From NCBI RefSeq assembly GCF_000337515.1, contig NZ_AOIQ01000013.1, positions 36,590-93,758 of the forward strand: 57,169 nucleotides of DNA, read 5' to 3'. The stretch's first letter is position 1. Each line of letters starts with the position of its first letter. The translations under genes were made by a program, and so were the position numbers. This document shows, one piece after another, positions 1 through 57,169 of the stretch. This stretch comes from Halovivax asiaticus JCM 14624 (GTDB taxonomy: Archaea; Halobacteriota; Halobacteria; Halobacteriales; Natrialbaceae). The notes under the pieces are model-generated. The model was not told where the DNA came from. It worked only from the letters and a program-made list of their open reading frames with translations, and did no database searches.

Positions 1-1670
1 GCGTCGACGTCGTCGACCAGGACGTAGTGCGCACCGAGATCCAGTTGCATCGCTTGCAGCCCGCGCACGGTCGTGATCTCGTGGGGATCGGCCGCCGTCC
101 CCGCCCCGCCAAGCTCCGGCCAGAGCGCGAGGTCGACCCCCGTCGTCGTGCCGTCGACGGTCGTCGTGGTCGAGCCGGTGATCGACTCCTGGCCGCCGGG
201 CGTCGCGACCGTCGGCGTCGCTGAGACGGTCACCGTCGAGTCGTTGAGCACCGCCAGCTGGTAGTCTCCGTTCGCGTCGGTCTGGACCGTCTGCGTCTCG
301 CTGTCGCCGTCGACCGTCACGGTCGCGTTCGACACCGGCTCGCCCATCGCGCCGTCGGTGAGCGTGCCCGAAAACGTCTCGTAGCCGTCGACGTCGACGC
401 TGCGCTCGACGGTCTCGTTCGGCGTCGAGATCGCCACGTCGAACGAACCGGTGTCGATCGATCCCGGAACCTCGTAGCTGAGCGTCACCTGCTTCGAAAT
501 TCCGGCGGGGAGTGAGACGGCCTCGGAATCCACGGCGGGCGTGCCGTCGGCGGCGAGTTTAACCGGCAGCGTTCCGTCGCCGGTGCCGACGTTGCGGATC
601 GTCGCGTCGACGGTCATCGTCGAGTTCGCGTCGACGCTCGCGTCGTAGTCCTCGATCGTGACGTCGAACGCCGGCGTTCTGTCGGTCGTGACAGCCCGGA
701 GCGTGGGGTAGCCGTCCGTCGTCGCCCAGTCGGTACCGAAGTCGAACTCGGGCAGAGCGTCCGTCGCGTTCAGGCCGGTGAGCTGAGCGGTCGTGCGCCC
801 AGTCGCCTCGACGATGCCACCCATGTTCTCGCCGGCGGCCGAGCCCTCGACGTCGGTGTTCCAGTAAGAAGTGTAGAGTTCGCCGCGGAAGCTGCTGTAT
901 CCGAGGAGCCCACCGGCGGGGGCACCAGTTGCGGCACCCGTCGCGTAGGATCTCCGCACGGTTCCGTAGTTGTAGCCGACCAGCCCGCCGGCGTCTTCCT
1001 GGGTGGCAGTGACGTCGCCCGTCGCGTACGAATCGGTGATCGTCGCGCCCGACGCGTACCCCAGTAGCCCCCCGACCTCGATCTCGCCGTCCACGTCTGC
1101 GGTCGAAGCAGATCGCGTGATCTCTCCCCCGGAGAAGCCGACCACACCGCCGACGTCCTCAGTCCCGGAAACGCTCCCGGTCACCAGCACGTCCGCGATC
1201 CGATCGACGTAATTGTTGCCGACGAGAGCGCCGGTGCTCCCACCGCCCATAACGTCCACGTCAAGCAATCGAACGTCGGACAGTTCCGAACCGTCGGTGC
1301 TGGAAAACAGGCCGACTTGGCTCGATCCCGACCGGTTGATCGTCAGCCCGACGATCGCGTGGCCGTTGCCGTCGAAGGTGCCGGTGAAGTCGCCGCCGGT
1401 CGCGATCGGCTCGAAGCCGTCACCGTCGTTCCAGGTCGCCGTCGCGGTCGCGTCGACGTCCTCGACGAGTTCGTAGTGCGCGCCCGGTTCGTCGTCCATC
1501 GCCTGCAACTGCGTCGCGTTCGTTATCTCGTAGGGATCGCCCGCGGTGCCGCTCCCGTCCATTCCCGCCGGTCCATCGGCGGCGGCCGGCGTAGCGAACA
1601 GTCCGACCCCGACCACGATACACAGTACGACGACCGTCACCACCACCACTTCCCGTCCCCCTGATCGCAT
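1..1670 (-). CDS. GLUG-repeat surface protein, 3' end outside the window
   Basis: Reading leftward from ATG at 1670, the frame stays open to the window edge, so the C terminus is missing. It begins with a Sec-type signal peptide (a run of valines and leucines ending in ATPAAA), then a conserved block with EITNATQLQAM, then several GLUG-type motifs such as VGGLLGYASGATITDSYATG and AGGLVGYNYGTVRRSYATG. These are followed by a CARDB-like beta domain and a carboxypeptidase-regulatory-like domain (GTLTDGAMGEPVSNATVTV). At the left edge the N-terminal block starts again (HEITTVRGLQAM), so the protein is internally duplicated. GLUG proteins are secreted, beta-helical adhesin or cell-surface proteins. 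A TATA-like TATAAT lies about 27 bp before the ATG, consistent with a leaderless mRNA. The substrate and anchoring are unknown. Confidence 0.85.
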   Translation of the reverse strand, partial: MRSGGREVVVVTVVVLCIVVGVGLFATPAAADGPAGMDGSGTAGDPYEITNATQLQAMDDEPGAHYELVEDVDATATATWNDGDGFEPIATGGDFTGTFDGNGHAIVGLTINRSGSSQVGLFSSTDGSELSDVRLLDVDVMGGGSTGALVGNNYVDRIADVLVTGSVSGTEDVGGVVGFSGGEITRSASTADVDGEIEVGGLLGYASGATITDSYATGDVTATQEDAGGLVGYNYGTVRRSYATGAATGAPAGGLLGYSSFRGELYTSYWNTDVEGSAAGENMGGIVEATGRTTAQLTGLNATDALPEFDFGTDWATTDGYPTLRAVTTDRTPAFDVTIEDYDASVDANSTMTVDATIRNVGTGDGTLPVKLAADGTPAVDSEAVSLPAGISKQVTLSYEVPGSIDTGSFDVAISTPNETVERSVDVDGYETFSGTLTDGAMGEPVSNATVTVDGDSETQTVQTDANGDYQLAVLNDSTVTVSATPTVATPGGQESITGSTTTTVDGTTTGVDLALWPELGGAGTAADPHEITTVRGLQAMQLDLGAHYVLVDDVD

Positions 1671-1694
1671 TGCGGAAGCCTTCCCGATTAGCTC

Positions 1695-1700
1695 ATTATA
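1695..1700 (-). promoter_or_regulatory. TATA box of the GLUG-protein gene
   Basis: TATAAT on the minus strand, about 27 bp before the ATG at 1670. This is the spacing expected if transcription starts at or next to the start codon. Confidence 0.45.
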
Positions 1701-1800
1701 GCCACCGATAGGACGACTGTCCGCCCAGGAACACGTTGTTCACCGACGAACAGTCAACACACAGAGGAACTGCTATGGTCTTCGAGTGATAGGTCCAGCC

Positions 1801-2574
1801 ATGGACACGTCGGATGCGGACCGAGCGATCTCGATCCTCCGACGAACGTCGCTTCTCGCCGCCTGCCGCGACGGCGCACGCTCCCGAGCGCACCTGGCAG
1901 AACGGACCGATCTGTCGCGGACGACCGTCTACCGCGCGACCGTCGCGCTGGAGGAACAAGGGTTGCTGGCGAAAGGTCACGAGGGATATCGAACGACGAA
2001 TCGCGGGGCCGCGCTGGTCGCGGCGAGCGAGGCCTACGAACGAGCTGTGCGGACCATCGACCGGCTCGATCCGCTGCTGGAACTCGTCGACCACCCGGCC
2101 CTCGTCGAGCACGCCCACCTGTTCGCGGACGCGGAGGTCGTCGTCGCGGACGCGTCCAATCCGTATCGGGTCGTCGACTACGTCATCGAGCGGTTCGAAG
2201 CGACGACGACGTCCCGCGGCGCGATCGCCAGCACGACCGCGGTCGAGGCGCTGCAGCGGGCGACACCGTCGCTGTCGGCTACCGATCGGATCGAACGGAT
2301 TTTCGCCGCCAGCGCGCTCGAGGCCCACGAGACGATCGGCGGCGACGAGTTCCGGGCGATCGGCGAGAGCGACGGACTCTCGCTACTCGTCGCCGACGAC
2401 GAGGCGATCCCGTTCTCGTTCGCGATCGACGACGAGGACGTCACCATCGTCGGCCACGATCCGGCGACGGGACTTCCCACCGTCCACGTCGAATCCGACC
2501 ACCCGGCGGCGAGAGCGTGGCTCGAAGACCGATACGAGACGTGCCGCAACGAGGCGGAACCGATCCGATTGTAA
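1801..2574 (+). CDS. Winged-helix transcriptional regulator (DUF1724/FilR1-type)
   Basis: A 257-residue protein with an N-terminal winged HTH (about residues 5-65; DLSRTTVYRATVALEEQGLL is the recognition region), followed by an alpha/beta domain of the kind found in haloarchaeal regulators annotated with DUF1724. Such proteins bind DNA and are thought to sense a ligand with the C-terminal domain, but no ligand can be read here. The start is ATG at 1801; an in-frame GTG at 1786 would add five residues. It lies divergent from the GLUG surface protein and 56 bp before the acyl-CoA dehydrogenase on the same strand, so either may be its target. The target assignment is inference. Confidence 0.85.
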   Translation: MDTSDADRAISILRRTSLLAACRDGARSRAHLAERTDLSRTTVYRATVALEEQGLLAKGHEGYRTTNRGAALVAASEAYERAVRTIDRLDPLLELVDHPALVEHAHLFADAEVVVADASNPYRVVDYVIERFEATTTSRGAIASTTAVEALQRATPSLSATDRIERIFAASALEAHETIGGDEFRAIGESDGLSLLVADDEAIPFSFAIDDEDVTIVGHDPATGLPTVHVESDHPAARAWLEDRYETCRNEAEPIRL

Positions 2575-2630
2575 CCGCGATACGGCCCACCGCCGGGATC
2601 TTTACGACCGGGCACGTCCTGCGTACGGTC

Positions 2631-4628
2631 ATGACCGAAGGGCGTTCACCACCAAGCGAGGGGATCGATTTCGGCCGGTTCGAGCGGGGACGCCACGTCA
2701 ATTACTGGACGCTCGACCCGACGCTCCGGCGCGAACTTCGCCGAGTGATGACCGCCGACGAGTTCGACTGGGCCGAACCCCGACTCGAATCGTTCGGCGA
2801 GTTGGTGGGCCACACCGTTGCGGACAACGCCGATCGGGTCGACGCCACCGGCCCCGAACTCGACCCCCGGAATCGGTACGGGGAGATCCAGAACTTCGTT
2901 CGCTATCCGGCCGAACAGCTGGAAAACGACCGCCTCGTCTACGAGCGCGGCATCGTCGCCGACGCGTTCGACGCCCCGCCGGGCCGCGAGGAGTCGATGC
3001 CGCTGAGCCACGCGCTCGGGATGCTCACCCTGCTTTCGTACGCCGACGCCGGCTTCGGCTGTCCCGTCGCGATGACGATGGGGGCGGCGGTCGTCCTCCG
3101 GAAATTCGGTGACGAGGCCACCGAGCCCTACTACGAGGCGCTCGTGAGTCGCGAGTACGACGACCTGATCGAAGGCGCGATGTTCCTCACCGAAGAGCAA
3201 GGGGGCAGCGACGTGGGCGCGATCGAGACGACCGCCGAGTACGACGATGAATCGGGGTACTGGCGACTCGCCGGCGAGAAGTGGTTCTGTTCGAACGTCG
3301 ACGCCGAGGGGACGCTGGCGCTCGCCCGGACGCCGGACGCCCCCGAAGGAACGGCCGGACTCTCGATGTTCCTCGTCCCGCACGCCGACCCGGAGGTGGT
3401 CGACGGGCCGTTGACGAAAGGCGACCGGTACGGGACGAACGACCGCGGAAACGGGCCCGCGGGCGGCTCCGGCGGCGCCCTCGATCCCGACCAGGTGAAC
3501 GACCAGCTGTACCGCCAGCTGAAGGACAAACTGGGGACCATCTCGGTCCCGACCGGTGAGGTCGAGTTCGACGGCGCGACGGCGATCCTCGTCGGCGAAG
3601 AGGGCGCGGGCTTCCGCCAGATGGCCGAGATGTTGAACGTCGAGCGGCTGGCGAACGCCGCGGCCTCCTGCGGCGTGATGGGCCGGGCACTGCTCGAGAG
3701 TCGGGTGCAGGCGGCCACGCGCGAGGTCTTCGGCTCGACGATCGACGAGTACCCGCTCATGCGCGAGGACCTGGTCGACATGACGGTCGACTACGAGGCC
3801 GCGACGGCGTTCACGTTCGAGGCCGCGGCGCTCCTCTCGCGGGACGAACGGGCCGACCGGAACGAGGAGCGCGGAGAAAGTGATGGCGCCAAACAGGCCG
3901 CCGAGACGCCCCTGTCGGGCCCGACGGATCCCGACCGGGCCGCCCGCCTGCTTCGTGCGCTCACCCCGATCGCGAAGCTCCGCACGGGCCGGATGGCCGT
4001 CGACATGGCCTCCGACGCCATGGAGATTCAGGGCGGGAACGGCTACGTGGACGACTTCGTCACGCACCGACTCCTGCGAGACGCGCAGGTACTCCCGATC
4101 TGGGAGGGGACGGAAAACGTCCTCTCGCTCGACCTCCTGCGGGCGCTGGACCGAGAAGACGCCCACGAACCACTCCTCGAGACGATCGACGACCGGCTGT
4201 CGGCGGTCTCATACCCCGCCCTCGCCGACGCCGTCGAGACGACTCGTGAGGAGTACGTCGCCCTCTCGCAGGCGCTCGCGACGCTTTCGGCGCACGACGA
4301 CGCGTACGCACAGCTCTCGGCGAAGCGACTCGCCCACTACGTCTTCGACGTCTACACGGCCGCGCTCTTACTGACAGAGGCGCAAGCCGACCTAGATCGA
4401 GATGAGGCGGACGGTGAGAACCCGGCAGCAGGAGACCCCGATGCGACCGAGAACGGCGACGGCCGCGCCGCGCTCGTGGCGCGACGATTCGTCGAGACGC
4501 ACTTACGCGATCGGGACGCCCGCGGAATCACGAACGAGGATCGGTTCCCGATCGAGCACTTCGACGCGATCGTTCGGTACGCGCCGGTGTCCCCGTCGTC
4601 ACTGTCCATGACGAACGGTGACGAGTGA
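2631..4628 (+). CDS. Acyl-CoA dehydrogenase, AidB-like
   Basis: A 665-residue flavoprotein of the acyl-CoA dehydrogenase superfamily, long for the family (about 380-600). Visible hallmarks are MFLTEEQGGSDVGAIETTA (FAD/substrate loop), GEKWFCSN, GAGFRQMAEMLNVERLANA, EIQGGNGYVDDFVTHRLLRD and IWEGTENVLSLDLLRAL, where the Glu of WEGT is in the position of the usual catalytic base. Architecture and motifs match the AidB / ACAD10-11 branch rather than short-chain beta-oxidation enzymes. Two acidic insertions (around residues 280-295 and 410-435) and an acidic C-terminal stretch account for the extra length and look like halophilic loops. ATG at 2631 is chosen over an in-frame upstream extension because the extension overlaps the regulator gene and has unlike composition. 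The substrate is unknown; oxidation of acyl-CoA or a role in alkylation stress are possibilities. Confidence 0.92.
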   Translation: MTEGRSPPSEGIDFGRFERGRHVNYWTLDPTLRRELRRVMTADEFDWAEPRLESFGELVGHTVADNADRVDATGPELDPRNRYGEIQNFVRYPAEQLENDRLVYERGIVADAFDAPPGREESMPLSHALGMLTLLSYADAGFGCPVAMTMGAAVVLRKFGDEATEPYYEALVSREYDDLIEGAMFLTEEQGGSDVGAIETTAEYDDESGYWRLAGEKWFCSNVDAEGTLALARTPDAPEGTAGLSMFLVPHADPEVVDGPLTKGDRYGTNDRGNGPAGGSGGALDPDQVNDQLYRQLKDKLGTISVPTGEVEFDGATAILVGEEGAGFRQMAEMLNVERLANAAASCGVMGRALLESRVQAATREVFGSTIDEYPLMREDLVDMTVDYEAATAFTFEAAALLSRDERADRNEERGESDGAKQAAETPLSGPTDPDRAARLLRALTPIAKLRTGRMAVDMASDAMEIQGGNGYVDDFVTHRLLRDAQVLPIWEGTENVLSLDLLRALDREDAHEPLLETIDDRLSAVSYPALADAVETTREEYVALSQALATLSAHDDAYAQLSAKRLAHYVFDVYTAALLLTEAQADLDRDEADGENPAAGDPDATENGDGRAALVARRFVETHLRDRDARGITNEDRFPIEHFDAIVRYAPVSPSSLSMTNGDE

Positions 4629-4659
4629 GATCAGTGACGGAGGGCGAGTGCGGTCTCCC

Positions 4660-5076
4660 TTACCGGACGACGGTGACCGGCATCGGCGCCCGGCGGACGA
4701 CCTGTTCGGCGACGCTCCCGAGCAGGACGCGCGCCATGCCGTCGCGGCCGTGATTCCCGACCACGACGTGGTCGACGTCGTTGTCGTTCGCGAAGCGGAC
4801 GATCTCGCGGGTCGGCTCGCCGAAGGCGACCGCCGTCCGGAACTCGACGTCCGTCGTGTCGATGACGCTCTCGACATCCTCGGAGAGGTCGGTACGCGAC
4901 TCTTCTCGGAGTTGCTTGAGTCCGTCCTTGGCGAACCCGACGCTCGCGTCGACGAGTCCGTCTGGCGAGTCGAGCACCCGCAGCAACACGAGCTCCTGCC
5001 CCTCGAAGGTCCGAGCGGCGTGTTCGAGGGCCTTCTGTGCCGGTTCTGAACCGTCGAACGCGACGAGTACCGTCAT
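4660..5076 (-). CDS. Universal stress protein, UspA family
   Basis: A 138-residue single UspA domain. It starts MTVLVAFDGSEPAQKAL and ends with the ATP-binding signature G-2x-G-9x-G-S (GNHGRDGMARVLLGS) followed by VRRAPMPVTVVR, so an ATP-binding Usp is expected. These cytoplasmic proteins dimerise and are linked to stress survival; haloarchaeal genomes carry dozens of paralogues, so a specific role cannot be assigned. The gene converges with the acyl-CoA dehydrogenase (32 bp apart) and is 87 bp from hjc on the same strand. Confidence 0.95.
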   Translation of the reverse strand: MTVLVAFDGSEPAQKALEHAARTFEGQELVLLRVLDSPDGLVDASVGFAKDGLKQLREESRTDLSEDVESVIDTTDVEFRTAVAFGEPTREIVRFANDNDVDHVVVGNHGRDGMARVLLGSVAEQVVRRAPMPVTVVR

Positions 5077-5163
5077 GGCTCGACTGTGAATCGCCGGACG
5101 CTTAGCGGTTCGGTTCGCCGGATGTGGTTCCGATCGAGCGCCGCCCCCGTCGCCCAGGCCGGG

Positions 5164-5688
5164 CTACTCGAGCAGTTCCGCCGCCTCCTCGACGTCCATC
5201 ACGCCCTGTTCGACCGCGTTGAGGACCCGGACGATCTCGGGGTCGGGCCCCGACGTGCCCTCGTCCTCGCCGACCTCGTCCAGCGTGACTTTCTCGCTCG
5301 TGCCGACGAACTCGTCGAAGTCGGTGCCGTCGGCGATTGCGGTCTCCTTCTTGACCCGGTAGTTGCCGCCGTCGGTGTGGTGGAGGTCGCCGGGGTGGAA
5401 GAAGTACCAGCTCTCCCGGTCGAAGCGGACGCCGATGCGGGGTTTCGCGCCGAAGTTCTGCGCGAAGTAGATGAGGGCCTCGACCTCCTCGCCGGTGAGG
5501 TAGATGGGGTCGCCCGAGCTCGACTTGGCCTCGATCGCGTAGAAGGTCTCGCCGTCGCCGGCCAGCACGTCGGGTAGTTCTCGTTCCGTCGCAGAACCGC
5601 TGGCGGGTGCACGCATAACCGCGAACCCGGCCTCGTCGAGTCGATTGACGAGTTCGCGTTCGCGTCGGTCACCCTTCGCCTGAGACAT
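5164..5688 (-). CDS. hjc: Holliday junction resolvase Hjc
   Basis: An archaeal Holliday-junction resolving endonuclease of the PD-(D/E)xK fold, which resolves four-way DNA junctions in recombination and fork repair. The 174-residue protein begins [20 protein letters not shown]. The active-site set is visible: E12 in the first helix, D40 (ELPDVLAGD), then E53 and K55 in AIEAKSSS. The core fills residues 1-115. The remaining acidic tail ([19 protein letters not shown] and onward) is longer than in crenarchaeal Hjc and typical of haloarchaeal versions. It probably acts as a homodimer. The ATG at 5688 gives the canonical N terminus. Confidence 0.95.
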
Positions 5689-5785
5689 GGCGCTAGCTCG
5701 CAGGTGGGCCTACATAAACGAGACGGGAGCGAGGTGAAGGTGAAACGGCCGCGACGACGACCGGTCAGTCAGCCGTGCGGATCCG

Positions 5786-6622
5786 TTAGAGTGGGACAGC
5801 GCCGAGGACGACGTCAAGGACCGCACTCGCCGACTCCAGGTCTTCCGGCGCGTACCTGAGCGCGATGTAGAGGAGGCCGAACTGGATGGCGTTGAACGTG
5901 GCGTGGGCGATGATGGGGACGAGGAGGTTGTCGGACTTCGCGTAGAGGTAGCCGAAGATGACCGCGCCGCCGAAGACGACGGCGAGCGAGGTCGCGATCG
6001 CGCCGGGCGGGGCAAACGAGCCGTCCACCGCGAACGCGTAGGAAGGAATGTGCAACAGCGCAAAGATGAGCGCGGCGACAACGACCGCGCCCATCCGGCT
6101 GAACGACGCGTAGAGGCGCTTCTGGACGACGTTCCTGAAGAGGAACTCCTCGGCGGGTGCGTTGAACGCGAAGACGATCACGATCATGACGAGTACCATA
6201 TTCGGATCGTTCCCGATCAGCTGGATGACGTCGTTTTCCGACGACGGGAGGTCGAGGGCCGTCGCGACGAACTGGACGGCGATCAGGAAGCCGATGCTGC
6301 CGCCGATGCCGTACAGGACGTAGCGCCAGCCGCGCCGGGTCGGACGCTCCAGATCGAGCCAGTCCCAGCCGCGATCGGTCCACTGGAGGTAGAGCACGCC
6401 GGTCAGCGCGTAGCCAGCGAACGTCAAGATCAGGTAGACGACCGTGGCGAGGTTCGACGCCGCCGCCGGGTCCGAGAGCAAAGTCGAGTCGAGCAACGCC
6501 GCCGGGAGGGAGGTGGCCGTGGCGACCAGCAATCCCGACACCGAGAGGGCAATCGCGACGAACACGGCCCAGAGCGGACCACCCTGTCCCGAGACCGACG
6601 AACCCGACTGGCGAGTAGACAT
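5786..6622 (-). CDS. CPBP-family intramembrane metalloprotease
   Basis: A 278-residue, seven-to-eight-helix membrane protein. It carries the three Abi/CPBP (CAAX protease Rce1-like) motifs in order: APAEEFLFRNVV with the EExxxR signature, FALLHIPSY with the first metal-ligand His, and AHATFNAIQF with the second His and Asn. These residues form the membrane-embedded glutamate/histidine active site. The first 20 residues are a polar cytoplasmic tail. Family members process prenylated proteins in eukaryotes and act in bacteriocin self-immunity in bacteria; haloarchaeal substrates are unknown. It is divergent from the HTH regulator at 6733 with 110 bp between them. Confidence 0.9.
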   Translation of the reverse strand: MSTRQSGSSVSGQGGPLWAVFVAIALSVSGLLVATATSLPAALLDSTLLSDPAAASNLATVVYLILTFAGYALTGVLYLQWTDRGWDWLDLERPTRRGWRYVLYGIGGSIGFLIAVQFVATALDLPSSENDVIQLIGNDPNMVLVMIVIVFAFNAPAEEFLFRNVVQKRLYASFSRMGAVVVAALIFALLHIPSYAFAVDGSFAPPGAIATSLAVVFGGAVIFGYLYAKSDNLLVPIIAHATFNAIQFGLLYIALRYAPEDLESASAVLDVVLGAVPL

Positions 6623-6732
6623 ACCCCTCCGTTCGTCGGCCGGCTCCTTGGGTGTTCCTTCCCAGTCTGTCCAGGCTGGCGGTCGACGGACACCCCGTCA
6701 CCACTAAGCCACCCTCGGACCAGACACTCCAC

Positions 6733-7608
6733 ATGGACGACGCCCACATCGTCGAGACGGTCGACCCCGAGGAGGCGTTCTCGGTACTCGCCGACGGGTC
6801 CCGCATCGACATCCTCCGGGCGCTCTGGGAGGCCGACGGCCAGACGGCGACGTTCTCGGAACTCAGGAGTGCCGTCGGAATGCGGGATTCGGGCAAGTTC
6901 AACTACCACCTCGGCAAGCTCACCGACCGGTTCGTCCGCAAGACGGACGGTACGTACGAACTTCGCGCCGCGGGACGACACGTGATCGGCTCGCTGCTGT
7001 CGGGCGCCTACACGATGGGTGGCGAGGTCGGACCGATCGACCTCGACGATCCGTGTCCGCTCTGTGGGGACGCGCTCACGTTCTTCTACGCCGACGACCG
7101 GGCGCGAGTCGAGTGTGCAGGTGGATCCTTCGAGGCAGCGTTCCCCATCCCGCCCGGTTCGTTCGCCGGACAACCCGCCGAGGCGTTTCCCGACGTGGCG
7201 GATCGGTACCTCGCGACGCTGGTGAGCCAGGCGCGAAACGAGTTCTGTGCGTCGTGTGAGGGGCCGATACGGCCGGAGTTCGACGTGAAGGAGCTTCCCG
7301 ACCGGGCCGCCTCGGTCGACGACATCGTGCTTGTCAGCTACGACTGTGATCGGTGCGAAGCGACCACCCAGATCGATCTCACCACGGTACTGCTCGACCG
7401 GCCGGCCGTCGTCGCCTTCTACTACGACCACGGCATCGACGTCCGCACGTTCACGTTCTGGCAACTCGGCTCCGAGACCGGGGCCCCGCGGTCGACGCTC
7501 GTCGACGAGACGACCCACAGCGCCGAAGTCACCTACCCGCTCGCAGACGAGCGATTGACCCTCCGCATCGACGACGACCTCTCGGTCGTCTCCGCCGAAC
7601 GCGAGTGA
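6733..7608 (+). CDS. ArsR-like HTH regulator with zinc-ribbon C-terminal domain
   Basis: A 291-residue protein. Residues 1-95 form a winged helix of ArsR type (FSVLADGSRIDILRALWE, then FNYHLGKLTDRFVRK). The rest contains paired cysteines (CPLCGDALTF; CASCEGPIRPEF with YDCDRCE) that resemble zinc ribbons. Haloarchaeal regulators with this layout are common and uncharacterised. ATG at 6733 is preferred: the upstream in-frame extension overlaps the divergent CPBP promoter and lacks acidic character. The MFS transporter starts 129 bp downstream, and the gap holds a palindrome that could be an operator, so control of the transporter is plausible but unproven. Confidence 0.88.
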   Translation: MDDAHIVETVDPEEAFSVLADGSRIDILRALWEADGQTATFSELRSAVGMRDSGKFNYHLGKLTDRFVRKTDGTYELRAAGRHVIGSLLSGAYTMGGEVGPIDLDDPCPLCGDALTFFYADDRARVECAGGSFEAAFPIPPGSFAGQPAEAFPDVADRYLATLVSQARNEFCASCEGPIRPEFDVKELPDRAASVDDIVLVSYDCDRCEATTQIDLTTVLLDRPAVVAFYYDHGIDVRTFTFWQLGSETGAPRSTLVDETTHSAEVTYPLADERLTLRIDDDLSVVSAERE

Positions 7609-7644
7609 CCGGCCGATCGATCTGCCACCCTGCCGACCGATAGT

Positions 7645-7654
7645 GACAGCTGTC
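7645..7654 (+). promoter_or_regulatory. Palindrome GACAGCTGTC, possible operator
   Basis: A perfect 10-bp palindrome between the HTH regulator and the MFS gene, followed at 7657-7674 by a second inverted repeat (ACAGA / TCTGT) and a third ACAGA copy near 7685. It sits upstream of the AT-rich putative MFS promoter at 7703-7713. The position suits a repressor or activator site; the protein that binds is not known. Confidence 0.3.
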
Positions 7655-7737
7655 GAACAGAGCTGTAGTTCTGTCCTCCCGGTTACAGAAATGTCGTTCA
7701 GATTATTCTTATTGGGTGTCCGGGCCTCTTCGTTTCC

Positions 7738-9195
7738 ATGCGAGGTCCATTCGAGAACCGAACGTTTCGCAGACTGTTCGCGGGTCGCGTGATTACGAAC
7801 CTCGGTGACAGCCTCTACTTCATCGGGGCCATGTGGCTCGTGTACAGTCTGACCGGCGACCCGTTCTACACCGGCGTCGCCGGATTCCTGACCCAGGGGC
7901 CGGCGGTCTTCCAGTTTCTCGCCGGCCCGATCGTCGACCGCCACCCGATCCGCCGGCTGCTCGTGGGGACGCAACTCTTCCAGGCCGTCGTGGTGGCCAC
8001 GATTCCGGTCGCCCACGTGCTCGGGTCGTTGACCGTCTGGCACGTCCTGGTCGTGATGCCGGTGCTGTCGGCGGCCAACCAGTTGGTCTATCCGGCCCAG
8101 ACGACCGCACTGCCGCGGATCCTCGACGATGAGGAACTGGTCGCCGCCAACTCGGCGTTCTCGGTGGCCTACCAGGGGTTCGAGATGGTGGCCAACGGCA
8201 TCGGCGGCGTGATCATCGGACTCGTCGGCGCGGTCTCGCTGTTCGCCGTCGACGCCGTCACCTTCGGGATGGCGGCGCTCGTCTTCGCGACGGTCTCGAT
8301 TCCGCCGGCTCGACGCGCGGGCGAACCCGACTCGACCGATCGATCGGCCGACGAACGGACCGGGCCCGATGTCACAGACGAGGGAGCCGAACCCGCGACC
8401 GACGGGGGAACCCCTCCCGAGGTTGGCGACACGGAAACCAACGACGGGCCCTCACTCGACGAGTCGGCAGCCGGTGACGGGATAGCCGACGACTCCGGGA
8501 ACGGTGCCGAAGGCGACGGCGACGGGACCGACGGTGCACCGCCAGCGCCCGAGGGCTACCTCGATCGCTTGCGTGACGGCATCGACATCCTGCGGGGGAC
8601 CTTCCTGCTCCCACTGATCGTCGCCGCGTCGATACTCAACGTCACCGGCGGGATGGTGATGGCGGCCATTCCGGCGTACGCCGACTCGCTGGCCGTGCCG
8701 GCATCGCTTGCCGCCCTCGGCGCCGCGGGCGCCTACGGGATCCTCATGGCGGCGTTCGCCGGCGGGAACTTCCTCGGCGCGCTCGCCGCCTCCGCCGTCT
8801 CGGACCGACCCTTCGGCTACGTCTTCCTCGCCTCCGGACTCGCGAGCGGCGTCTTCTGGACGGCCGGCCTCCTCGCGAACTGGCTCCCGCTGACTGCCGT
8901 CCTGTTCACCCTCTCGCTCATCCCCCTCGGCGCCGTCAACGTCCAGATTGCCACCATCGTCCAGACCGCGCCGCCGGAGGCCCTGGTCGGGCGGGTGAGC
9001 AGCCTCCTCGGGTCGGCCTCGACGGCGGTCGTCCCCGTCGGTGCGCTCCTCGGCGGGATCGTCGCGGGCGCGTTCGGCCCGCAGGTCGCGATGGCCGGCA
9101 TCGGAATCGCGGGCCTCGGGCAGGCCGTCTACCTCCTCGCCAACGCGGAGATGCGCGCGCTCCCGCCCGCGGCCGAGACGAGTCTGGACGGGTAG
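7738..9195 (+). CDS. MFS transporter
   Basis: A 485-residue major facilitator with about 12 membrane helices. It begins NRTFRRLFAGRVITNLGDSL, typical of the MFS_3/enterobactin-exporter-like group of drug or metabolite exporters. The two six-helix halves are separated by an unusually long central loop of about 90 residues (roughly 198-285) that is almost wholly Asp/Glu/Gly/Thr and contains no fold signature. The loop looks like a haloadapted cytoplasmic linker. The substrate cannot be inferred. ATG at 7738 lies about 30 bp after an AT-rich TATA-like element. The HTH gene just upstream may regulate it. Confidence 0.92.
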   Translation: MRGPFENRTFRRLFAGRVITNLGDSLYFIGAMWLVYSLTGDPFYTGVAGFLTQGPAVFQFLAGPIVDRHPIRRLLVGTQLFQAVVVATIPVAHVLGSLTVWHVLVVMPVLSAANQLVYPAQTTALPRILDDEELVAANSAFSVAYQGFEMVANGIGGVIIGLVGAVSLFAVDAVTFGMAALVFATVSIPPARRAGEPDSTDRSADERTGPDVTDEGAEPATDGGTPPEVGDTETNDGPSLDESAAGDGIADDSGNGAEGDGDGTDGAPPAPEGYLDRLRDGIDILRGTFLLPLIVAASILNVTGGMVMAAIPAYADSLAVPASLAALGAAGAYGILMAAFAGGNFLGALAASAVSDRPFGYVFLASGLASGVFWTAGLLANWLPLTAVLFTLSLIPLGAVNVQIATIVQTAPPEALVGRVSSLLGSASTAVVPVGALLGGIVAGAFGPQVAMAGIGIAGLGQAVYLLANAEMRALPPAAETSLDG

Positions 9196-9250
9196 ACGGC
9201 CTGCCGTTTTCCATCTTCTGAATGGATTGATTCCACTCCCTCACCAGTAA

Positions 9251-9257
9251 CTATATT
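9251..9257 (+). promoter_or_regulatory. TATA box of the candidate structured RNA
   Basis: CTATATT preceded by a purine-rich AGTAA element. The predicted start, 26 bp downstream at about 9280, coincides with the first paired base of the three-way junction RNA described next. Confidence 0.45.
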
Positions 9258-9280
9258 ACCCATCACGTCAATCATCCGCA

Positions 9281-9409
9281 CGGAAGCGACGTCCGCACGG
9301 GCAGGAAATGCCCCGGGTGCTGGTACACCCGGGACGTGGCTTCCAAATCCCGGCTGAGGGATTTTGTCAGCCATGTTCCGAAACACACCATCGAGACAAA
9401 AAGGTCTCG
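9281..9409 (+). ncRNA. Candidate structured RNA: three-way junction plus two stem-loops
   Basis: No convincing protein is encoded here, but base pairing is dense. P1 pairs 9282-9287 with 9339-9344 (GGAAGC/GCTTCC) and continues as 9289-9294 with 9332-9337 (ACGTCC/GGACGT) around one G-G mismatch. Inside P1 are P2 (GGGCA 9299-9303 / TGCCC 9309-9313, loop GGAAA) and P3 (CGGGTG 9314-9319 / CACCCG 9326-9331, loop CTGGTA). P4 follows P1 with no gap (AAATCCC 9345-9351 / GGGATTT 9358-9364). P5 is CGAGAC 9392-9397 / GTCTCG 9404-9409. A TATA box sits 26 bp before the first base. Alternatives are a free-standing sRNA, a cis-acting leader of the gene at 9522, or the orphaned guide RNA (omega/sotRNA) of a lost IS200/IS605-type element, since such RNAs end in comparable hairpins. 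The family is not identified. Confidence 0.5.
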
Positions 9410-9521
9410 CACGCCCGTTGTCTAGGGAGTCGTATCGCTACCCGTCGCCGACCTTCGTTTTCGGGGATTGGGGGCCGGGTATCTTCGATCGGTTCGAACT
9501 GTCGGACTGCGAGGTGCTCGG

Positions 9522-9767
9522 ATGAAATCCGTCGAGCGAACGGGCGACGGGACCGGCGACAGGGCTCCTGACCGGGAGTGCTATCGGTGTGATCGGGACG
9601 TGGCCCCGGCGCGGCTGTTTCGGCTCGTCGCCGAGCCGCCGGCCGCGCTGTCGCACGAGTACCAGACTGCCGAACGGTTCTGCTGTCCGGATTGCGCCGC
9701 GGCGATAAATCTCTCCGAGTTCGCGGAACGGGTGAAGGCACGGGCGCGTCGGGGAGACCCGCAGTAG
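9522..9767 (+). CDS. Small CxxC protein, haloarchaeal
   Basis: An 81-residue hydrophilic protein with two cysteine pairs, CYRCD near residue 21 and FCCPDC near residue 56, that probably bind one zinc. Haloarchaeal genomes encode many such short zinc-finger-like proteins (DUF7576-like); their functions are mostly unknown. ATG at 9522 is preferred over an in-frame upstream codon at 9468 because it gives the polar, acidic start usual here. It lies about 110 bp downstream of the structured RNA on the same strand, so the RNA could form part of its leader. It converges with the membrane protein at 9774, six bases away. Confidence 0.65.
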   Translation: MKSVERTGDGTGDRAPDRECYRCDRDVAPARLFRLVAEPPAALSHEYQTAERFCCPDCAAAINLSEFAERVKARARRGDPQ

Positions 9768-9773
9768 GGTGGT

Positions 9774-10604
9774 CTACTGGCCGAGGCGCGCTTCGGCGGC
9801 GAATCGGCCGCCGTCCCACCCGAGGAGTTGCGACCGACCGAGCCACTCGACCACCGCAGCGATCGCGAAGACGCCAACCATGACGCCGAGGAAGACCATT
9901 GAGAGTCCGTCGGGATCGGCGAACACGTGGACGCGGGCCGTGTTCGTAATGACCAGACAGTACAGGACGAGCGGAGCGACGAGGCCCCGGGCGAGCAGCG
10001 CGACGACCGGGACCGCCGTCGCCGCGGTCGCCGCCGCGAAGCCGATCGCGTATCCCGGAATCGAATCCCACAGGTTGCCAGCGACGAGGAGTCCCACGAT
10101 CGCCGTTCCGACGACAGCGCTACAGACGACGACCACCGTCCCGAGTCGATCCGACGACAGGGGCAGGTCCGGCAGGTGACGAAGCCGGTCGTCGCCGATG
10201 GCGTAGCCGCGTCGGATCGCGAATTCGACGACGCCGGTGACGAACAGGAGCGAGAGCCAGAGATACCACGAATCGGCGTACTGCAGGGCGTAAAACGGGC
10301 CGTCGACGATCGCGTGTCCGCCGAGTTCGCCGACCTTCTGCGGAGCTGGTGTCGCCACCTCGGCGATCACGACGCTCGCCACGAGCGCCAGGAATCCGCC
10401 GCCGGGAGCGACGAGTCTCGTATGCGTCGAGAGCGCGACCGGAAGCGCCCCGAGGACGAACACGCCCGGTACGAGGACCAACAGTTCAGTGGTGGATCGA
10501 AATACGTGGTAGTCGAACTGCCAGAGGAGTACGCCGACGACGAGGAGGTGGCCGAGTCCGCCGAGAGTTCCAATCACCAGCGGATGCCTGCGAACGCTAT
10601 TCAT
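9774..10604 (-). CDS. Multi-pass membrane protein of unknown function
   Basis: A 276-residue protein with about eight predicted membrane helices, for example HLLVVGVLLW, LLVLVPGVFVLGALPVAL and VFLGVMVGVFAIAAVVEWL. Short polar loops contain DSWYLWLSLLFVTG and NLWDSIPGYAIG. There is no enzymatic or transporter motif that I recognise. ATG at 10604 (MNSVRRHPL) places a basic tail before the first helix; an upstream in-frame codon at 10631 is less likely. Its neighbours are the CxxC protein (convergent) and ahcY (same strand, across a gap of about 150 bp), neither of which suggests a role. Confidence 0.75.
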   Translation of the reverse strand: MNSVRRHPLVIGTLGGLGHLLVVGVLLWQFDYHVFRSTTELLVLVPGVFVLGALPVALSTHTRLVAPGGGFLALVASVVIAEVATPAPQKVGELGGHAIVDGPFYALQYADSWYLWLSLLFVTGVVEFAIRRGYAIGDDRLRHLPDLPLSSDRLGTVVVVCSAVVGTAIVGLLVAGNLWDSIPGYAIGFAAATAATAVPVVALLARGLVAPLVLYCLVITNTARVHVFADPDGLSMVFLGVMVGVFAIAAVVEWLGRSQLLGWDGGRFAAEARLGQ

Positions 10605-10757
10605 CACGCGGATTTTACCCACAGATCGCACTTAATAACTGGTATCGCCTGCGCACCGGGCCACGGGCCGACCCGCGTCGTAGCGAGGCCCGACGGGGAC
10701 CGGGCGTCGTTCGTATTCACAGCCAACACCCCGTAGCTGTGAGGAGGACAGACCGGA

Positions 10758-12047
10758 TTACGTCCCGTGGTCCCAGCTGCCCATGTAGTCGCGCTGGGTG
10801 TCGGTCAGGGAGTCGAAGTCGACGTCCTCGGCAGCGAGTTTGATCTCGGCGATCTCGCGGTCGAGTTCGTCGGGGACATCGTGGACGCCGGGTTCGTACT
10901 CGTCGGCGTGTGCGCGTTCCAGAAGCTCGCGGACGGCGACGGCCTGGACGCCGAAGCTCTGGTCCATGACCTCGACGGGGTGACCCAGCGAGACGGGCGC
11001 GGCGAGGTTGACCAGCCGGCCCTCGGCGACGACGTTGAGGCGGCGGCCGTCGGCCATCTCGTAGGCCTCGACGCCGTCTCTGGCCTCGTAGCGGTCGACC
11101 GCGAGGTCGTCGAGTGCGTCGAGGTCGATCTCGACGTCGAAGTGGCCCGCATTGGCGAGCAGGACGCCGTCCTGCATGCGCTCGAAGTGCTCTTCGACGA
11201 TGATGTCGCGGTTGCCCGTCGTCGTGATGAAGACGTCGCCCACGTCGGCGGCCTCGGCCATCGGCATGACGTCGTAGCCCTCCATGTGGGCCTCGAGGGC
11301 GCGGCGGGGCTCGACCTCGGTGACGATCACGTTCGCGTTCTGGCCGCTCGCCTTCTTCGCGACGCCCTTGCCGCAGTAGCCGTAGCCCGCGACGACGACG
11401 TTCTTGCCCGCCCACGAGAGGTTGGTCGTCATGGCCAGCGAGGCCAGCGAGGACTCGCCGGTGCCGTGGACGTTGTCGAACAGGCGCTTCATCGGCGTGT
11501 CGTTGACCGCGAAGACCGGGTACTCCAGCGCGCCGTCGTCGGCCATCGCGCGCAGGCGGTGGACACCGGTCGTCGTCTCCTCACAGCCGCCGACGATCGT
11601 GTCGATGAGCTCGGGGTAGTCCTCGTGGATCGCGGCGACGAGGTCCATCCCGTCGTCGACGGTGATCGTCGGCTCGAGGTCGATCGTCGCTTCGATCGCG
11701 GCGTAGTAGTCCTCGTCGTCGACGCCGCGCTTCGCGTAGCTGGTAATATTGTCGACGTCGTCCAGCGCCGCGGAGACGTCGTCGTGCGTCGACAGCGGGT
11801 TACAACCCGTGACGGCCACTTCGGCGCCACCCGCCGCGAGGGCCTCGACGAGGATCGCCGTCTTGGCCTCGACGTGCATCGCCATCGCGATGCGCTCGCC
11901 GGCCAACGGCTGGTTGTCCTCGAAGTCCTCACGGACCGCTTCCATGATCGGCATGTGCTGGCGCGCCCACTCCATCTTGCGTCGGCCCTCCTCGACGGCC
12001 GTTTCCAGCTCGTCGAGTTGCGCGGAAATCCGCGGATACGTGCTCAT
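10758..12047 (-). CDS. ahcY: S-adenosylhomocysteine hydrolase
   Basis: Adenosylhomocysteinase reversibly hydrolyses S-adenosylhomocysteine to adenosine and homocysteine, removing the inhibitory product of methyltransferases. At 429 residues it has the archaeal length. Visible motifs are VTGCNPLSTHDDV in the substrate domain, the GGCEETTTGVHRL region, and the NAD-binding VVAGYGYCGKGVAKKA (about residues 213-228), with the conserved FNVHGTGES-like DNVHGTGES segment just before it. ATG at 12047 gives the canonical start MSTYPRIS. A cytoplasmic tetramer is expected from the family. A second SAH-consuming enzyme, the deaminase at 22073, lies 10 kb away. Confidence 0.97.
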   Translation of the reverse strand: MSTYPRISAQLDELETAVEEGRRKMEWARQHMPIMEAVREDFEDNQPLAGERIAMAMHVEAKTAILVEALAAGGAEVAVTGCNPLSTHDDVSAALDDVDNITSYAKRGVDDEDYYAAIEATIDLEPTITVDDGMDLVAAIHEDYPELIDTIVGGCEETTTGVHRLRAMADDGALEYPVFAVNDTPMKRLFDNVHGTGESSLASLAMTTNLSWAGKNVVVAGYGYCGKGVAKKASGQNANVIVTEVEPRRALEAHMEGYDVMPMAEAADVGDVFITTTGNRDIIVEEHFERMQDGVLLANAGHFDVEIDLDALDDLAVDRYEARDGVEAYEMADGRRLNVVAEGRLVNLAAPVSLGHPVEVMDQSFGVQAVAVRELLERAHADEYEPGVHDVPDELDREIAEIKLAAEDVDFDSLTDTQRDYMGSWDHGT

Positions 12048-12107
12048 ACCCGAACGGAGTGGGACCGGGGCCAAAACCCTACCGACACCGGACGACAGGT
12101 GGGCGAG

Positions 12108-12503
12108 TCACGCCGTGGTTCCGAGCCGACGACCGGCCCGCCAGCTCCGAGCGAGGACGCTCCCCAGAAGCACTGCGAGGCAAAATCCGGAAATCCGAAC
12201 CGACTCGCCGACGCTGCCGAACAGTGCAGCCGAGACGATCCAGCTGAACGCGCCACCGACGACGAAGACGACGAGGATGTGCGGGAACGCCGACCAGTCG
12301 GACTCGTCGCCGAGAGACAGCCGCAGCCCGATCCCGGCGAACAGTCCCACCAGGATGGGTATCACGGCACCGATGGAGACGTACTTCGGGACTTCGACGA
12401 CGCCCTCGAGGTGACTGCCCACGAGCAAGAAGACGAGAAGGACCGACTCCCGGACGATCGGATTCGAGAGCAACGCACGGAGGGAGCGGGCAGTGGCCTT
12501 CAT
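12108..12503 (-). CDS. Small membrane protein, four helices
   Basis: A 131-residue protein with about four hydrophobic segments (ESVLLVFLLVGSHLEG, IGAVIPILVGLFAGIGLRL, ILVVFVVGGAFSWIVSAALF, ISGFCLAVLLGSVLA) and a basic C terminus. I do not recognise a family. The ATG at 12503 starts MKATARSLRAL, a short amphipathic lead-in; the longer in-frame extension to 12596 is not membrane-like. It is 60 bp upstream of ahcY on the same strand and could be cotranscribed, but there is no functional hint. Confidence 0.65.
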   Translation of the reverse strand: MKATARSLRALLSNPIVRESVLLVFLLVGSHLEGVVEVPKYVSIGAVIPILVGLFAGIGLRLSLGDESDWSAFPHILVVFVVGGAFSWIVSAALFGSVGESVRISGFCLAVLLGSVLARSWRAGRRLGTTA

Positions 12504-12690
12504 ATCTGGAAATTGTGGTTCGAATACATAACTTTGTGCCGGCGAGAGAGTCGCCGGCCGCGTCCGTGAGAGGCGGCTGATCGCGGGGTCGATCACTCCG
12601 TTCGGGTCGATCGACGCCCCACGTCGAACCGCCTCCAGCGACAGACGTCGGACGCCAACCGGCGGGCCTGACGAGGACGAGAACCCGTAA

Positions 12691-12698
12691 AATTATAC
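12691..12698 (+). promoter_or_regulatory. TATA box of the first Yip1-like gene
   Basis: AATTATAC, centred about 28 bp before the ATG at 12723, consistent with a leaderless transcript. Confidence 0.45.
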
Positions 12699-12722
12699 GT
12701 TACGCGTGTTCGGATTCTAACC

Positions 12723-13673
12723 ATGTCACAGAAACGCACCCTCCGCACTCTCGTTCGGCCCCACGAGGCGTTCGACGGGTGGACGCCCGGACTTCGCGTC
12801 GTCGCCGTCCTCGTCGTCCTGGTATGCGCAGTCAACGGCGCCTCGATCGCGCTCGCCGGCGAAGCGGTCGCCGACCAGGTTGAGGAGAGCCACCCCGTCG
12901 GTCTGTCGTCGGACGTAACCCAGTCGATCGAGACGGACGTGAGTAACGCCCTCGACAGCGTTACGCAGCGGGCCGCGCTGGCCCCGCTCGCCTGGGTGTT
13001 CATGATCGCGGGGCTTGCCGTCCTCGTCGCGGGTCGCGCAGGAACGGACGACGGAGCCGTGAGAGACGCGTTCCGTGATGGACTGGGTATCGCCGCCCTC
13101 GCCGCGGTGCCCGGTCTCCTCCGATACGCCGTCCGACCGGGCGTGGTCGAGCGGTCGCTCGCGGGATGGGGGTACATGGATCCGTACGCGCAATCACGGT
13201 ATGAGCCGCCAATGGCGGCCATCTCGCCGTACGCGCAATCACTGTACGAGCCGCCGATGGCGGCCATCTCGCAGCTGTTTCCCGACGGATCGCTCTGGAT
13301 GGTCGTCGTGGCCGTCTCTGGAGTGTTGACGGCCGCCATCGTCTACGGGGGCATGACGGCCAGCTTCGAAATGGGGCGGAGTCGAGCGGCGCTCGTCGCC
13401 GCGGTGGCGTTCGTCACGACGACCGTGTCGGCCGTCCTCGAGGTCGGCGGCTGGATCGGCGCCCCGATCGGCTTCGGCCTCCCGTTCGTCGTCGCCGGTA
13501 TCGTCGGATTGCTCGGCGCCTACACGTACATCACGGTCTCGAAGCGACTCGTCGGTTTCGGCGGGGGCGAGGAGGCACCGCCGCAACCCCAGTACGTCGG
13601 ACTTCACCGCGCAGGCGCGCTCGTCGCGCTCACGCTCGGGTTCGTTCTCCTCGACGGGCTCGCAGTCCTCTGA
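12723..13673 (+). CDS. Yip1-like membrane protein, paralogue 1
   Basis: A 316-residue protein with a cytoplasmic N terminus (VRPHEAFDGW) and about six membrane helices. The layout resembles haloarchaeal Yip1-domain proteins. It is clearly paralogous to the protein at 15817: both share a DGW motif, the block FRDGLGIAALAAVPGLLRY, QLFPDG(S/T)LW and VSGV.TAAIVYGG. A 15-residue unit, PYAQSRYEPPMAAIS, is duplicated in tandem in a loop and is missing from the paralogue. The function is unknown; Yip1 proteins in eukaryotes act in membrane trafficking, which does not transfer directly to archaea. Confidence 0.75.
   Translation: MSQKRTLRTLVRPHEAFDGWTPGLRVVAVLVVLVCAVNGASIALAGEAVADQVEESHPVGLSSDVTQSIETDVSNALDSVTQRAALAPLAWVFMIAGLAVLVAGRAGTDDGAVRDAFRDGLGIAALAAVPGLLRYAVRPGVVERSLAGWGYMDPYAQSRYEPPMAAISPYAQSLYEPPMAAISQLFPDGSLWMVVVAVSGVLTAAIVYGGMTASFEMGRSRAALVAAVAFVTTTVSAVLEVGGWIGAPIGFGLPFVVAGIVGLLGAYTYITVSKRLVGFGGGEEAPPQPQYVGLHRAGALVALTLGFVLLDGLAVL
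13174..13263 (+). repeat. 45-bp in-frame tandem duplication
   Basis: Two adjacent copies of a 45-bp unit encode PYAQSRYEPPMAAIS and PYAQSLYEPPMAAIS. They differ at only a few bases, mostly synonymous, so the duplication is recent. It lies in a predicted extramembrane loop of the Yip1-like protein. Confidence 0.85.
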
Positions 13674-13905
13674 GGACGGGCCGGAGACCGTCCGGACGCT
13701 CTCGCGTTTCGTCGCACGGACGCGCCGTCAGGTCGATACAGGACCGAATCGCGTCCAGCAGCGGCTTTCGACCGCCCGCTGCCGACGACACCCGCCAGAG
13801 AGTTGCCACGAGCGAGACGCTGGGAAGAAACGACTCCCGAACCAGCCAGTTCGACGCCGCGGCCCGTATCGATCGACGACCAGCACAATCCTCGGCTCGC
13901 GCCAT
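13630..13905 (-). CDS. Possible small protein, uncertain
   Basis: A 91-residue open frame fills the gap between the Yip1-like gene and the large membrane protein and overlaps the end of the former by about 44 bp. It begins MARAEDCAGRRSIRAAASNW and includes a mildly hydrophobic stretch (FLPSVSLVATLW). The C-terminal third is arginine-rich and may be a shadow of the opposite strand. I recognise no family. It is listed because the gap of about 290 bp has no better candidate. Confidence 0.2.
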   Translation of the reverse strand: MARAEDCAGRRSIRAAASNWLVRESFLPSVSLVATLWRVSSAAGGRKPLLDAIRSCIDLTARPCDETRERPDGLRPVLRGLRARRGERTRA

Positions 13906-13962
13906 GTGTGATACTCCATTCGCAAGAGGAGAGGACGGATCATCCCCGCGTCGAGGGCACCG

Positions 13963-15591
13963 TCAGGAATCGAGGCGGTAGGCTCGGTACCGCTCGACCG
14001 CGAGCCGAGACGCCCACCACGAGCCGCAGGCGGCGACGGAGATCGTGAGCGCGAGCGAGCCGAGCCGAGTGGCACCGACCGGAATCCCGAGATCGGCGAG
14101 CGGTTCGTACACCCACGCCGCGTTGCCGAGAAACGCCGGGACGCCGACGGCACTCGCGAGCAGGAAGCTGGCACCCATGCGGCGAAACGAGCCCAGGCCG
14201 CGCTCGCCGTACGTCGGAACGTCGGTGAACATCGTCGGCGCGCGTTCGTAGGCGTCGTACGGGACGGCGAGTTCCAACGCGAGGGCGACCGAGGCAGTCG
14301 TCGTCGCGAAGCCGACGCCGACGAGGGCGAGCAGGAGCGTCTCCAGGACGGACGCATCGTTCAAGAGACCCAGCGGAACGAAGCCGACGGCGAGGAGCGA
14401 AACGGCCGCGACGACGGTACCGACGAGCGGGCCGCCGACGAAGGTTCGCGCGTCGGCGGTCGTCAGGAGCATCGGGAGCGGCCGATAGACCCGCGCGATC
14501 GGGTCGACCGCGAACACGACGCCGGCCGAGAGGCCGAGTGCGAGGACGACCCACAGCGCGAACGGGAGGCCCGCGAGCGCGATGACCGGAAAGCCAACGA
14601 ACGAGACGAAAACGAGTACGTATGCCGGGTACAGGAGTCCGCGGGGGTTTCGCCGCTCGACGCGCAGCGTCGCGCGCAAAAACGTCAGCGTCGACCGCGA
14701 AAGACGACCGCCGAGAAGCCGATCGAGTTTGCCGGGCGCGAGGAGCGACCCGGTATCGAGGGACGTCGACGAGCCGACCGGGTCCGTCCGCCAGAGTCGG
14801 CCGACGAGTGCGATCGCCATCAGGACGAGGATCGCCACGAGCACGAGCGCGATGGCGACCACGACCAGCCACCGGATGGTGAGTGTCCCGATCGACGCGC
14901 CAGCCGGCTGGACAAAGGGGATCACCGACGACGCGTCGGGGCCACCGAGTTCGACGGGGCTCGCAATCGTGATCCGATCGGCGACACCGACGGAGACGAC
15001 TATCGCGGCGAGCAGCGCCAGGACGGCCCCGGCGAGTAATCGAACGGACCCGTAAACTGGTCGCCCGCCGATCACGCGCTTGCCGACGGCGTAACTCGCG
15101 AGCCGGCCGGTCGAACCGGCCGCGACCAGCACCGCCACTGCCAGTGGCGTCGCGAGGAGCATCGAGAGGCCGAGTGCCGGCGATTCGAATGCCAGCCCCA
15201 GCCCGGCAGCCACGCCGGCGACGGGCGGGACGATCCTGACGAGCAATCGCGCGTAGACGAACGCGAGCAGGCCGATGACTGGAATCCTGACCGGAACGGT
15301 GGGACACAAGAGCGCGGGTTCGAGCCGCTGGAGTCGTCGCAGCGTCAGCCGGCCGCTTTGCCAGACTACGTCGGCGACCGCGAGCCCGACCAGCAGCCAC
15401 GGTGGGACGGGCAGCGTCGATTCACCTGCGAGAAACGCATTCGCGAACACGTAGGTGAACCAACCCACGACGGCCACGACGGCGAACGCGAACGCAGGCC
15501 CGTCGAAGAGGCGAGTAAACGTGCGATCGTCGCGTCGCCACTCGGTCCAAGCAACCAAGACGCTCTTGCGAAGGGAGGGACGGTCGATCAT
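13963..15591 (-). CDS. Large multi-pass membrane protein of unknown function
   Basis: A 542-residue protein with about 12-14 predicted membrane helices. The first is preceded by a basic, amphipathic region (MIDRPSLRKSVLVAWTEW) and a pair of long cytoplasmic loops contains RTDPVGSSTSLDTG and RVERRNPRGLL. The layout resembles permease-type or ABC-2-like exporters, but I see no diagnostic motif and no ATPase partner next to it. ATG at 15591 is chosen because a TATAG element lies about 20 bp upstream; an in-frame codon at 15708 would add 39 residues that overlap this element. The gene sits between two paralogous Yip1-like genes on the opposite strand, so a shared membrane function is conceivable. 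Confidence 0.7.
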   Translation of the reverse strand: MIDRPSLRKSVLVAWTEWRRDDRTFTRLFDGPAFAFAVVAVVGWFTYVFANAFLAGESTLPVPPWLLVGLAVADVVWQSGRLTLRRLQRLEPALLCPTVPVRIPVIGLLAFVYARLLVRIVPPVAGVAAGLGLAFESPALGLSMLLATPLAVAVLVAAGSTGRLASYAVGKRVIGGRPVYGSVRLLAGAVLALLAAIVVSVGVADRITIASPVELGGPDASSVIPFVQPAGASIGTLTIRWLVVVAIALVLVAILVLMAIALVGRLWRTDPVGSSTSLDTGSLLAPGKLDRLLGGRLSRSTLTFLRATLRVERRNPRGLLYPAYVLVFVSFVGFPVIALAGLPFALWVVLALGLSAGVVFAVDPIARVYRPLPMLLTTADARTFVGGPLVGTVVAAVSLLAVGFVPLGLLNDASVLETLLLALVGVGFATTTASVALALELAVPYDAYERAPTMFTDVPTYGERGLGSFRRMGASFLLASAVGVPAFLGNAAWVYEPLADLGIPVGATRLGSLALTISVAACGSWWASRLAVERYRAYRLDS

Positions 15592-15784
15592 CGCTACCCG
15601 GAGTGTGTCTATAGCAAATCCAACCACTCGCCGCCGAAGTAATATTTGTACCGACGCGTTCGGAGTGACTGCGAGGACGGGAGAGTGTGAACTCGCAACT
15701 GAGGCCACTCGTTCGAGCCCCTGAGTCGAGAATTGACAACTCTCCAGTCACCCACGTATGAGACGGAGCGTTCCGTCCGGAAAG

Positions 15785-15790
15785 TTTATT
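15785..15790 (+). promoter_or_regulatory. TATA box deciding the GTG start of the second Yip1-like gene
   Basis: TTTATT, about 27-30 bp before GTG at 15817. The spacing implies a transcript that starts at this GTG, which also matches the N terminus of the paralogue at 12723. Confidence 0.45.
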
Positions 15791-15816
15791 CGGACCGGAT
15801 AGAGATCTATCACGTA

Positions 15817-16776
15817 GTGCTGAAACGAAGTGTTCGCGCGCTCGTCCACCCGACCGAGGGCTTCGATGGCTGGCTCCCTCGACTCCCCGTCATCGCCGTC
15901 CTCGTCGTCGTGCTCTGTGCACTCAGCGGAGCTTCGATCGTGTACGCGGGCGACGCGGTCACCGGCGAAGTCAGCGGCTCCGTGACTGTCGACAATCCGG
16001 ATCAGCCGCCGGAAGGGGTCTGTGACGGACGGCATGCGTCGTTCTACGACTGTGACGCCCCGGAAACGCTCGAACGGTCGCTCCAGACGGCTGCGAGCGA
16101 CGCCGTCGGCGTCGTGACGCCGAGGGGCGCGATCGCTCCACTCGCCTGGGTTCTCCTGATCGGCTCACTTTTCGTCTTCGTCTCCGGACGTAGCGGTGGC
16201 AGCGACGGGAACGCGATAGCCGCGTTCCGCGACGGACTCGGCATCGCCGCCCTCGCTGCAGTACCCGGTCTCCTCCGGTACGTCGCCCGACCGATCGCGG
16301 TCGAGCGCGCGGTCGCGGGCTGGACGTACCCGAGGTCGCTCGACGGTGTTCGAACTGCAGCCGTCGAGCAACTGTTTCCCGATGGCACGCTCTGGCTGGT
16401 CGCCGTCGTCGTCTCGGGGGTGTGGACGGCAGCCATCGTCTACGGTGGGGCGACCGCTACCTTCGAAGTTGGAAGGAGGAAGGCGGCGCTGACCGCCGCG
16501 GTGGCGTTCGTCTCGACTGCCGCGTCGGCCAGCGTTGCGAACGGCGGGTGGATCGGGATGCCGATCGGGTTCGGCATCGTCGCCGTCGTCGCGGGCGTCC
16601 TCGGCATGCTCGGAACGTACACGTTCATCACGATCTCGAAGGAGCTAGAGCTCATCGGGTTCGGCGGGAGCGAACAGGTGACGCCGGAGCCGTGGTACGT
16701 CGGCCTCAACCGTGGGGCCGCACTCGTTCTGCTCGCGCTCGGATTCGTCTTCGTCGACGGTATCGCGGTCGTCTGA
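15817..16776 (+). CDS. Yip1-like membrane protein, paralogue 2
   Basis: A protein of about 319 residues with six predicted membrane helices, paralogous to the gene at 12723 (shared HPTEGFDGW, FRDGLGIAALAAVPGLLRY, WTAAIVYGGATATFEVGR and YTFITISKELE segments). It lacks the tandem 15-residue repeat but has an extra extracytoplasmic loop with two cysteines (GVCDGRHASFYDCDAPE) that could form a disulfide. The GTG start is chosen from the promoter position and from alignment with the paralogue; an upstream ATG at 15733 would place the promoter inside the gene. The function is unknown. Confidence 0.75.
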   Translation: MLKRSVRALVHPTEGFDGWLPRLPVIAVLVVVLCALSGASIVYAGDAVTGEVSGSVTVDNPDQPPEGVCDGRHASFYDCDAPETLERSLQTAASDAVGVVTPRGAIAPLAWVLLIGSLFVFVSGRSGGSDGNAIAAFRDGLGIAALAAVPGLLRYVARPIAVERAVAGWTYPRSLDGVRTAAVEQLFPDGTLWLVAVVVSGVWTAAIVYGGATATFEVGRRKAALTAAVAFVSTAASASVANGGWIGMPIGFGIVAVVAGVLGMLGTYTFITISKELELIGFGGSEQVTPEPWYVGLNRGAALVLLALGFVFVDGIAVV

Positions 16777-16911
16777 CACGTCGGGCGCGAGCGAGCGACG
16801 GCCGTGCTATCGCGGAATCGTCGGCCCGTTCGATCATCGACCTGAGACCGATCGCTCACCCAGTCCAACGGCCAATTTGTTGCCCAACTAGCAACGTTTG
16901 AAAAATTCTGT

Positions 16912-16955
16912 GTTCGGCCAGAACGGGCAACCCGAGCAGAAACCCGTGGCCGAAC
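16912..16955. repeat. Inverted repeat before the protease gene
   Basis: GTTCGGCCA at 16912-16920 pairs with TGGCCGAAC at 16947-16955, and an inner ACGGG / CCCGT pair extends the arms. It lies between the Yip1-like gene and the subtilisin gene in a 285-bp gap that is otherwise featureless. It could be a terminator-like hairpin or a protein-binding site. Confidence 0.35.
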
Positions 16956-17061
16956 GAGACGATTCGGTCGAATTTTGCCAGTATTTACGCCCAACCTGAC
17001 GGATAGGAATGTACGTTGGGCAGAAGTCCTATGCATATTCGATCTGATTTGTCCCCTATTG

Positions 17062-20000
17062 ATGAGATTCAGGGCGGACGATCGATCGCGACGGACTATC
17101 GCAGTGCTGGTCCTCGTTGCGGTACTCCTCGGCGGGGTAGTCGCCGTCGACAGCGCATTCGCTGCCGACGGTGAACTACGGCCGGACGAGACCGACCCGG
17201 CAGCGGGCGTCGAGATCGACCGGACGTTGCAGACGGCCGAAGGCCAGGTCGAGGCCATCGTCCGGTTCGAGTCTGCGGACCGGGCGACGGTCGCCGCAAG
17301 CGCGAATGCGACGGAGACGCTCAAGACGAAGGCGAGCACCACCCAGGGGCCGCTCACCCGCTTCGCGGCCCGGACCGACGGCGTGACCGTCGAGCGCGGC
17401 TTCTGGATCGCCAACGCGGTACTCGTGACGGTCGACACGGAACGGGTCTCGTTCGAGGAAATTGCAACGATCGACGGCGTGACTGCGATTCACGAGAACG
17501 AGATGGTCGAGCCCGCATCGGCGAGTCCCGCGACGAATCCGATGGTCAACACGTCGAGGACGAGTATAGAAACGAAATCGGCGACCAGCACGACGTACGG
17601 GCTAGATTCGATCAACGCCACGAGTGCGTGGAACGCGTTCGACACGCGAGGCGGCGGCGCCAAGGTTGCGGTGCTCGACACCGGCGTCGACGTTGCTCAT
17701 CCAGACATCGATCTCTACACGACCGATGCATCCGACACCACGTATCCGGGTGGATGGGCCGAGTTCGACGTAAACGGCGACCGCGTCTCCGGGTCGACGC
17801 CGTACGACTGTGGAACACACGGAACGCACGTGAGCGGAACGGTCTCGGGCGGCAACGCCTCCGGAACGAGCATTGGCGTCGCCCCCAACGTGAGTCTGAT
17901 GGTCGGCGGCGTGCTGATGTACGATCAAGACGGCTACGATTGTGCGGCCTCCACCACGCAGGTCGTGGCCGGCATGGAGTGGGCGGTCAACAACGGCGCA
18001 GACGTGCTCAGTATGAGCCTGGGTGGCGCCTCCTACAACGACGAATATGCAGATGCGATATCGAACGCCCAACAGGCCGGCGTGCTCGTCGTCGCAGCGG
18101 CGGGAAATAGCGGTGAGGGGACGAGTTCGAGTCCCGGAGACGTCTACGACGCGCTGACGATCGGCGCGGTCGACTCGTCGAACACCGTCGCTAGTTTTTC
18201 GAGCGGAAATCTCGTCAACGCAAGCGGGTTCAGCAATCCCAGAAGCCACTGGCCATCCCAGTGGATCGTTCCCGACGTTGCGGCTCCAGGAGTTGGGACC
18301 TATAGTTCCACTCCGGGGGGAACCTATAGTGAAAAAAGCGGAACATCGATGGCGACGCCTCACGTCGCAGGAGTCGTCGCCCTGATGGAATCAGCGACGG
18401 AACGTGACCTTTCGCCGGACGAGATTACGAGCGCGATCGAGGAAAGCGCCTGGAAACCGAGCGATTGGGACGAAAGTGACGCCCAGTATTCGATCGAGTC
18501 GACGGGGAAGGACTCACGCTACGGCCTCGGGATCGTCGACGCGCACGAGGCGGTCAGTGAGGTAAAGTACGGGAGTATCAACGGGACAGTCGTCGACGCG
18601 GCCACCGACGATCCGATTTCGGGCGCGACCGTCACAGCGGACAATGGGGCCGAAACCGTCTCCGGAAAGACGGGTGCGGCTGGCTCGTTCGAATTCGACG
18701 TCCCGGATAACGAGACGTACGACGTTTCGATCAGCGACGGCGGGTACGAAACCGCCGTTGAGCCCGATCAAACGGTCGATACCAATAGCGACGTCGACCT
18801 GGGAACGATCGCACTCTCCGGAAATGCCTCGCTTTCGGGAACGGTTACTGACGGCGTGACCGATACGGCCGTCGAGAACGCGACGGTCACGGCGACGGAC
18901 CCGGACACTGGCATGACCTACGAGAACCGGACCGACGCGACCGGTGCGTACGCGTTCGACGCGGTTCGCGGCGGAGTGGACTATAATCTCGTCGTCTCGG
19001 CCCCCGGCTACGATAACGTGGCGTACGCAACCGAGGTGCCGGACGACGGCTCGACGACGGCGACCGCCGCGCTGACCGGCGACTCGACGCTTACCGGAAC
19101 CGTAACCGACGCGGAGTCGACACCGACGGTAGCGATCGGTGGTGCGACGATCACCGCGACGAGCGGCGCTGGGTCCTACACGACCACAACCGAGCGCGAC
19201 GGCACGTACTCGCTCACCCTCCCCGGCAACGAGACGACGTACGCCGTGGCGATCGAAGCCGACGGCTATCAAGCCGGGAGCGATGAGGTGACTTTGAACG
19301 GGGATGAAAAGTCCGTGAACGGCGCTCTCAGTGGCGACTCGAACATCTCGCTCACGGTCACGGACGCGCACTTCGGTGACCTGGTGTCGGACGCCACGAT
19401 CAGCGTTTCGACGGATTCGGGCGCCAGCTACCCCGTGACGGAGGTGGATGACGGCACGTACGACGCCAACACTGTGCCCAGCACGACCAACTACACCGTC
19501 ACGGTCGAGGCGAGCGGCTACGAGCAGAATACGACTGTCGTTTCCGAACCTCCGGCGGGCGGAACGGTAACACAGAACGTCTCGCTCGCCGGTAACGCGA
19601 CAATAGCCGGCTCGATCACCGACGCCGTCGGTGTCACCACGGATGGGACCCCGCTTCCGATCGAGAACGCCACGATCGAGATCACCCGAAGGGATACGAG
19701 AAGCTCCGCAACCCTCACAAACGCGACCGACCCGAACGGCTCGTATGCGGCTGCGGTTCCCGGCGTCGGAACGAATTACACCGTCAACGCGACGGCACTC
19801 GGCTACCAGAACGCGAGCCTGACGACGGCCGAGCTCCGCGATTCCGAGACGACGACCGCGGACCGCCAGCTCGTCGGGAACGCCACACTGTCGACGCAGG
19901 CGACCGTCACCGGCGAGCGGACCGCCAACACGACCATCGAGGCGACGACGGACGACGGCGGGTTGGCCGGCGTGACGTGGACCAACGAGTCGACCGGCAC

Positions 20001-20922
20001 GAACCTCTCGGTCGCCGTCCCGGGACGTGGCGCGGACTACACCGTGAACGTCTCCTCGCGGGCGTTCTCGACCAACTCGAGCGCGGTCGCAGGCGTGACG
20101 AACACGACCGCGCTGGATCCGCGCTCGATCAACCAGCTCCCGTACTACTTCGGGATCGACGATGGCACCACTCCAGAGTCGATCACGGAAGGCGAGACCG
20201 TCACCGTCTCGGCGACCATCGTCAATCTCGGCACCGAAGACTGGAATCACAGCGCGAACCTATCCGTCGACGATACCCAGATAGCGACCCGGTCGATCGC
20301 GCTCAACGGGACGGCGAACACGAGCGACGTCGCCAATACGACGGTCTCGTTCTCACACCAGCCCGGCTCGACGGGGCCGATAGCCTACACGCTCGAGACG
20401 AACAACGAGACGATGCGTTCGACAGTGACGGTCGAAGAAACTGGCGGGGGCGGCGGTGGCGGTGGGTTCGGGCCGCCAGCGTCGTCCGATCCCGAACCGT
20501 CGTTCTGGCTCGTCGGAACGGCACTCGAGACGGACGAACTCGTGACGGGCGAGACGGGGACGGTCTCGGTGACGGTCCTCAACAGTGGTGACGGGGCCGG
20601 GACCAAGCCTCTCAGACTCACCGCCGACGGATCGGTCGTCGGGACGGCGAGCGTCGACGTGCCAGCCGGCGAACGCGTCGAGACCACACTCGAGTTCTCG
20701 TTCGACGAACCCGGCACCTACGATCTCGCGGTCGATGGTGAGGAGGTCGGACCCGTCACTGTCATCGAACCGCCGTCCGATCCGGGCAACGAAACCGCAG
20801 CGAACGAGTCCGCTCCGACCAACGACACCGATAGTTCGGGCGGCAGCGACGCGACTCCAGGGTTCACCGCCATCACCGGTCTGTTCGCGCTCGCGATCGT
20901 CGCCGTCGCTCGGCGGCGATAG
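17062..20922 (+). CDS. Secreted subtilisin-like protease with PGF-CTERM anchor
   Basis: A 1286-residue extracellular S8 serine protease. The order is: Sec signal peptide (to about residue 34); an I9-type propeptide (about 55-150); a catalytic domain with D206 (VAVLDTGVD), H253 (CGTHGTHVSG), oxyanion N349 (AAAGNSGEG) and S429 (SGTSMATPHVAG); about six carboxypeptidase-regulatory-like beta domains (GTVTDG..TDTAVENATVTA and similar); a CARDB-like domain; a glycine-rich linker (GGGGGGGFGPP); a second CARDB-like domain; a Thr/Asn-rich stretch with N-glycosylation sequons; and a C-terminal PGFTAITGLFALAIVAVARRR. The last part is a PGF-CTERM signal, which archaeosortase A removes while lipid-anchoring the protein. 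ATG at 17062 lies 27 bp after an AT-rich element. It is longer and more modular than classic halolysins. Confidence 0.95.
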   Translation: MRFRADDRSRRTIAVLVLVAVLLGGVVAVDSAFAADGELRPDETDPAAGVEIDRTLQTAEGQVEAIVRFESADRATVAASANATETLKTKASTTQGPLTRFAARTDGVTVERGFWIANAVLVTVDTERVSFEEIATIDGVTAIHENEMVEPASASPATNPMVNTSRTSIETKSATSTTYGLDSINATSAWNAFDTRGGGAKVAVLDTGVDVAHPDIDLYTTDASDTTYPGGWAEFDVNGDRVSGSTPYDCGTHGTHVSGTVSGGNASGTSIGVAPNVSLMVGGVLMYDQDGYDCAASTTQVVAGMEWAVNNGADVLSMSLGGASYNDEYADAISNAQQAGVLVVAAAGNSGEGTSSSPGDVYDALTIGAVDSSNTVASFSSGNLVNASGFSNPRSHWPSQWIVPDVAAPGVGTYSSTPGGTYSEKSGTSMATPHVAGVVALMESATERDLSPDEITSAIEESAWKPSDWDESDAQYSIESTGKDSRYGLGIVDAHEAVSEVKYGSINGTVVDAATDDPISGATVTADNGAETVSGKTGAAGSFEFDVPDNETYDVSISDGGYETAVEPDQTVDTNSDVDLGTIALSGNASLSGTVTDGVTDTAVENATVTATDPDTGMTYENRTDATGAYAFDAVRGGVDYNLVVSAPGYDNVAYATEVPDDGSTTATAALTGDSTLTGTVTDAESTPTVAIGGATITATSGAGSYTTTTERDGTYSLTLPGNETTYAVAIEADGYQAGSDEVTLNGDEKSVNGALSGDSNISLTVTDAHFGDLVSDATISVSTDSGASYPVTEVDDGTYDANTVPSTTNYTVTVEASGYEQNTTVVSEPPAGGTVTQNVSLAGNATIAGSITDAVGVTTDGTPLPIENATIEITRRDTRSSATLTNATDPNGSYAAAVPGVGTNYTVNATALGYQNASLTTAELRDSETTTADRQLVGNATLSTQATVTGERTANTTIEATTDDGGLAGVTWTNESTGTNLSVAVPGRGADYTVNVSSRAFSTNSSAVAGVTNTTALDPRSINQLPYYFGIDDGTTPESITEGETVTVSATIVNLGTEDWNHSANLSVDDTQIATRSIALNGTANTSDVANTTVSFSHQPGSTGPIAYTLETNNETMRSTVTVEETGGGGGGGGFGPPASSDPEPSFWLVGTALETDELVTGETGTVSVTVLNSGDGAGTKPLRLTADGSVVGTASVDVPAGERVETTLEFSFDEPGTYDLAVDGEEVGPVTVIEPPSDPGNETAANESAPTNDTDSSGGSDATPGFTAITGLFALAIVAVARRR

Positions 20923-21212
20923 CACAATCCGATGGCAATAACCCGGCCTGGCGGCAATCCGTGCCCCGCGATACTATCGACGACACGATCGGTCGGTATC
21001 AGTCCCGGCTGGCCCCAGCTCTCGTCTCGGTAGGTTCGGCCGCATTCGCCAGCCGTGTCGCTCGAAGCCGTCGGAGTCCGAAAAATCGAACGTCGTCGAT
21101 TCGGGCGGTGACCCGAAACGGTAGTGGGTGTGCCTGTGATGCGGTTCGTCGCTACCCCGCCGTGTGTGAGACGGCAGGGCATCGCGACGGACGGGTGTGA
21201 CGCGTACGACCG

Positions 21213-21887
21213 TTACTCGTCGGTCTCTTCGGTGTCGTCTTCGTCGTCATCGTCAGCGTCGTTCGGGCCGCCAGCGTGGGCCGGCGGACCGTTCTTCTCG
21301 TCGCCATCGTCGTTACCCGCCTGTGCCGGCGGACCCTGGCTGCTCTCGTTGTCACCGCCAGCGTCTGCTGGTGGGCCGGCGTGATCGGGAGCGTTACCGG
21401 GGTTGTTCTCGTGGACGAAGTCGGCGACGAACTGGCCGAACGGCCCGTCGACCTCGCTCTTGTCAGTGTCCTCGATGAAGCTCGAGAGGAGCTGTCCGAA
21501 CGCGTTCTCGGACTCGTTGTCGGACGGACCGAGCTCGACGGTCGTCGTCGCGGAGGCGTTCTCCGCGGTTGCCGTGATCACGACCGTCACTGCCTCGCTC
21601 GGTGCGGGCAGGTCGACGGTACCGTTCTCGTCGGTCGTGTACGTGCCGACGCCGGCGTAACTCGCGTTCTCGTCGGTCTCGTTCTCGTCGATAGCCACGT
21701 CGACGGTCGCGCTCTCGACGGCGCTATCGTTGTGCGTGACCGTGACGACTGGGTCTTCCTCGTCGGAGACATCGATCGTCAGGTCGGTCGAGTCGTCGGT
21801 TGTCGCGGCCGCGCCGACCGGTGCCAGGACCGATAGGACCAGCATCCCGGCCAGCAGGGCGGCGACGATTGGTTTGGTGCGATTCAT
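21213..21887 (-). CDS. Secreted acidic protein of unknown function
   Basis: A 224-residue protein with a clear signal peptide (MNRTKPIVAALLAGMLVLSV, cleavage after about PVGAAA), an Ig-like beta domain (PVVTVTHNDSAVESATVDVA, about residues 40-115), and a low-complexity C-terminal third. That third has three related GPPA(D/Q/H)AG units separated by Asp/Asn/Glu runs and ends in a polyacidic tail. There is no membrane anchor after the signal peptide. It is probably a soluble or wall-associated haloarchaeal exoprotein. Family and partner are unknown. It converges with the protease gene, leaving 290 bp in which I see nothing. Confidence 0.8.
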   Translation of the reverse strand: MNRTKPIVAALLAGMLVLSVLAPVGAAATTDDSTDLTIDVSDEEDPVVTVTHNDSAVESATVDVAIDENETDENASYAGVGTYTTDENGTVDLPAPSEAVTVVITATAENASATTTVELGPSDNESENAFGQLLSSFIEDTDKSEVDGPFGQFVADFVHENNPGNAPDHAGPPADAGGDNESSQGPPAQAGNDDGDEKNGPPAHAGGPNDADDDDEDDTEETDE

Positions 21888-22072
21888 GCCACTCGGTTCA
21901 TTCAGGGATTCCCGAATAAAGCCCCCCAGCAGTTCGCTTCGTTCGGCGTCGTGCAGGAACGCCTGAGAATTAGTTAGAGTGTTTAAAACGAGTTCTGAAA
22001 GTTTATCATCCCACGGACGACGACGGGTCGACGGCCAGCCACGAGCGCACAGCGCCGGGCCAGGTCAGCTGG

Positions 22073-23371
22073 TCAAGACTCCGCGCGGTCGATCAACGCC
22101 GTCGCCTCGGCCGTCGCACGCTCGCAAACGCCCTCCGCATCGAGGGGCAGGACCTCGCGGTCGCGCATGAGGACCCGACCGTCACAGATGGTGTGACGGA
22201 CGTCGCTCGCCGCGGCCGCGTACGCGAGGTGACTCACGAGGTCGTGGGCCGGTGTCAGGTGCGCGCCGGTGAGATCGACGACGGCGAGGTCAGCCGGGGC
22301 GCCGGGTTCGAGCCGTCCCGCCGGCAGGCCGATCGCCTCGGCGCTGCCCGTCGTCGCCAGTTCGACGACGGTGTCGGCGGCAACCGCCGCCGCGTCGTCG
22401 GCCGCCAGCTTGCCCACCATCGCGGCGTCGCGCGCCTCGTCTAACAGCGAGAGGTCGTTGTTCGAGGCCGCACCGTCGGTGCCCAGCCCGACGGTGATGC
22501 CCGCGTCGCGCAGTGTCTGGACGGGTGCCATCCCGCTCGCGAGCTTCATGTTCGAGGCCGGGCAGTGGATCACGCTCGCGTCGGTCTCGGCGAGGAGGTC
22601 GATCTCCGTCTCGTCGACGTGGACGCCGTGGGCGAGGAAGTCCTGCGGTTCGAGCAGGCCTAGATCGCGGGCGTACGTCAGGGGGCGGACGCCGTGCTCC
22701 TCGACGATCGGCGTCACCTCGTCTGCGGTCTCGTTGGCGTGGAGGTGGATCGGCACGTCCAGTTCACGCGCCTTCGGGACGTACTCCTCGTAGATGTCCG
22801 TACTCACCGTGGTCAGCGAGTGGGGCATGAACGCCGTTCGGATTCGGCCCTCGGCGGCGCCGTCGTACTCCCGGGCGAACGCCAGGCCCGTCTCGGCGTC
22901 CTCGCGGGCGGCCTCGTGCTCCTTGCCGACGGAGATGACGCCGTGGCCCAGGCGCGCCCGGAGTCCGGCGCGTTCGACCGCATCGGCCACCCGCTCCATC
23001 GAGAAGTACATGTCCGCAAAGCCGGTGGTGCCGGCCCGGATCATCTCCAGCAGGCCCAGTTCCGCACCGGCCTCGATCGCCTCCGGTGTGAGTTCGGCCT
23101 CGGCCGGCCAGATATCCTCGGACAGCCAGGCGTCGAGCGGTTTATCGTCGGCGTACCCGCGCAGCAGCGTCATCGCCACGTGGCAGTGGCCATTGACGAA
23201 GCCGGGCGTGATCAGCGAGTTCGTCGCATCCAGCGTCTCGTCGGCCGCGCCGCCGAGATCGGGGCCAATTTCGGCGATTTCGCCCGTCTCCTGGTCGACG
23301 AGGACGTCGGCGCGATCCACGGTCAGGTCCGGCCGGAGGACCCGACCACCGGTGAGTGCGAGCGTCGACAT
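22073..23371 (-). CDS. 5-methylthioadenosine / S-adenosylhomocysteine deaminase
   Basis: A 432-residue amidohydrolase. Metal-binding motifs are GFVNGHCHVAMTLLRG (first two His), HLHANE (third His), LAHGVHVDE (fourth His) and GLGTDGAASNNDLS (Asp). These match the MtaD/DadD group, which deaminates methylthioadenosine, S-adenosylhomocysteine or 5'-deoxyadenosine to the inosine forms. In archaea such enzymes can start an alternative route for recycling SAH or MTA. ATG at 23371 gives the canonical MSTLALTGGRVL start. Both this gene and ahcY in the window act on SAH, so the balance of hydrolysis and deamination is of interest. Specificity among these nucleosides cannot be read from sequence. Confidence 0.92.
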   Translation of the reverse strand: MSTLALTGGRVLRPDLTVDRADVLVDQETGEIAEIGPDLGGAADETLDATNSLITPGFVNGHCHVAMTLLRGYADDKPLDAWLSEDIWPAEAELTPEAIEAGAELGLLEMIRAGTTGFADMYFSMERVADAVERAGLRARLGHGVISVGKEHEAAREDAETGLAFAREYDGAAEGRIRTAFMPHSLTTVSTDIYEEYVPKARELDVPIHLHANETADEVTPIVEEHGVRPLTYARDLGLLEPQDFLAHGVHVDETEIDLLAETDASVIHCPASNMKLASGMAPVQTLRDAGITVGLGTDGAASNNDLSLLDEARDAAMVGKLAADDAAAVAADTVVELATTGSAEAIGLPAGRLEPGAPADLAVVDLTGAHLTPAHDLVSHLAYAAAASDVRHTICDGRVLMRDREVLPLDAEGVCERATAEATALIDRAES

Positions 23372-23632
23372 GTCCCACCGTTTCTCGAGGGGGCGCCTTA
23401 GGGTATCGGTCCACGTCGAGTGCCACGATCGGGAAGAGCCGCATTCCGGCGGAAATAGCTATCCCGCGGAGAACTGTTTGGAGACCGTTTATCGGGCGGA
23501 TTCGCCGATGGCAGCCACCGAGGCAGCGTCCGCGGATCGCCCCAGGTGGTGGCGGCCAAACTGTTCAAAACGACCGGAACGGTGCCAACGATCGGCCCCG
23601 CTTTTCTCCCTACCCCGACACGGTCAGCCCGC

Positions 23633-24391
23633 ATGAAACGACGCACCTTCGTCACGGCAACGGCAGGCGGTCTCGCACTGACAGCTGGTTGTATGGGCGC
23701 GCTCGGCGGCGACGACCAAGGGCGTGGAACGGTCCGGTTCTACGTGAGTGACGAGCCGAACCGAATCGACGACTTCGAAACGCTCGACGTCACCATCTCG
23801 ACGGTCGCGTTGAAGCCCGCGAGCGAGGACGACGAAGACGATGCGAACGGCAACGAGTCGGAGACGGACGACGGAGTCACAGATGGCGACGCCGACTCGG
23901 AGAACGCGGATGGCAACGAGTCCACGGAGGACACGGACGACGGCACCGACTCGACCGACGACGAAACGGCAGAAGACGGGGCCGACGACGGTGAGGGCGG
24001 CGACGCCCCCGAGGACGGTCGCGGCGGCTGGGACGAGTACGACCTCAACGATCCGACGGTCGACCTCACGCAGCTGAAAGGGCCGAAGGCCACCGTCCTG
24101 GACGAACTCGACGTTCCCGCTGGCGAGTACGTCGCGGTCGACATGTTCGTTTCGGACATCCACGCGGTGCTCACCGACGGCACCGAGACCACGCTGAAGA
24201 TTCCCAGCGAGCGACTCAAGATTCGAACGCCCTTCACCGTCGCCGCCGATGAAGAGCTCGACTTCGTCTACGACATCGCGCCGAAGAAGGCCGGCCAGAG
24301 CGGGAAGTACATCCTGACGCCGGTCATCAGCGAGAGCGGAACCGACGCCGAGATCGAGGAAGTCGATGCGCGCAGCGATGGCGGCGCGTAA
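23633..24391 (+). CDS. DUF4382 lipoprotein
   Basis: A 252-residue protein starting with a twin-arginine-type signal (MKRRTFVTATAGG) and a lipobox LTAGC, so it is probably lipid-anchored outside the membrane after Tat export. Residues 32-60 (VRFYVSDEPNRIDDFETLDV) and the C-terminal half (LKGPKATVLDELDVPAGEY, GKYILTPVISE) match DUF4382, a beta-rich domain of unknown function. Between the two parts lies an insertion of about 80 residues that is nearly all Asp, Glu, Thr, Asn and Gly. ATG at 23633 is set by the Tat signal. The neighbours do not indicate a function. Confidence 0.88.
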   Translation: MKRRTFVTATAGGLALTAGCMGALGGDDQGRGTVRFYVSDEPNRIDDFETLDVTISTVALKPASEDDEDDANGNESETDDGVTDGDADSENADGNESTEDTDDGTDSTDDETAEDGADDGEGGDAPEDGRGGWDEYDLNDPTVDLTQLKGPKATVLDELDVPAGEYVAVDMFVSDIHAVLTDGTETTLKIPSERLKIRTPFTVAADEELDFVYDIAPKKAGQSGKYILTPVISESGTDAEIEEVDARSDGGA

Positions 24392-24487
24392 CGACTCACG
24401 TCCCCGCTGACCGGCGGTTCGGCCGCCAGACGATCCCTAGCCGGCCCTCCAGGCACCACTCGTTGGGTCGATTCCCGCCAGCTATTC

Positions 24488-25672
24488 TCACTCCGCTCTC
24501 GTCGCCTTCGGAAGGGGCGTCTCGGCGAATCTACGCCGCCGAATCCGGTCGAACAGCCGTCTCGGAAGTACTCGGACGCCGAGGTTTCTGACTCGCGCCC
24601 CCAGCGACGATTGCCTGGTCGCCAGCCAGCCCATGCGACGCGCCTCGTCGTGCACGCGATCGGCGCGGGGCTTTCGCGTCCCCTCGTAGGAATCGAAGGC
24701 CGCCGCCGGTTCGTCGTGGGCGGTCAGTTCGTGTGCCAGGACGATCGCGTCCTCGATCCCCTGGGCGGCACCCTGGCCACCGAACGGGAGCAAGGCGTGG
24801 GCCGCATCGCCGGCGAGGACGACACTACCGCGGCGCCACCGTTCGAGCCGCGGCACGTCGGCCAGTCCCGAACGGAAGACGTCGCCGGGTTCGAGGGCGG
24901 CGACGATACTGGGAATCGGTTCGGGATACCCGCCGAAGTGTTCGCGAATCGCCGCCAGTTTCGCAGCCGGGTCCGCAGACTCGGGCGTCAGCGGTTCCGG
25001 GGCGGTGCCGAACCAGTAGACGCGTCCGGTGTCGATCGGTGCCCCGCCAGTGTACGTGCCGACACCCCAGCACTGGAAGCCGCGACTGCGGTAGGGTGGC
25101 GACAGATCGACCGAGACGACCGCTCGATACACCACGCTCTCCAGTCGCCGTCGGCTCACCCCCGGAACGATCGCCTCACGGACCGTCGAATCGATGCCGT
25201 CCGCGCCGACGAGCACGTCCGGTTCGATCGTCGTTCCGTCCGCGAGCGTAGCGATCAGCGGCGCCGTCGACTCGACGGCGGTACAGGCCATGCCGGTCTG
25301 CACCTCGGTTTCGAGCGCGTCGAGGAGAACGCGCTGAAGCGCCGCCCGGTGAATCGCGACGTAACCGTGACCGAACGCGGCGCGTTCGACGCCCGACAGA
25401 TCGAGCCGTTTCAACACCCTGCCGGCCGGGGAGCGGATCTCCCCGCCGTCAAGGGCGACGCCGGCGTCCCGAATCCGGTCGGCGAGTCCGAGCCGGTCGA
25501 AGACGAGCATCGCGTTCGTGTGGAGGAGAATGCCGGCGCCTACGGGTCGGTACTCGGTGGCCGCCTCGTAGATCCGCGGTTCGGTCCCTCGCCGTTCGAG
25601 CGCAATCGCCGTCGTTAGCCCGCAGATCCCACCGCCGATGATCGCCACGTCGAGCATACCGTTCTGACGCAT
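24488..25672 (-). CDS. FAD-dependent aromatic monooxygenase-like protein
   Basis: A 394-residue class A flavoprotein hydroxylase of the UbiH / salicylate hydroxylase type. It has the N-terminal dinucleotide-binding motif (VAIIGGGICGLTTAIAL), the DG motif (VLVGADGIDSTVRE), and the FAD-ribityl motif VVLAGDAAHALLPFGGQGA. Such enzymes use NAD(P)H and O2 to hydroxylate aromatic or quinone substrates. The substrate is not known. An ATG at 25657 (MLDVAIIGG) is an equally good start. The Bat-like regulator at 25756 is divergent with 83 bp between, so it is the obvious candidate regulator. Confidence 0.92.
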   Translation of the reverse strand: MRQNGMLDVAIIGGGICGLTTAIALERRGTEPRIYEAATEYRPVGAGILLHTNAMLVFDRLGLADRIRDAGVALDGGEIRSPAGRVLKRLDLSGVERAAFGHGYVAIHRAALQRVLLDALETEVQTGMACTAVESTAPLIATLADGTTIEPDVLVGADGIDSTVREAIVPGVSRRRLESVVYRAVVSVDLSPPYRSRGFQCWGVGTYTGGAPIDTGRVYWFGTAPEPLTPESADPAAKLAAIREHFGGYPEPIPSIVAALEPGDVFRSGLADVPRLERWRRGSVVLAGDAAHALLPFGGQGAAQGIEDAIVLAHELTAHDEPAAAFDSYEGTRKPRADRVHDEARRMGWLATRQSSLGARVRNLGVRVLPRRLFDRIRRRRFAETPLPKATRAE

Positions 25673-25726
25673 GGTCGTTCGGAGGGGCGTCGTCGGGAAG
25701 CGCTCGCTGCCGCAATGAAGCGGTTC

Positions 25727-25732
25727 TTTAAG
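25727..25732 (+). promoter_or_regulatory. TATA box of the Bat-like regulator
   Basis: TTTAAG, centred about 27 bp before the GTG at 25756, pointing to a leaderless GTG-initiated mRNA. Its reverse complement also contains a TATA-like TTAAAG, so it could serve the divergent monooxygenase too. Confidence 0.4.
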
Positions 25733-25755
25733 TGAAATCGGCGAGAGGATAACCC

Positions 25756-26412
25756 GTGCGATACCTCACGGTGCGTATCGATCCGCGCGAAAATGGCGGT
25801 ATCCATCCTGTCGGCGGGCGACTCACGGCAGCTCCGGCGATCTCGCGAGAGGCGATCCACTCGGTGGAACTGCTCGACGATGGAACGATTCTTCTCTTCG
25901 CCGAGGGCAGCGGCGATCGGGACCGGTACGAAGCGATTACAGCCGACTCGCCCCACGTAATCGACGCGCTGGTTAGTGGGACCGATCCCTGGTTCGCGGT
26001 GAGTCAGTTCGAACCCAGCGACGAGACGCGACGATTGCTCGAACTCCGCCGCGAATCGAACGTGAGCGTCGAACTGCCGATCCGGGTCGAGGACGACGGC
26101 GCGCTTCGGGCCACGTTCATGGGCAACGACGCCGATATCCAGGCGCTGTACCGGACCGTCGAGGCCGGCTCGACGCTGTCGTTCGACGTCGTCGAGACGG
26201 GTTCGTACGATCCGGCCGACGCACCACTCGCGCGGCGACTAACGCGGAGGCAGCGCGACGTCGTCGAAGCAGCGGTCGAGTTGGGGTACTACGCGGCTCC
26301 CCGGGAGGCGACGCTCGAAGACGTCGCCGACAGAGTCGGTATCGCGGCCTCCACAGCCGGGGAACACCTCCGGAAGGCCGAAGCGCGCGTGTTCACAACG
26401 CTGATTCGGTGA
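25756..26412 (+). CDS. Bat-like HTH transcriptional regulator
   Basis: A 218-residue protein with an N-terminal alpha/beta sensor-like part and a C-terminal HTH_10 domain of the bacterio-opsin-activator family (about residues 158-215: LTRRQRDVVEAAVELGYY, then IAASTAGEHLRKAEARV). These are haloarchaeal activators and repressors with various inputs; many lack a recognised sensor domain, as here. The start codon is GTG. No ATG lies nearby and the TATA box fits. Divergent placement with the monooxygenase gene suggests it controls that gene, which is inference. Confidence 0.88.
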   Translation: MRYLTVRIDPRENGGIHPVGGRLTAAPAISREAIHSVELLDDGTILLFAEGSGDRDRYEAITADSPHVIDALVSGTDPWFAVSQFEPSDETRRLLELRRESNVSVELPIRVEDDGALRATFMGNDADIQALYRTVEAGSTLSFDVVETGSYDPADAPLARRLTRRQRDVVEAAVELGYYAAPREATLEDVADRVGIAASTAGEHLRKAEARVFTTLIR

Positions 26413-26797
26413 GCGGTGACGACACGCGTCAACGGTCTCGCTCGGACTGTGCCGATTCGCACTGAGAATCCCTCGATTGAGCGTTCGGATCGAGGTCGCC
26501 CGTGATGCCGCCGTTTGTTGGGTGATCGACAGCACCGAACCCGCCGAGGGCGTGAAACAGCGAGCCGAATCGACGGAGCGACCCTCGTATCAGCATTCGA
26601 ATGCCCATACGGAATCGGCTCCGTCAGCCACCGTAAATTTTCCCCAGCGGCAGTTCGGATAACGCTTTGCGGTCGTCGCTCACGAGTCCCACGTCTCGTC
26701 GATCCGCGTCTCGATCGCCGTGAGCACCGTCGCGTACACGTCGAGCGGCTGTGATCGATTGGCGCAACCGAGTGACACCACGTCGATTGCCGTTCGA
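26413..26797. other. 385-bp gap with a possible 33-residue ORF
   Basis: Mostly without signal. On the minus strand 26680-26781 (GTG start) is open for 33 residues, directly behind priL, and its sequence (LDVYATVLTAIETRIDETWD) looks protein-like. It may be a very small gene or the decayed 3' end of one. There is a run of A/T at about 26632-26642 that may be part of a promoter or terminator. Confidence 0.25.
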
Positions 26798-27964
26798 TCA
26801 CTCCGCCGCCTCGCCCTCTAGCGTCTCGCGCCAGTCCTCGATCTCTCCGTCCTCGTCTTCGGCGTCGTCGAGGCGCTGTTCGTAGTAGGCCATCGGATGC
26901 GGAATCCGCTCACAGAGGTCGTCCATGTTGACGCAGTCGCCGTAGGACTGCATGGTGGCACAGGACGGTGGCGAGTACTCCGTAGGCGAGGTCTCGCCGC
27001 GGATGTGGTCGGTCTGATAGCGGGTCATCTGCTCGCCGAACGCGGAGTTGACGCGGTAGAGTTCGACGATCTCGTCCGTCGTCATGCCGATCGAGGAGAG
27101 GAAGGCCGTGATGGCGAATCGTGAGTGATGGGGCAGGTGCTCGCCCTTCTGGATGTCGTCGAGCAGCGCCTTCATACACGGCGGGAAGAGCTCCGGCACG
27201 ACCGTGTCGATCTCGCGAACGAGTTCGAGTTCGGCGACCAATTCACGGAGGTCGGCCGCCTCCGCCTCAAGGGCGTCGGCGATCGGGTCCGGGACGTCGG
27301 GGAAGGGCAAGCCCTCCGCGACGCGGCTCCCGACGGCCTCCTGGAGGAGTGTCAGGAGTTCGGTCTCCGTTACGGGGACCTCGCCGTCGGCGAGTGCCCG
27401 GTTGACCAGCCGCCACTCGTCACCCCAGCAATCCGCGGCGAGGGGCAGATACGCGCCGACCTCGAGTAGGTAGGTCGACTCGTCACTCGACCGTGCTGTG
27501 GCGCTCGCTGGCGACTGTGTCGCGGATCCACCGGCGGGCGAGGTCGCGTCTCCTGCCAGTGACGGCGCCTCACGCACCGATTCGGTAAGGTCGAACTCCG
27601 CGAGCAGGCCGTCGAGATCCAGTCCGGACGAGTCGACGCTCTTCAACTCCGTCGTATCCGCCAGGTCGGCGACGAAGCGCTCGTGCGCGACGGCCGCCTC
27701 CGCGCGAGCGTATCGCCGAACCAGGACCCGTTCGCCGACGAGCGAGACGAGCACCCGCGCGACCGGATACGACAGCAGTTCGACCCGGTTGTCCGGAGCC
27801 GGATCACCAACCTCGCCGGTCTCGAGTGCCCACTCGACGCGCGACGCGGCCCGCTCGACGACCGCCGGCTCCGTCTCGACGACGGTCGCCAGGTCGACCG
27901 CCTCCTCGGCGACCGCCTCCCGCGCAGCCTCGAGAAACGGGTACCGTGCGTACAGCGCGTCCAT
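26798..27964 (-). CDS. priL: DNA primase large subunit PriL
   Basis: The regulatory iron-sulfur subunit of archaeal/eukaryotic primase. It works with PriS to make RNA or DNA primers at replication forks. It has 388 residues. The C-terminal domain is diagnostic: HSRFAITAFLSSIGMTTDEI, then YRVNSAFGEQMTRYQTDHI and SPPSCATMQSYGDCVN. The four cysteines expected to hold the 4Fe-4S cluster are C263 (LFPPCMKAL), C335, C344 and C351. A linker around residues 130-160 is rich in Ala, Ser and Thr. ATG at 27964 (MDALYARYPFL) is chosen; the frame stays open far upstream only as a shadow of the divergent hydrolase gene. PriS is not in the window. Confidence 0.95.
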   Translation of the reverse strand: MDALYARYPFLEAAREAVAEEAVDLATVVETEPAVVERAASRVEWALETGEVGDPAPDNRVELLSYPVARVLVSLVGERVLVRRYARAEAAVAHERFVADLADTTELKSVDSSGLDLDGLLAEFDLTESVREAPSLAGDATSPAGGSATQSPASATARSSDESTYLLEVGAYLPLAADCWGDEWRLVNRALADGEVPVTETELLTLLQEAVGSRVAEGLPFPDVPDPIADALEAEAADLRELVAELELVREIDTVVPELFPPCMKALLDDIQKGEHLPHHSRFAITAFLSSIGMTTDEIVELYRVNSAFGEQMTRYQTDHIRGETSPTEYSPPSCATMQSYGDCVNMDDLCERIPHPMAYYEQRLDDAEDEDGEIEDWRETLEGEAAE

Positions 27965-28135
27965 CGTTACCGGTGAATGTGCGCCAACGAGGATAAACAC
28001 GGTGGTTGACTCGTTCACGAACGACCCGCGACGACAGTGCTGCGCCGCGAGTCGGTCACTGCACGGTCGATCCACGGCCGTCGGTTTCGACCCGCTCATC
28101 GCCGTGTTAAAGGGCGTGCCCGTCGAAGGGGCGGT

Positions 28136-29089
28136 ATGCCTCGTACCTGTCGTGACGGCGTCGGACTCGCCTACGAGGTCGATCCGGCCACCCCCGGCGA
28201 CGGAGCGCGAGACGACGACACCGACCGGGCGCCGGTCGTCTTCGTCCCCGACGTCGAACTCGGCCGATGGGCCTGGCGCTGGCAGCGCGACGCCGTTCGC
28301 GGCCAGCGACGCCTGCTCGCCCCCGCACTTCGGGGAACCGGGCCGCGCCTCAGGACCGACGGCGGCGTCGCGATCGACGACGGCGCTCGCCGCTCCGACG
28401 CCGGCTTTCCCCCACTTGTCCCATCGCTTCCGGGTCCGCTTCGACGACGCATCGTCTCTCGCGAAGACAGCGCCACCGTGGCCTCGCTCGCCGACGATCT
28501 GGCCGCCGTGATCGCGGACGATTCGGCGTTCGGGCGCGGCCGATCGCAGGACGTCCATCTCGTCGGCCAGGGACTCGGCGGTGCGATCGCCATAGAGTAC
28601 GCCATCGAGCGCGGCGGCGTCCGCTCGTTGACGCTCGTGGGAACGCGCCACGGCGGGCCCGGGACGCCGGAGACGCCCGACGCGGTCCGCTCGCAGGCGC
28701 TCGACCCGGACGGATCGGGCCGGACGCGCCGACGCAACCGCCTCCGCCCGTTCTTCGCCGCGGATTTCCTCGCCCGGAACCCACACCTGTTCGCCCGGAT
28801 CGTCGACTGGCAGGCCGACCAGGGACCCGACGCCGCCACCCGCGAGGCACAGTGGGCCGCTTGGGATCGCTACGATCCGACGGATCGGCTGGACGACATC
28901 TCGGTGCCGGCGCTCGTGATCCACGGAACGGCAGATCGACTCGTCCCCGTCGAACACGGCCACGCGCTCGCCGAGGCGATTCCGGAGAGTACGATCGAGC
29001 TGATGGACGGGAGCGGGCACGCGGTCGCCGTCGAAGCAGCCGATCGAGTGGCTGCCAGACTCGCAACGTTCGTGGACTCGGTCGAGTAA
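28136..29089 (+). CDS. Alpha/beta-hydrolase fold protein lacking the nucleophile Ser
   Basis: A 317-residue alpha/beta-hydrolase. The fold is clear: VVFVPDVELGRWAWRWQ (oxyanion region), VHLVGQGLGGAIAIEYA (nucleophile elbow), LVIHGTADRLVP (acid, D267) and GSGHAVAVE (base, H295). The nucleophile elbow usually reads GxSxG; here the central residue is Gly146 (codon GGA), so the catalytic serine is absent while the acid and base remain. It may be a pseudoenzyme or use another mechanism. The loop between the first strands carries a long acidic insertion. ATG at 28136 is preferred over an Arg-rich upstream extension. It is divergent from priL with 171 bp between. Confidence 0.85.
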   Translation: MPRTCRDGVGLAYEVDPATPGDGARDDDTDRAPVVFVPDVELGRWAWRWQRDAVRGQRRLLAPALRGTGPRLRTDGGVAIDDGARRSDAGFPPLVPSLPGPLRRRIVSREDSATVASLADDLAAVIADDSAFGRGRSQDVHLVGQGLGGAIAIEYAIERGGVRSLTLVGTRHGGPGTPETPDAVRSQALDPDGSGRTRRRNRLRPFFAADFLARNPHLFARIVDWQADQGPDAATREAQWAAWDRYDPTDRLDDISVPALVIHGTADRLVPVEHGHALAEAIPESTIELMDGSGHAVAVEAADRVAARLATFVDSVE

Positions 29090-29192
29090 GCGTCAGAGTT
29101 ACCCTCGACACGGTACCGGAGACGAGTCACAGTGCGCGCAGCGACCAACGGCAGACTGCATCGGGTCAACCGCCGTTCGTCAGCCGATGAGA

Positions 29193-29530
29193 TCACGCCG
29201 CACGGAGAGTCTCGCCCCAGGACCGGCGTCCCCGTTTCACCGACCCCGAGACCACCAGACGCGGCGACACCGGTCGCTCGAGGTCGATCGACAGTTGTAC
29301 TTCGAGCGTCGAAGCGGACAGCGTCCAGCGGTCCCCGTCCGTCACGGGCAACAGGACGGTCGTGACCGCGTCGAGGCGATCGACCACGGTGACCGTCGTT
29401 GGCGCCCCGCGCGGGTCGACGACAGCTGGTAACCGAGACGACCGTCGCCGGACGTCGAGACGTCGAGGGCCTTCGTCACCATCGGGGTCGGCGGGATCGA
29501 CGACCTTCCGCGCGTCCGAGGGTGGTGTCA
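29193..29530 (-). pseudogene. Remnant of a haloarchaeal gene, start not found
   Basis: The 446 bp after the hydrolase gene contain an open minus-strand frame ending in a protein-like stretch (DRLDAVTTVLLPVTDGDRW, LSASTLEVQLSIDLERP). No credible start codon begins it: its upstream part is arginine-rich, while a different frame upstream reads more naturally (VTKALDVSTSGDGRLGYQLS). A frame break near 29410 would join these into one protein. I do not recognise a family. It lies directly behind the frame-broken gene at 29536-30289 and may be a former operon partner. Confidence 0.4.
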
Positions 29531-29535
29531 GCTGT

Positions 29536-30289
29536 CTACGAGGCGTTCGCCGGTGGGCTGTCTGGCACCTCGGGCGGATCCTGGACGATACCGACTGCCA
29601 GCGAGTCGACGGTGATTTCGTCGACCTCGACCCGTTCGAGCGTGAAGTCGGTGATATCCTGCGTCGACGTCTCGTCGGCGGCAGCCTCGCTCGTGCCGGC
29701 GATGTCCGACGACTCGCCCTTGTCGTCGGTCGCGTTTTTCTCGTCAGTATCGCAGTCTTTGGTGGCGTCCTTATCTCCTGTTCGATCGTCGTTCGTTCCG
29801 CCGTCCGCGGCCGCCGGCATCTGGACCGTCTCGTCGCCGGCCGGCTCGGCGAGGGACAGGTTCCCGACGGTGACCCGCGAGACGTTCACCGACTCGACCG
29901 TCCCGTTCCGGAGTACCAGTTCGTCCGTCTCCTCGTCAGTCGCGTCCAGTTCACTCCCTCCCTCGTCGGCGATCCCGAGATCCGTCGCCGAGACGTTCTC
30001 AGTTCCAGGTACGCGACGTGGAGATCGGAGAGGGTCAGCGAACTCTCGTTCACGCCCAGTTCGGACGCGATCTCGGCACCGTTGTCGATGGCCACGTAGT
30101 CGACGCGTAACTGCTCGATCGTCACGTTCTCGACGGTGACTCGATCGAACTCGAACGTGGGTTCGTCGTCGGCGGTCGGCTCGTCGTCAGCGGCCGTGTC
30201 GTTCTGCGCGCCGGCGAGGATGGTGCTCCCCGAGAGGACGATAACAGTACGACGACACCGATTCCAAGCGCCCTGAATCTCGACTCCAT
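29536..30289 (-). pseudogene. Secreted protein gene broken by two single-base deletions
   Basis: From ATG at 30289 the product starts with a signal peptide (MESRFRALGIGVVVLL). Near 30243 one base is missing: the natural continuation (IVLSGSTILAGAQNDTAADD) is in another frame. This continues through ENVTIEQLRVDYVAIDNGAE to DLHVAYLEL, and near 30002 a second missing base shifts it again, to ENVSATDLGIADEGG and VNVSRVTVGNLSLAEP, ending PPANAS at 29536. If restored, the product is about 250 residues, secreted and acidic, built from repeated V-x-V-x-x-(V/L) segments like a beta-solenoid. The breaks may be real decay or sequencing errors. The family is unknown. Confidence 0.6.
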
Positions 30290-30609
<320 letters not shown>

Positions 30610-31419
30610 ATGCCCTCCAGTCTGCAGAACCTTTGCGTATTGGCCGATCAGTATATTCCAGCATATCAGGCGGAAATGCTCAAGGAGGTCACAGAGGACG
30701 CGGACGTATCAATTCCACTCGCCATTGTCAACGATCCTACAGAAGACGAACTGGATCCGGATCGCACAGCAAATGCCATTAACTCGAATATCAACACTAA
30801 CACCGTTTGCCTCTTCTTCGAACTCCTCAGTCGAGAGCGCGCCTGGACGTTTGTACTGGCTGAAAAGAAAATGTCTGAAATGTTCTCAGAAGAGCACCGA
30901 CAGAAGCAGGTTGCCGTCGAAGACGCAGCCTGTTTCGGCAACGCAGAGATTCGGAAGGTCACTCCGATACAAGACGGAAACTGGTTCGAATTTCCCAGCG
31001 ATACCGTGGATACCGTCGATGAGCGGTGCGATGTCATTCTCCGGCTCGGGTTCGGGCTAATTCGTGGTGATATTCTGAACGCAACAGAGCACGGCGTTTT
31101 GAGCTTCCATCCGCGGATATTCGTCGGTATAGAGGACTGGGACCACCTCAGGCGTTTCTCGATGGCCGTCAAAAGATAGGCGCCACGTTACAACGCCTTA
31201 CAGAAGACATCGATGGGGGAGAAATCGTTGCCTATGATGAGATAGGGATCGGCGACTGCCCCACGCTCTACATCTATAATCGTGTCCACAGCCTTGAGCC
31301 CCAGCTCATTAAACAGGGAATTGAGAACTTGCGTGATTCGGAATTTGAACCACATCTCCCTGATTCGCTTGGAGAATACAATTCGACGACGTCACGGAGA
31401 TCAGTTGGGTTCGATTGAG
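30610..31419 (+). pseudogene. Formyltransferase-like gene with a one-base frameshift
   Basis: From ATG at 30610 the product (MPSSLQNLCVLADQYIPAYQ) resembles folate-dependent formyltransferases of the Fmt/sugar N-formyltransferase fold. At 31112-31113 one base is missing. In the next frame it continues ADIRRYRGLGPPQAFLDG and LQRLTEDIDGGEIVAYDEIG, the conserved H-P...D-G-G region, to a stop at 31419. The restored length is about 269 residues. Placed in a polysaccharide region, it would probably formylate an amino-sugar nucleotide rather than Met-tRNA (inference). The DNA is more AT-rich than that to the left. The break may be real or an assembly error. Confidence 0.7.
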
Positions 31420-31779
31420 AATAATTTGACAAAATGCACTGGGACGCCTCAATTCCAAGATCAATCACCGAATTCCGAAACCAAGTATCGACAATTGAGG
31501 AGCGTCTCCGCCGATCGAATCGAGACGCTCCTATCTCAACAGATAGGGCGAGGAATGGTTGCCAATCAAGCCAGGTGTGCCTATTACCCGCTACTCACCT
31601 CAATCTAGACGTTTTGTAATTGCGTAAGGTGATCGGCCAGATAGTTGGAGTGCGCTGGAATAGGAGACCAATCAAAAGCATCGATCCAATTGACAACCTG
31701 AATTGACCGGTACCTCAGCGACTGAAGAATATACCGTGAAAAGCCGACCCCAACTTATAAATTATAGTCCATAATAAGT
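31420..31779. other. 360-bp AT-rich gap with two adjacent hairpins
   Basis: No gene is supported. The segment contains GGAGCGTCTC at 31499-31508 pairing with GAGACGCTCC at 31522-31531, then CTATCT 31531-31536 with AGATAG 31541-31546. A 61-codon open frame from 31434 overlaps these and has no recognisable features. The hairpins could be a terminator or the end of a lost mobile element. Confidence 0.35.
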
Positions 31780-33273
31780 TTACAAATATCCCAAATCTCT
31801 CAGTCTTTCTTCCGCATCTGGGTTCTGTTGCGTTGTTCTTTCACTTGGTTCTATATTGTATTCAGTAGGGGCGGTATATTCTGGTTCTTCAGAGAGAAGG
31901 TCGGAAATAGGTTCGCCATCGATATCCGTGGGGATAGCACAGCCAGCAATTCCAAGAATAGTGGGAGAAATATCAAGTAGAGAGGCATCCAGGTCACTCA
32001 CTCCCTCGTCATTTTCAAATCCAATTGCGGTAACGATTCCATAGAGACTGTGATGGGCCTTGCGCGAATTTCTCCATACCAAGCCGGAAGGTCCCCTCCA
32101 AACCTGGGAATCGGTGGAAGTATATATTATTTCCCCCGCCTCGTCCACAAATGGCCCTTCGTAAACCTCCTCGCGAGAGAAAGCATCTATTCCCTCTTCC
32201 GAGTTCAATTTGTTAATTATTTCTTCAGTGATTCGTTCTTCCTCTCCATCACTCAGATCGTCTGAAAGGCGGATTGCGTGTTCGTCCTTTGATAGGCAAA
32301 ACGCATCTGATTTGGACATACTAATACCTTTTTCAGAAGAAACTTTTATACCCGAAATTCTTTCGACAACATATTTGGATTTCTTGAGTATTGGATGGAG
32401 CCATTCTTGCCTGAACAGAATTTGTCCAAGAATTCCTAAATTAATGGAATTTCCACCATCACTTTTAGTTCCTATTTTTGTGTTTCCGGATTTCAGATAT
32501 CCTTCTTCCATCAACCAATCGTTTATATAGAGTTGTTTATCAAACGCCCTAAATCCATGATCGCTAATGAGGAGAAGGCGATCGTCTTCATTCAGAGATT
32601 TGCTCACTCTCTCGACATGTTTGTCGACCTCAGCCAAAACTTCACTCGCAACTCTCCCAATATCGGAATCCGGCTGTTCAAAGAGGTCAAAATACGCGTC
32701 GTGTTGGAGCCAATCAGTTTCGCTAATGAGTTGAAAGAGAAAATCGTGATCCTCAGCTTTCAAGACGCTCAAAAATTGTTCACAGTTATGTTCGACGCTA
32801 GAATGCATCTTCTCAACGTTCTCCTTCACTCCGCCGCCAAACGTTGGATACCAGGGACTCTCTATCTCATATTGGTTATAAAGATTCCTCGGCGTTGGCG
32901 GTTGATCATCAGAATCTAACCAAGACGGGACGATATCACCCTTGATGCGAGCTGGACATGAGAAGGGGAGGTTAAAGAGAAAACAGTCGTACCCTGCATC
33001 GTCCAGATGTTCATAGAAGGTTTCCGAACGGAGAGTGGTTCCATCAAGAATGGAAGTGTTCATATGTTTATCAAATTCAACGAAGTCATATAAGCCGTGT
33101 TTTCCCTGGTTTTTACCTGTTTGAAATGACGCCCACGCCGGGGCAGTGACAGGGGGTGTGGTGCTTTCCAGAACCCCGCTAGGATTTTTATCGAATAAAG
33201 ACCTGATATGGGGCGTGAATTGTAATAAATCCGTATGGAAGGCATCCAAACCAATTACTACGATCCTGCTCAT
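31780..33273 (-). CDS. Alkaline-phosphatase-superfamily phosphodiesterase
   Basis: A 497-residue protein of the type I phosphodiesterase / nucleotide pyrophosphatase group. Metal and nucleophile sites are visible: IVVIGLDAFHTDLL (first Asp), TTPPVTAPAWASFQTGKNQG (Thr nucleophile region), DRLLLISDHGFRAF (Asp-His pair) and ARKAHHSLYGI-like RKAHHSLYGIV (late His). Haloarchaeal relatives sit in surface-glycan clusters and may remove or add phospho-groups on glycolipids. No signal peptide is present. ATG at 33273 is about 29 bp from a TATATA element. The gene is AT-rich, with codon use unlike the chromosome around it, as expected for a transferred cassette. Confidence 0.85.
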   Translation of the reverse strand: MSRIVVIGLDAFHTDLLQFTPHIRSLFDKNPSGVLESTTPPVTAPAWASFQTGKNQGKHGLYDFVEFDKHMNTSILDGTTLRSETFYEHLDDAGYDCFLFNLPFSCPARIKGDIVPSWLDSDDQPPTPRNLYNQYEIESPWYPTFGGGVKENVEKMHSSVEHNCEQFLSVLKAEDHDFLFQLISETDWLQHDAYFDLFEQPDSDIGRVASEVLAEVDKHVERVSKSLNEDDRLLLISDHGFRAFDKQLYINDWLMEEGYLKSGNTKIGTKSDGGNSINLGILGQILFRQEWLHPILKKSKYVVERISGIKVSSEKGISMSKSDAFCLSKDEHAIRLSDDLSDGEEERITEEIINKLNSEEGIDAFSREEVYEGPFVDEAGEIIYTSTDSQVWRGPSGLVWRNSRKAHHSLYGIVTAIGFENDEGVSDLDASLLDISPTILGIAGCAIPTDIDGEPISDLLSEEPEYTAPTEYNIEPSERTTQQNPDAEERLRDLGYL

Positions 33274-33298
33274 CAATAGAGTAGGCAACACACAGCCA

Positions 33299-33313
33299 TA
33301 TATAAGTTTATAG
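33299..33313. promoter_or_regulatory. Divergent promoter of phosphodiesterase and flippase
   Basis: TATATA at 33299-33304 lies about 29 bp before the minus-strand ATG at 33273. AGTTTATAG at 33305-33313 could serve the plus-strand ATG at 33347 with an untranslated leader of about 10 bases. A further TTTATAT at 33325 is too close to the ATG. Confidence 0.4.
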
Positions 33314-33346
33314 TCCCCCCGGTATTTATATCAAGCAAGCTGCTTA

Positions 33347-34810
33347 ATGTCTCTACGAAGGGAACTATTAGGGAGGTTTCAATTTGAGCTAGTTGCTCGG
33401 ATTGTTGGATCGATTTCGGGCGCTCTACTAACGGTTGGTTTAGCACGGATATTATCTACCGACGAATACGGCCTCTTATTTCTCGCAATTTCAGTTTTTG
33501 GAGTTATAGAGTTGATCAGTAGGCTGGGGATCCCAAAAGCTGGAGCACGCTATATCACCCAGTATCGTGAGAAAGATCCCGACCAAATTCCGGGGCTATT
33601 ACGTTATATATTCCTGCTAAATATTGCCGTAGCATTCATAGCATCAAGTTTGCTATTTGTGGGATCAGGACCGATTTCTCAAGCCGTCAACGAGCCCGAA
33701 CTGGCAATATTACTATTGCTCGGGACCGTATTCGTAACTTCATCTGCTGTATTTAAGTTCTCACGTATTCAGCTTCAGGCCTTTGAGGATATCAATTCTG
33801 CAGCGGTCATATATGCGCTGGAACGGGGAATCAGGGCATCAACTGCAATTGGATTGGCCATCATTGGTTACGGAGCCGTGGGAGCGCTCATTGGATACAT
33901 TCTTGCATCGGTAATCGGCGGTATTATAGGAGTGGGGATACTTTATAGAAGGTATTTTCAGGGGGAGACTGTTCTATCCCTGGAAAAAGGCCTCCGGACA
34001 CGTGTAGTCAGATACTCAGTACCAATTACAGCCACCAGTGCCGCTAACACGATCGACAAAAAAATTGACACTATTCTTGTTGGATTTTTCCTTGATCCGA
34101 TTGCAGTTGCGTTCTATACACTTCCGAGACAAATCATCAGTTTCATCCAAACTCCCGTGTCCGCGCTTGGGTTTTCTCTCTCCCCAACTTTTGAGTCACA
34201 AAAAGCTAGTGGAAATGCCGCTCTAGCAGCGCGGATTTACGAAAAATCACTCTTTCACATTTTACTCATCTATATCCCAGCTGCTGCTGGAATCGTCCTT
34301 GTTGCAGAACCCTTTATCTCCATCATTTTTGGCCCAGATTATTCGGGAGCCATTCCTGTACTACAGATACTAGCACTACAAATCGTTCTTCTTGCTGTTG
34401 CGATTCTAACAAGTAATAGTTTAGATTACCTTGGTCGTGCTAGAGAGCGAGCAATAGCAAAGACCATTACTGCCTTGCTGAACCTCTTGCTCAATATACT
34501 ACTTATCCCAACTATTGGTGTGGTTGGAGCAGCAATATCTACAGTCACTACCTTTTCAATCTACACATTTGTTTCCATTTACATAATGGCGCAGGAACTG
34601 GAGATCCGCCTGAACTGGCTATTTTGGAGGGTCGGCAAAATCATAGTTATAACACTAATCATGAGCCCATTTGTTTACGCCATGTTGTTAATTGGGGAAG
34701 GGGCTCTATCACTATTACTGTCGATAATTGTAGGAACTGCTATCTGGTTCGGAGGGGCCGTCCTACTGAGGCTCATAGACTTGAAGAAACTCGCAGAAAA
34801 GGTATCATGA
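33347..34810 (+). CDS. Polysaccharide flippase, Wzx-like
   Basis: A 487-residue membrane protein with about 14 helices of the MATE/MOP superfamily oligosaccharide-flippase group. It begins MSLRRELLGRFQFELVARIV, followed by GLARILSTDEYGLLFLAISV, the typical N-terminal signature. Such proteins move lipid-linked oligosaccharides or polysaccharide repeat units across the membrane. The gene is AT-rich. Neighbouring glycosyltransferases, the epimerase and sugar-acid genes support a role in exporting the glycan made here; the lipid carrier in haloarchaea is dolichyl phosphate. A 4-bp ATGA overlap joins it to a tiny downstream ORF. Confidence 0.92.
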   Translation: MSLRRELLGRFQFELVARIVGSISGALLTVGLARILSTDEYGLLFLAISVFGVIELISRLGIPKAGARYITQYREKDPDQIPGLLRYIFLLNIAVAFIASSLLFVGSGPISQAVNEPELAILLLLGTVFVTSSAVFKFSRIQLQAFEDINSAAVIYALERGIRASTAIGLAIIGYGAVGALIGYILASVIGGIIGVGILYRRYFQGETVLSLEKGLRTRVVRYSVPITATSAANTIDKKIDTILVGFFLDPIAVAFYTLPRQIISFIQTPVSALGFSLSPTFESQKASGNAALAARIYEKSLFHILLIYIPAAAGIVLVAEPFISIIFGPDYSGAIPVLQILALQIVLLAVAILTSNSLDYLGRARERAIAKTITALLNLLLNILLIPTIGVVGAAISTVTTFSIYTFVSIYIMAQELEIRLNWLFWRVGKIIVITLIMSPFVYAMLLIGEGALSLLLSIIVGTAIWFGGAVLLRLIDLKKLAEKVS

Positions 34811-34938
34811 TACGAACCCATAGCGAATTATTGAAAGAAGCTATAGGGAAAGATTGGATTCAAAAATGTGGTTGTCCACCATTTGAGGTTCTTTGCTCCC
34901 AAACAATGCCGGTCAAGGCCCAACAGAATCTCAAATAG
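34807..34938 (+). CDS. Possible 43-residue protein, coupled to the flippase
   Basis: The ATG overlaps the flippase stop codon (ATGA), the classic arrangement for translational coupling. The product, MIRTHSELLKEAIGKDWIQK and onward, has two cysteines in a CGC motif and is basic. I recognise no family; it may be the start of a truncated gene. Confidence 0.3.
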   Translation: MIRTHSELLKEAIGKDWIQKCGCPPFEVLCSQTMPVKAQQNLK

Positions 34939-34994
34939 GCAGATAGCAATCAGTAATCAGAACACGTTTAACCATCAATAGATATCGAAATACC

Positions 34995-35177
34995 ATGACG
35001 TGGTTCCCCGGCACTGCCGCCCAATTTCCAACACCTGTAACCCCATTACAAAAACGGTTGAGTGGAAACAACCTAAGAAAGGGGAAGACCAAGCGGCAGT
35101 GGATCTATCACTTTGTGCCCAAACTATTTCACGCGCCTTCTAATAGATGGATTAATGTGAAGTCAAGGGAGGAATGA
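34995..35177 (+). CDS. Possible 60-residue protein, coupled to the next gene
   Basis: ATG at 34995 leads to a stop that overlaps the ATG of the large membrane protein by four bases (ATGA). The product is short, basic and tryptophan-containing (KTKRQWIYHFVPKLFHAPSN). It has no recognised family and could be a remnant of a larger gene. The overlap is the only positional evidence that it is translated. Confidence 0.3.
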   Translation: MTWFPGTAAQFPTPVTPLQKRLSGNNLRKGKTKRQWIYHFVPKLFHAPSNRWINVKSREE

Positions 35178-36985
35178 TGAGGAAAAAATCCAAAGCCGGA
35201 ATCTCAATATCTCTCGCCTTTCTTTCTATCGCCACAATCATTGCCTGCAAGAGCCCTTCGGCTTATGAAGTTTCGATATATTCCGGAACACCAATACTTT
35301 ATTGGGTATTTTTGACTGCATCAATATTAGTCGCAACGTCTCTGGTGGTGACAGGGACAAGGCCTTACACGGGAATAGTACTATTTTCGACTGCGTTACT
35401 CACTGTCGTGAGTCTACCTCTTCTACGAGGCTATTGGCTGGTTGGTAGCGGGGACCCAATGAGCCACCTCAGCCAGGCATATCAAGTCGCAAACGGCATG
35501 AACCTCCTTTCAACATTTTACCCGGGGATGCCCTCACTTGTCGAGATAAACCGGGAAGTAACAAATCAATCCGCGCGGGTAATTCTGATGTCCTTAGGAC
35601 CAATTTTCTTTCTCGTCTTTGTCGTTTTCATCGGGCTGATTACTAGGCAATTGACGCTAAAATCTCGTGGCCTAATTGTCGGTGTAATCATCGGGTTGAT
35701 GCTGCTCCCGATTAATCTCGTTGCGACGCACCTGTATCCTCACCCGAACTCATTCACGATCCTATTTGCATCAATTGGGATTTTTCTTTCAATCACGATG
35801 CTTCGGTCCCCGGACCGGGATAAGTTCACCTCTCTCTTTGTTTTTATTATTGCGATGATCGCCTACCACCCACAACATGCATTAAACATGATCGCAGTTT
35901 TGGCCGTCTTCGGGATATCATGGGAGTTTACAGACAGGAGTTCGCCTCGTATTCTCCGGAACCCATTAGTTTCTGTATCCTCAGTTATGGCCGTAATTTG
36001 GACAACGTGGGTCCTTGCTCAATCGCGATTCGAGCAATCCTTTGTTAGTGTTGTGAAAGGTATACTCTCAGCCGGTCAAACGGACGTGACTGCCGGGCGT
36101 GGAGACACCTTAGCTCAGTTAGGATCTGGCATCGTGGAACTCACCCTTCGGCTATTTTTCATCGATCTACTAGCTCTCATATTCGGGGCGGTTAGCGGAA
36201 TATTCGCATTAGCGTGGGCCGCTCGCCGGGCCGGCTTAGAAAGTTCGCTTCTAAGAGCCATTCCGATTAAGAAGGTGGCAACCGACCACAAGACGGTATT
36301 CTGCATCATCACTACCTTCATTCCCGTAATTGCCTTCTTCGGGATATTCCTCGCGTCCGGAGTGACACAGCAATTTATGCGGTTCTTTGGTTTTGGGATG
36401 TTTCTCGCGTCGATTATAATCGCCGTCGGACTCCATCAGACGCTGGAACTGGCTCCTCGGGAGCCTAGATCGACAGGTGCGGCGATCGTTTTAACAATTA
36501 TACTCACTACGTCACTTGTCGGTGCAAGTCTCACATATCACAGTTCTCCGATGATCTTTCAGGACACTGGACATGTCACCGAAGCCTCAGTCGAGGGGTT
36601 CGAAACACAATTTGATTATCACAACGGCGTTGAAATGATGGGGACCCGAACTCCAGTCTGGCGTTATGCAGTTGCACTAGAACCTGGAGAAGAAAGCCCT
36701 ATGCTCAAGTATACCGGAGTCTTCAGAGAGAACCCACCCCCAGATCACTTTGCAAATCAATCGTTGCATCAAAGATACGAAACGGACCGAGTCTTGATGA
36801 CGACAGCCAAGGGGCGATGGCTTGATACGACCCTATATGATAATATTCGGTACTCATCGGACGATTACGCATATTTGGACCGTCAACCGGGGATCGATAA
36901 AACGTACGACAATGGTGACGTGAGATCCTACTTTATCCATAGTAACGATACATCGATGGTGGAGGAAGAGACCACTTCAGAATGA
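35174..36985 (+). CDS. Multi-pass membrane protein, possible GT-C-type transferase or polymerase
   Basis: A 603-residue protein with about 12 membrane helices followed by a soluble domain of about 120 residues at the C terminus. After the third helix a loop reads GSGDPMSHLSQAYQVANGMN; an acidic motif in this early loop is typical of GT-C glycosyltransferases and oligosaccharyl-transfer enzymes. A further loop has PHPNSFTILFASIG. The layout fits haloarchaeal proteins of polysaccharide clusters that are annotated only as membrane proteins. It lacks the WWDxG motif of AglB. The N terminus MMRKKSKAGIS is basic and cytoplasmic. It is AT-rich like its neighbours. Transfer or polymerisation of the glycan is inference. 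Confidence 0.75.
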   Translation: MMRKKSKAGISISLAFLSIATIIACKSPSAYEVSIYSGTPILYWVFLTASILVATSLVVTGTRPYTGIVLFSTALLTVVSLPLLRGYWLVGSGDPMSHLSQAYQVANGMNLLSTFYPGMPSLVEINREVTNQSARVILMSLGPIFFLVFVVFIGLITRQLTLKSRGLIVGVIIGLMLLPINLVATHLYPHPNSFTILFASIGIFLSITMLRSPDRDKFTSLFVFIIAMIAYHPQHALNMIAVLAVFGISWEFTDRSSPRILRNPLVSVSSVMAVIWTTWVLAQSRFEQSFVSVVKGILSAGQTDVTAGRGDTLAQLGSGIVELTLRLFFIDLLALIFGAVSGIFALAWAARRAGLESSLLRAIPIKKVATDHKTVFCIITTFIPVIAFFGIFLASGVTQQFMRFFGFGMFLASIIIAVGLHQTLELAPREPRSTGAAIVLTIILTTSLVGASLTYHSSPMIFQDTGHVTEASVEGFETQFDYHNGVEMMGTRTPVWRYAVALEPGEESPMLKYTGVFRENPPPDHFANQSLHQRYETDRVLMTTAKGRWLDTTLYDNIRYSSDDYAYLDRQPGIDKTYDNGDVRSYFIHSNDTSMVEEETTSE

Positions 36986-37100
36986 TCGGTTGAGAATTTT
37001 GCTCCACTGCACAGACGCTTGGAGAGCGACGACACCAAGAGGGAGTAGGATATAGTCACTACATCTCTGATGGACCGCTAGCATATATCAATAAAGGAGA

Positions 37101-38033
37101 CTACTGATTATCGATGGATCGATTATAGACATCCAGAATTCTGTTTGCCATCCGCGAAAGTCCTATTGTATCTATCAATTTTTCACGTCCATCCGACCGT
37201 CTACTGTCATCAAGCACACACTGCAAATGGTGCTCCAATTCTTCCTCGGTCTTGCTAACGTATGAATTTTCAATGCGAGATAAAACTTGTTCCGCGAAAC
37301 CAACATCGGTTGAAACGACAGGGACGTTACAGAGGGCTGCCTCTTTGATAACCATTGGTCCGCTCTCCCTTCGAGATGTTACTAATAAAGAGTCACTTGC
37401 ATTCATATATACAGGCATCGATTCATGAGGGATTCCGGAAACTGATTGAAGACATATATCTGCATCTAAATTCCTGACTATTCTTTTAGCCAGATCAAAG
37501 CGTTTTATTGATCTAGATTTTGGATATGGGAATAGCACAATGGTTTTCTCTTGATCCCATCCCAATTGACTCCGGGCTTCCTCTTTCTCAATCGGACGGA
37601 AAACAGAAGGGTCCACACCAAACGGAATCACCGAATGGTCAACAGGCAAATATGGCGACATAGCCGGGGAAGGAACAATGACTTCATCTGCAAAACGACT
37701 ACAGATGCGGCACATTTTTTGATATCTCTCCATGAGATCTGTTCCCCAGAAAGTCAGCACAACCGGGCAAGATAATTGCCCAAGGGCAAAAGGAGCTACT
37801 TTACCATTATTCGCATGTATTATATCATACTCCCCCAATGGTTCTTTTAGTATATCAGGATATAGTTTAAAATAGTCAAAGTGCGTCCTGGATATGCTTT
37901 GCTGTTCTTGATAGCTTTCGCTTTGATCGCCGGGAGACAGGTGTGTAATGTCGCATCCTTCTTCTTCTAACGCTTTTATTTGATTTTGATAAAATGGAGA
38001 GTATTGATTCGTTACTATCGAAAGTACCTTCAT
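37101..38033 (-). CDS. Glycosyltransferase family 4
   Basis: A 310-residue GT-B fold glycosyltransferase. The N-terminal half (MKVLSIVTNQYSPFYQNQIK, then YDIIHANNGKVAPFALGQL) is the acceptor domain. The C-terminal half has VIPFGVDPSVFRP and the E-x7-E motif ESGPMVIKEA, which binds the sugar nucleotide of a retaining GT4. It is cytoplasmic and adds one sugar to a growing lipid-linked glycan; donor and acceptor are unknown. The coding sequence is strongly AT-rich. The downstream end is 115 bp from the membrane protein on the opposite strand (convergent). Confidence 0.92.
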   Translation of the reverse strand: MKVLSIVTNQYSPFYQNQIKALEEEGCDITHLSPGDQSESYQEQQSISRTHFDYFKLYPDILKEPLGEYDIIHANNGKVAPFALGQLSCPVVLTFWGTDLMERYQKMCRICSRFADEVIVPSPAMSPYLPVDHSVIPFGVDPSVFRPIEKEEARSQLGWDQEKTIVLFPYPKSRSIKRFDLAKRIVRNLDADICLQSVSGIPHESMPVYMNASDSLLVTSRRESGPMVIKEAALCNVPVVSTDVGFAEQVLSRIENSYVSKTEEELEHHLQCVLDDSRRSDGREKLIDTIGLSRMANRILDVYNRSIDNQ

Positions 38034-38104
38034 GATTATTTTATATTTTGTAGTTGATGGTTATTGATTCGACTAGGGCGATAGTAGGTCGTAGTTTTGT
38101 CTTC

Positions 38105-39169
38105 TTATAGACTTTCAGTGAGTATCGAAACTATGGCTTCTGCAGCAGTACCATTACCATAAGGGGATGGTTTGTCATCGACGTTCTGATCTCTCGTAAG
38201 TTGGTTCTCAATCTTTCTCTGATTGGCACCGACGAGGACGTTCCACCCACTCTCGACGGTCTCGACCCACTCCGTCTCGTCGCGCATCGTCACGCAGGGC
38301 GTGTCGAGATAGAAGGCTTCCTTCTGGACGCCGCCGGAGTCCGTCGCGACTCGCTCGGCCCCGTCGAGCAGCCGAACGAAATCCAGATACCCAACTGGAT
38401 CGACGACCTCGAGTTCGTCGGTCGCACGCTCCCAGAACCCGTAGTATTTGAGCCGCTCTTCCGTCCGCGGGTGGACCGGAAAGACCACGGGCAGGGGCAC
38501 CGCGGAAAGCCCGTCCAGGATCGCCTCGAGTCGATCGGGATCGTCGGTGTTACTCGCGCGGTGGACCGTCGACAGGATGTATTCGCCGTCCGCGAGGCCC
38601 AGCTCGTCGAGGATGGTCGATCGCTCCGCGGCCACTTCCCTGGCCCAGAGAATGGAGTCGTACATCACGTCGCCGACGACGTGGACGCCCTCCGTAATGC
38701 CCTCCTCGGCGAGCGTTTCAGCAGCCGACTCGCTCGGTGCGAATAGCAGGTCCGACGCGTGATCCGTAAGCACGCGGTTGATCTCCTCGGGCATCTCGCG
38801 GTTGTAACTCCGCAATCCGGCTTCGACGTGTGCGACCAGCGGGTCGATCTTTGCCCCCGCGATCGCGCCGGCCAGTGTCGAATTCGTATCGCCGTAGAGC
38901 AACACGACGTCGGGCGCCTCGGATTCGATCAGCTCTTCGATTCCCTCGAGCATCGTAGCCGTCTGTCGCCCGTGGGTATCGGAACCGACACCCAGATTAT
39001 AATCCGGTTCGGGGATGCCGAGTTCGTCGAAGAAGACGTCGGAGAGCTCTTCGTCGTAGTGTTGACCCGTGTGGACGAGAACCTCCTCGTGATCCGTCCG
39101 AAGCTCCCGGGAGACGGCAAACGCCTTGATGAACTGGGGGCGAGCGCCGACAATCGTTAATATCTTCAT
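38105..39169 (-). CDS. wecB: UDP-N-acetylglucosamine 2-epimerase (non-hydrolysing)
   Basis: A 354-residue WecB-type epimerase. It interconverts UDP-GlcNAc and UDP-ManNAc, or in WbpI-like members the 2,3-diacetamido uronic acid forms. Motifs include ILTIVGARPQFIKAFAVSRE, TGQHYDEELSDVFF, VLLYGDTNSTLAGAIAG, HVEAGLRSYNREMPEE and TDSGGVQKEAFYL, covering the UDP site and catalytic acid residues. The first about 310 codons are GC-rich like the host, but the last about 40 codons are AT-rich, so the gene looks mosaic. It overlaps the DUF354 gene by four bases (ATGA). Given the neighbouring Wbp-like genes, it may act as WbpI. Confidence 0.93.
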   Translation of the reverse strand: MKILTIVGARPQFIKAFAVSRELRTDHEEVLVHTGQHYDEELSDVFFDELGIPEPDYNLGVGSDTHGRQTATMLEGIEELIESEAPDVVLLYGDTNSTLAGAIAGAKIDPLVAHVEAGLRSYNREMPEEINRVLTDHASDLLFAPSESAAETLAEEGITEGVHVVGDVMYDSILWAREVAAERSTILDELGLADGEYILSTVHRASNTDDPDRLEAILDGLSAVPLPVVFPVHPRTEERLKYYGFWERATDELEVVDPVGYLDFVRLLDGAERVATDSGGVQKEAFYLDTPCVTMRDETEWVETVESGWNVLVGANQRKIENQLTRDQNVDDKPSPYGNGTAAEAIVSILTESL

Positions 39170-40212
39170 GAATCTGACTCCCCTAATTTGTATATCATCT
39201 CAAGCATGAAGTCAGTGACGTCAATTTTGTCTTCAATTAGTTGTTCACGTTTCTGTCGCCATCTATCTTGTGCGTCTGAGTCTGCGATTAGTTCACCAAC
39301 AATTTCGAGCGTCTCACCCTCCTCTGTACGTGAGTAGAGAAGATCGTACTCTTGTTCTAGTTCGGCGAAATTGCTCATATCCCCCTCGCCAGCAAATGAA
39401 TTCGATCTCACAGCAGGAGTCCCAAGAATTGCTGCTTCAGTCGCCATCGTTTGTGAATCGCCAGCGTACAGGTTTGCATAGTAGAGCAAGTCATGAATTT
39501 GGGTCGGCGGAATGGGGAGACGGTAATCTTCGAACTCATCAGGGAGCGGGTCTTCACTAGTAATATACACATCCCCATAGTCTGAAAGGGCTGAGACTAA
39601 TTCCCGTTTTGCCTCTGTTGAAAAGCCCTTGTGACCAACATCGTGATGTGCACCCCACGAAACAAAGCGCAACACGGAGTAAGGATCGTTCGGGTCGATA
39701 TCGTGGTCTTTGAGAGAATCGGGGTCGGGTCTGAATCGGTCTGGATGGAGATACGCAAGTTCATGATATCCATCATATCTCTCCTGTTTCTCGCCAAGAT
39801 CTGCGTTGAAGTTCGCTGGTGTGCAAATTTTGTCCGCGAATGGATGTGTGAGCTTCGACGCGAGATGTGCAGGTTCACTGTCGTTGAAAACGACTTTGGG
39901 GCACCCAACCAGCCGGGAAGCGTGAGCGGCTGGTGGGCTCGCAACACTCAGAATGATGTCGGGGTTGTACGAGCGTGCGATCTTGATGGTACGAAACTCG
40001 CGTTTTGCCCATTCTGTAATAAGATCAAACTTTCTCGAACCCATCGCTGATAGCGGGGTGTGGTCAATTCCATACTGATCAAGGAGTGTTATCGTGATTT
40101 CTTTGTCTCTGGATAATACCCGTGTCGCATGTCCACTTGATTCGAGTTCCGCAATAGTGTGTTTGAACAGGTGTACATGAGCAGGATGACCTATATCGAA
40201 AAGTATCTTCAT
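39166..40212 (-). CDS. DUF354 protein, GT-B-like
   Basis: A 348-residue protein of the DUF354 family, found in archaea and some bacteria next to UDP-GlcNAc 2-epimerase genes. It begins MKILFDIGHPAHVHLFKHTI, the family signature. Its organisation (Rossmann-like N and C halves, AGDSQTMATEAAILGTPAVR in the C half) resembles glycosyltransferase/epimerase GT-B folds, so a role in sugar transfer is likely but not shown. It is translationally coupled to the epimerase through a 4-bp overlap. Its DNA is moderately AT-rich, and the composition step to the GC-rich GT2 gene falls just upstream (40213-40260). Confidence 0.88.
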   Translation of the reverse strand: MKILFDIGHPAHVHLFKHTIAELESSGHATRVLSRDKEITITLLDQYGIDHTPLSAMGSRKFDLITEWAKREFRTIKIARSYNPDIILSVASPPAAHASRLVGCPKVVFNDSEPAHLASKLTHPFADKICTPANFNADLGEKQERYDGYHELAYLHPDRFRPDPDSLKDHDIDPNDPYSVLRFVSWGAHHDVGHKGFSTEAKRELVSALSDYGDVYITSEDPLPDEFEDYRLPIPPTQIHDLLYYANLYAGDSQTMATEAAILGTPAVRSNSFAGEGDMSNFAELEQEYDLLYSRTEEGETLEIVGELIADSDAQDRWRQKREQLIEDKIDVTDFMLEMIYKLGESDS

Positions 40213-40251
40213 GGATTGTTTGAATGGGGTTCAAAGATTGCAATTGAATCT

Positions 40252-41355
40252 CTAGTCACGAATCTGAACCTCTTTGGACTCGTTGACCTGCATGTCGAAC
40301 AGCATGGCGAACATGATGAACATGCTGCCCATCGTGAACAGCATCAGGCTCGATGATGCCCGCATGAACAGCGGGTTACCTAGAACGACCTTTTCGTACA
40401 CGGACCACATCCCGCCGAGCAGCCCCAGCAGCGCCGTCCCGGCCCCGAAGTAGTAAAACAGGGCCAGCGGGTGGAAGTCGAGCACGAGGTACTTCACTTT
40501 CAGCCGCCAGAGGAAGTTCTTCAGCAGCATGCCCGACACTTTCCGCATGTACACCGAGTACTTGATGCTGCTTTCCTCGTCGCCGTAGACGGCCGGCATC
40601 GCGACGTCGGCCACGCGCATCCCCTTGGCGTTTAACTTCACCAGGAGGTCGTTGCAGTAGCCGTAGTACTCGTACATGTTCCCGATGCCGACGTTGTCCA
40701 GGGCGTAGTACGAGATAGCCGTGTAGCCGTTCTGGGGATCCATCGTCTTCCAGTAGCCCGACGAAATCTTCGTCAGGAAGGTCAGGACCGAATTCCCCAC
40801 GAAGCGCCACTTCGACATCCCCTGTCGGTACTCCCGGTACAGTAAGCGGTTGCCCTTCGTGTAGTCGGCCTCGTCCTCGACGATCGGGTCGAGGAACTTG
40901 TACAGGATGTCTGGATCCATCTGCCCGTCGCCACCCATCACGGCCGTGATGTCGATCTCGTCCTCGAGCGCCCGCTGGTAGCCGGTCTTGATCGCACCAC
41001 CGACGCCGCGGTTCACCTCGTGCTGGATCGGCACCACGCGACGGTCGAAGACCGCTGCCACAGAGTTGCTGGCCGAGTCAGCCGCTCCTTCAGTCGCGAC
41101 GACACCGCCGTCGGCAGTCACGCGGTCCGACTCGACATCCGCCAGAACATCGTCTTCGTCGTAGTTGACGGCCGCGGGTTCGCTGTTCTCCCGCTCGGCG
41201 TGTTCCCGGATCTCCGCCCAGGTGCCGTCGGTCGAGCAGTCGTCGACGACGTACAGCCGGTCGGCGTACGCCGGCATCGTCTCGATCACGTCGCCGACGA
41301 ACCCCTCCTCGTTGTAGGCAGGTACGACGACGCCGATGGTGTGGTCTCTATACAC
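40252..41355 (-). CDS. Glycosyltransferase family 2, dolichol-phosphate type
   Basis: A 367-residue GT-A enzyme with two C-terminal membrane helices. Motifs: VVPAYNEEGFVGDVIE (UDP/GDP base), LYVVDDCSTDGTW, GVGGAIKTGYQRALE and MGGDGQMDPD (metal-binding D-x-D equivalent). This resembles dolichyl-phosphate mannose/glucose synthases and haloarchaeal AglJ/AglD-like enzymes that start or extend N-glycans on dolichyl phosphate. An acidic insertion of about 45 residues sits between the second strand and the GVGG motif (around residues 62-105). The GC-rich DNA matches the operon upstream (20 bp from the dehydrogenase), of which it is probably the last gene. Confidence 0.92.
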   Translation of the reverse strand: MYRDHTIGVVVPAYNEEGFVGDVIETMPAYADRLYVVDDCSTDGTWAEIREHAERENSEPAAVNYDEDDVLADVESDRVTADGGVVATEGAADSASNSVAAVFDRRVVPIQHEVNRGVGGAIKTGYQRALEDEIDITAVMGGDGQMDPDILYKFLDPIVEDEADYTKGNRLLYREYRQGMSKWRFVGNSVLTFLTKISSGYWKTMDPQNGYTAISYYALDNVGIGNMYEYYGYCNDLLVKLNAKGMRVADVAMPAVYGDEESSIKYSVYMRKVSGMLLKNFLWRLKVKYLVLDFHPLALFYYFGAGTALLGLLGGMWSVYEKVVLGNPLFMRASSSLMLFTMGSMFIMFAMLFDMQVNESKEVQIRD

Positions 41356-41375
41356 GTCTCACTCGCCCCCGTTCG

Positions 41376-42818
41376 TTACTCATCATAACCCACCCCAATC
41401 GTGTACACGTCTCCCTCCACTGTGCCCTCTTCGAGTGCGTCTCGTCCATCGATCACCAGCGGAGGGGTACCGTCCTTTCGACTCACGTCTCCCCACCGAA
41501 TCGACTCGAACTCGTCGTGTGGCGTCACCAGGACGACCGTGTCCACGTCCATGTCGGACACTTCCTCGAGCTCGACCGGCTCCAGCGAAAACTCCTCGAA
41601 CGACTTCAGCATCGGGTCGACGCCGTAGACGTCGGCCCCCGCCTCAGACAGTTGCTCCGCAATCGGGATCGACGGCGATGCGCGAATCTCCTCGACGCCC
41701 GGCCGATAGGTCAGCCCGAGGACGACCACCGATGCCTCGGATAGCTCTGTGCCATCCTCGGCCAGCCCGTCTCGAACCTTCTCGACCGTGTACGCCGGCA
41801 TCGAGTCGTTGACCGCACGGGCCGTCTCCAAAAGCGTCGAGTCCGTCTCGAACGGCTCGATGAGGAAGTATGGGTAGTACGGTATGCAGTGGCCGCCGAC
41901 ACCCGGCCCGGGATCGTGGATGTCACAGAACGGCTGGGTGTTCGCGACGTCGATCGCCTCGCGGATGTCGATCCCGAGCTCGTCCGTGTACGTCCCCAGC
42001 TCGTTCGCCAGGGCGATGTTGACGTCGCGGTAGAGCCCCTCGAAGACTTTCACACACTCCGCGGTCGTCGCGTCCGAAGTCGTCAGCACACCCTTCGAGT
42101 TGATCTCCTCGTAGATCAGTTGCGCCACGCGCGCACTCTCGTCGTCGACGCCGCCGACGACCTTCGGGTACGCCCCGCGGATGTCCTCCAGTGCCCGCCC
42201 GGACGACGTCCGCTCGGGACAGAACGCGAGGCCGAACTCGTCGCGATCCAGTCCGGAGACCGACTCCAGCGTGGGCAACACGCGGTCCGCGGTCGTTCGC
42301 GGCGGAACCGTACACTCGATGATGACCTGGTCGCCCGCCGACAGTCCGCGAGCGATGTCCTCGACGACCGCGTCGAGGATCGCCAGGTCGGGTTCGTGAG
42401 CGTCCGTGATCGGCGTCGGCACGATGACGACGTGAATCGACGCGTCTTCGGCTGCTGCCCGCGGCTCCGACGTCGCCGTCAACGCGTCGTCGGCCGCGAG
42501 TTCCCCGACCAGATCCGCCAATCCGGGTTCGCGTTTGACGTGACAGCCGCCGTCGGTGATCGTCTCGACGACGGCCGGGTCGACGTCCGCGCCGGTAACG
42601 TTGCCACAGGTTTCGGCGAACACCGACGCGAGCGGGAGGCCCATCTTCCCGAGTCCGTAGACCGCGACCGGTATCTCGCCGTCGAGGAACGATGCCCGCT
42701 GGACGGCCTCGTCGGCCGCCGACTCGTACAGCGACGTCACCGGTTCCGCGACCGCATGCCCACCGTCGGTTCGTGTCTCACCCCCTGCCGCGCTCATGTC
42801 CTCACGCCAGTCAGTCAT
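41376..42818 (-). CDS. UDP-GlcNAc/ManNAc 6-dehydrogenase (WbpA/WecC-like)
   Basis: A 480-residue nucleotide-sugar dehydrogenase. It oxidises the C6 hydroxyl of a UDP-HexNAc to a carboxylate in two NAD-dependent steps. Visible are VAVYGLGKMGLPLASVFAE (NAD site), IVPTPITDAHEPDL, VIIECTVPPRTTADRVLP, and the catalytic cysteine in GPGVGGHCIPYYPYF. A Thr/Gly-rich stretch of about 45 residues precedes the Rossmann domain. ATG at 42818 overlaps the stop codon of the Gfo/Idh gene, so translation is coupled. Because WbpB, E and D partners precede it, UDP-GlcNAc is the likelier substrate; ManNAc cannot be excluded. Confidence 0.92.
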   Translation of the reverse strand: MTDWREDMSAAGGETRTDGGHAVAEPVTSLYESAADEAVQRASFLDGEIPVAVYGLGKMGLPLASVFAETCGNVTGADVDPAVVETITDGGCHVKREPGLADLVGELAADDALTATSEPRAAAEDASIHVVIVPTPITDAHEPDLAILDAVVEDIARGLSAGDQVIIECTVPPRTTADRVLPTLESVSGLDRDEFGLAFCPERTSSGRALEDIRGAYPKVVGGVDDESARVAQLIYEEINSKGVLTTSDATTAECVKVFEGLYRDVNIALANELGTYTDELGIDIREAIDVANTQPFCDIHDPGPGVGGHCIPYYPYFLIEPFETDSTLLETARAVNDSMPAYTVEKVRDGLAEDGTELSEASVVVLGLTYRPGVEEIRASPSIPIAEQLSEAGADVYGVDPMLKSFEEFSLEPVELEEVSDMDVDTVVLVTPHDEFESIRWGDVSRKDGTPPLVIDGRDALEEGTVEGDVYTIGVGYDE

Positions 42819-43821
42819 TAGAGACGAACACCTCCTGTCCGGGTCGGGACGGCTCCTTATCTGCCCCACGAGCTGACTCTTCGATCGACTGGGCCACCGC
42901 CAGTGCCTCGATGCCGTCCTGAACGGTCACCTCCGGAACACCGCCGTCGCGCACGACCTGGCAGAACGACGCGAGCTCCTCCCGGAGGGGTTCCGACGTG
43001 TTCACCGACGGTCGTTCGACGATGCTCTCGTGGGTGAACCGAACGCCGCCGTTGTCTTTGACGTATTCGGGAGCCGAGTTGCGATAGATCTCGATCGACT
43101 GATCGAGGTAGTCGAGTTCGATGAAGCAATCCTCGGCGGTGATCTCGAGCGACCGAACCTTCCGCTGGGTCTTGCGGCTGGCGATCAGCGTGGCCATCGT
43201 CTCGTCGTCGAACGACAGCACCGCCGAGGCGTGACGATTCCCGTCGACACCCGTGCCGTAGGCGTCGCGGGGCGACTGCCCCAGCAGCGAGCAGACGATG
43301 TCGATGTCGTGGATCATCAGATCCATGACGGCGCTGTCGTCGATGGTCCGTTCCGGTGCCGGTCCGAGTCGCTGGGCCTGGATACTGTGGACATCGAAGT
43401 CGTCAATGAGTTTCGACAGTGCCATCACGGCCGGGTTGAATCGCTCGATATGGCCCACCTGAACCGGCAGGTCGGTCCGATCGACCAGTCGGGTGAGGTC
43501 CTCAGCTCGTTCTAACGTCCCCAGCACCGGCTTCTCGACGAAAGGGGCGACCTCGGCTGCTAACGCTTCCTCGACGAGGTCGAAATGGTACTGTGTCGGA
43601 ACCACGATCGAGACCGCGTCGACGCGTTCGAGCAGATCCGTCTGTGACAGCGCTGTCGTGCCGTACTCGTCGGCGATTTCCGCGGCGCGCTCCCGGTCGG
43701 CATCCGCGACACCGACGAGGTGTACATCTCGAAGTTCGTTGTACACTCTGACGTGGTGTTGTCCCATCGAGCCGACGCCGATGACACCAACGTCGAGTTG
43801 GTCGTTTGGATTAGTTTTCAT
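42811..43821 (-). CDS. Gfo/Idh/MocA oxidoreductase (WbpB/WlbA-like)
   Basis: A 336-residue NAD-dependent oxidoreductase. It has the Rossmann motif VGVIGVGSMGQHHVRVY, the EKP motif PFVEKPVLGTLERA of the family, and MDLMIHDIDIVCSLLG with the catalytic-region His-Asp. In WbpB/WlbA enzymes this fold oxidises C3 of UDP-GlcNAcA to the 3-keto sugar, which the adjacent aminotransferase then aminates. The pairing here matches that pathway. It overlaps the aminotransferase by 11 bases and the dehydrogenase by eight, so the three are one transcript. Substrate assignment rests on the neighbours. Confidence 0.9.
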   Translation of the reverse strand: MKTNPNDQLDVGVIGVGSMGQHHVRVYNELRDVHLVGVADADRERAAEIADEYGTTALSQTDLLERVDAVSIVVPTQYHFDLVEEALAAEVAPFVEKPVLGTLERAEDLTRLVDRTDLPVQVGHIERFNPAVMALSKLIDDFDVHSIQAQRLGPAPERTIDDSAVMDLMIHDIDIVCSLLGQSPRDAYGTGVDGNRHASAVLSFDDETMATLIASRKTQRKVRSLEITAEDCFIELDYLDQSIEIYRNSAPEYVKDNGGVRFTHESIVERPSVNTSEPLREELASFCQVVRDGGVPEVTVQDGIEALAVAQSIEESARGADKEPSRPGQEVFVSND

Positions 43822-44896
43822 AGATTTGAATCGTCTCTATTATGTGGTCGACATCGTCCGCGTCGACGCCGGGGTGGACGGGCAGGGAGAGGACCTCCGC
43901 TGCGACCCACTCGGCGACCGGCGCCGAACAGGAGACGTCCTCGTAGGCGGGCTGCTTGTGGATCGGTGTCGGATAGTAAATCCCCGTTCCGACGCCGTGT
44001 TCGTCTAGGTGGGCGGCCAGTTCGTCGCGTTGCTCTGTGCGAATCGTGTACTGGTGATAGACGTGGCGAGTGCCGTCCGGTTCGACGGGTGGCGTCACGT
44101 CAGGGACGTCTCGAAGGGCCGCGGTCAGTCGGCGGGCGTTCGCTCGCCGCTGTTCGTTGAAATCAGGGAGACGGTCGAGTTGCGACCGGCCGATGGCGGC
44201 GGCGATGTTGGTCAGACGGTAGTTGGTCCCGAGTCGGACGTGCTCGTAGCCGCCGCCATCGGCCCGACGACCGTGATTGATGAACGACCGGATCGCCGAC
44301 GCGACGTCGTCGCGGGCGGTCGTCACCATACCGCCCTCGCCCGTGGTCATGTTCTTCGTCGGGTAAAACGAGAAACACGCGGCGTCACCGATCGACCCGA
44401 CGCGGCGACCATCAGCGGCCGCGCCGTGAGCCTGCGCAGCATCCTCGATGAGTGGGACGTCGAGTTCCGCTGCGAGGTCGACCAGTGCATCCATCTCGCT
44501 CGGTAGCCCGTAGAGGTGAACGGTCAAGATCGCGTCGACGTCCATCTCCGCGGCCACGTCTGCAGCCGCCTCGGGATCCAGCGTATAGGTCTCCGGGTCG
44601 ATATCGGCGAAGACAGGTTCCGCGCCGGTGAGTCTGATCGTGTTCGCAGTCGCGACGAACGAAAACGGCGTCGTCAGGACGCGGTCGCCCTCGCCGATAC
44701 CGAAGGCACGGAGCGTCGCCTCGATCGCGGTCGTCCCGTTCGAAGTGGCGATTCCGTGGGTCGTCTCGCAGAAGTCGGCAAATTCGTCTTCGAACGCACG
44801 GACTTCGGCGCCGTCGGCGAGCATACCGCTTTCCAAGACTGACTCGACGTCGTCCTGAGCGTGCGTCGCGATGTCGGGGGAAGCGATTGGTATCAT
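43811..44896 (-). CDS. DegT/DnrJ/EryC1/StrS sugar aminotransferase (WbpE-like)
   Basis: A 361-residue PLP-dependent enzyme that transfers an amino group from glutamate to a keto-sugar nucleotide. It has the usual family length. Motifs: ATSNGTTAIEATLRAFGIG (phosphate binding), VHLYGLPSEMDAL, LIEDAAQAHGAA (PLP-ring Asp), and the Schiff-base lysine K181 in CFSFYPTKNMTTGEGG. In this operon it probably makes UDP-GlcNAc(3N)A from the 3-keto product of the Gfo/Idh enzyme, as WbpE does. The start codon overlaps the acetyltransferase stop as TGATG. Confidence 0.93.
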   Translation of the reverse strand: MIPIASPDIATHAQDDVESVLESGMLADGAEVRAFEDEFADFCETTHGIATSNGTTAIEATLRAFGIGEGDRVLTTPFSFVATANTIRLTGAEPVFADIDPETYTLDPEAAADVAAEMDVDAILTVHLYGLPSEMDALVDLAAELDVPLIEDAAQAHGAAADGRRVGSIGDAACFSFYPTKNMTTGEGGMVTTARDDVASAIRSFINHGRRADGGGYEHVRLGTNYRLTNIAAAIGRSQLDRLPDFNEQRRANARRLTAALRDVPDVTPPVEPDGTRHVYHQYTIRTEQRDELAAHLDEHGVGTGIYYPTPIHKQPAYEDVSCSAPVAEWVAAEVLSLPVHPGVDADDVDHIIETIQIYEN

Positions 44897-45477
44897 CAGA
44901 TGTCGTTAGCGGATTGCAGTGTGTCTGGAAGCGGACGATGCTGCGCCGGGGTGCCCACCGCAAGCGTCTCCGATGGGACATCTTCAGTAACGATGGCACC
45001 CGCGGCGACGAACGAGTCCTCGCCGACAGTGACGCCGGGGAGGATCGTCGCGTTCGAACCGACCGACACGCCGTCTTCCAGGGTCGGTCCTTCGAGCTCG
45101 ACGTCCTGGCGGATTGGATACGGATCGTTCGTGAGCACTGCGTAGGGGCCCAGAAACACGTTGGAACCGATCGTCGTATCCGAAGGGATGTAGACGCCGG
45201 ACTGAATGCTGACGTGCGAACCGACGGTCGTACGCCCGTCGATGACGGCGTTCGTCCCGACCAGCACGTCGTCACCGAGTTCGGTCAGCTCCCGAATCAG
45301 CGCGTTGTGGCCGGTCGCACAGCCCTCGCCCATCACGACATCGTCGTAGACGATGGTTCCGGCGCGGATGGTCGTCTCCGCGCCGATCGCTGGCCGTGTT
45401 GTCTCGTCGTCGTAACTGTAGCCAACGGTGGCGCCGTCGTCGATCGCAGCCAATTGGTAGTGAGAGTCGGTCGTCAT
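44896..45477 (-). CDS. Left-handed beta-helix acetyltransferase (WbpD-like)
   Basis: A 193-residue hexapeptide-repeat transferase. Imperfect (I/V)-G-x4 repeats run through the protein (AIGAETTIRAGTIVYDD, TTVGSHVSIQSGVYI, TTIGSNVFLGPYAV, GVSVGSNATILPGVTVG). A conserved asparagine-histidine region (CATGHNALIRE) and NDPYP loop fit sugar-nucleotide N-acetyltransferases. In the pathway suggested here it would acetylate the 3-amino group to give UDP-GlcNAc(3NAc)A. Such enzymes form trimers with acetyl-CoA between subunits. The ATG at 45477 is chosen; a TTG precedes it by one codon. It overlaps a small upstream ORF as TGATG. Confidence 0.9.
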   Translation of the reverse strand: MTTDSHYQLAAIDDGATVGYSYDDETTRPAIGAETTIRAGTIVYDDVVMGEGCATGHNALIRELTELGDDVLVGTNAVIDGRTTVGSHVSIQSGVYIPSDTTIGSNVFLGPYAVLTNDPYPIRQDVELEGPTLEDGVSVGSNATILPGVTVGEDSFVAAGAIVTEDVPSETLAVGTPAQHRPLPDTLQSANDI

Positions 45478-45617
45478 CAAAGGATCCTCGCACCCGTCGC
45501 GGGTAAGTTAGTCACGGTGGTGTCATCCGTGGAAGTATCCACCGCAGTCGAACTGTCATCGAAGTACTTGGAAAAGCCCACACTGGAATTCGCAAGTTTC
45601 GAATGTTGACGTGCCAT
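45477..45617 (-). CDS. Possible 46-residue leader protein of the sugar operon
   Basis: ATG at 45617 opens 46 codons (MARQHSKLANSSVGFSKYFD, then Thr/Asp-rich) whose TGA overlaps the acetyltransferase ATG as TGATG, the same junction seen twice more nearby. A TATA-like TTATGA lies about 25 bp before its ATG, so it may be the first cistron. No family is recognised; it could also be just an untranslated leader. Confidence 0.3.
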   Translation of the reverse strand: MARQHSKLANSSVGFSKYFDDSSTAVDTSTDDTTVTNLPATGARIL

Positions 45618-46304
45618 CACCTCACGCCACACGTTGCTCATAACACATCACCGCCACCACGTCGAGAATGTGTATTGTAGGCTGTCATTATCCCTTTACA
45701 CAATCACGTGGACGCGACCGTCGATCGTGGCCGGCTTCGGACAGCGCCACCGCCAGCGGCAAGCCGACGTACCCGAGCCCGACGACACAGACACTCGCCG
45801 TCTCGGCTTCGATCGGCTTGACCGACTCGAGGCGTTCAGTCATGGGCGATCACCCGAGAGGGCGCGTCACGTCCCCGACAACGGCGAGCGGGTCGACGTG
45901 AGCACGCCGTCGTCGGTGTGGCGGTTTTCGAAAGCGGCGTGGTTCGTCTCGGTCGGTTTGCGAGCAAGTCTTGAACAGTTGGAGGGGTCCGTCTAACCAT
46001 TCTGGGGAACACCTCGTCGGACGGCCATCGTAATTGTGGCTACGAATCGCGTTGTAATATATCTAGCGGAAACAGTTACTGGCAACAATACTACTGAACT
46101 CATTCCACTACGCTGTGCAAACAGAGCAAGTCCGGGCATAGTCGGCGGACTGCGACGGGGTTCGGCGGCGACGAGCCATTCTCGTTCAATATATTAAGAT
46201 TTCGAAGTAATGTATCTATCGAATAAATACAGATAGTGAGAAAAGAGAACTCGAAGGATAGGAGCCCCGAATAAATTGGAGAACGACGAACGCCCATGGA
46301 CGAG
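45618..46304. other. Gap of about 690 bp with gene remnants
   Basis: Contains the truncated dehydrogenase (45688-45843) and, on the plus strand to a TAA at 45994-45996, a protein-like C-terminal stretch (SVWRFSKAAWFVSVGLRASL) with no start. From about 46010 to 46300 the DNA is AT-rich and I see no gene. The picture is of a site where cassettes have been deleted. Confidence 0.4.
45688..45843 (-). pseudogene. Truncated nucleotide-sugar dehydrogenase N terminus
   Basis: ATG at 45843 starts MTERLESVKPIEAETASVCV, followed by VGLGYVGLPLAVALSEAGHD, the NAD-binding start of a UDP-glucose/UDP-HexNAc dehydrogenase. After this the reading continues only as Arg-rich nonsense to a stop at 45688. About 45 of an expected 430 residues remain. 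It is a different paralogue from the intact gene at 41376. Confidence 0.85.
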
Positions 46305-48239
46305 TCACTCGACAGTGACACTCTTGGCGAGGTTACGAGGTTTGTCGATGGAACGGCCGAGCAAGTTTGCACTCCAGTACGACACCAGTTGAAGTTGTAC
46401 GTTAGCCAGAACCGGCGTCAACTCTCGCCCCAGCGACGGGACCGGGAGGACGTGCGCCGCGTCCGAGTCTACGGTCTCGGGACGGTCAGTCACAGCGATA
46501 ACCGGGGCGTTACGGGCCCGAACCTCCCTGACGTTTCCGAGCGTCTTCGCGACGGCGTCGTCGTCACCGGTGATCGTCGCGAACACGGGTGTCTCCTCGG
46601 TCACGAGCGCCAGTGGACCGTGTTTCAGTTCGCCAGCGGCGAATCCCTCGGCGTGTTTGTAGGTGATTTCCTTCATCTTCAGGGCACCCTCGCGCGAGAC
46701 TGGCGCGTCGAGTCCGCGGCCGATGAAGAAGTACGCCTCCGCATCCAGGTAGGTCTCTGCCACCTCGCGAGCCAGCGATTCGTCGAGCACCTGCTGGATG
46801 CCGTCCGGGAGCGCCCGCAACGACTCGACTGCCGCCTGCGTCTCGCTGCCGGCGAGGACGCGGGCCACCATCGCGAGGGCGACCTGCTGACTCGCGAACG
46901 TCTTCGTCGCGGCCACGCCGATCTCCGGGCCCGCACGGATGTAGACCACGTGATCGGCTTCTCGCGCGGCCGAACTCCCGACGACGTTCGTCACGGCGAG
47001 CGTCGTCGCCCCCGTGCCCGCCGCCTCCCTGAGTGCACGCATGGTGTCTGCCGTTTCACCGCTCTGGGTGATCCCCACGACGAGCGTCCCATCCGGAACC
47101 GGGACGCGATCGGCCGCGTATTCGCTCGCCAGAAACGCCTGGGCGGCGATACCGTGATCGCGAAGCAACTGCGCCCCATACAGCGCCGCGTGGTAGGACG
47201 TACCGCAGGCGACGAACTGGACGCGTGCCGGCCGGTCTAACGCGGCGAGCTCCGACAGGTCGATCGAACCGGTCAGCTCCTCGACGCGCTCGCGGAGACA
47301 GCCTCGGATCGCGGCCGGTTGTTCGTGGATCTCCTTTAGCATGTAGTGGTCGTAGCCACTCTTGCCGGCGTCCTCGGCGTCCCACTCGATCGTCTCGATA
47401 TCCGCGTCGACGACCCGACCTCGTTCGTCCGTCACAGCCACTCGATCGGGCGTGACGCGGGCGTACTCGCCGTCTTCGAGGTAGATCACGCTGTCCGTGT
47501 ACTCGATGAAAGCGGGGACGTCGCTCGCCAGGTAATGACCGTCTTCACCGATACCGAGCACGAGCGGCGACTCGTGTCGCGCAGCGTAGACCGTCTCGTC
47601 GCCCGCGAACACGGCCGCCACGGCGTAACTGCCCTCGAGACAAGCGACCGTCCGCCGGAACGCGGCCTCACGTACTGTCGTTGCGTCCGCGGAATCTCCA
47701 TCGGCTTCGGTAGTCTCTCCATCAGCTACGGCAGTCGATCCAGCCACGTCTACGTCGGCCGTCGCCACGTCGTCGCTGGATACCGTCGTCGTGCGTCGAA
47801 CGACATCGTCGAGGTCGCCCTCGAGGGCCGCCTCGAGAAGGTGTGGAACGACCTCGGTGTCGGTCTCGCTCTCGAAGGTGTGCCCGGCCGCCGAGAGGGC
47901 ATCTCGGAGGTCGCGATAGTTCTCGATGATCCCGTTGTGGACCACGGCGATTCGACCGGTACAATCGGTGTGCGGGTGGGCGTTGACGTCCGACGGCGGC
48001 CCGTGCGTACTCCAACGCGTGTGACCGATCCCGGCGGCACCGTCGACGCTGCCGTCCGGCAACGCAGCTTCCAGCGCGGTGACCTCCCCCTCGCACTTGT
48101 GGATCGCGATCGATCGATCGGCGACGGCCAGCCCCGCCGAGTCGTACCCTCGGTACTCGAGTCCGGAGAGGCCGGAGAGGAGGACGTCACAGACCTGTTC
48201 GCCGTCGTCAGCACCGGTGTATCCGATAATGCCACACAT
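46305..48239 (-). CDS. glmS: Glutamine--fructose-6-phosphate aminotransferase
   Basis: GlmS makes glucosamine-6-phosphate from fructose-6-phosphate and glutamine, the first step to UDP-GlcNAc. At 644 residues it is about 35 longer than E. coli GlmS. The N-terminal nucleophile Cys2 is in MCGIIGYTGADD; YRGYDSAGLAV and GIGHTRWSTHGPPSDVNAHP complete the glutaminase site. Two SIS domains follow (VACGTSYHAALYGAQLL; ITQSGETADTMRALREA), and the end IDKPRNLAKSVTVE is canonical. An acidic insertion of about 38 residues sits in the glutaminase domain (around 155-195). The gene overlaps the GlmU-like gene as TGATG, so both form one operon. Confidence 0.97.
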   Translation of the reverse strand: MCGIIGYTGADDGEQVCDVLLSGLSGLEYRGYDSAGLAVADRSIAIHKCEGEVTALEAALPDGSVDGAAGIGHTRWSTHGPPSDVNAHPHTDCTGRIAVVHNGIIENYRDLRDALSAAGHTFESETDTEVVPHLLEAALEGDLDDVVRRTTTVSSDDVATADVDVAGSTAVADGETTEADGDSADATTVREAAFRRTVACLEGSYAVAAVFAGDETVYAARHESPLVLGIGEDGHYLASDVPAFIEYTDSVIYLEDGEYARVTPDRVAVTDERGRVVDADIETIEWDAEDAGKSGYDHYMLKEIHEQPAAIRGCLRERVEELTGSIDLSELAALDRPARVQFVACGTSYHAALYGAQLLRDHGIAAQAFLASEYAADRVPVPDGTLVVGITQSGETADTMRALREAAGTGATTLAVTNVVGSSAAREADHVVYIRAGPEIGVAATKTFASQQVALAMVARVLAGSETQAAVESLRALPDGIQQVLDESLAREVAETYLDAEAYFFIGRGLDAPVSREGALKMKEITYKHAEGFAAGELKHGPLALVTEETPVFATITGDDDAVAKTLGNVREVRARNAPVIAVTDRPETVDSDAAHVLPVPSLGRELTPVLANVQLQLVSYWSANLLGRSIDKPRNLAKSVTVE

Positions 48240-49450
48240 CAGGATCGTACCTCCGTCGCCGCCTCGATTGTCCCGTCGACCGTCGTCCCGGTTGCGAGGT
48301 GGGCGCCCGCGCCGACGACCGTCCCGGGGGCGTACGTCACGCCGCCACCGTCCGTGACGCGATCGGCGAGCAACGCACCCAGCGGCGCATCAACGTGGAC
48401 CTGCTCACCGACACGAACGTCACCGGGACCGCCCGGAATCGTCGAGCCGGACCCGATTTCCACCCCGACGCCGGTGACGGTGTCGCGGACGACCGTGTTC
48501 GCGCCGACGCGCGTATCGCGATCGAGGACGGACCGCTCCACGACGGCGTTTGCCCCCACCGTGACGTTTTCGCCGAGTGCGACGAACGGGCCGACGACCG
48601 CGCCGGGACCGATCTCGCAGTCGGGGTCGACGGCGACCGGTTGACGGAGGACCGCAGTCTCGTGAATCGTCGGCGATCCCGGACCGTCGCTCGAGTCGAT
48701 GCCGCCCGTCTCGGACGGGGCGACGCCGTCAGCGACTCGGCCGTCGTTCAACAACGCGGTCGTGATAGCCAGGAGATCCCACGGATACGTCGCATCGGCC
48801 CAGAGCCCGTCGGTTCTGACGGCACGGACCGCGCCCTCGTCGATGAGCCGATCGATCGCGTCGACGAGCGACTGTTCGCCGTGCCCGGAATCGACGACAC
48901 GGACGGCGTCGAAGACCCGCGGTTCGAGGACATAGATGCCGGCGTTCAACAGATAGTGGCGATCGTCACGGGGCCGTTCGACGATTTCGCGGACACGGCC
49001 GTCCTCGACGATCAATCCGCCGTACTCGGCGACGTTCTCCCTGTCGAGCGCTGCGAGCGTCGCCGGCTCGGCCGACTCGCCGTGGGCCGTCACGACGGCG
49101 TCGATGCTCTCCGCATCGACGAGTTGGTCGCCGTACACGACCAGACACGGCCCGTCGACCGCCGACTGGACTTGCAAGAGTGCGTGGCCCGTCCCGAGCT
49201 GCGTCTCCTGGGTGACGTACCTGAGCGGAACGTCTCGATACCGGGGGCCGAAGTGCGTCTGGACGCGGTTTCGACCGTAGCCGACGACCAGCGTGATGTC
49301 CGTGAGTCCGGCGTCGACGAGCGCATCGAGGACGTGTTCGAGGATCGGTTTCATCGCACCGGGGAGCATCGGTTTGGGTCGGTGCGTCGTCAGGGGTCTG
49401 AGGCGAGTACCTTCGCCGGCGGCGAGAACGACCGCGGATGGAGGGCTCAT
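48239..49450 (-). CDS. GlmU-like sugar-1-phosphate nucleotidylyl/acetyltransferase
   Basis: A 403-residue bifunctional protein. The N-terminal pyrophosphorylase domain (AVVLAAGEGTRLRPLTTHRP, then KPMLPGAMKPILEHVL, VVYGDQLVDAESID, YLLNAGIYVLEPRVF) activates a sugar-1-phosphate with a nucleotide. The C-terminal part is a left-handed beta helix (VGPFVALGENVTVGANAVVE, RVGANTVVRDTVTGVGVEIG). Archaeal enzymes of this type do GlcN-1-P acetylation and UTP transfer to give UDP-GlcNAc, though glucose-1-phosphate thymidylyl/uridylyltransferases share the fold. Its coupling to glmS supports UDP-GlcNAc synthesis. The phosphoglucosamine mutase needed between them is not in the window. Confidence 0.9.
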   Translation of the reverse strand: MSPPSAVVLAAGEGTRLRPLTTHRPKPMLPGAMKPILEHVLDALVDAGLTDITLVVGYGRNRVQTHFGPRYRDVPLRYVTQETQLGTGHALLQVQSAVDGPCLVVYGDQLVDAESIDAVVTAHGESAEPATLAALDRENVAEYGGLIVEDGRVREIVERPRDDRHYLLNAGIYVLEPRVFDAVRVVDSGHGEQSLVDAIDRLIDEGAVRAVRTDGLWADATYPWDLLAITTALLNDGRVADGVAPSETGGIDSSDGPGSPTIHETAVLRQPVAVDPDCEIGPGAVVGPFVALGENVTVGANAVVERSVLDRDTRVGANTVVRDTVTGVGVEIGSGSTIPGGPGDVRVGEQVHVDAPLGALLADRVTDGGGVTYAPGTVVGAGAHLATGTTVDGTIEAATEVRS

Positions 49451-49476
49451 CGGACGAAAATATCCCCAAGGAGGTA

Positions 49477-49484
49477 GTATATCT
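49477..49484 (-). promoter_or_regulatory. TATA box of the glmU-like/glmS operon
   Basis: GATATACT-type element on the minus strand, about 30 bp before ATG at 49450. The gap of about 185 bp behind it contains no gene. Confidence 0.4.
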
Positions 49485-49634
49485 TTTGCTTGTAAACAGC
49501 TAATGAGATATCTAGCTACTGAGTAACATATGTTTATTCGGAGTGAAAAATATCAGCAGTGAGCGCCGGACGCCTACTCGACGCGGAGAGGTCGGCGGTC
49601 GACGATCAGCGTACGGGCGACGTCAATCGACGAT

Positions 49635-51830
49635 TCACTCCTCGTCGATTCGTCCGTCATCGCTGCTTCCAGTCGATTCGTCCGTCGGCGCTGTCGACTC
49701 AGCGGCAGCGTCACTGTCACAGAGTTCGTCCGCATAGGTGAGTGTCTCCCTGGCGACCGCTGGCTCGACCGGCGACGGGTCGAACGTCGCTCGCTCGTAG
49801 GCCGCCGTCAGTGTCGCCAATCGTTCCGTTTCCGTCTCGTCGGGAGTCTCGTACGCGCGGAAAAACTCCCAGTGCGTGAGTCCGGCACGCGTATCGACGC
49901 CCGCGTCGAGTTGGCTTCGGACGGCGGTGTAGGCCGTCCGGACGGCATCGTCCGGACGGTGCGCCTCGAGCGCGTCGGCAGCCTGTGAGAGAAGCTGACC
50001 GGAAACGGCACGAACGGTGATCGACGGGTCGGGGGTCGACTCACTGTGACTGGCTGTCGAGTCGCCACGGGACCGGCGCCAACGCCACCAGCCCGTTCCG
50101 GCCAGGACGAGGAGGACGACCGCACCCCCGATTGCGACGAACACACCGACTGAAGGTCCCTGCGACGACTGTTCGGCCGAGACCACCACCGTCTCGGTCG
50201 CTTCGACGGTCTCGAGGTTCGTCCCAGCGCCGTCCATCGAGACCGTAACCTGATGGTCACCGGCCGTCGACGGGATCGCGACCGCCGTCCCGAACGAGCC
50301 GTCCGCTGCCGTCGTCGCCGTCGCGACCCGCTCACCGTCGACGGCCACCGTCACTTCTTGCCCGCCCACACCGACCGTGTCGACGGCGAGCGATCCGTTG
50401 ACCAGGAGGTCGTCGTCACGTCGCTCCGTGTCGATGGCGAGCGTCGGCGCGGTCGATTCGACGGTGACGGTCGTCGTCGCCGACGCCACCACCGCCGGGT
50501 CTTCGGTGGGAACGGCTACACCGAGTTCGCGTTCCCCGGGAGGGATCGTCGCCGGGACGGAGATCGCCGTATCGAGGGACCCGTTCTCCGTCTCGCCGGC
50601 CCCCACGTCAGTGCCCTCGATCGTCACGTTGAGAGGGAGGCCGTCGACCGGGTCGCCGTCGATGGAGACGTCGGCCGACACGGAGGTCGGGTCGGCGAAC
50701 GCGACCGACGAGGTGTTACTCGTCAATTCGTCGATCGTCGCCGTCTCCTGCGTGATCGAGACGGGGACCGTCGTCCGCGAGTCGAGGTAGCGCGACGAGG
50801 GATCGGGGACGTACGTTACCGTCACGTTCTCGGCCGACGCGGGGATCGAGACCGGCCGGTACGTGAACGAGAATCGGCCCCGCGAATCGGTCGTCGTCCG
50901 TAGCGACCGGTTCCCGACCTCGAGGCCGATCGCCTCGTCGGCGACGGGTGCGCCGGTCTCGCTCACGAGCCGTCCGCCCGCCCGAAGCGGCTCGGTGAAC
51001 GAGATGTCCGAGTTTCGGGCCCTGACGGACAGCGCGGTCGCCTCGAACGCCTCGCGGGTGATCTCGGTGTGTGTCGAGCGGATATCCTCGGCGGTCGATT
51101 CGACCGCCTCCCTGGTCTCCGAGAAGTTGCCGGCACCCGACTCTTCGAGATCGTCGTACTGCGTCGAGAGCGTCTCCCTCGACTCGTTTATCTGGGTCGC
51201 GATCTCCTCGAGCTCGCGGGCTCGCTCTCTGGCCAGGTCGGTCTCTCCGTCGGCCATCGCCTCGTCGTAGGCGGTCTCCGTCTCCTCGTAGTCTTCGAGG
51301 AGCGCGGTAAGAGCGGCCTGTTCGTTTCGCGTCCGTTCGAACAGCTCGGCCGTCCCGTTTCGGTCGAGTTCGTCGGCGACGTCGACGTACGCGGCGTACT
51401 GTGAGAGGAAGTCCTCGCCGATCGACTCGTTCGCGAGGTCGTACTCGCCCTCGCGCAACCAGTTTGCACCGGTCTCGAGCCGAGCAGTGAGATCCGCCTC
51501 GAACCAGTCCGCGAGTGCTGCCGTGTCACCGTCCGCTTCGTACGACTCGGGGTTCCGGTGGCGTTCGGTTCGATTCGTCGAATTAGCGGCGGCGGAGACG
51601 GCTGGATCGACTCCCGTGACGACGCCCGGATTGACGGGTAGGCCGATTTCCCGGTCGTGAGGGGCGGTGACTCCCGGGTCACTCCGGCCGTCGAGGGCGG
51701 CATCGTCGCCACCGAGACTACCGGCCGCCGTCGGAACGAGCGCGCCAGCAACCACGAGTACGACGACGGCAACGGTCGCGAAGGACCGGAAGGGGATCGA
51801 TAACCGCCCGATGGCGGGGAGGGAGGTCAC
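49635..51830 (-). CDS. Membrane protein with DUF4129-type C-terminal domain
   Basis: About 731 residues. The order is: signal/anchor helix (FATVAVVVLVVAGALVPTAA), an extracytoplasmic alpha-helical region with coiled-coil character (ARERARELEEIATQINESRE, about 160-290), several Ig/CARDB-like beta domains, a second membrane helix (VFVAIGGAVVLLVLAGTGWW), and a cytoplasmic DUF4129-like domain (AYTAVRSQLDAGVDTRAGLT, then WEFFRAYE) with a polyacidic tail. DUF4129 domains accompany transglutaminase, DUF58 and MoxR proteins. GTG at 51830 is chosen because a TTTATCC element lies 26 bp upstream; longer in-frame starts would lie above this promoter. It is divergent from the DUF58 gene. Confidence 0.8.
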   Translation of the reverse strand: MTSLPAIGRLSIPFRSFATVAVVVLVVAGALVPTAAGSLGGDDAALDGRSDPGVTAPHDREIGLPVNPGVVTGVDPAVSAAANSTNRTERHRNPESYEADGDTAALADWFEADLTARLETGANWLREGEYDLANESIGEDFLSQYAAYVDVADELDRNGTAELFERTRNEQAALTALLEDYEETETAYDEAMADGETDLARERARELEEIATQINESRETLSTQYDDLEESGAGNFSETREAVESTAEDIRSTHTEITREAFEATALSVRARNSDISFTEPLRAGGRLVSETGAPVADEAIGLEVGNRSLRTTTDSRGRFSFTYRPVSIPASAENVTVTYVPDPSSRYLDSRTTVPVSITQETATIDELTSNTSSVAFADPTSVSADVSIDGDPVDGLPLNVTIEGTDVGAGETENGSLDTAISVPATIPPGERELGVAVPTEDPAVVASATTTVTVESTAPTLAIDTERRDDDLLVNGSLAVDTVGVGGQEVTVAVDGERVATATTAADGSFGTAVAIPSTAGDHQVTVSMDGAGTNLETVEATETVVVSAEQSSQGPSVGVFVAIGGAVVLLVLAGTGWWRWRRSRGDSTASHSESTPDPSITVRAVSGQLLSQAADALEAHRPDDAVRTAYTAVRSQLDAGVDTRAGLTHWEFFRAYETPDETETERLATLTAAYERATFDPSPVEPAVARETLTYADELCDSDAAAESTAPTDESTGSSDDGRIDEE

Positions 51831-51852
51831 AAAATATCGTACTCGCGAGCAG

Positions 51853-51859
51853 GGATAAA
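51853..51859 (-). promoter_or_regulatory. TATA box deciding the GTG start at 51830
   Basis: TTTATCC on the minus strand, 26 bp before GTG at 51830, consistent with leaderless transcription. It lies in the 124-bp divergent gap to the DUF58 gene. Confidence 0.45.
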
Positions 51860-51954
51860 TGTATTCACAGTCAGCTAGATAGTACAGTACAGCACAGTTT
51901 ATATTCCTCAACAATACCAGTAGTTTCAACACCGTCGTCGTAGATCGAACGGCT

Positions 51955-53520
51955 ATGCAGGCTACGCGCCGACCGTGGGAGATCGCCGCCCTGGCCGGCT
52001 TTCTGGTCGGCTACGGCGCAGTCGTCGGCAGTCCGGTTCCCGGCGTCGGCGCGCTTCTCGTGGGTGCCTGGCTCGTCGGGCGACAGGTCGCGTTCGTCGA
52101 ACAGGTCGATTGGATCCGAACGGGGCTCACCGTCTCACAGCGACCGGCTCGGACGCGAGCCAATACCGGAGCGCGTGACCAGGTCACGCTCCTCGCGACG
52201 ATGGGCGAGCGGACGGGACCCGTCGACGGCGCCGACGGACCGCAGGACAGCGAGATCGGTGCGTTTCCCGAAGAAAGAGCGCGCGCACGTGCCGTCGACG
52301 TGTCCGTGACGGCCGGCGTCCCGACGGCCGCCATCGTCGATCGGCCGCTGTCGGTACAGCTCGACGCCACCGCGTCGGAAGCCGCGGCAACCAGCGTCGT
52401 CGAGTGGCCGGTCGCGGGGCGCCACGAGTTCGAACCGGCGAGCGTCCGCGTCCGCGACAGGCTGTTCACGGAAACGCTCTCGATGGGAGAACGGCCGACA
52501 GTCGTCGTCGAGGCGCGACAGGCAAGTTCACTCCACGTCGGCGAGGGCGGCGAACGGATCGCCGTCGGCGTCGGCACGCGCGACGACGGACGACGAGGGC
52601 AGGGGCTCGAACCGGCAGCGTTGCGAAAGTACACGGCCGGCGACGCCGCGTCCAAGATCGACTGGAAAGCCACCGCCCGACTTTCGACACCGTACGTTCG
52701 CGAATACGAGGCCGAGACGGATCGCCGAACGGTGCTCGTCGTCGACGCCAGGCGATCACCGGCGGTCGACGGTCCCGGGAGCTCGCCGCTCGATCACCTC
52801 ACGTCGGTCGCTCTCTCGATCGCCGACGACGCACACAAGCACGGGGACCCACTCGGGCTCGTCGTCGTCGGCGAAAACGGAATCAACACACGGATCCCGA
52901 CGAGCAGGAGCGCCGACGTCAGCGGACGGATCCGGAACGCGCTCCTCGATCTCGAACCGGAGCCCGGTCGCTCCGGGAGCGGCCCCGTCGACCCGACGAC
53001 CACCGCAACACCAACGCGTGACGGGCGTGCACTGCGGGAGACGATTTCCGGACGCGGAGACACGCACGCGCCGATCACCACCACAGCAGACGCGCAGGCA
53101 GCCCGGGTGGCACTCGATGGGACGAGCGCGTTCGATCGGCACCTCCGGCCGTTCTACGCCGATCGCACGGCCTACGTCGAACGCGTCGCCGACGCACCGC
53201 TGTTTGCCGCCGTCGACCAGGAACTCGGACGCGAGTCGGGCCGGATCTGGCCGGTCATCCTCACGGACGACACCGCACGCGCCGAACTGGCCGAGGCGGT
53301 CTCGAACGCGAGGGCGCGCGGCGACGGGGCACTCGTCGCGATCGCGCCGACGGTGTTGTACGAGCCGGCCGGCCTGAGCGAACTGGATCAGGCGTACGAC
53401 CGGTACGTCGAATTCGAATCGTTCAGACGGCAGCTCGGACGCCAGACCGGCATCACGGCGCTCGAAGTCGGACCGGCCGATCGGCTCGATGCCGTGCTCG
53501 AAGCTGGTGATCGACCGTGA
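51955..53520 (+). CDS. DUF58 protein
   Basis: A 521-residue protein with two N-terminal membrane helices (IAALAGFLVGYGAVVGSPVP, GALLVGAWLVGRQVAF), an extended beta domain, and the DUF58 signature (LEPAALRKYTAGDAASKIDW, then KATARLSTPYVREYEAETD) followed by a von Willebrand A-like fold (TVLVVDARRSPAV). DUF58 proteins are found with MoxR ATPases and are thought to act as their partners or substrates in the maturation of envelope complexes. The gene overlaps the next by four bases (GTGA). It looks like the first gene of a three-gene plus-strand operon. Confidence 0.9.
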   Translation: MQATRRPWEIAALAGFLVGYGAVVGSPVPGVGALLVGAWLVGRQVAFVEQVDWIRTGLTVSQRPARTRANTGARDQVTLLATMGERTGPVDGADGPQDSEIGAFPEERARARAVDVSVTAGVPTAAIVDRPLSVQLDATASEAAATSVVEWPVAGRHEFEPASVRVRDRLFTETLSMGERPTVVVEARQASSLHVGEGGERIAVGVGTRDDGRRGQGLEPAALRKYTAGDAASKIDWKATARLSTPYVREYEAETDRRTVLVVDARRSPAVDGPGSSPLDHLTSVALSIADDAHKHGDPLGLVVVGENGINTRIPTSRSADVSGRIRNALLDLEPEPGRSGSGPVDPTTTATPTRDGRALRETISGRGDTHAPITTTADAQAARVALDGTSAFDRHLRPFYADRTAYVERVADAPLFAAVDQELGRESGRIWPVILTDDTARAELAEAVSNARARGDGALVAIAPTVLYEPAGLSELDQAYDRYVEFESFRRQLGRQTGITALEVGPADRLDAVLEAGDRP

Positions 53521-54056
53521 ATCGTCCGTCGACACGGTCCGCTCGATCGAGTGCACACACGCTGTTCGAGCAGGTCCGACACGAGGTGCCGGTCGCCGTG
53601 GCCATCGGAATACAGGCTGTGGTGGCCGTCGCTATTCTGGGCCCGGCTGGCATCGTCCTCGCCGCAGTGACGGCGGTCGGGTTGGTGCTCGCGGGCACGC
53701 CGTACGGCCTCGCAGCGGGCCACGTCGCCCTCGTCGGCCTCGACCCATCGACACTCGCGGTCGACTCGCTCGCAGCCGTCGAATGTGCCTTCTTCGTTGT
53801 GCTCGCCGCGTCTTTCGTGCGAGGGCCGGCTGCCAGCCGTGTGATCGCGGCCGCCGGGGTCGTTCTCGTCGCGGGCGGCAGCGTCGCGTGGCTCACGCAC
53901 GGCCTCCTCGCGGAGTGGGCCACGCTGGCCGTGGCAGCGTTCATGTTCGCACCGATCTACTACGGAATCTACCGGTATCAACTCGTCCGGGACCGCACCG
54001 GCCGACGTGCCGACGAACCGACTCCGACCGAAGCGCCCGACGATCCCACTGCATGA
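53517..54056 (+). CDS. DUF7519-like membrane protein
   Basis: A 179-residue protein starting with GTG, overlapping the DUF58 stop codon. About five hydrophobic segments (VAVAIGIQAVVAVAILGPAG, IVLAAVTAVGLVLAG, FFVVLAASFV, VIAAAGVVLVAGGSVAWL, TLAVAAFMFAPIYYGIYRY) precede a short acidic tail. Haloarchaeal proteins at this position next to DUF58 genes are annotated as DUF7519. The role is unknown; the conserved context suggests a membrane component of the same MoxR-linked machinery. It overlaps the following gene by four bases (ATGA). Confidence 0.8.
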   Translation: MNRPSTRSARSSAHTLFEQVRHEVPVAVAIGIQAVVAVAILGPAGIVLAAVTAVGLVLAGTPYGLAAGHVALVGLDPSTLAVDSLAAVECAFFVVLAASFVRGPAASRVIAAAGVVLVAGGSVAWLTHGLLAEWATLAVAAFMFAPIYYGIYRYQLVRDRTGRRADEPTPTEAPDDPTA

Positions 54057-55003
54057 GTCATCACGACACCGATCGAGACGATTCGGCGACGGACCGCACG
54101 CCAACCGAGCACGGAAGAACGCAGTCGACGACCGGTGAAGCGACGAGCGGCGAAGCCGCAGCCGGGAGTCACGCGGCGGCCGAGACCACGCTCACCCCGG
54201 ACGAGCTCGCTGCACAGGTGGAACTGCTCGCCGACGAAAACGCCCGGCTGCGGGAGACGTACGCGAACGCCAAACGAGCACGATACCGCCGGACGGCGCT
54301 CGGCCTGGCCGGAGTCGGTATGCTCGCCGTCGTCGGTGGCCTCACCGTCCCGGCCGGTCGGGACGTACTCTTCGTACTCGGCGCCACGGGCCTCTTCGGC
54401 GCACTCCTCACGTACGTCCTCACACCCGAGCGATTCGTCGCGGCGTCGGTTGGCGAGCGCATCTACGGTGCCCTGGCGACCAATCACGCGGCACTCATCG
54501 ACGAACTCGGCCTGCGCTCGGAGCCTCGCTACCTCCCCGGGACGTCGAGCGTCGCGCCGAAGGTGTTCGTCCCCCAGCGGGCGAGTACCACGTCGCCCAC
54601 TGGCGAAACCGGCCCCATCGTCACCGACGAGGATCATCGGGGTCTGCTCCTCGAACCGACCGGGGCAGAACTCTACACGGCGTTCGCCGAGGCGAGTCCC
54701 GCCGATCCCGCGACGACGCCGGCGCCACTGGCCGGTCAGCTGGCCGAGGCCGTTGTCGACCAGTTCGAACTCGCCCGGACGATCGAACCCGACGTCGACG
54801 GCGACCGCGTAACCTTCGCCGTCACCGACGCCGCGTTCGGTCCACTCGATCGATTCGACCACCCGATTCCGTCGTTTCTCGCGGTTGGCCTCGCTGCGAG
54901 CCGGGGCCGGCCGGTCCGGCTCACCGTCTATCCCGGCGACGATCGGGCGGACTGGCTGGTCACCTGCTGGTGGACCGACGCTGCGACGGGCGACTCGAGG
55001 TAA
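54053..55003 (+). CDS. DUF7982-like membrane-anchored protein
   Basis: A 316-residue protein. A polar N-terminal tail of about 65 residues ends in a short coiled-coil (PDELAAQVELLADENARLRE). It is followed by two membrane helices (ALGLAGVGMLAVVGGLTVPA, VLFVLGATGLFGALLTYVL) and a soluble alpha/beta domain (about 120-310) with GERIYGALATNHAALIDELG and RGRPVRLTVYPGDDRADWLV. It matches the uncharacterised haloarchaeal family found with DUF58/DUF7519. ATG at 54053 overlaps the preceding stop. It converges with the MoxR gene 63 bp away. Confidence 0.8.
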   Translation: MSHHDTDRDDSATDRTPTEHGRTQSTTGEATSGEAAAGSHAAAETTLTPDELAAQVELLADENARLRETYANAKRARYRRTALGLAGVGMLAVVGGLTVPAGRDVLFVLGATGLFGALLTYVLTPERFVAASVGERIYGALATNHAALIDELGLRSEPRYLPGTSSVAPKVFVPQRASTTSPTGETGPIVTDEDHRGLLLEPTGAELYTAFAEASPADPATTPAPLAGQLAEAVVDQFELARTIEPDVDGDRVTFAVTDAAFGPLDRFDHPIPSFLAVGLAASRGRPVRLTVYPGDDRADWLVTCWWTDAATGDSR

Positions 55004-55066
55004 CGGACGTGGACCGACGCGCTCGACCGTTCGAGCCGACCATCCCGCTACGGTGCGGGGCGGGCG

Positions 55067-56071
55067 TCACGTCCGGTCGGGCCCAGTCAACGCCTCCGGC
55101 GCGGCGCCTGGCGGCGACACGTCCGCCAGAATCTCGTCGACGATAGCCGATGCACTGGTGGACGAGAGGGTCGCATCCGTTTCGAGGACGAGCCGGTGAA
55201 CGAGTATCGGCTCCGCGATCGATTTGACGTCGTCGGGGATGACGTACGACCGGTCGTAGATGGCCGCCCTGGCCTTTGCACCGTCGACGAACGCGAGCGT
55301 CGCCCGCGGAGACGCGCCGTGGGCGACGTCGGGGTGGTCACGGCTCGCGGCGACGAGGTCCAGAATGTACTCCGTGATCGGCTCGGCGACGTGAATCGAC
55401 TCGACGGCTTCCCTGGCAAATTCGATCGCCGCAGGCGAGACGACCGGTTCGACCGCGGCCGGCCCGAGCGTCGGGTTGGATGCGAACCTGTCCACGATCG
55501 CCCGTTCGTCGCTCCGATCGGGGAGGTCGACGGTCAGTTTGAACGTAAAGCGGTCTCGCTGGGCCTCCGGGAGTTCGAAGACGCCCTCCATCTCGATGGG
55601 GTTCTGTGTCGCGACCACCATGAAGGGAGTCGGCAGCGCGAGCGTGTCCCCCTCGAGGGAGACCTGGCGCTCCTGCATCGCTTCGAGCAGCGCCGACTGC
55701 GCCTTCGGCGTCGCCCGGTTGATCTCGTCGGCGATGACGACGTTCGTAAACACGGGCCCGCGCTGCAGTTCGAACTCGCCGGTCGACTCCCGGTACACGT
55801 GCGTGCCCGTGATGTCGGCCGGCAAGATGTCCGGCGTGAGCTGGATCCGCCGGGACTCGAGCCCCGTCACGCGGGCGAAGAGGGCCGCCATCGTCGTCTT
55901 GGCGACGCCGGGGACCCCCTCGAGGAGGACGTGGCCGCGCGTCAGGAGGGCGATCGTCAGGTGTTCGATCTGGCGATCCGAGCCGACGAGTACCTGGCTC
56001 GTCTCGGTTTGAATCGTCTCGAAAATCGACGACGGATCGGACCCAGGGGGGACGTTCGCAACGTCACTCAT
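55067..56071 (-). CDS. MoxR-family AAA+ ATPase
   Basis: A 334-residue AAA+ ATPase of the MoxR class. Walker A is GVPGVAKTT (about 52-60), Walker B VVIADE (111-116), sensor 1 is in FMVVATQNPIE, and an arginine-rich lid region follows. MoxR ATPases act as chaperones that insert cofactors or assemble complexes, working with DUF58 and VWA proteins, both of which are nearby here. It overlaps the DUF4350 gene by eight bases, so the two are co-translated on the minus strand. The client complex is unknown. Confidence 0.95.
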   Translation of the reverse strand: MSDVANVPPGSDPSSIFETIQTETSQVLVGSDRQIEHLTIALLTRGHVLLEGVPGVAKTTMAALFARVTGLESRRIQLTPDILPADITGTHVYRESTGEFELQRGPVFTNVVIADEINRATPKAQSALLEAMQERQVSLEGDTLALPTPFMVVATQNPIEMEGVFELPEAQRDRFTFKLTVDLPDRSDERAIVDRFASNPTLGPAAVEPVVSPAAIEFAREAVESIHVAEPITEYILDLVAASRDHPDVAHGASPRATLAFVDGAKARAAIYDRSYVIPDDVKSIAEPILVHRLVLETDATLSSTSASAIVDEILADVSPPGAAPEALTGPDRT

Positions 56072-57169
56072 TCGACTGCTCTTCGGTTTCGCCTGTGTTA
56101 AGCGCTGTTATTATTCGCTGTATTCGTTCGCTATCCCACTCCGGATGCTGTTCGCGGAGGTGGGCACGGAGGGCCTCGTTGTCCGCCTGACTGCGGGCCA
56201 GTGGTTGCTCCCCATATCGACCTGCGCGACCCCGAAGACGAACGACGAGGCGGTAGGGCCACCGGCCGGCCACGAACGCGATCAGGGCGATCCCGACACC
56301 ACCGACGGCGACCGTGAGGATTGACGAGCCGCGGACGGCCAGGAGCGCCACGTAGGCCGGCGGAAGCTCCTCGTCGTGTGAGACGTCGACGATCACGCGG
56401 TCGGCCGATTCGAACAGCGCGGCGAGAAACGCCTCGTTGTCGGCCCGATCGAGCATGGCGTTGATCGTCAGGCTCGGATCGCCGATCGTCACGACGGTGC
56501 CGTTGCCGACCGGTTCGGAGGCGGCGACGGGATACCGCCCGAAATCGGCCGCCGAACGGTTCGCGTCCGCAGGCCCGAGCGTCGCGTACGGACTCGTCCG
56601 AACGAGGACCGTCGCGTCGTCGCTCGCGTTGACCGCGGTCGCGTGGTTGAACACCAACCGGTCGACGGGGCGGTCAAGCGTCGACGTGTTGACGTCGGTC
56701 GCGATCGGCATCGCCGGGCCGCGATCGTACCGGTGCTCGTCACGCAGGAGACGCCCGTCGACGCGCGTCTCGGCGCCGACGGACGCGAGCAGATCGTTCC
56801 CCGCCGAGCCGAAGTTCTCGAGGACGACGAGGGTCCCGCCCGAACGAACGAACTGGCTCACTCGTGACGCATCCGTCGAGCCGTAGGTGTCTGCCGGCGC
56901 CGTGACGAACGCGACCGACTGGGTCGGATCGCCGGACTCGTAGACGCCCGTCTCTCGAGCGACGACGAGTTCCGTGTCGGCGTCGGCCTCGATCGCGCCG
57001 CGAAACTCGCTCGACCCGTCCCAGGTCGGGTTGAAGAGGCCGAACGCCGACGCGGAGGTCGCAGCCGCGACGACGATCGTCAGGACCGTCGCCCCCAGCA
57101 GTGCGGCGAGGAGTACCTGTGGCCAGGGAATATCGTCGAGGTCGAGGGCAGCGATCCGGTCGGACGATC
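56064..57169 (-). CDS. DUF4350 membrane protein, 5' end outside the window
   Basis: The frame is open to the right edge of the window, so the start codon lies outside; probably only a few residues are missing, since a polar lead (SSDRIAALDLDDIPWPQ) precedes the first membrane helix (VLLAALLGATVLTIVVAAAT). A DUF4350-like domain follows (VSQFVRSGGTLVVLENFGSA, GNGTVVTIGDPSLT), then a second membrane helix (SSILTVAVGGVGIALIAFVA) and a short cytoplasmic tail. DUF4350 proteins recur with MoxR and DUF58 genes. It overlaps moxR by eight bases and is the upstream gene of that pair. Confidence 0.85.
   Translation of the reverse strand, partial: SSDRIAALDLDDIPWPQVLLAALLGATVLTIVVAAATSASAFGLFNPTWDGSSEFRGAIEADADTELVVARETGVYESGDPTQSVAFVTAPADTYGSTDASRVSQFVRSGGTLVVLENFGSAGNDLLASVGAETRVDGRLLRDEHRYDRGPAMPIATDVNTSTLDRPVDRLVFNHATAVNASDDATVLVRTSPYATLGPADANRSAADFGRYPVAASEPVGNGTVVTIGDPSLTINAMLDRADNEAFLAALFESADRVIVDVSHDEELPPAYVALLAVRGSSILTVAVGGVGIALIAFVAGRWPYRLVVRLRGRAGRYGEQPLARSQADNEALRAHLREQHPEWDSERIQRIITALNTGETEEQSNE

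Follow-up and report, generated by a model that had tools for sequence, protein, structure and literature searches.

A multicopy, covarying leader RNA of haloarchaea with a predicted alternative helix at the start codon of a short ORF coupled to zinc-protein genes

Positions 9281-9409 of the window (the whole 57,169-nt stretch of Halovivax asiaticus DNA that we analyzed) hold a structured RNA that is probably a cis-acting, bistable mRNA leader, and that would gate the translation of a short ORF and of the small zinc-protein gene behind it. We read it as a new multicopy class of cis-regulatory RNA in haloarchaea, within the known kind of leader RNAs. Across haloarchaea, hundreds of relatives precede genes for small proteins, most of them zinc-binding. 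The sequence-only reading of this segment had proposed a leader role among other roles, and that part of its interpretation stands; it did not note the second, competing helix or that the genome has another 27 copies.

A covariance model that we built scores 98.5 bits on the plus strand, versus 13.6 bits on the minus strand, and all of the features described here are on the plus strand. P1 (9282-9294 with 9332-9344), with 12 base pairs and one G.G mismatch, closes a three-way junction. Its 5' arm is GGAAGCGACGTCC (9282-9294), and all P1 pairs show two-sided changes among the diverse relatives. Its 3' arm, GGACGTGGCTTCC (9332-9344), is common to P1 and to an alternative helix, anti-P1. The junction also contains P2 (9299-9313; GGGCA-loop-TGCCC, with 9299-9303 pairing to 9309-9313), which covaries, and P3 (9314-9331; CGGGTG-CTGGTA-CACCCG, with 9314-9319 pairing to 9326-9331), which is almost invariant within the family and has compensatory changes in other families. 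P4 (9345-9364; AAATCCC-GGCTGA-GGGATTT, with 9345-9351 pairing to 9358-9364) is nested within anti-P1. Its sequence is variable and all six pairs covary, yet only about 60% of the cells are paired. P5 (9392-9409; CGAGAC-AAAAAG-GTCTCG, with 9392-9397 pairing to 9404-9409) also covaries, and it lies within codons 7-13 of the short ORF, because that ORF begins at 9373. All of the pairings that had been read directly from the letters (a 12-bp closing helix with one mismatch, two internal hairpins, and hairpins of 7 and 6 bp) are present. By eye, the loop of P5 (window 9398-9403) is A-rich across families even though it is within codons (AAAAAG, AUAAAC, UUAAGA, or UUGAA), and its stem varies. An additional stem, P2b, would form a pseudoknot in some relatives; it is convincing by eye and is weakly supported by permutation (4 of 1,000 permutations reach the observed mean).

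Chance pairing of this density had been judged unlikely. The folding energy of the leader segment is indeed better than that of 200 out of 200 dinucleotide shuffles (z = -3.72), but this DNA is GC-rich, and about 11% of its 130-nt windows have a raw energy as good, so folding energy alone is weak proof. In our view, the proof of the leader's fold is its relatives, not its energy. A covariance model and a search for compensatory changes in haloarchaeal genomes, as the sequence-only reading proposed, gave strong covariation and relatives in many genera. In a plain MAFFT alignment of 44 copies (alignment A1), there were 54 two-sided compensatory cells, versus 28.1 in shuffled alignments (reached by 0 of 500). 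Among 102 model-aligned copies, there were 163 such cells versus 58.8 shuffled (0 of 500), and among 58 diverse sequences, there were 380 versus 119 shuffled (0 of 500), with two-sided change at 36 of 37 pairs. Slid versions of this last comparison gave 54-100 cells. Alignments A2-A5 were fitted to the model's structure, which flatters their pair counts; alignment A1 is independent and gives a weaker result in the same direction. Because both the slid controls and alignment A1 still show covariation, fitting to the structure is not the whole effect.

Upstream of the leader is a putative promoter with BRE and TATA elements (CCAGTAACTATATTA, 9244-9258), which is kept in the copies of the source genome and of related genomes. 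Across 117 copies, there is an A/T block at -34 to -26 relative to the first base of P1, with 98-100% A/T at -30 to -26, and the best TATA-like octamer begins at -32 or -31 in 105 of the 117. This profile bears out the earlier placement of the TATA box relative to the first paired base, and the predicted transcription start is at about 9280-9282.

The segment had been described as having no protein, which we would revise: a short ORF of 50 codons (MFRNTPSRQKGLARPLSRESYRYPSPTFVFGDWGPGIFDRFELSDCEVLG, 9373-9525) is predicted to start within it, and its stop codon overlaps the start of the zinc-protein gene (ATGA, 9522-9525). The frame set by this AUG reaches a stop within 12 nt of the start of the zinc gene in 91 of 98 loci, while the third frame does so in just 3 of 98. 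Therefore, the short ORF is very probably translated and coupled to the zinc gene. After codon 17, the changes between orthologues in the two sister genomes are spread evenly over the three codon positions (60/71/69), so it is the frame that is kept and not the peptide; with no selection detected, we rejected a functional (attenuator-type) leader peptide for this part of the ORF. In the first 17 codons, constraint on the peptide is inseparable from constraint on the RNA. The short ORF has no match in Pfam or NCBIfam. At one locus (L040, G000 C21:459264-459736), a small deletion joins the short ORF and the zinc protein into one reading frame of 133 codons, a natural fusion.

The coupled frame also bears on whether the RNA stands alone. 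In favor of a regulatory RNA of its own, located ahead of these genes by chance, are the compact fold, the putative promoter, and variable loops that could base-pair with targets. However, the short ORF begins inside the conserved RNA, its frame is coupled to the next gene in those 91 of 98 loci, the RNA continues unbroken into that ORF, and zinc genes follow nearly every copy. We consider a stand-alone sRNA, which was one of the roles first suggested, to be very unlikely.

The minimum free energy structure of 9250-9420 is not the three-way junction. Instead, the segment AGCCATGTTCCG (9369-9380) forms 12 pairs with 9330-9341, and this anti-P1 helix spans the AUG at 9373 and so covers the start codon. 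P1 and anti-P1 share one strand (the 3' arm of P1), so they are mutually exclusive. Across relatives, the segment that is complementary to the 3' arm of P1 sits directly before the AUG, and in this family, it extends through the AUG. The pre-AUG segment changes along with P1 between families. For example, the 3' arm of P1 and the segment before the AUG read GGCUUC and GAAGCC-AUG, GGUCUUC and GAAGACC-AUG, GGGUUC and GAACCC-AUG, GGUUUC and GAAACC-AUG, GGCUUUC and GAAAGCC-AUG, or GCUUCCGUG and CACGGAAGC-AUG. Across families, complementarity averages 16.4 for the 48 different 3' arms of P1, versus 12.5 if the partners are permuted (the maximum of 1,000 permutations was 13.8), 11.5 if the letters are shuffled, and 10.9 for the 12 nt after the AUG. 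Within the Natrialbaceae (n = 102), the mean is 18.1, versus 11.8 for shuffled letters and 17.4 for permuted partners. The complementary stretch before the AUG is only 4-6 bp long at some loci. The resemblance between the 5' arm of P1 and the pre-AUG arm could have another cause, such as protein binding.

The two states have mean energies of -56.0 and -53.8 kcal/mol and are within 5 kcal/mol of each other for 83 of 116 copies, in calculations that leave out the possible pseudoknot and molar salt. Such near-equal energies could mean a static mixture, in which case the leader might be constitutive: it would protect the mRNA or set a fixed level of translation, and anti-P1 would have no switching role. 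Across families, however, the pre-AUG segment covaries with the 3' arm of P1, which would be difficult to account for if no functional helix formed there, and we think that a constitutive leader is improbable. A translational switch at the start codon is the natural reading of a strand that P1 and anti-P1 share and that only one of them can use.

The gene that would be controlled (9522-9767) encodes a small C4 zinc-ribbon protein of 81 amino acids (CYRC...CCPDC) whose four cysteines are invariant in 11 relatives. Between orthologues in the two sister genomes, the changes in this gene are biased towards the third codon position (97/75/242), and the AF2 model has a small zinc-ribbon-like core and then a helix (pLDDT 78). 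In the source genome, the leader is directly upstream of 22 of the 22 genes of this zinc-ribbon family (strong matches). Thus the suggestion of a leader for the CxxC gene at 9522 was right in substance, given these 22 genes and an anti-P1 helix that can mask the AUG, although it overlooked the short ORF.

Across the Natrialbaceae copies, the next genes encode C(P)XCG or CYRC...CCxxC zinc ribbons; HalOD1-like proteins (named by eye) take their place in some genomes of Halostagnicola and its relatives, and some Halopiger copies have nothing recognizable downstream. Beyond this family, the leader is often followed by a gene for a SWIM zinc finger or another cysteine-rich protein. Here 28 of 58 loci match a strict motif downstream, versus 1 of 223 background ORFs (a background that includes non-genes), and the loci that do not fit include one with a PadR-like gene. 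We also tried the SWIM gene as an obligatory partner of the leader and rejected it: the leader is present at just 2 of 12 SWIM homologues that were picked by protein alone. Given the leader-less SWIM homologues and the other exceptions, zinc is a theme and not a rule, and a zinc ligand is no more than a candidate.

Several variants of these loci were also seen. At six loci from Halostagnicola and others (L103, L106, L107, L119, L137, and L166), a sub-type of the leader whose short ORF reads MIGxLLRGLKHPVRQTNRS precedes a small protein that is like the HalOD1 output domain and not a zinc protein. At four Halopiger loci (L063, L087, L108, and L132) and at L158, the short ORF begins with MIAYPLPRHKRL and no recognizable small gene comes directly after it. 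Three plasmids of Haladaptatus (NZ_CP085340, NZ_CP085339, and NZ_CP085302) each have an expansion of 22 to 25 places that are similar to one SWIM zinc-finger protein.

The association with zinc proteins raises the question of autoregulation, in which the zinc-ribbon product, or an RNA-binding protein that is shared among the loci, would hold one state of the leader by binding at the junction or at P5, in the manner of ribosomal-protein leaders. Every zinc-family gene in the source genome has the leader, zinc fingers can bind RNA, and P5, whose loop stays A-rich, looks like a binding site for a protein. Also, the AF2 model and the A6 profile of the zinc protein weakly recall eS26, below any threshold; eS26 is a ribosomal protein at the mRNA exit channel. 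It was the top hit in a sequence search (E = 0.15) and dominates a weak list from Foldseek (E = 0.3 and worse). These leading matches are insignificant, and neither the profile comparison (hhalign probability 0.3) nor VIA (Z of about 3) upholds a kinship with eS26, so the likeness is only a lead. Furthermore, SWIM, HalOD1-like, and other unrelated products also follow the leader. We view autoregulation as somewhat unlikely. Because the leader precedes genes with unrelated products, a single ligand that is specific to one product does not fit either.

We searched for copies with 9230-9440 as the query against the source genome and its relatives, and found many copies in the source genome and in many genera of Natrialbaceae. 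The DNA pattern of the P2-P3 core occurs in at least 104 stretches in named genomes. Among the matches listed, nearly all were from Natrialbaceae (Natrinema, Natrialba, Halopiger, Halostagnicola, Natrarchaeobius, Natronorubrum, and others), and about nine chance hits were bacterial. Covariance model R1 counts 28 copies for the source genome; a close sister has 24, and a further species of the genus has 34. The copies follow a common layout: the TATA box, P1-P2-P3, a variable P4, the AUG of a short ORF that contains P5, and a small C4 zinc-ribbon gene whose start overlaps or abuts the stop of that ORF. R1 also picked up lower-scoring relatives across many further haloarchaeal families, where the plan is kept and the P1 sequences are, by eye, quite different. 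A second model (R2) matched 227 of 293 genomes, which represent 74 of the 87 genera sampled from the order. When R2 was run on 197 genomes sampled across the phylum, its 25 matches were all within the order, and the roughly 164 genomes from elsewhere had no match; R1 also had no match beyond the order. In Rfam (release 15), the window had no match at the gathering score and nothing usable at E ≤ 10, and 18 loci from diverse families gave only tRNAs.

With 24-34 copies per genome in one genus, and at least 10 copies on one 219-kb replicon in another family, the RNA might be a dispersed MITE-like repeat or a remnant of an omega RNA related to IS200/IS605. However, about 20 of the 28 copies in the source genome keep their flanks in the sister genome, and selection acts on the pairs, the frame, and the zinc protein. 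The neighbors are zinc-protein genes with a promoter of their own, and we saw no tnpB among the ORFs that we read behind the leaders of this family and of distant loci, no Rfam match, and no copy in viral contigs by exact DNA pattern. We rejected the MITE reading because of the synteny, which refutes it in the main, and we consider any mobile origin, including the orphan omega or sotRNA that had been suggested, to be extremely unlikely. As read from the flanks that are kept in the sister genome, the leader family is old and mostly vertically inherited.

The 219-kb contig mentioned above, from a Haladaptataceae-type genome (L250, L262, and L275-L281; G171 contig C7), is probably a plasmid. The short ORFs that we read on it are of the type ...EEKRIAS..., and its density of leaders is far above that of chromosomes. 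At another locus (L130, Natrinema pallidum contig_44), CTGTCTCTTATACACA is located beside an N and a repeated piece of an ORF; it looks like a residue of a sequencing adaptor in the public assembly.

We propose that the bistable leader works as follows. RNA polymerase would initiate at about 9281, and the nascent RNA would first fold into the P1-P2-P3 junction, which would leave the AUG at 9373 accessible. Alternatively, the 3' arm of P1 would pair just before and across the AUG (anti-P1, with P4 inside), which would hide the start codon. The signal that favors one state might be a ligand or an ion, or else a protein, perhaps the zinc-ribbon product itself. If the AUG is open, then ribosomes would translate the short ORF, stop where it overlaps the zinc-ribbon gene (ATGA), and start again on that gene, so that one switch would control both.

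At the level of sequence, this RNA has what would be expected of a riboswitch, namely a conserved, structured, aptamer-like domain in the 5' leader and a mutually exclusive helix at the initiation region. It is tentatively possible that these leaders are a native class of haloarchaeal riboswitches, in which a three-way junction that senses a ligand or an ion, found in most haloarchaea and reaching about 30 copies in a genome, would control a regulon of small zinc proteins by masking start codons. In that case, the signals to consider first would be zinc and the state of the translation machinery. More broadly, a covarying, bistable class of leader in 74 of the 87 sampled genera, with as many as 34 copies in one genome, would alter the view of leaders in haloarchaea; many small zinc proteins of unknown role would gain a common mode of control; and archaeal genetics would be provided with a native start-codon switch.

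In Haloferax, 72% of mRNAs are leaderless, and structured leaders have been judged untypical of haloarchaea (PMC4983044). We did not find an earlier description of this leader RNA in the open-access literature, which most subscription journals and preprints are outside of, so one may exist. Other small zinc proteins of the C4 type, comparable to the downstream product here, are known from haloarchaea, as the C(P)XCG zinc-finger micro-proteins HVO_0758 and HVO_2753 (PMC10716476), but the mRNA of HVO_0758 is leaderless, and we found no description of a conserved leader for such genes in the open-access literature. Coupling of genes through termination and reinitiation is known from Haloferax (reviewed in PMC12548453). 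Systems with leader peptides or uORFs also have a short ORF ahead of the regulated gene, with overlapping start and stop, but here there is no detectable selection on the peptide after codon 17, and it is the frame and the RNA structure that are kept.

Among regulatory leaders, those of ribosomal proteins have been predicted in archaea, including one for S15 in Halobacteria (PMC7247131). They are similar in being structured cis-regulatory leaders, perhaps bound by protein, but the genes downstream of our leader are not ribosomal operons, and there are up to 34 copies in a genome. In 2021, the fluoride (crcB) riboswitch of Thermococcus was described as the only natural archaeal riboswitch to have been determined experimentally (PMC8241225). 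It is also a natural archaeal leader that is thought to act on translation, but its genes and lineage are different, and our leader has no match to crcB. Synthetic riboswitches that mask the AUG function in Haloferax (PMC8241225), which is a precedent for this mode of control in haloarchaea. The leader also resembles the translational riboswitches of bacteria (the P1/anti-P1 platforms in Rfam), in that the closing helix of a junction shares a strand with the helix that would mask initiation, several types of genes are downstream, and the regulon is multicopy. It differs from them in that the start codon would be masked instead of the Shine-Dalgarno sequence, no Rfam class matches it, and the first ORF is a coupling ORF.
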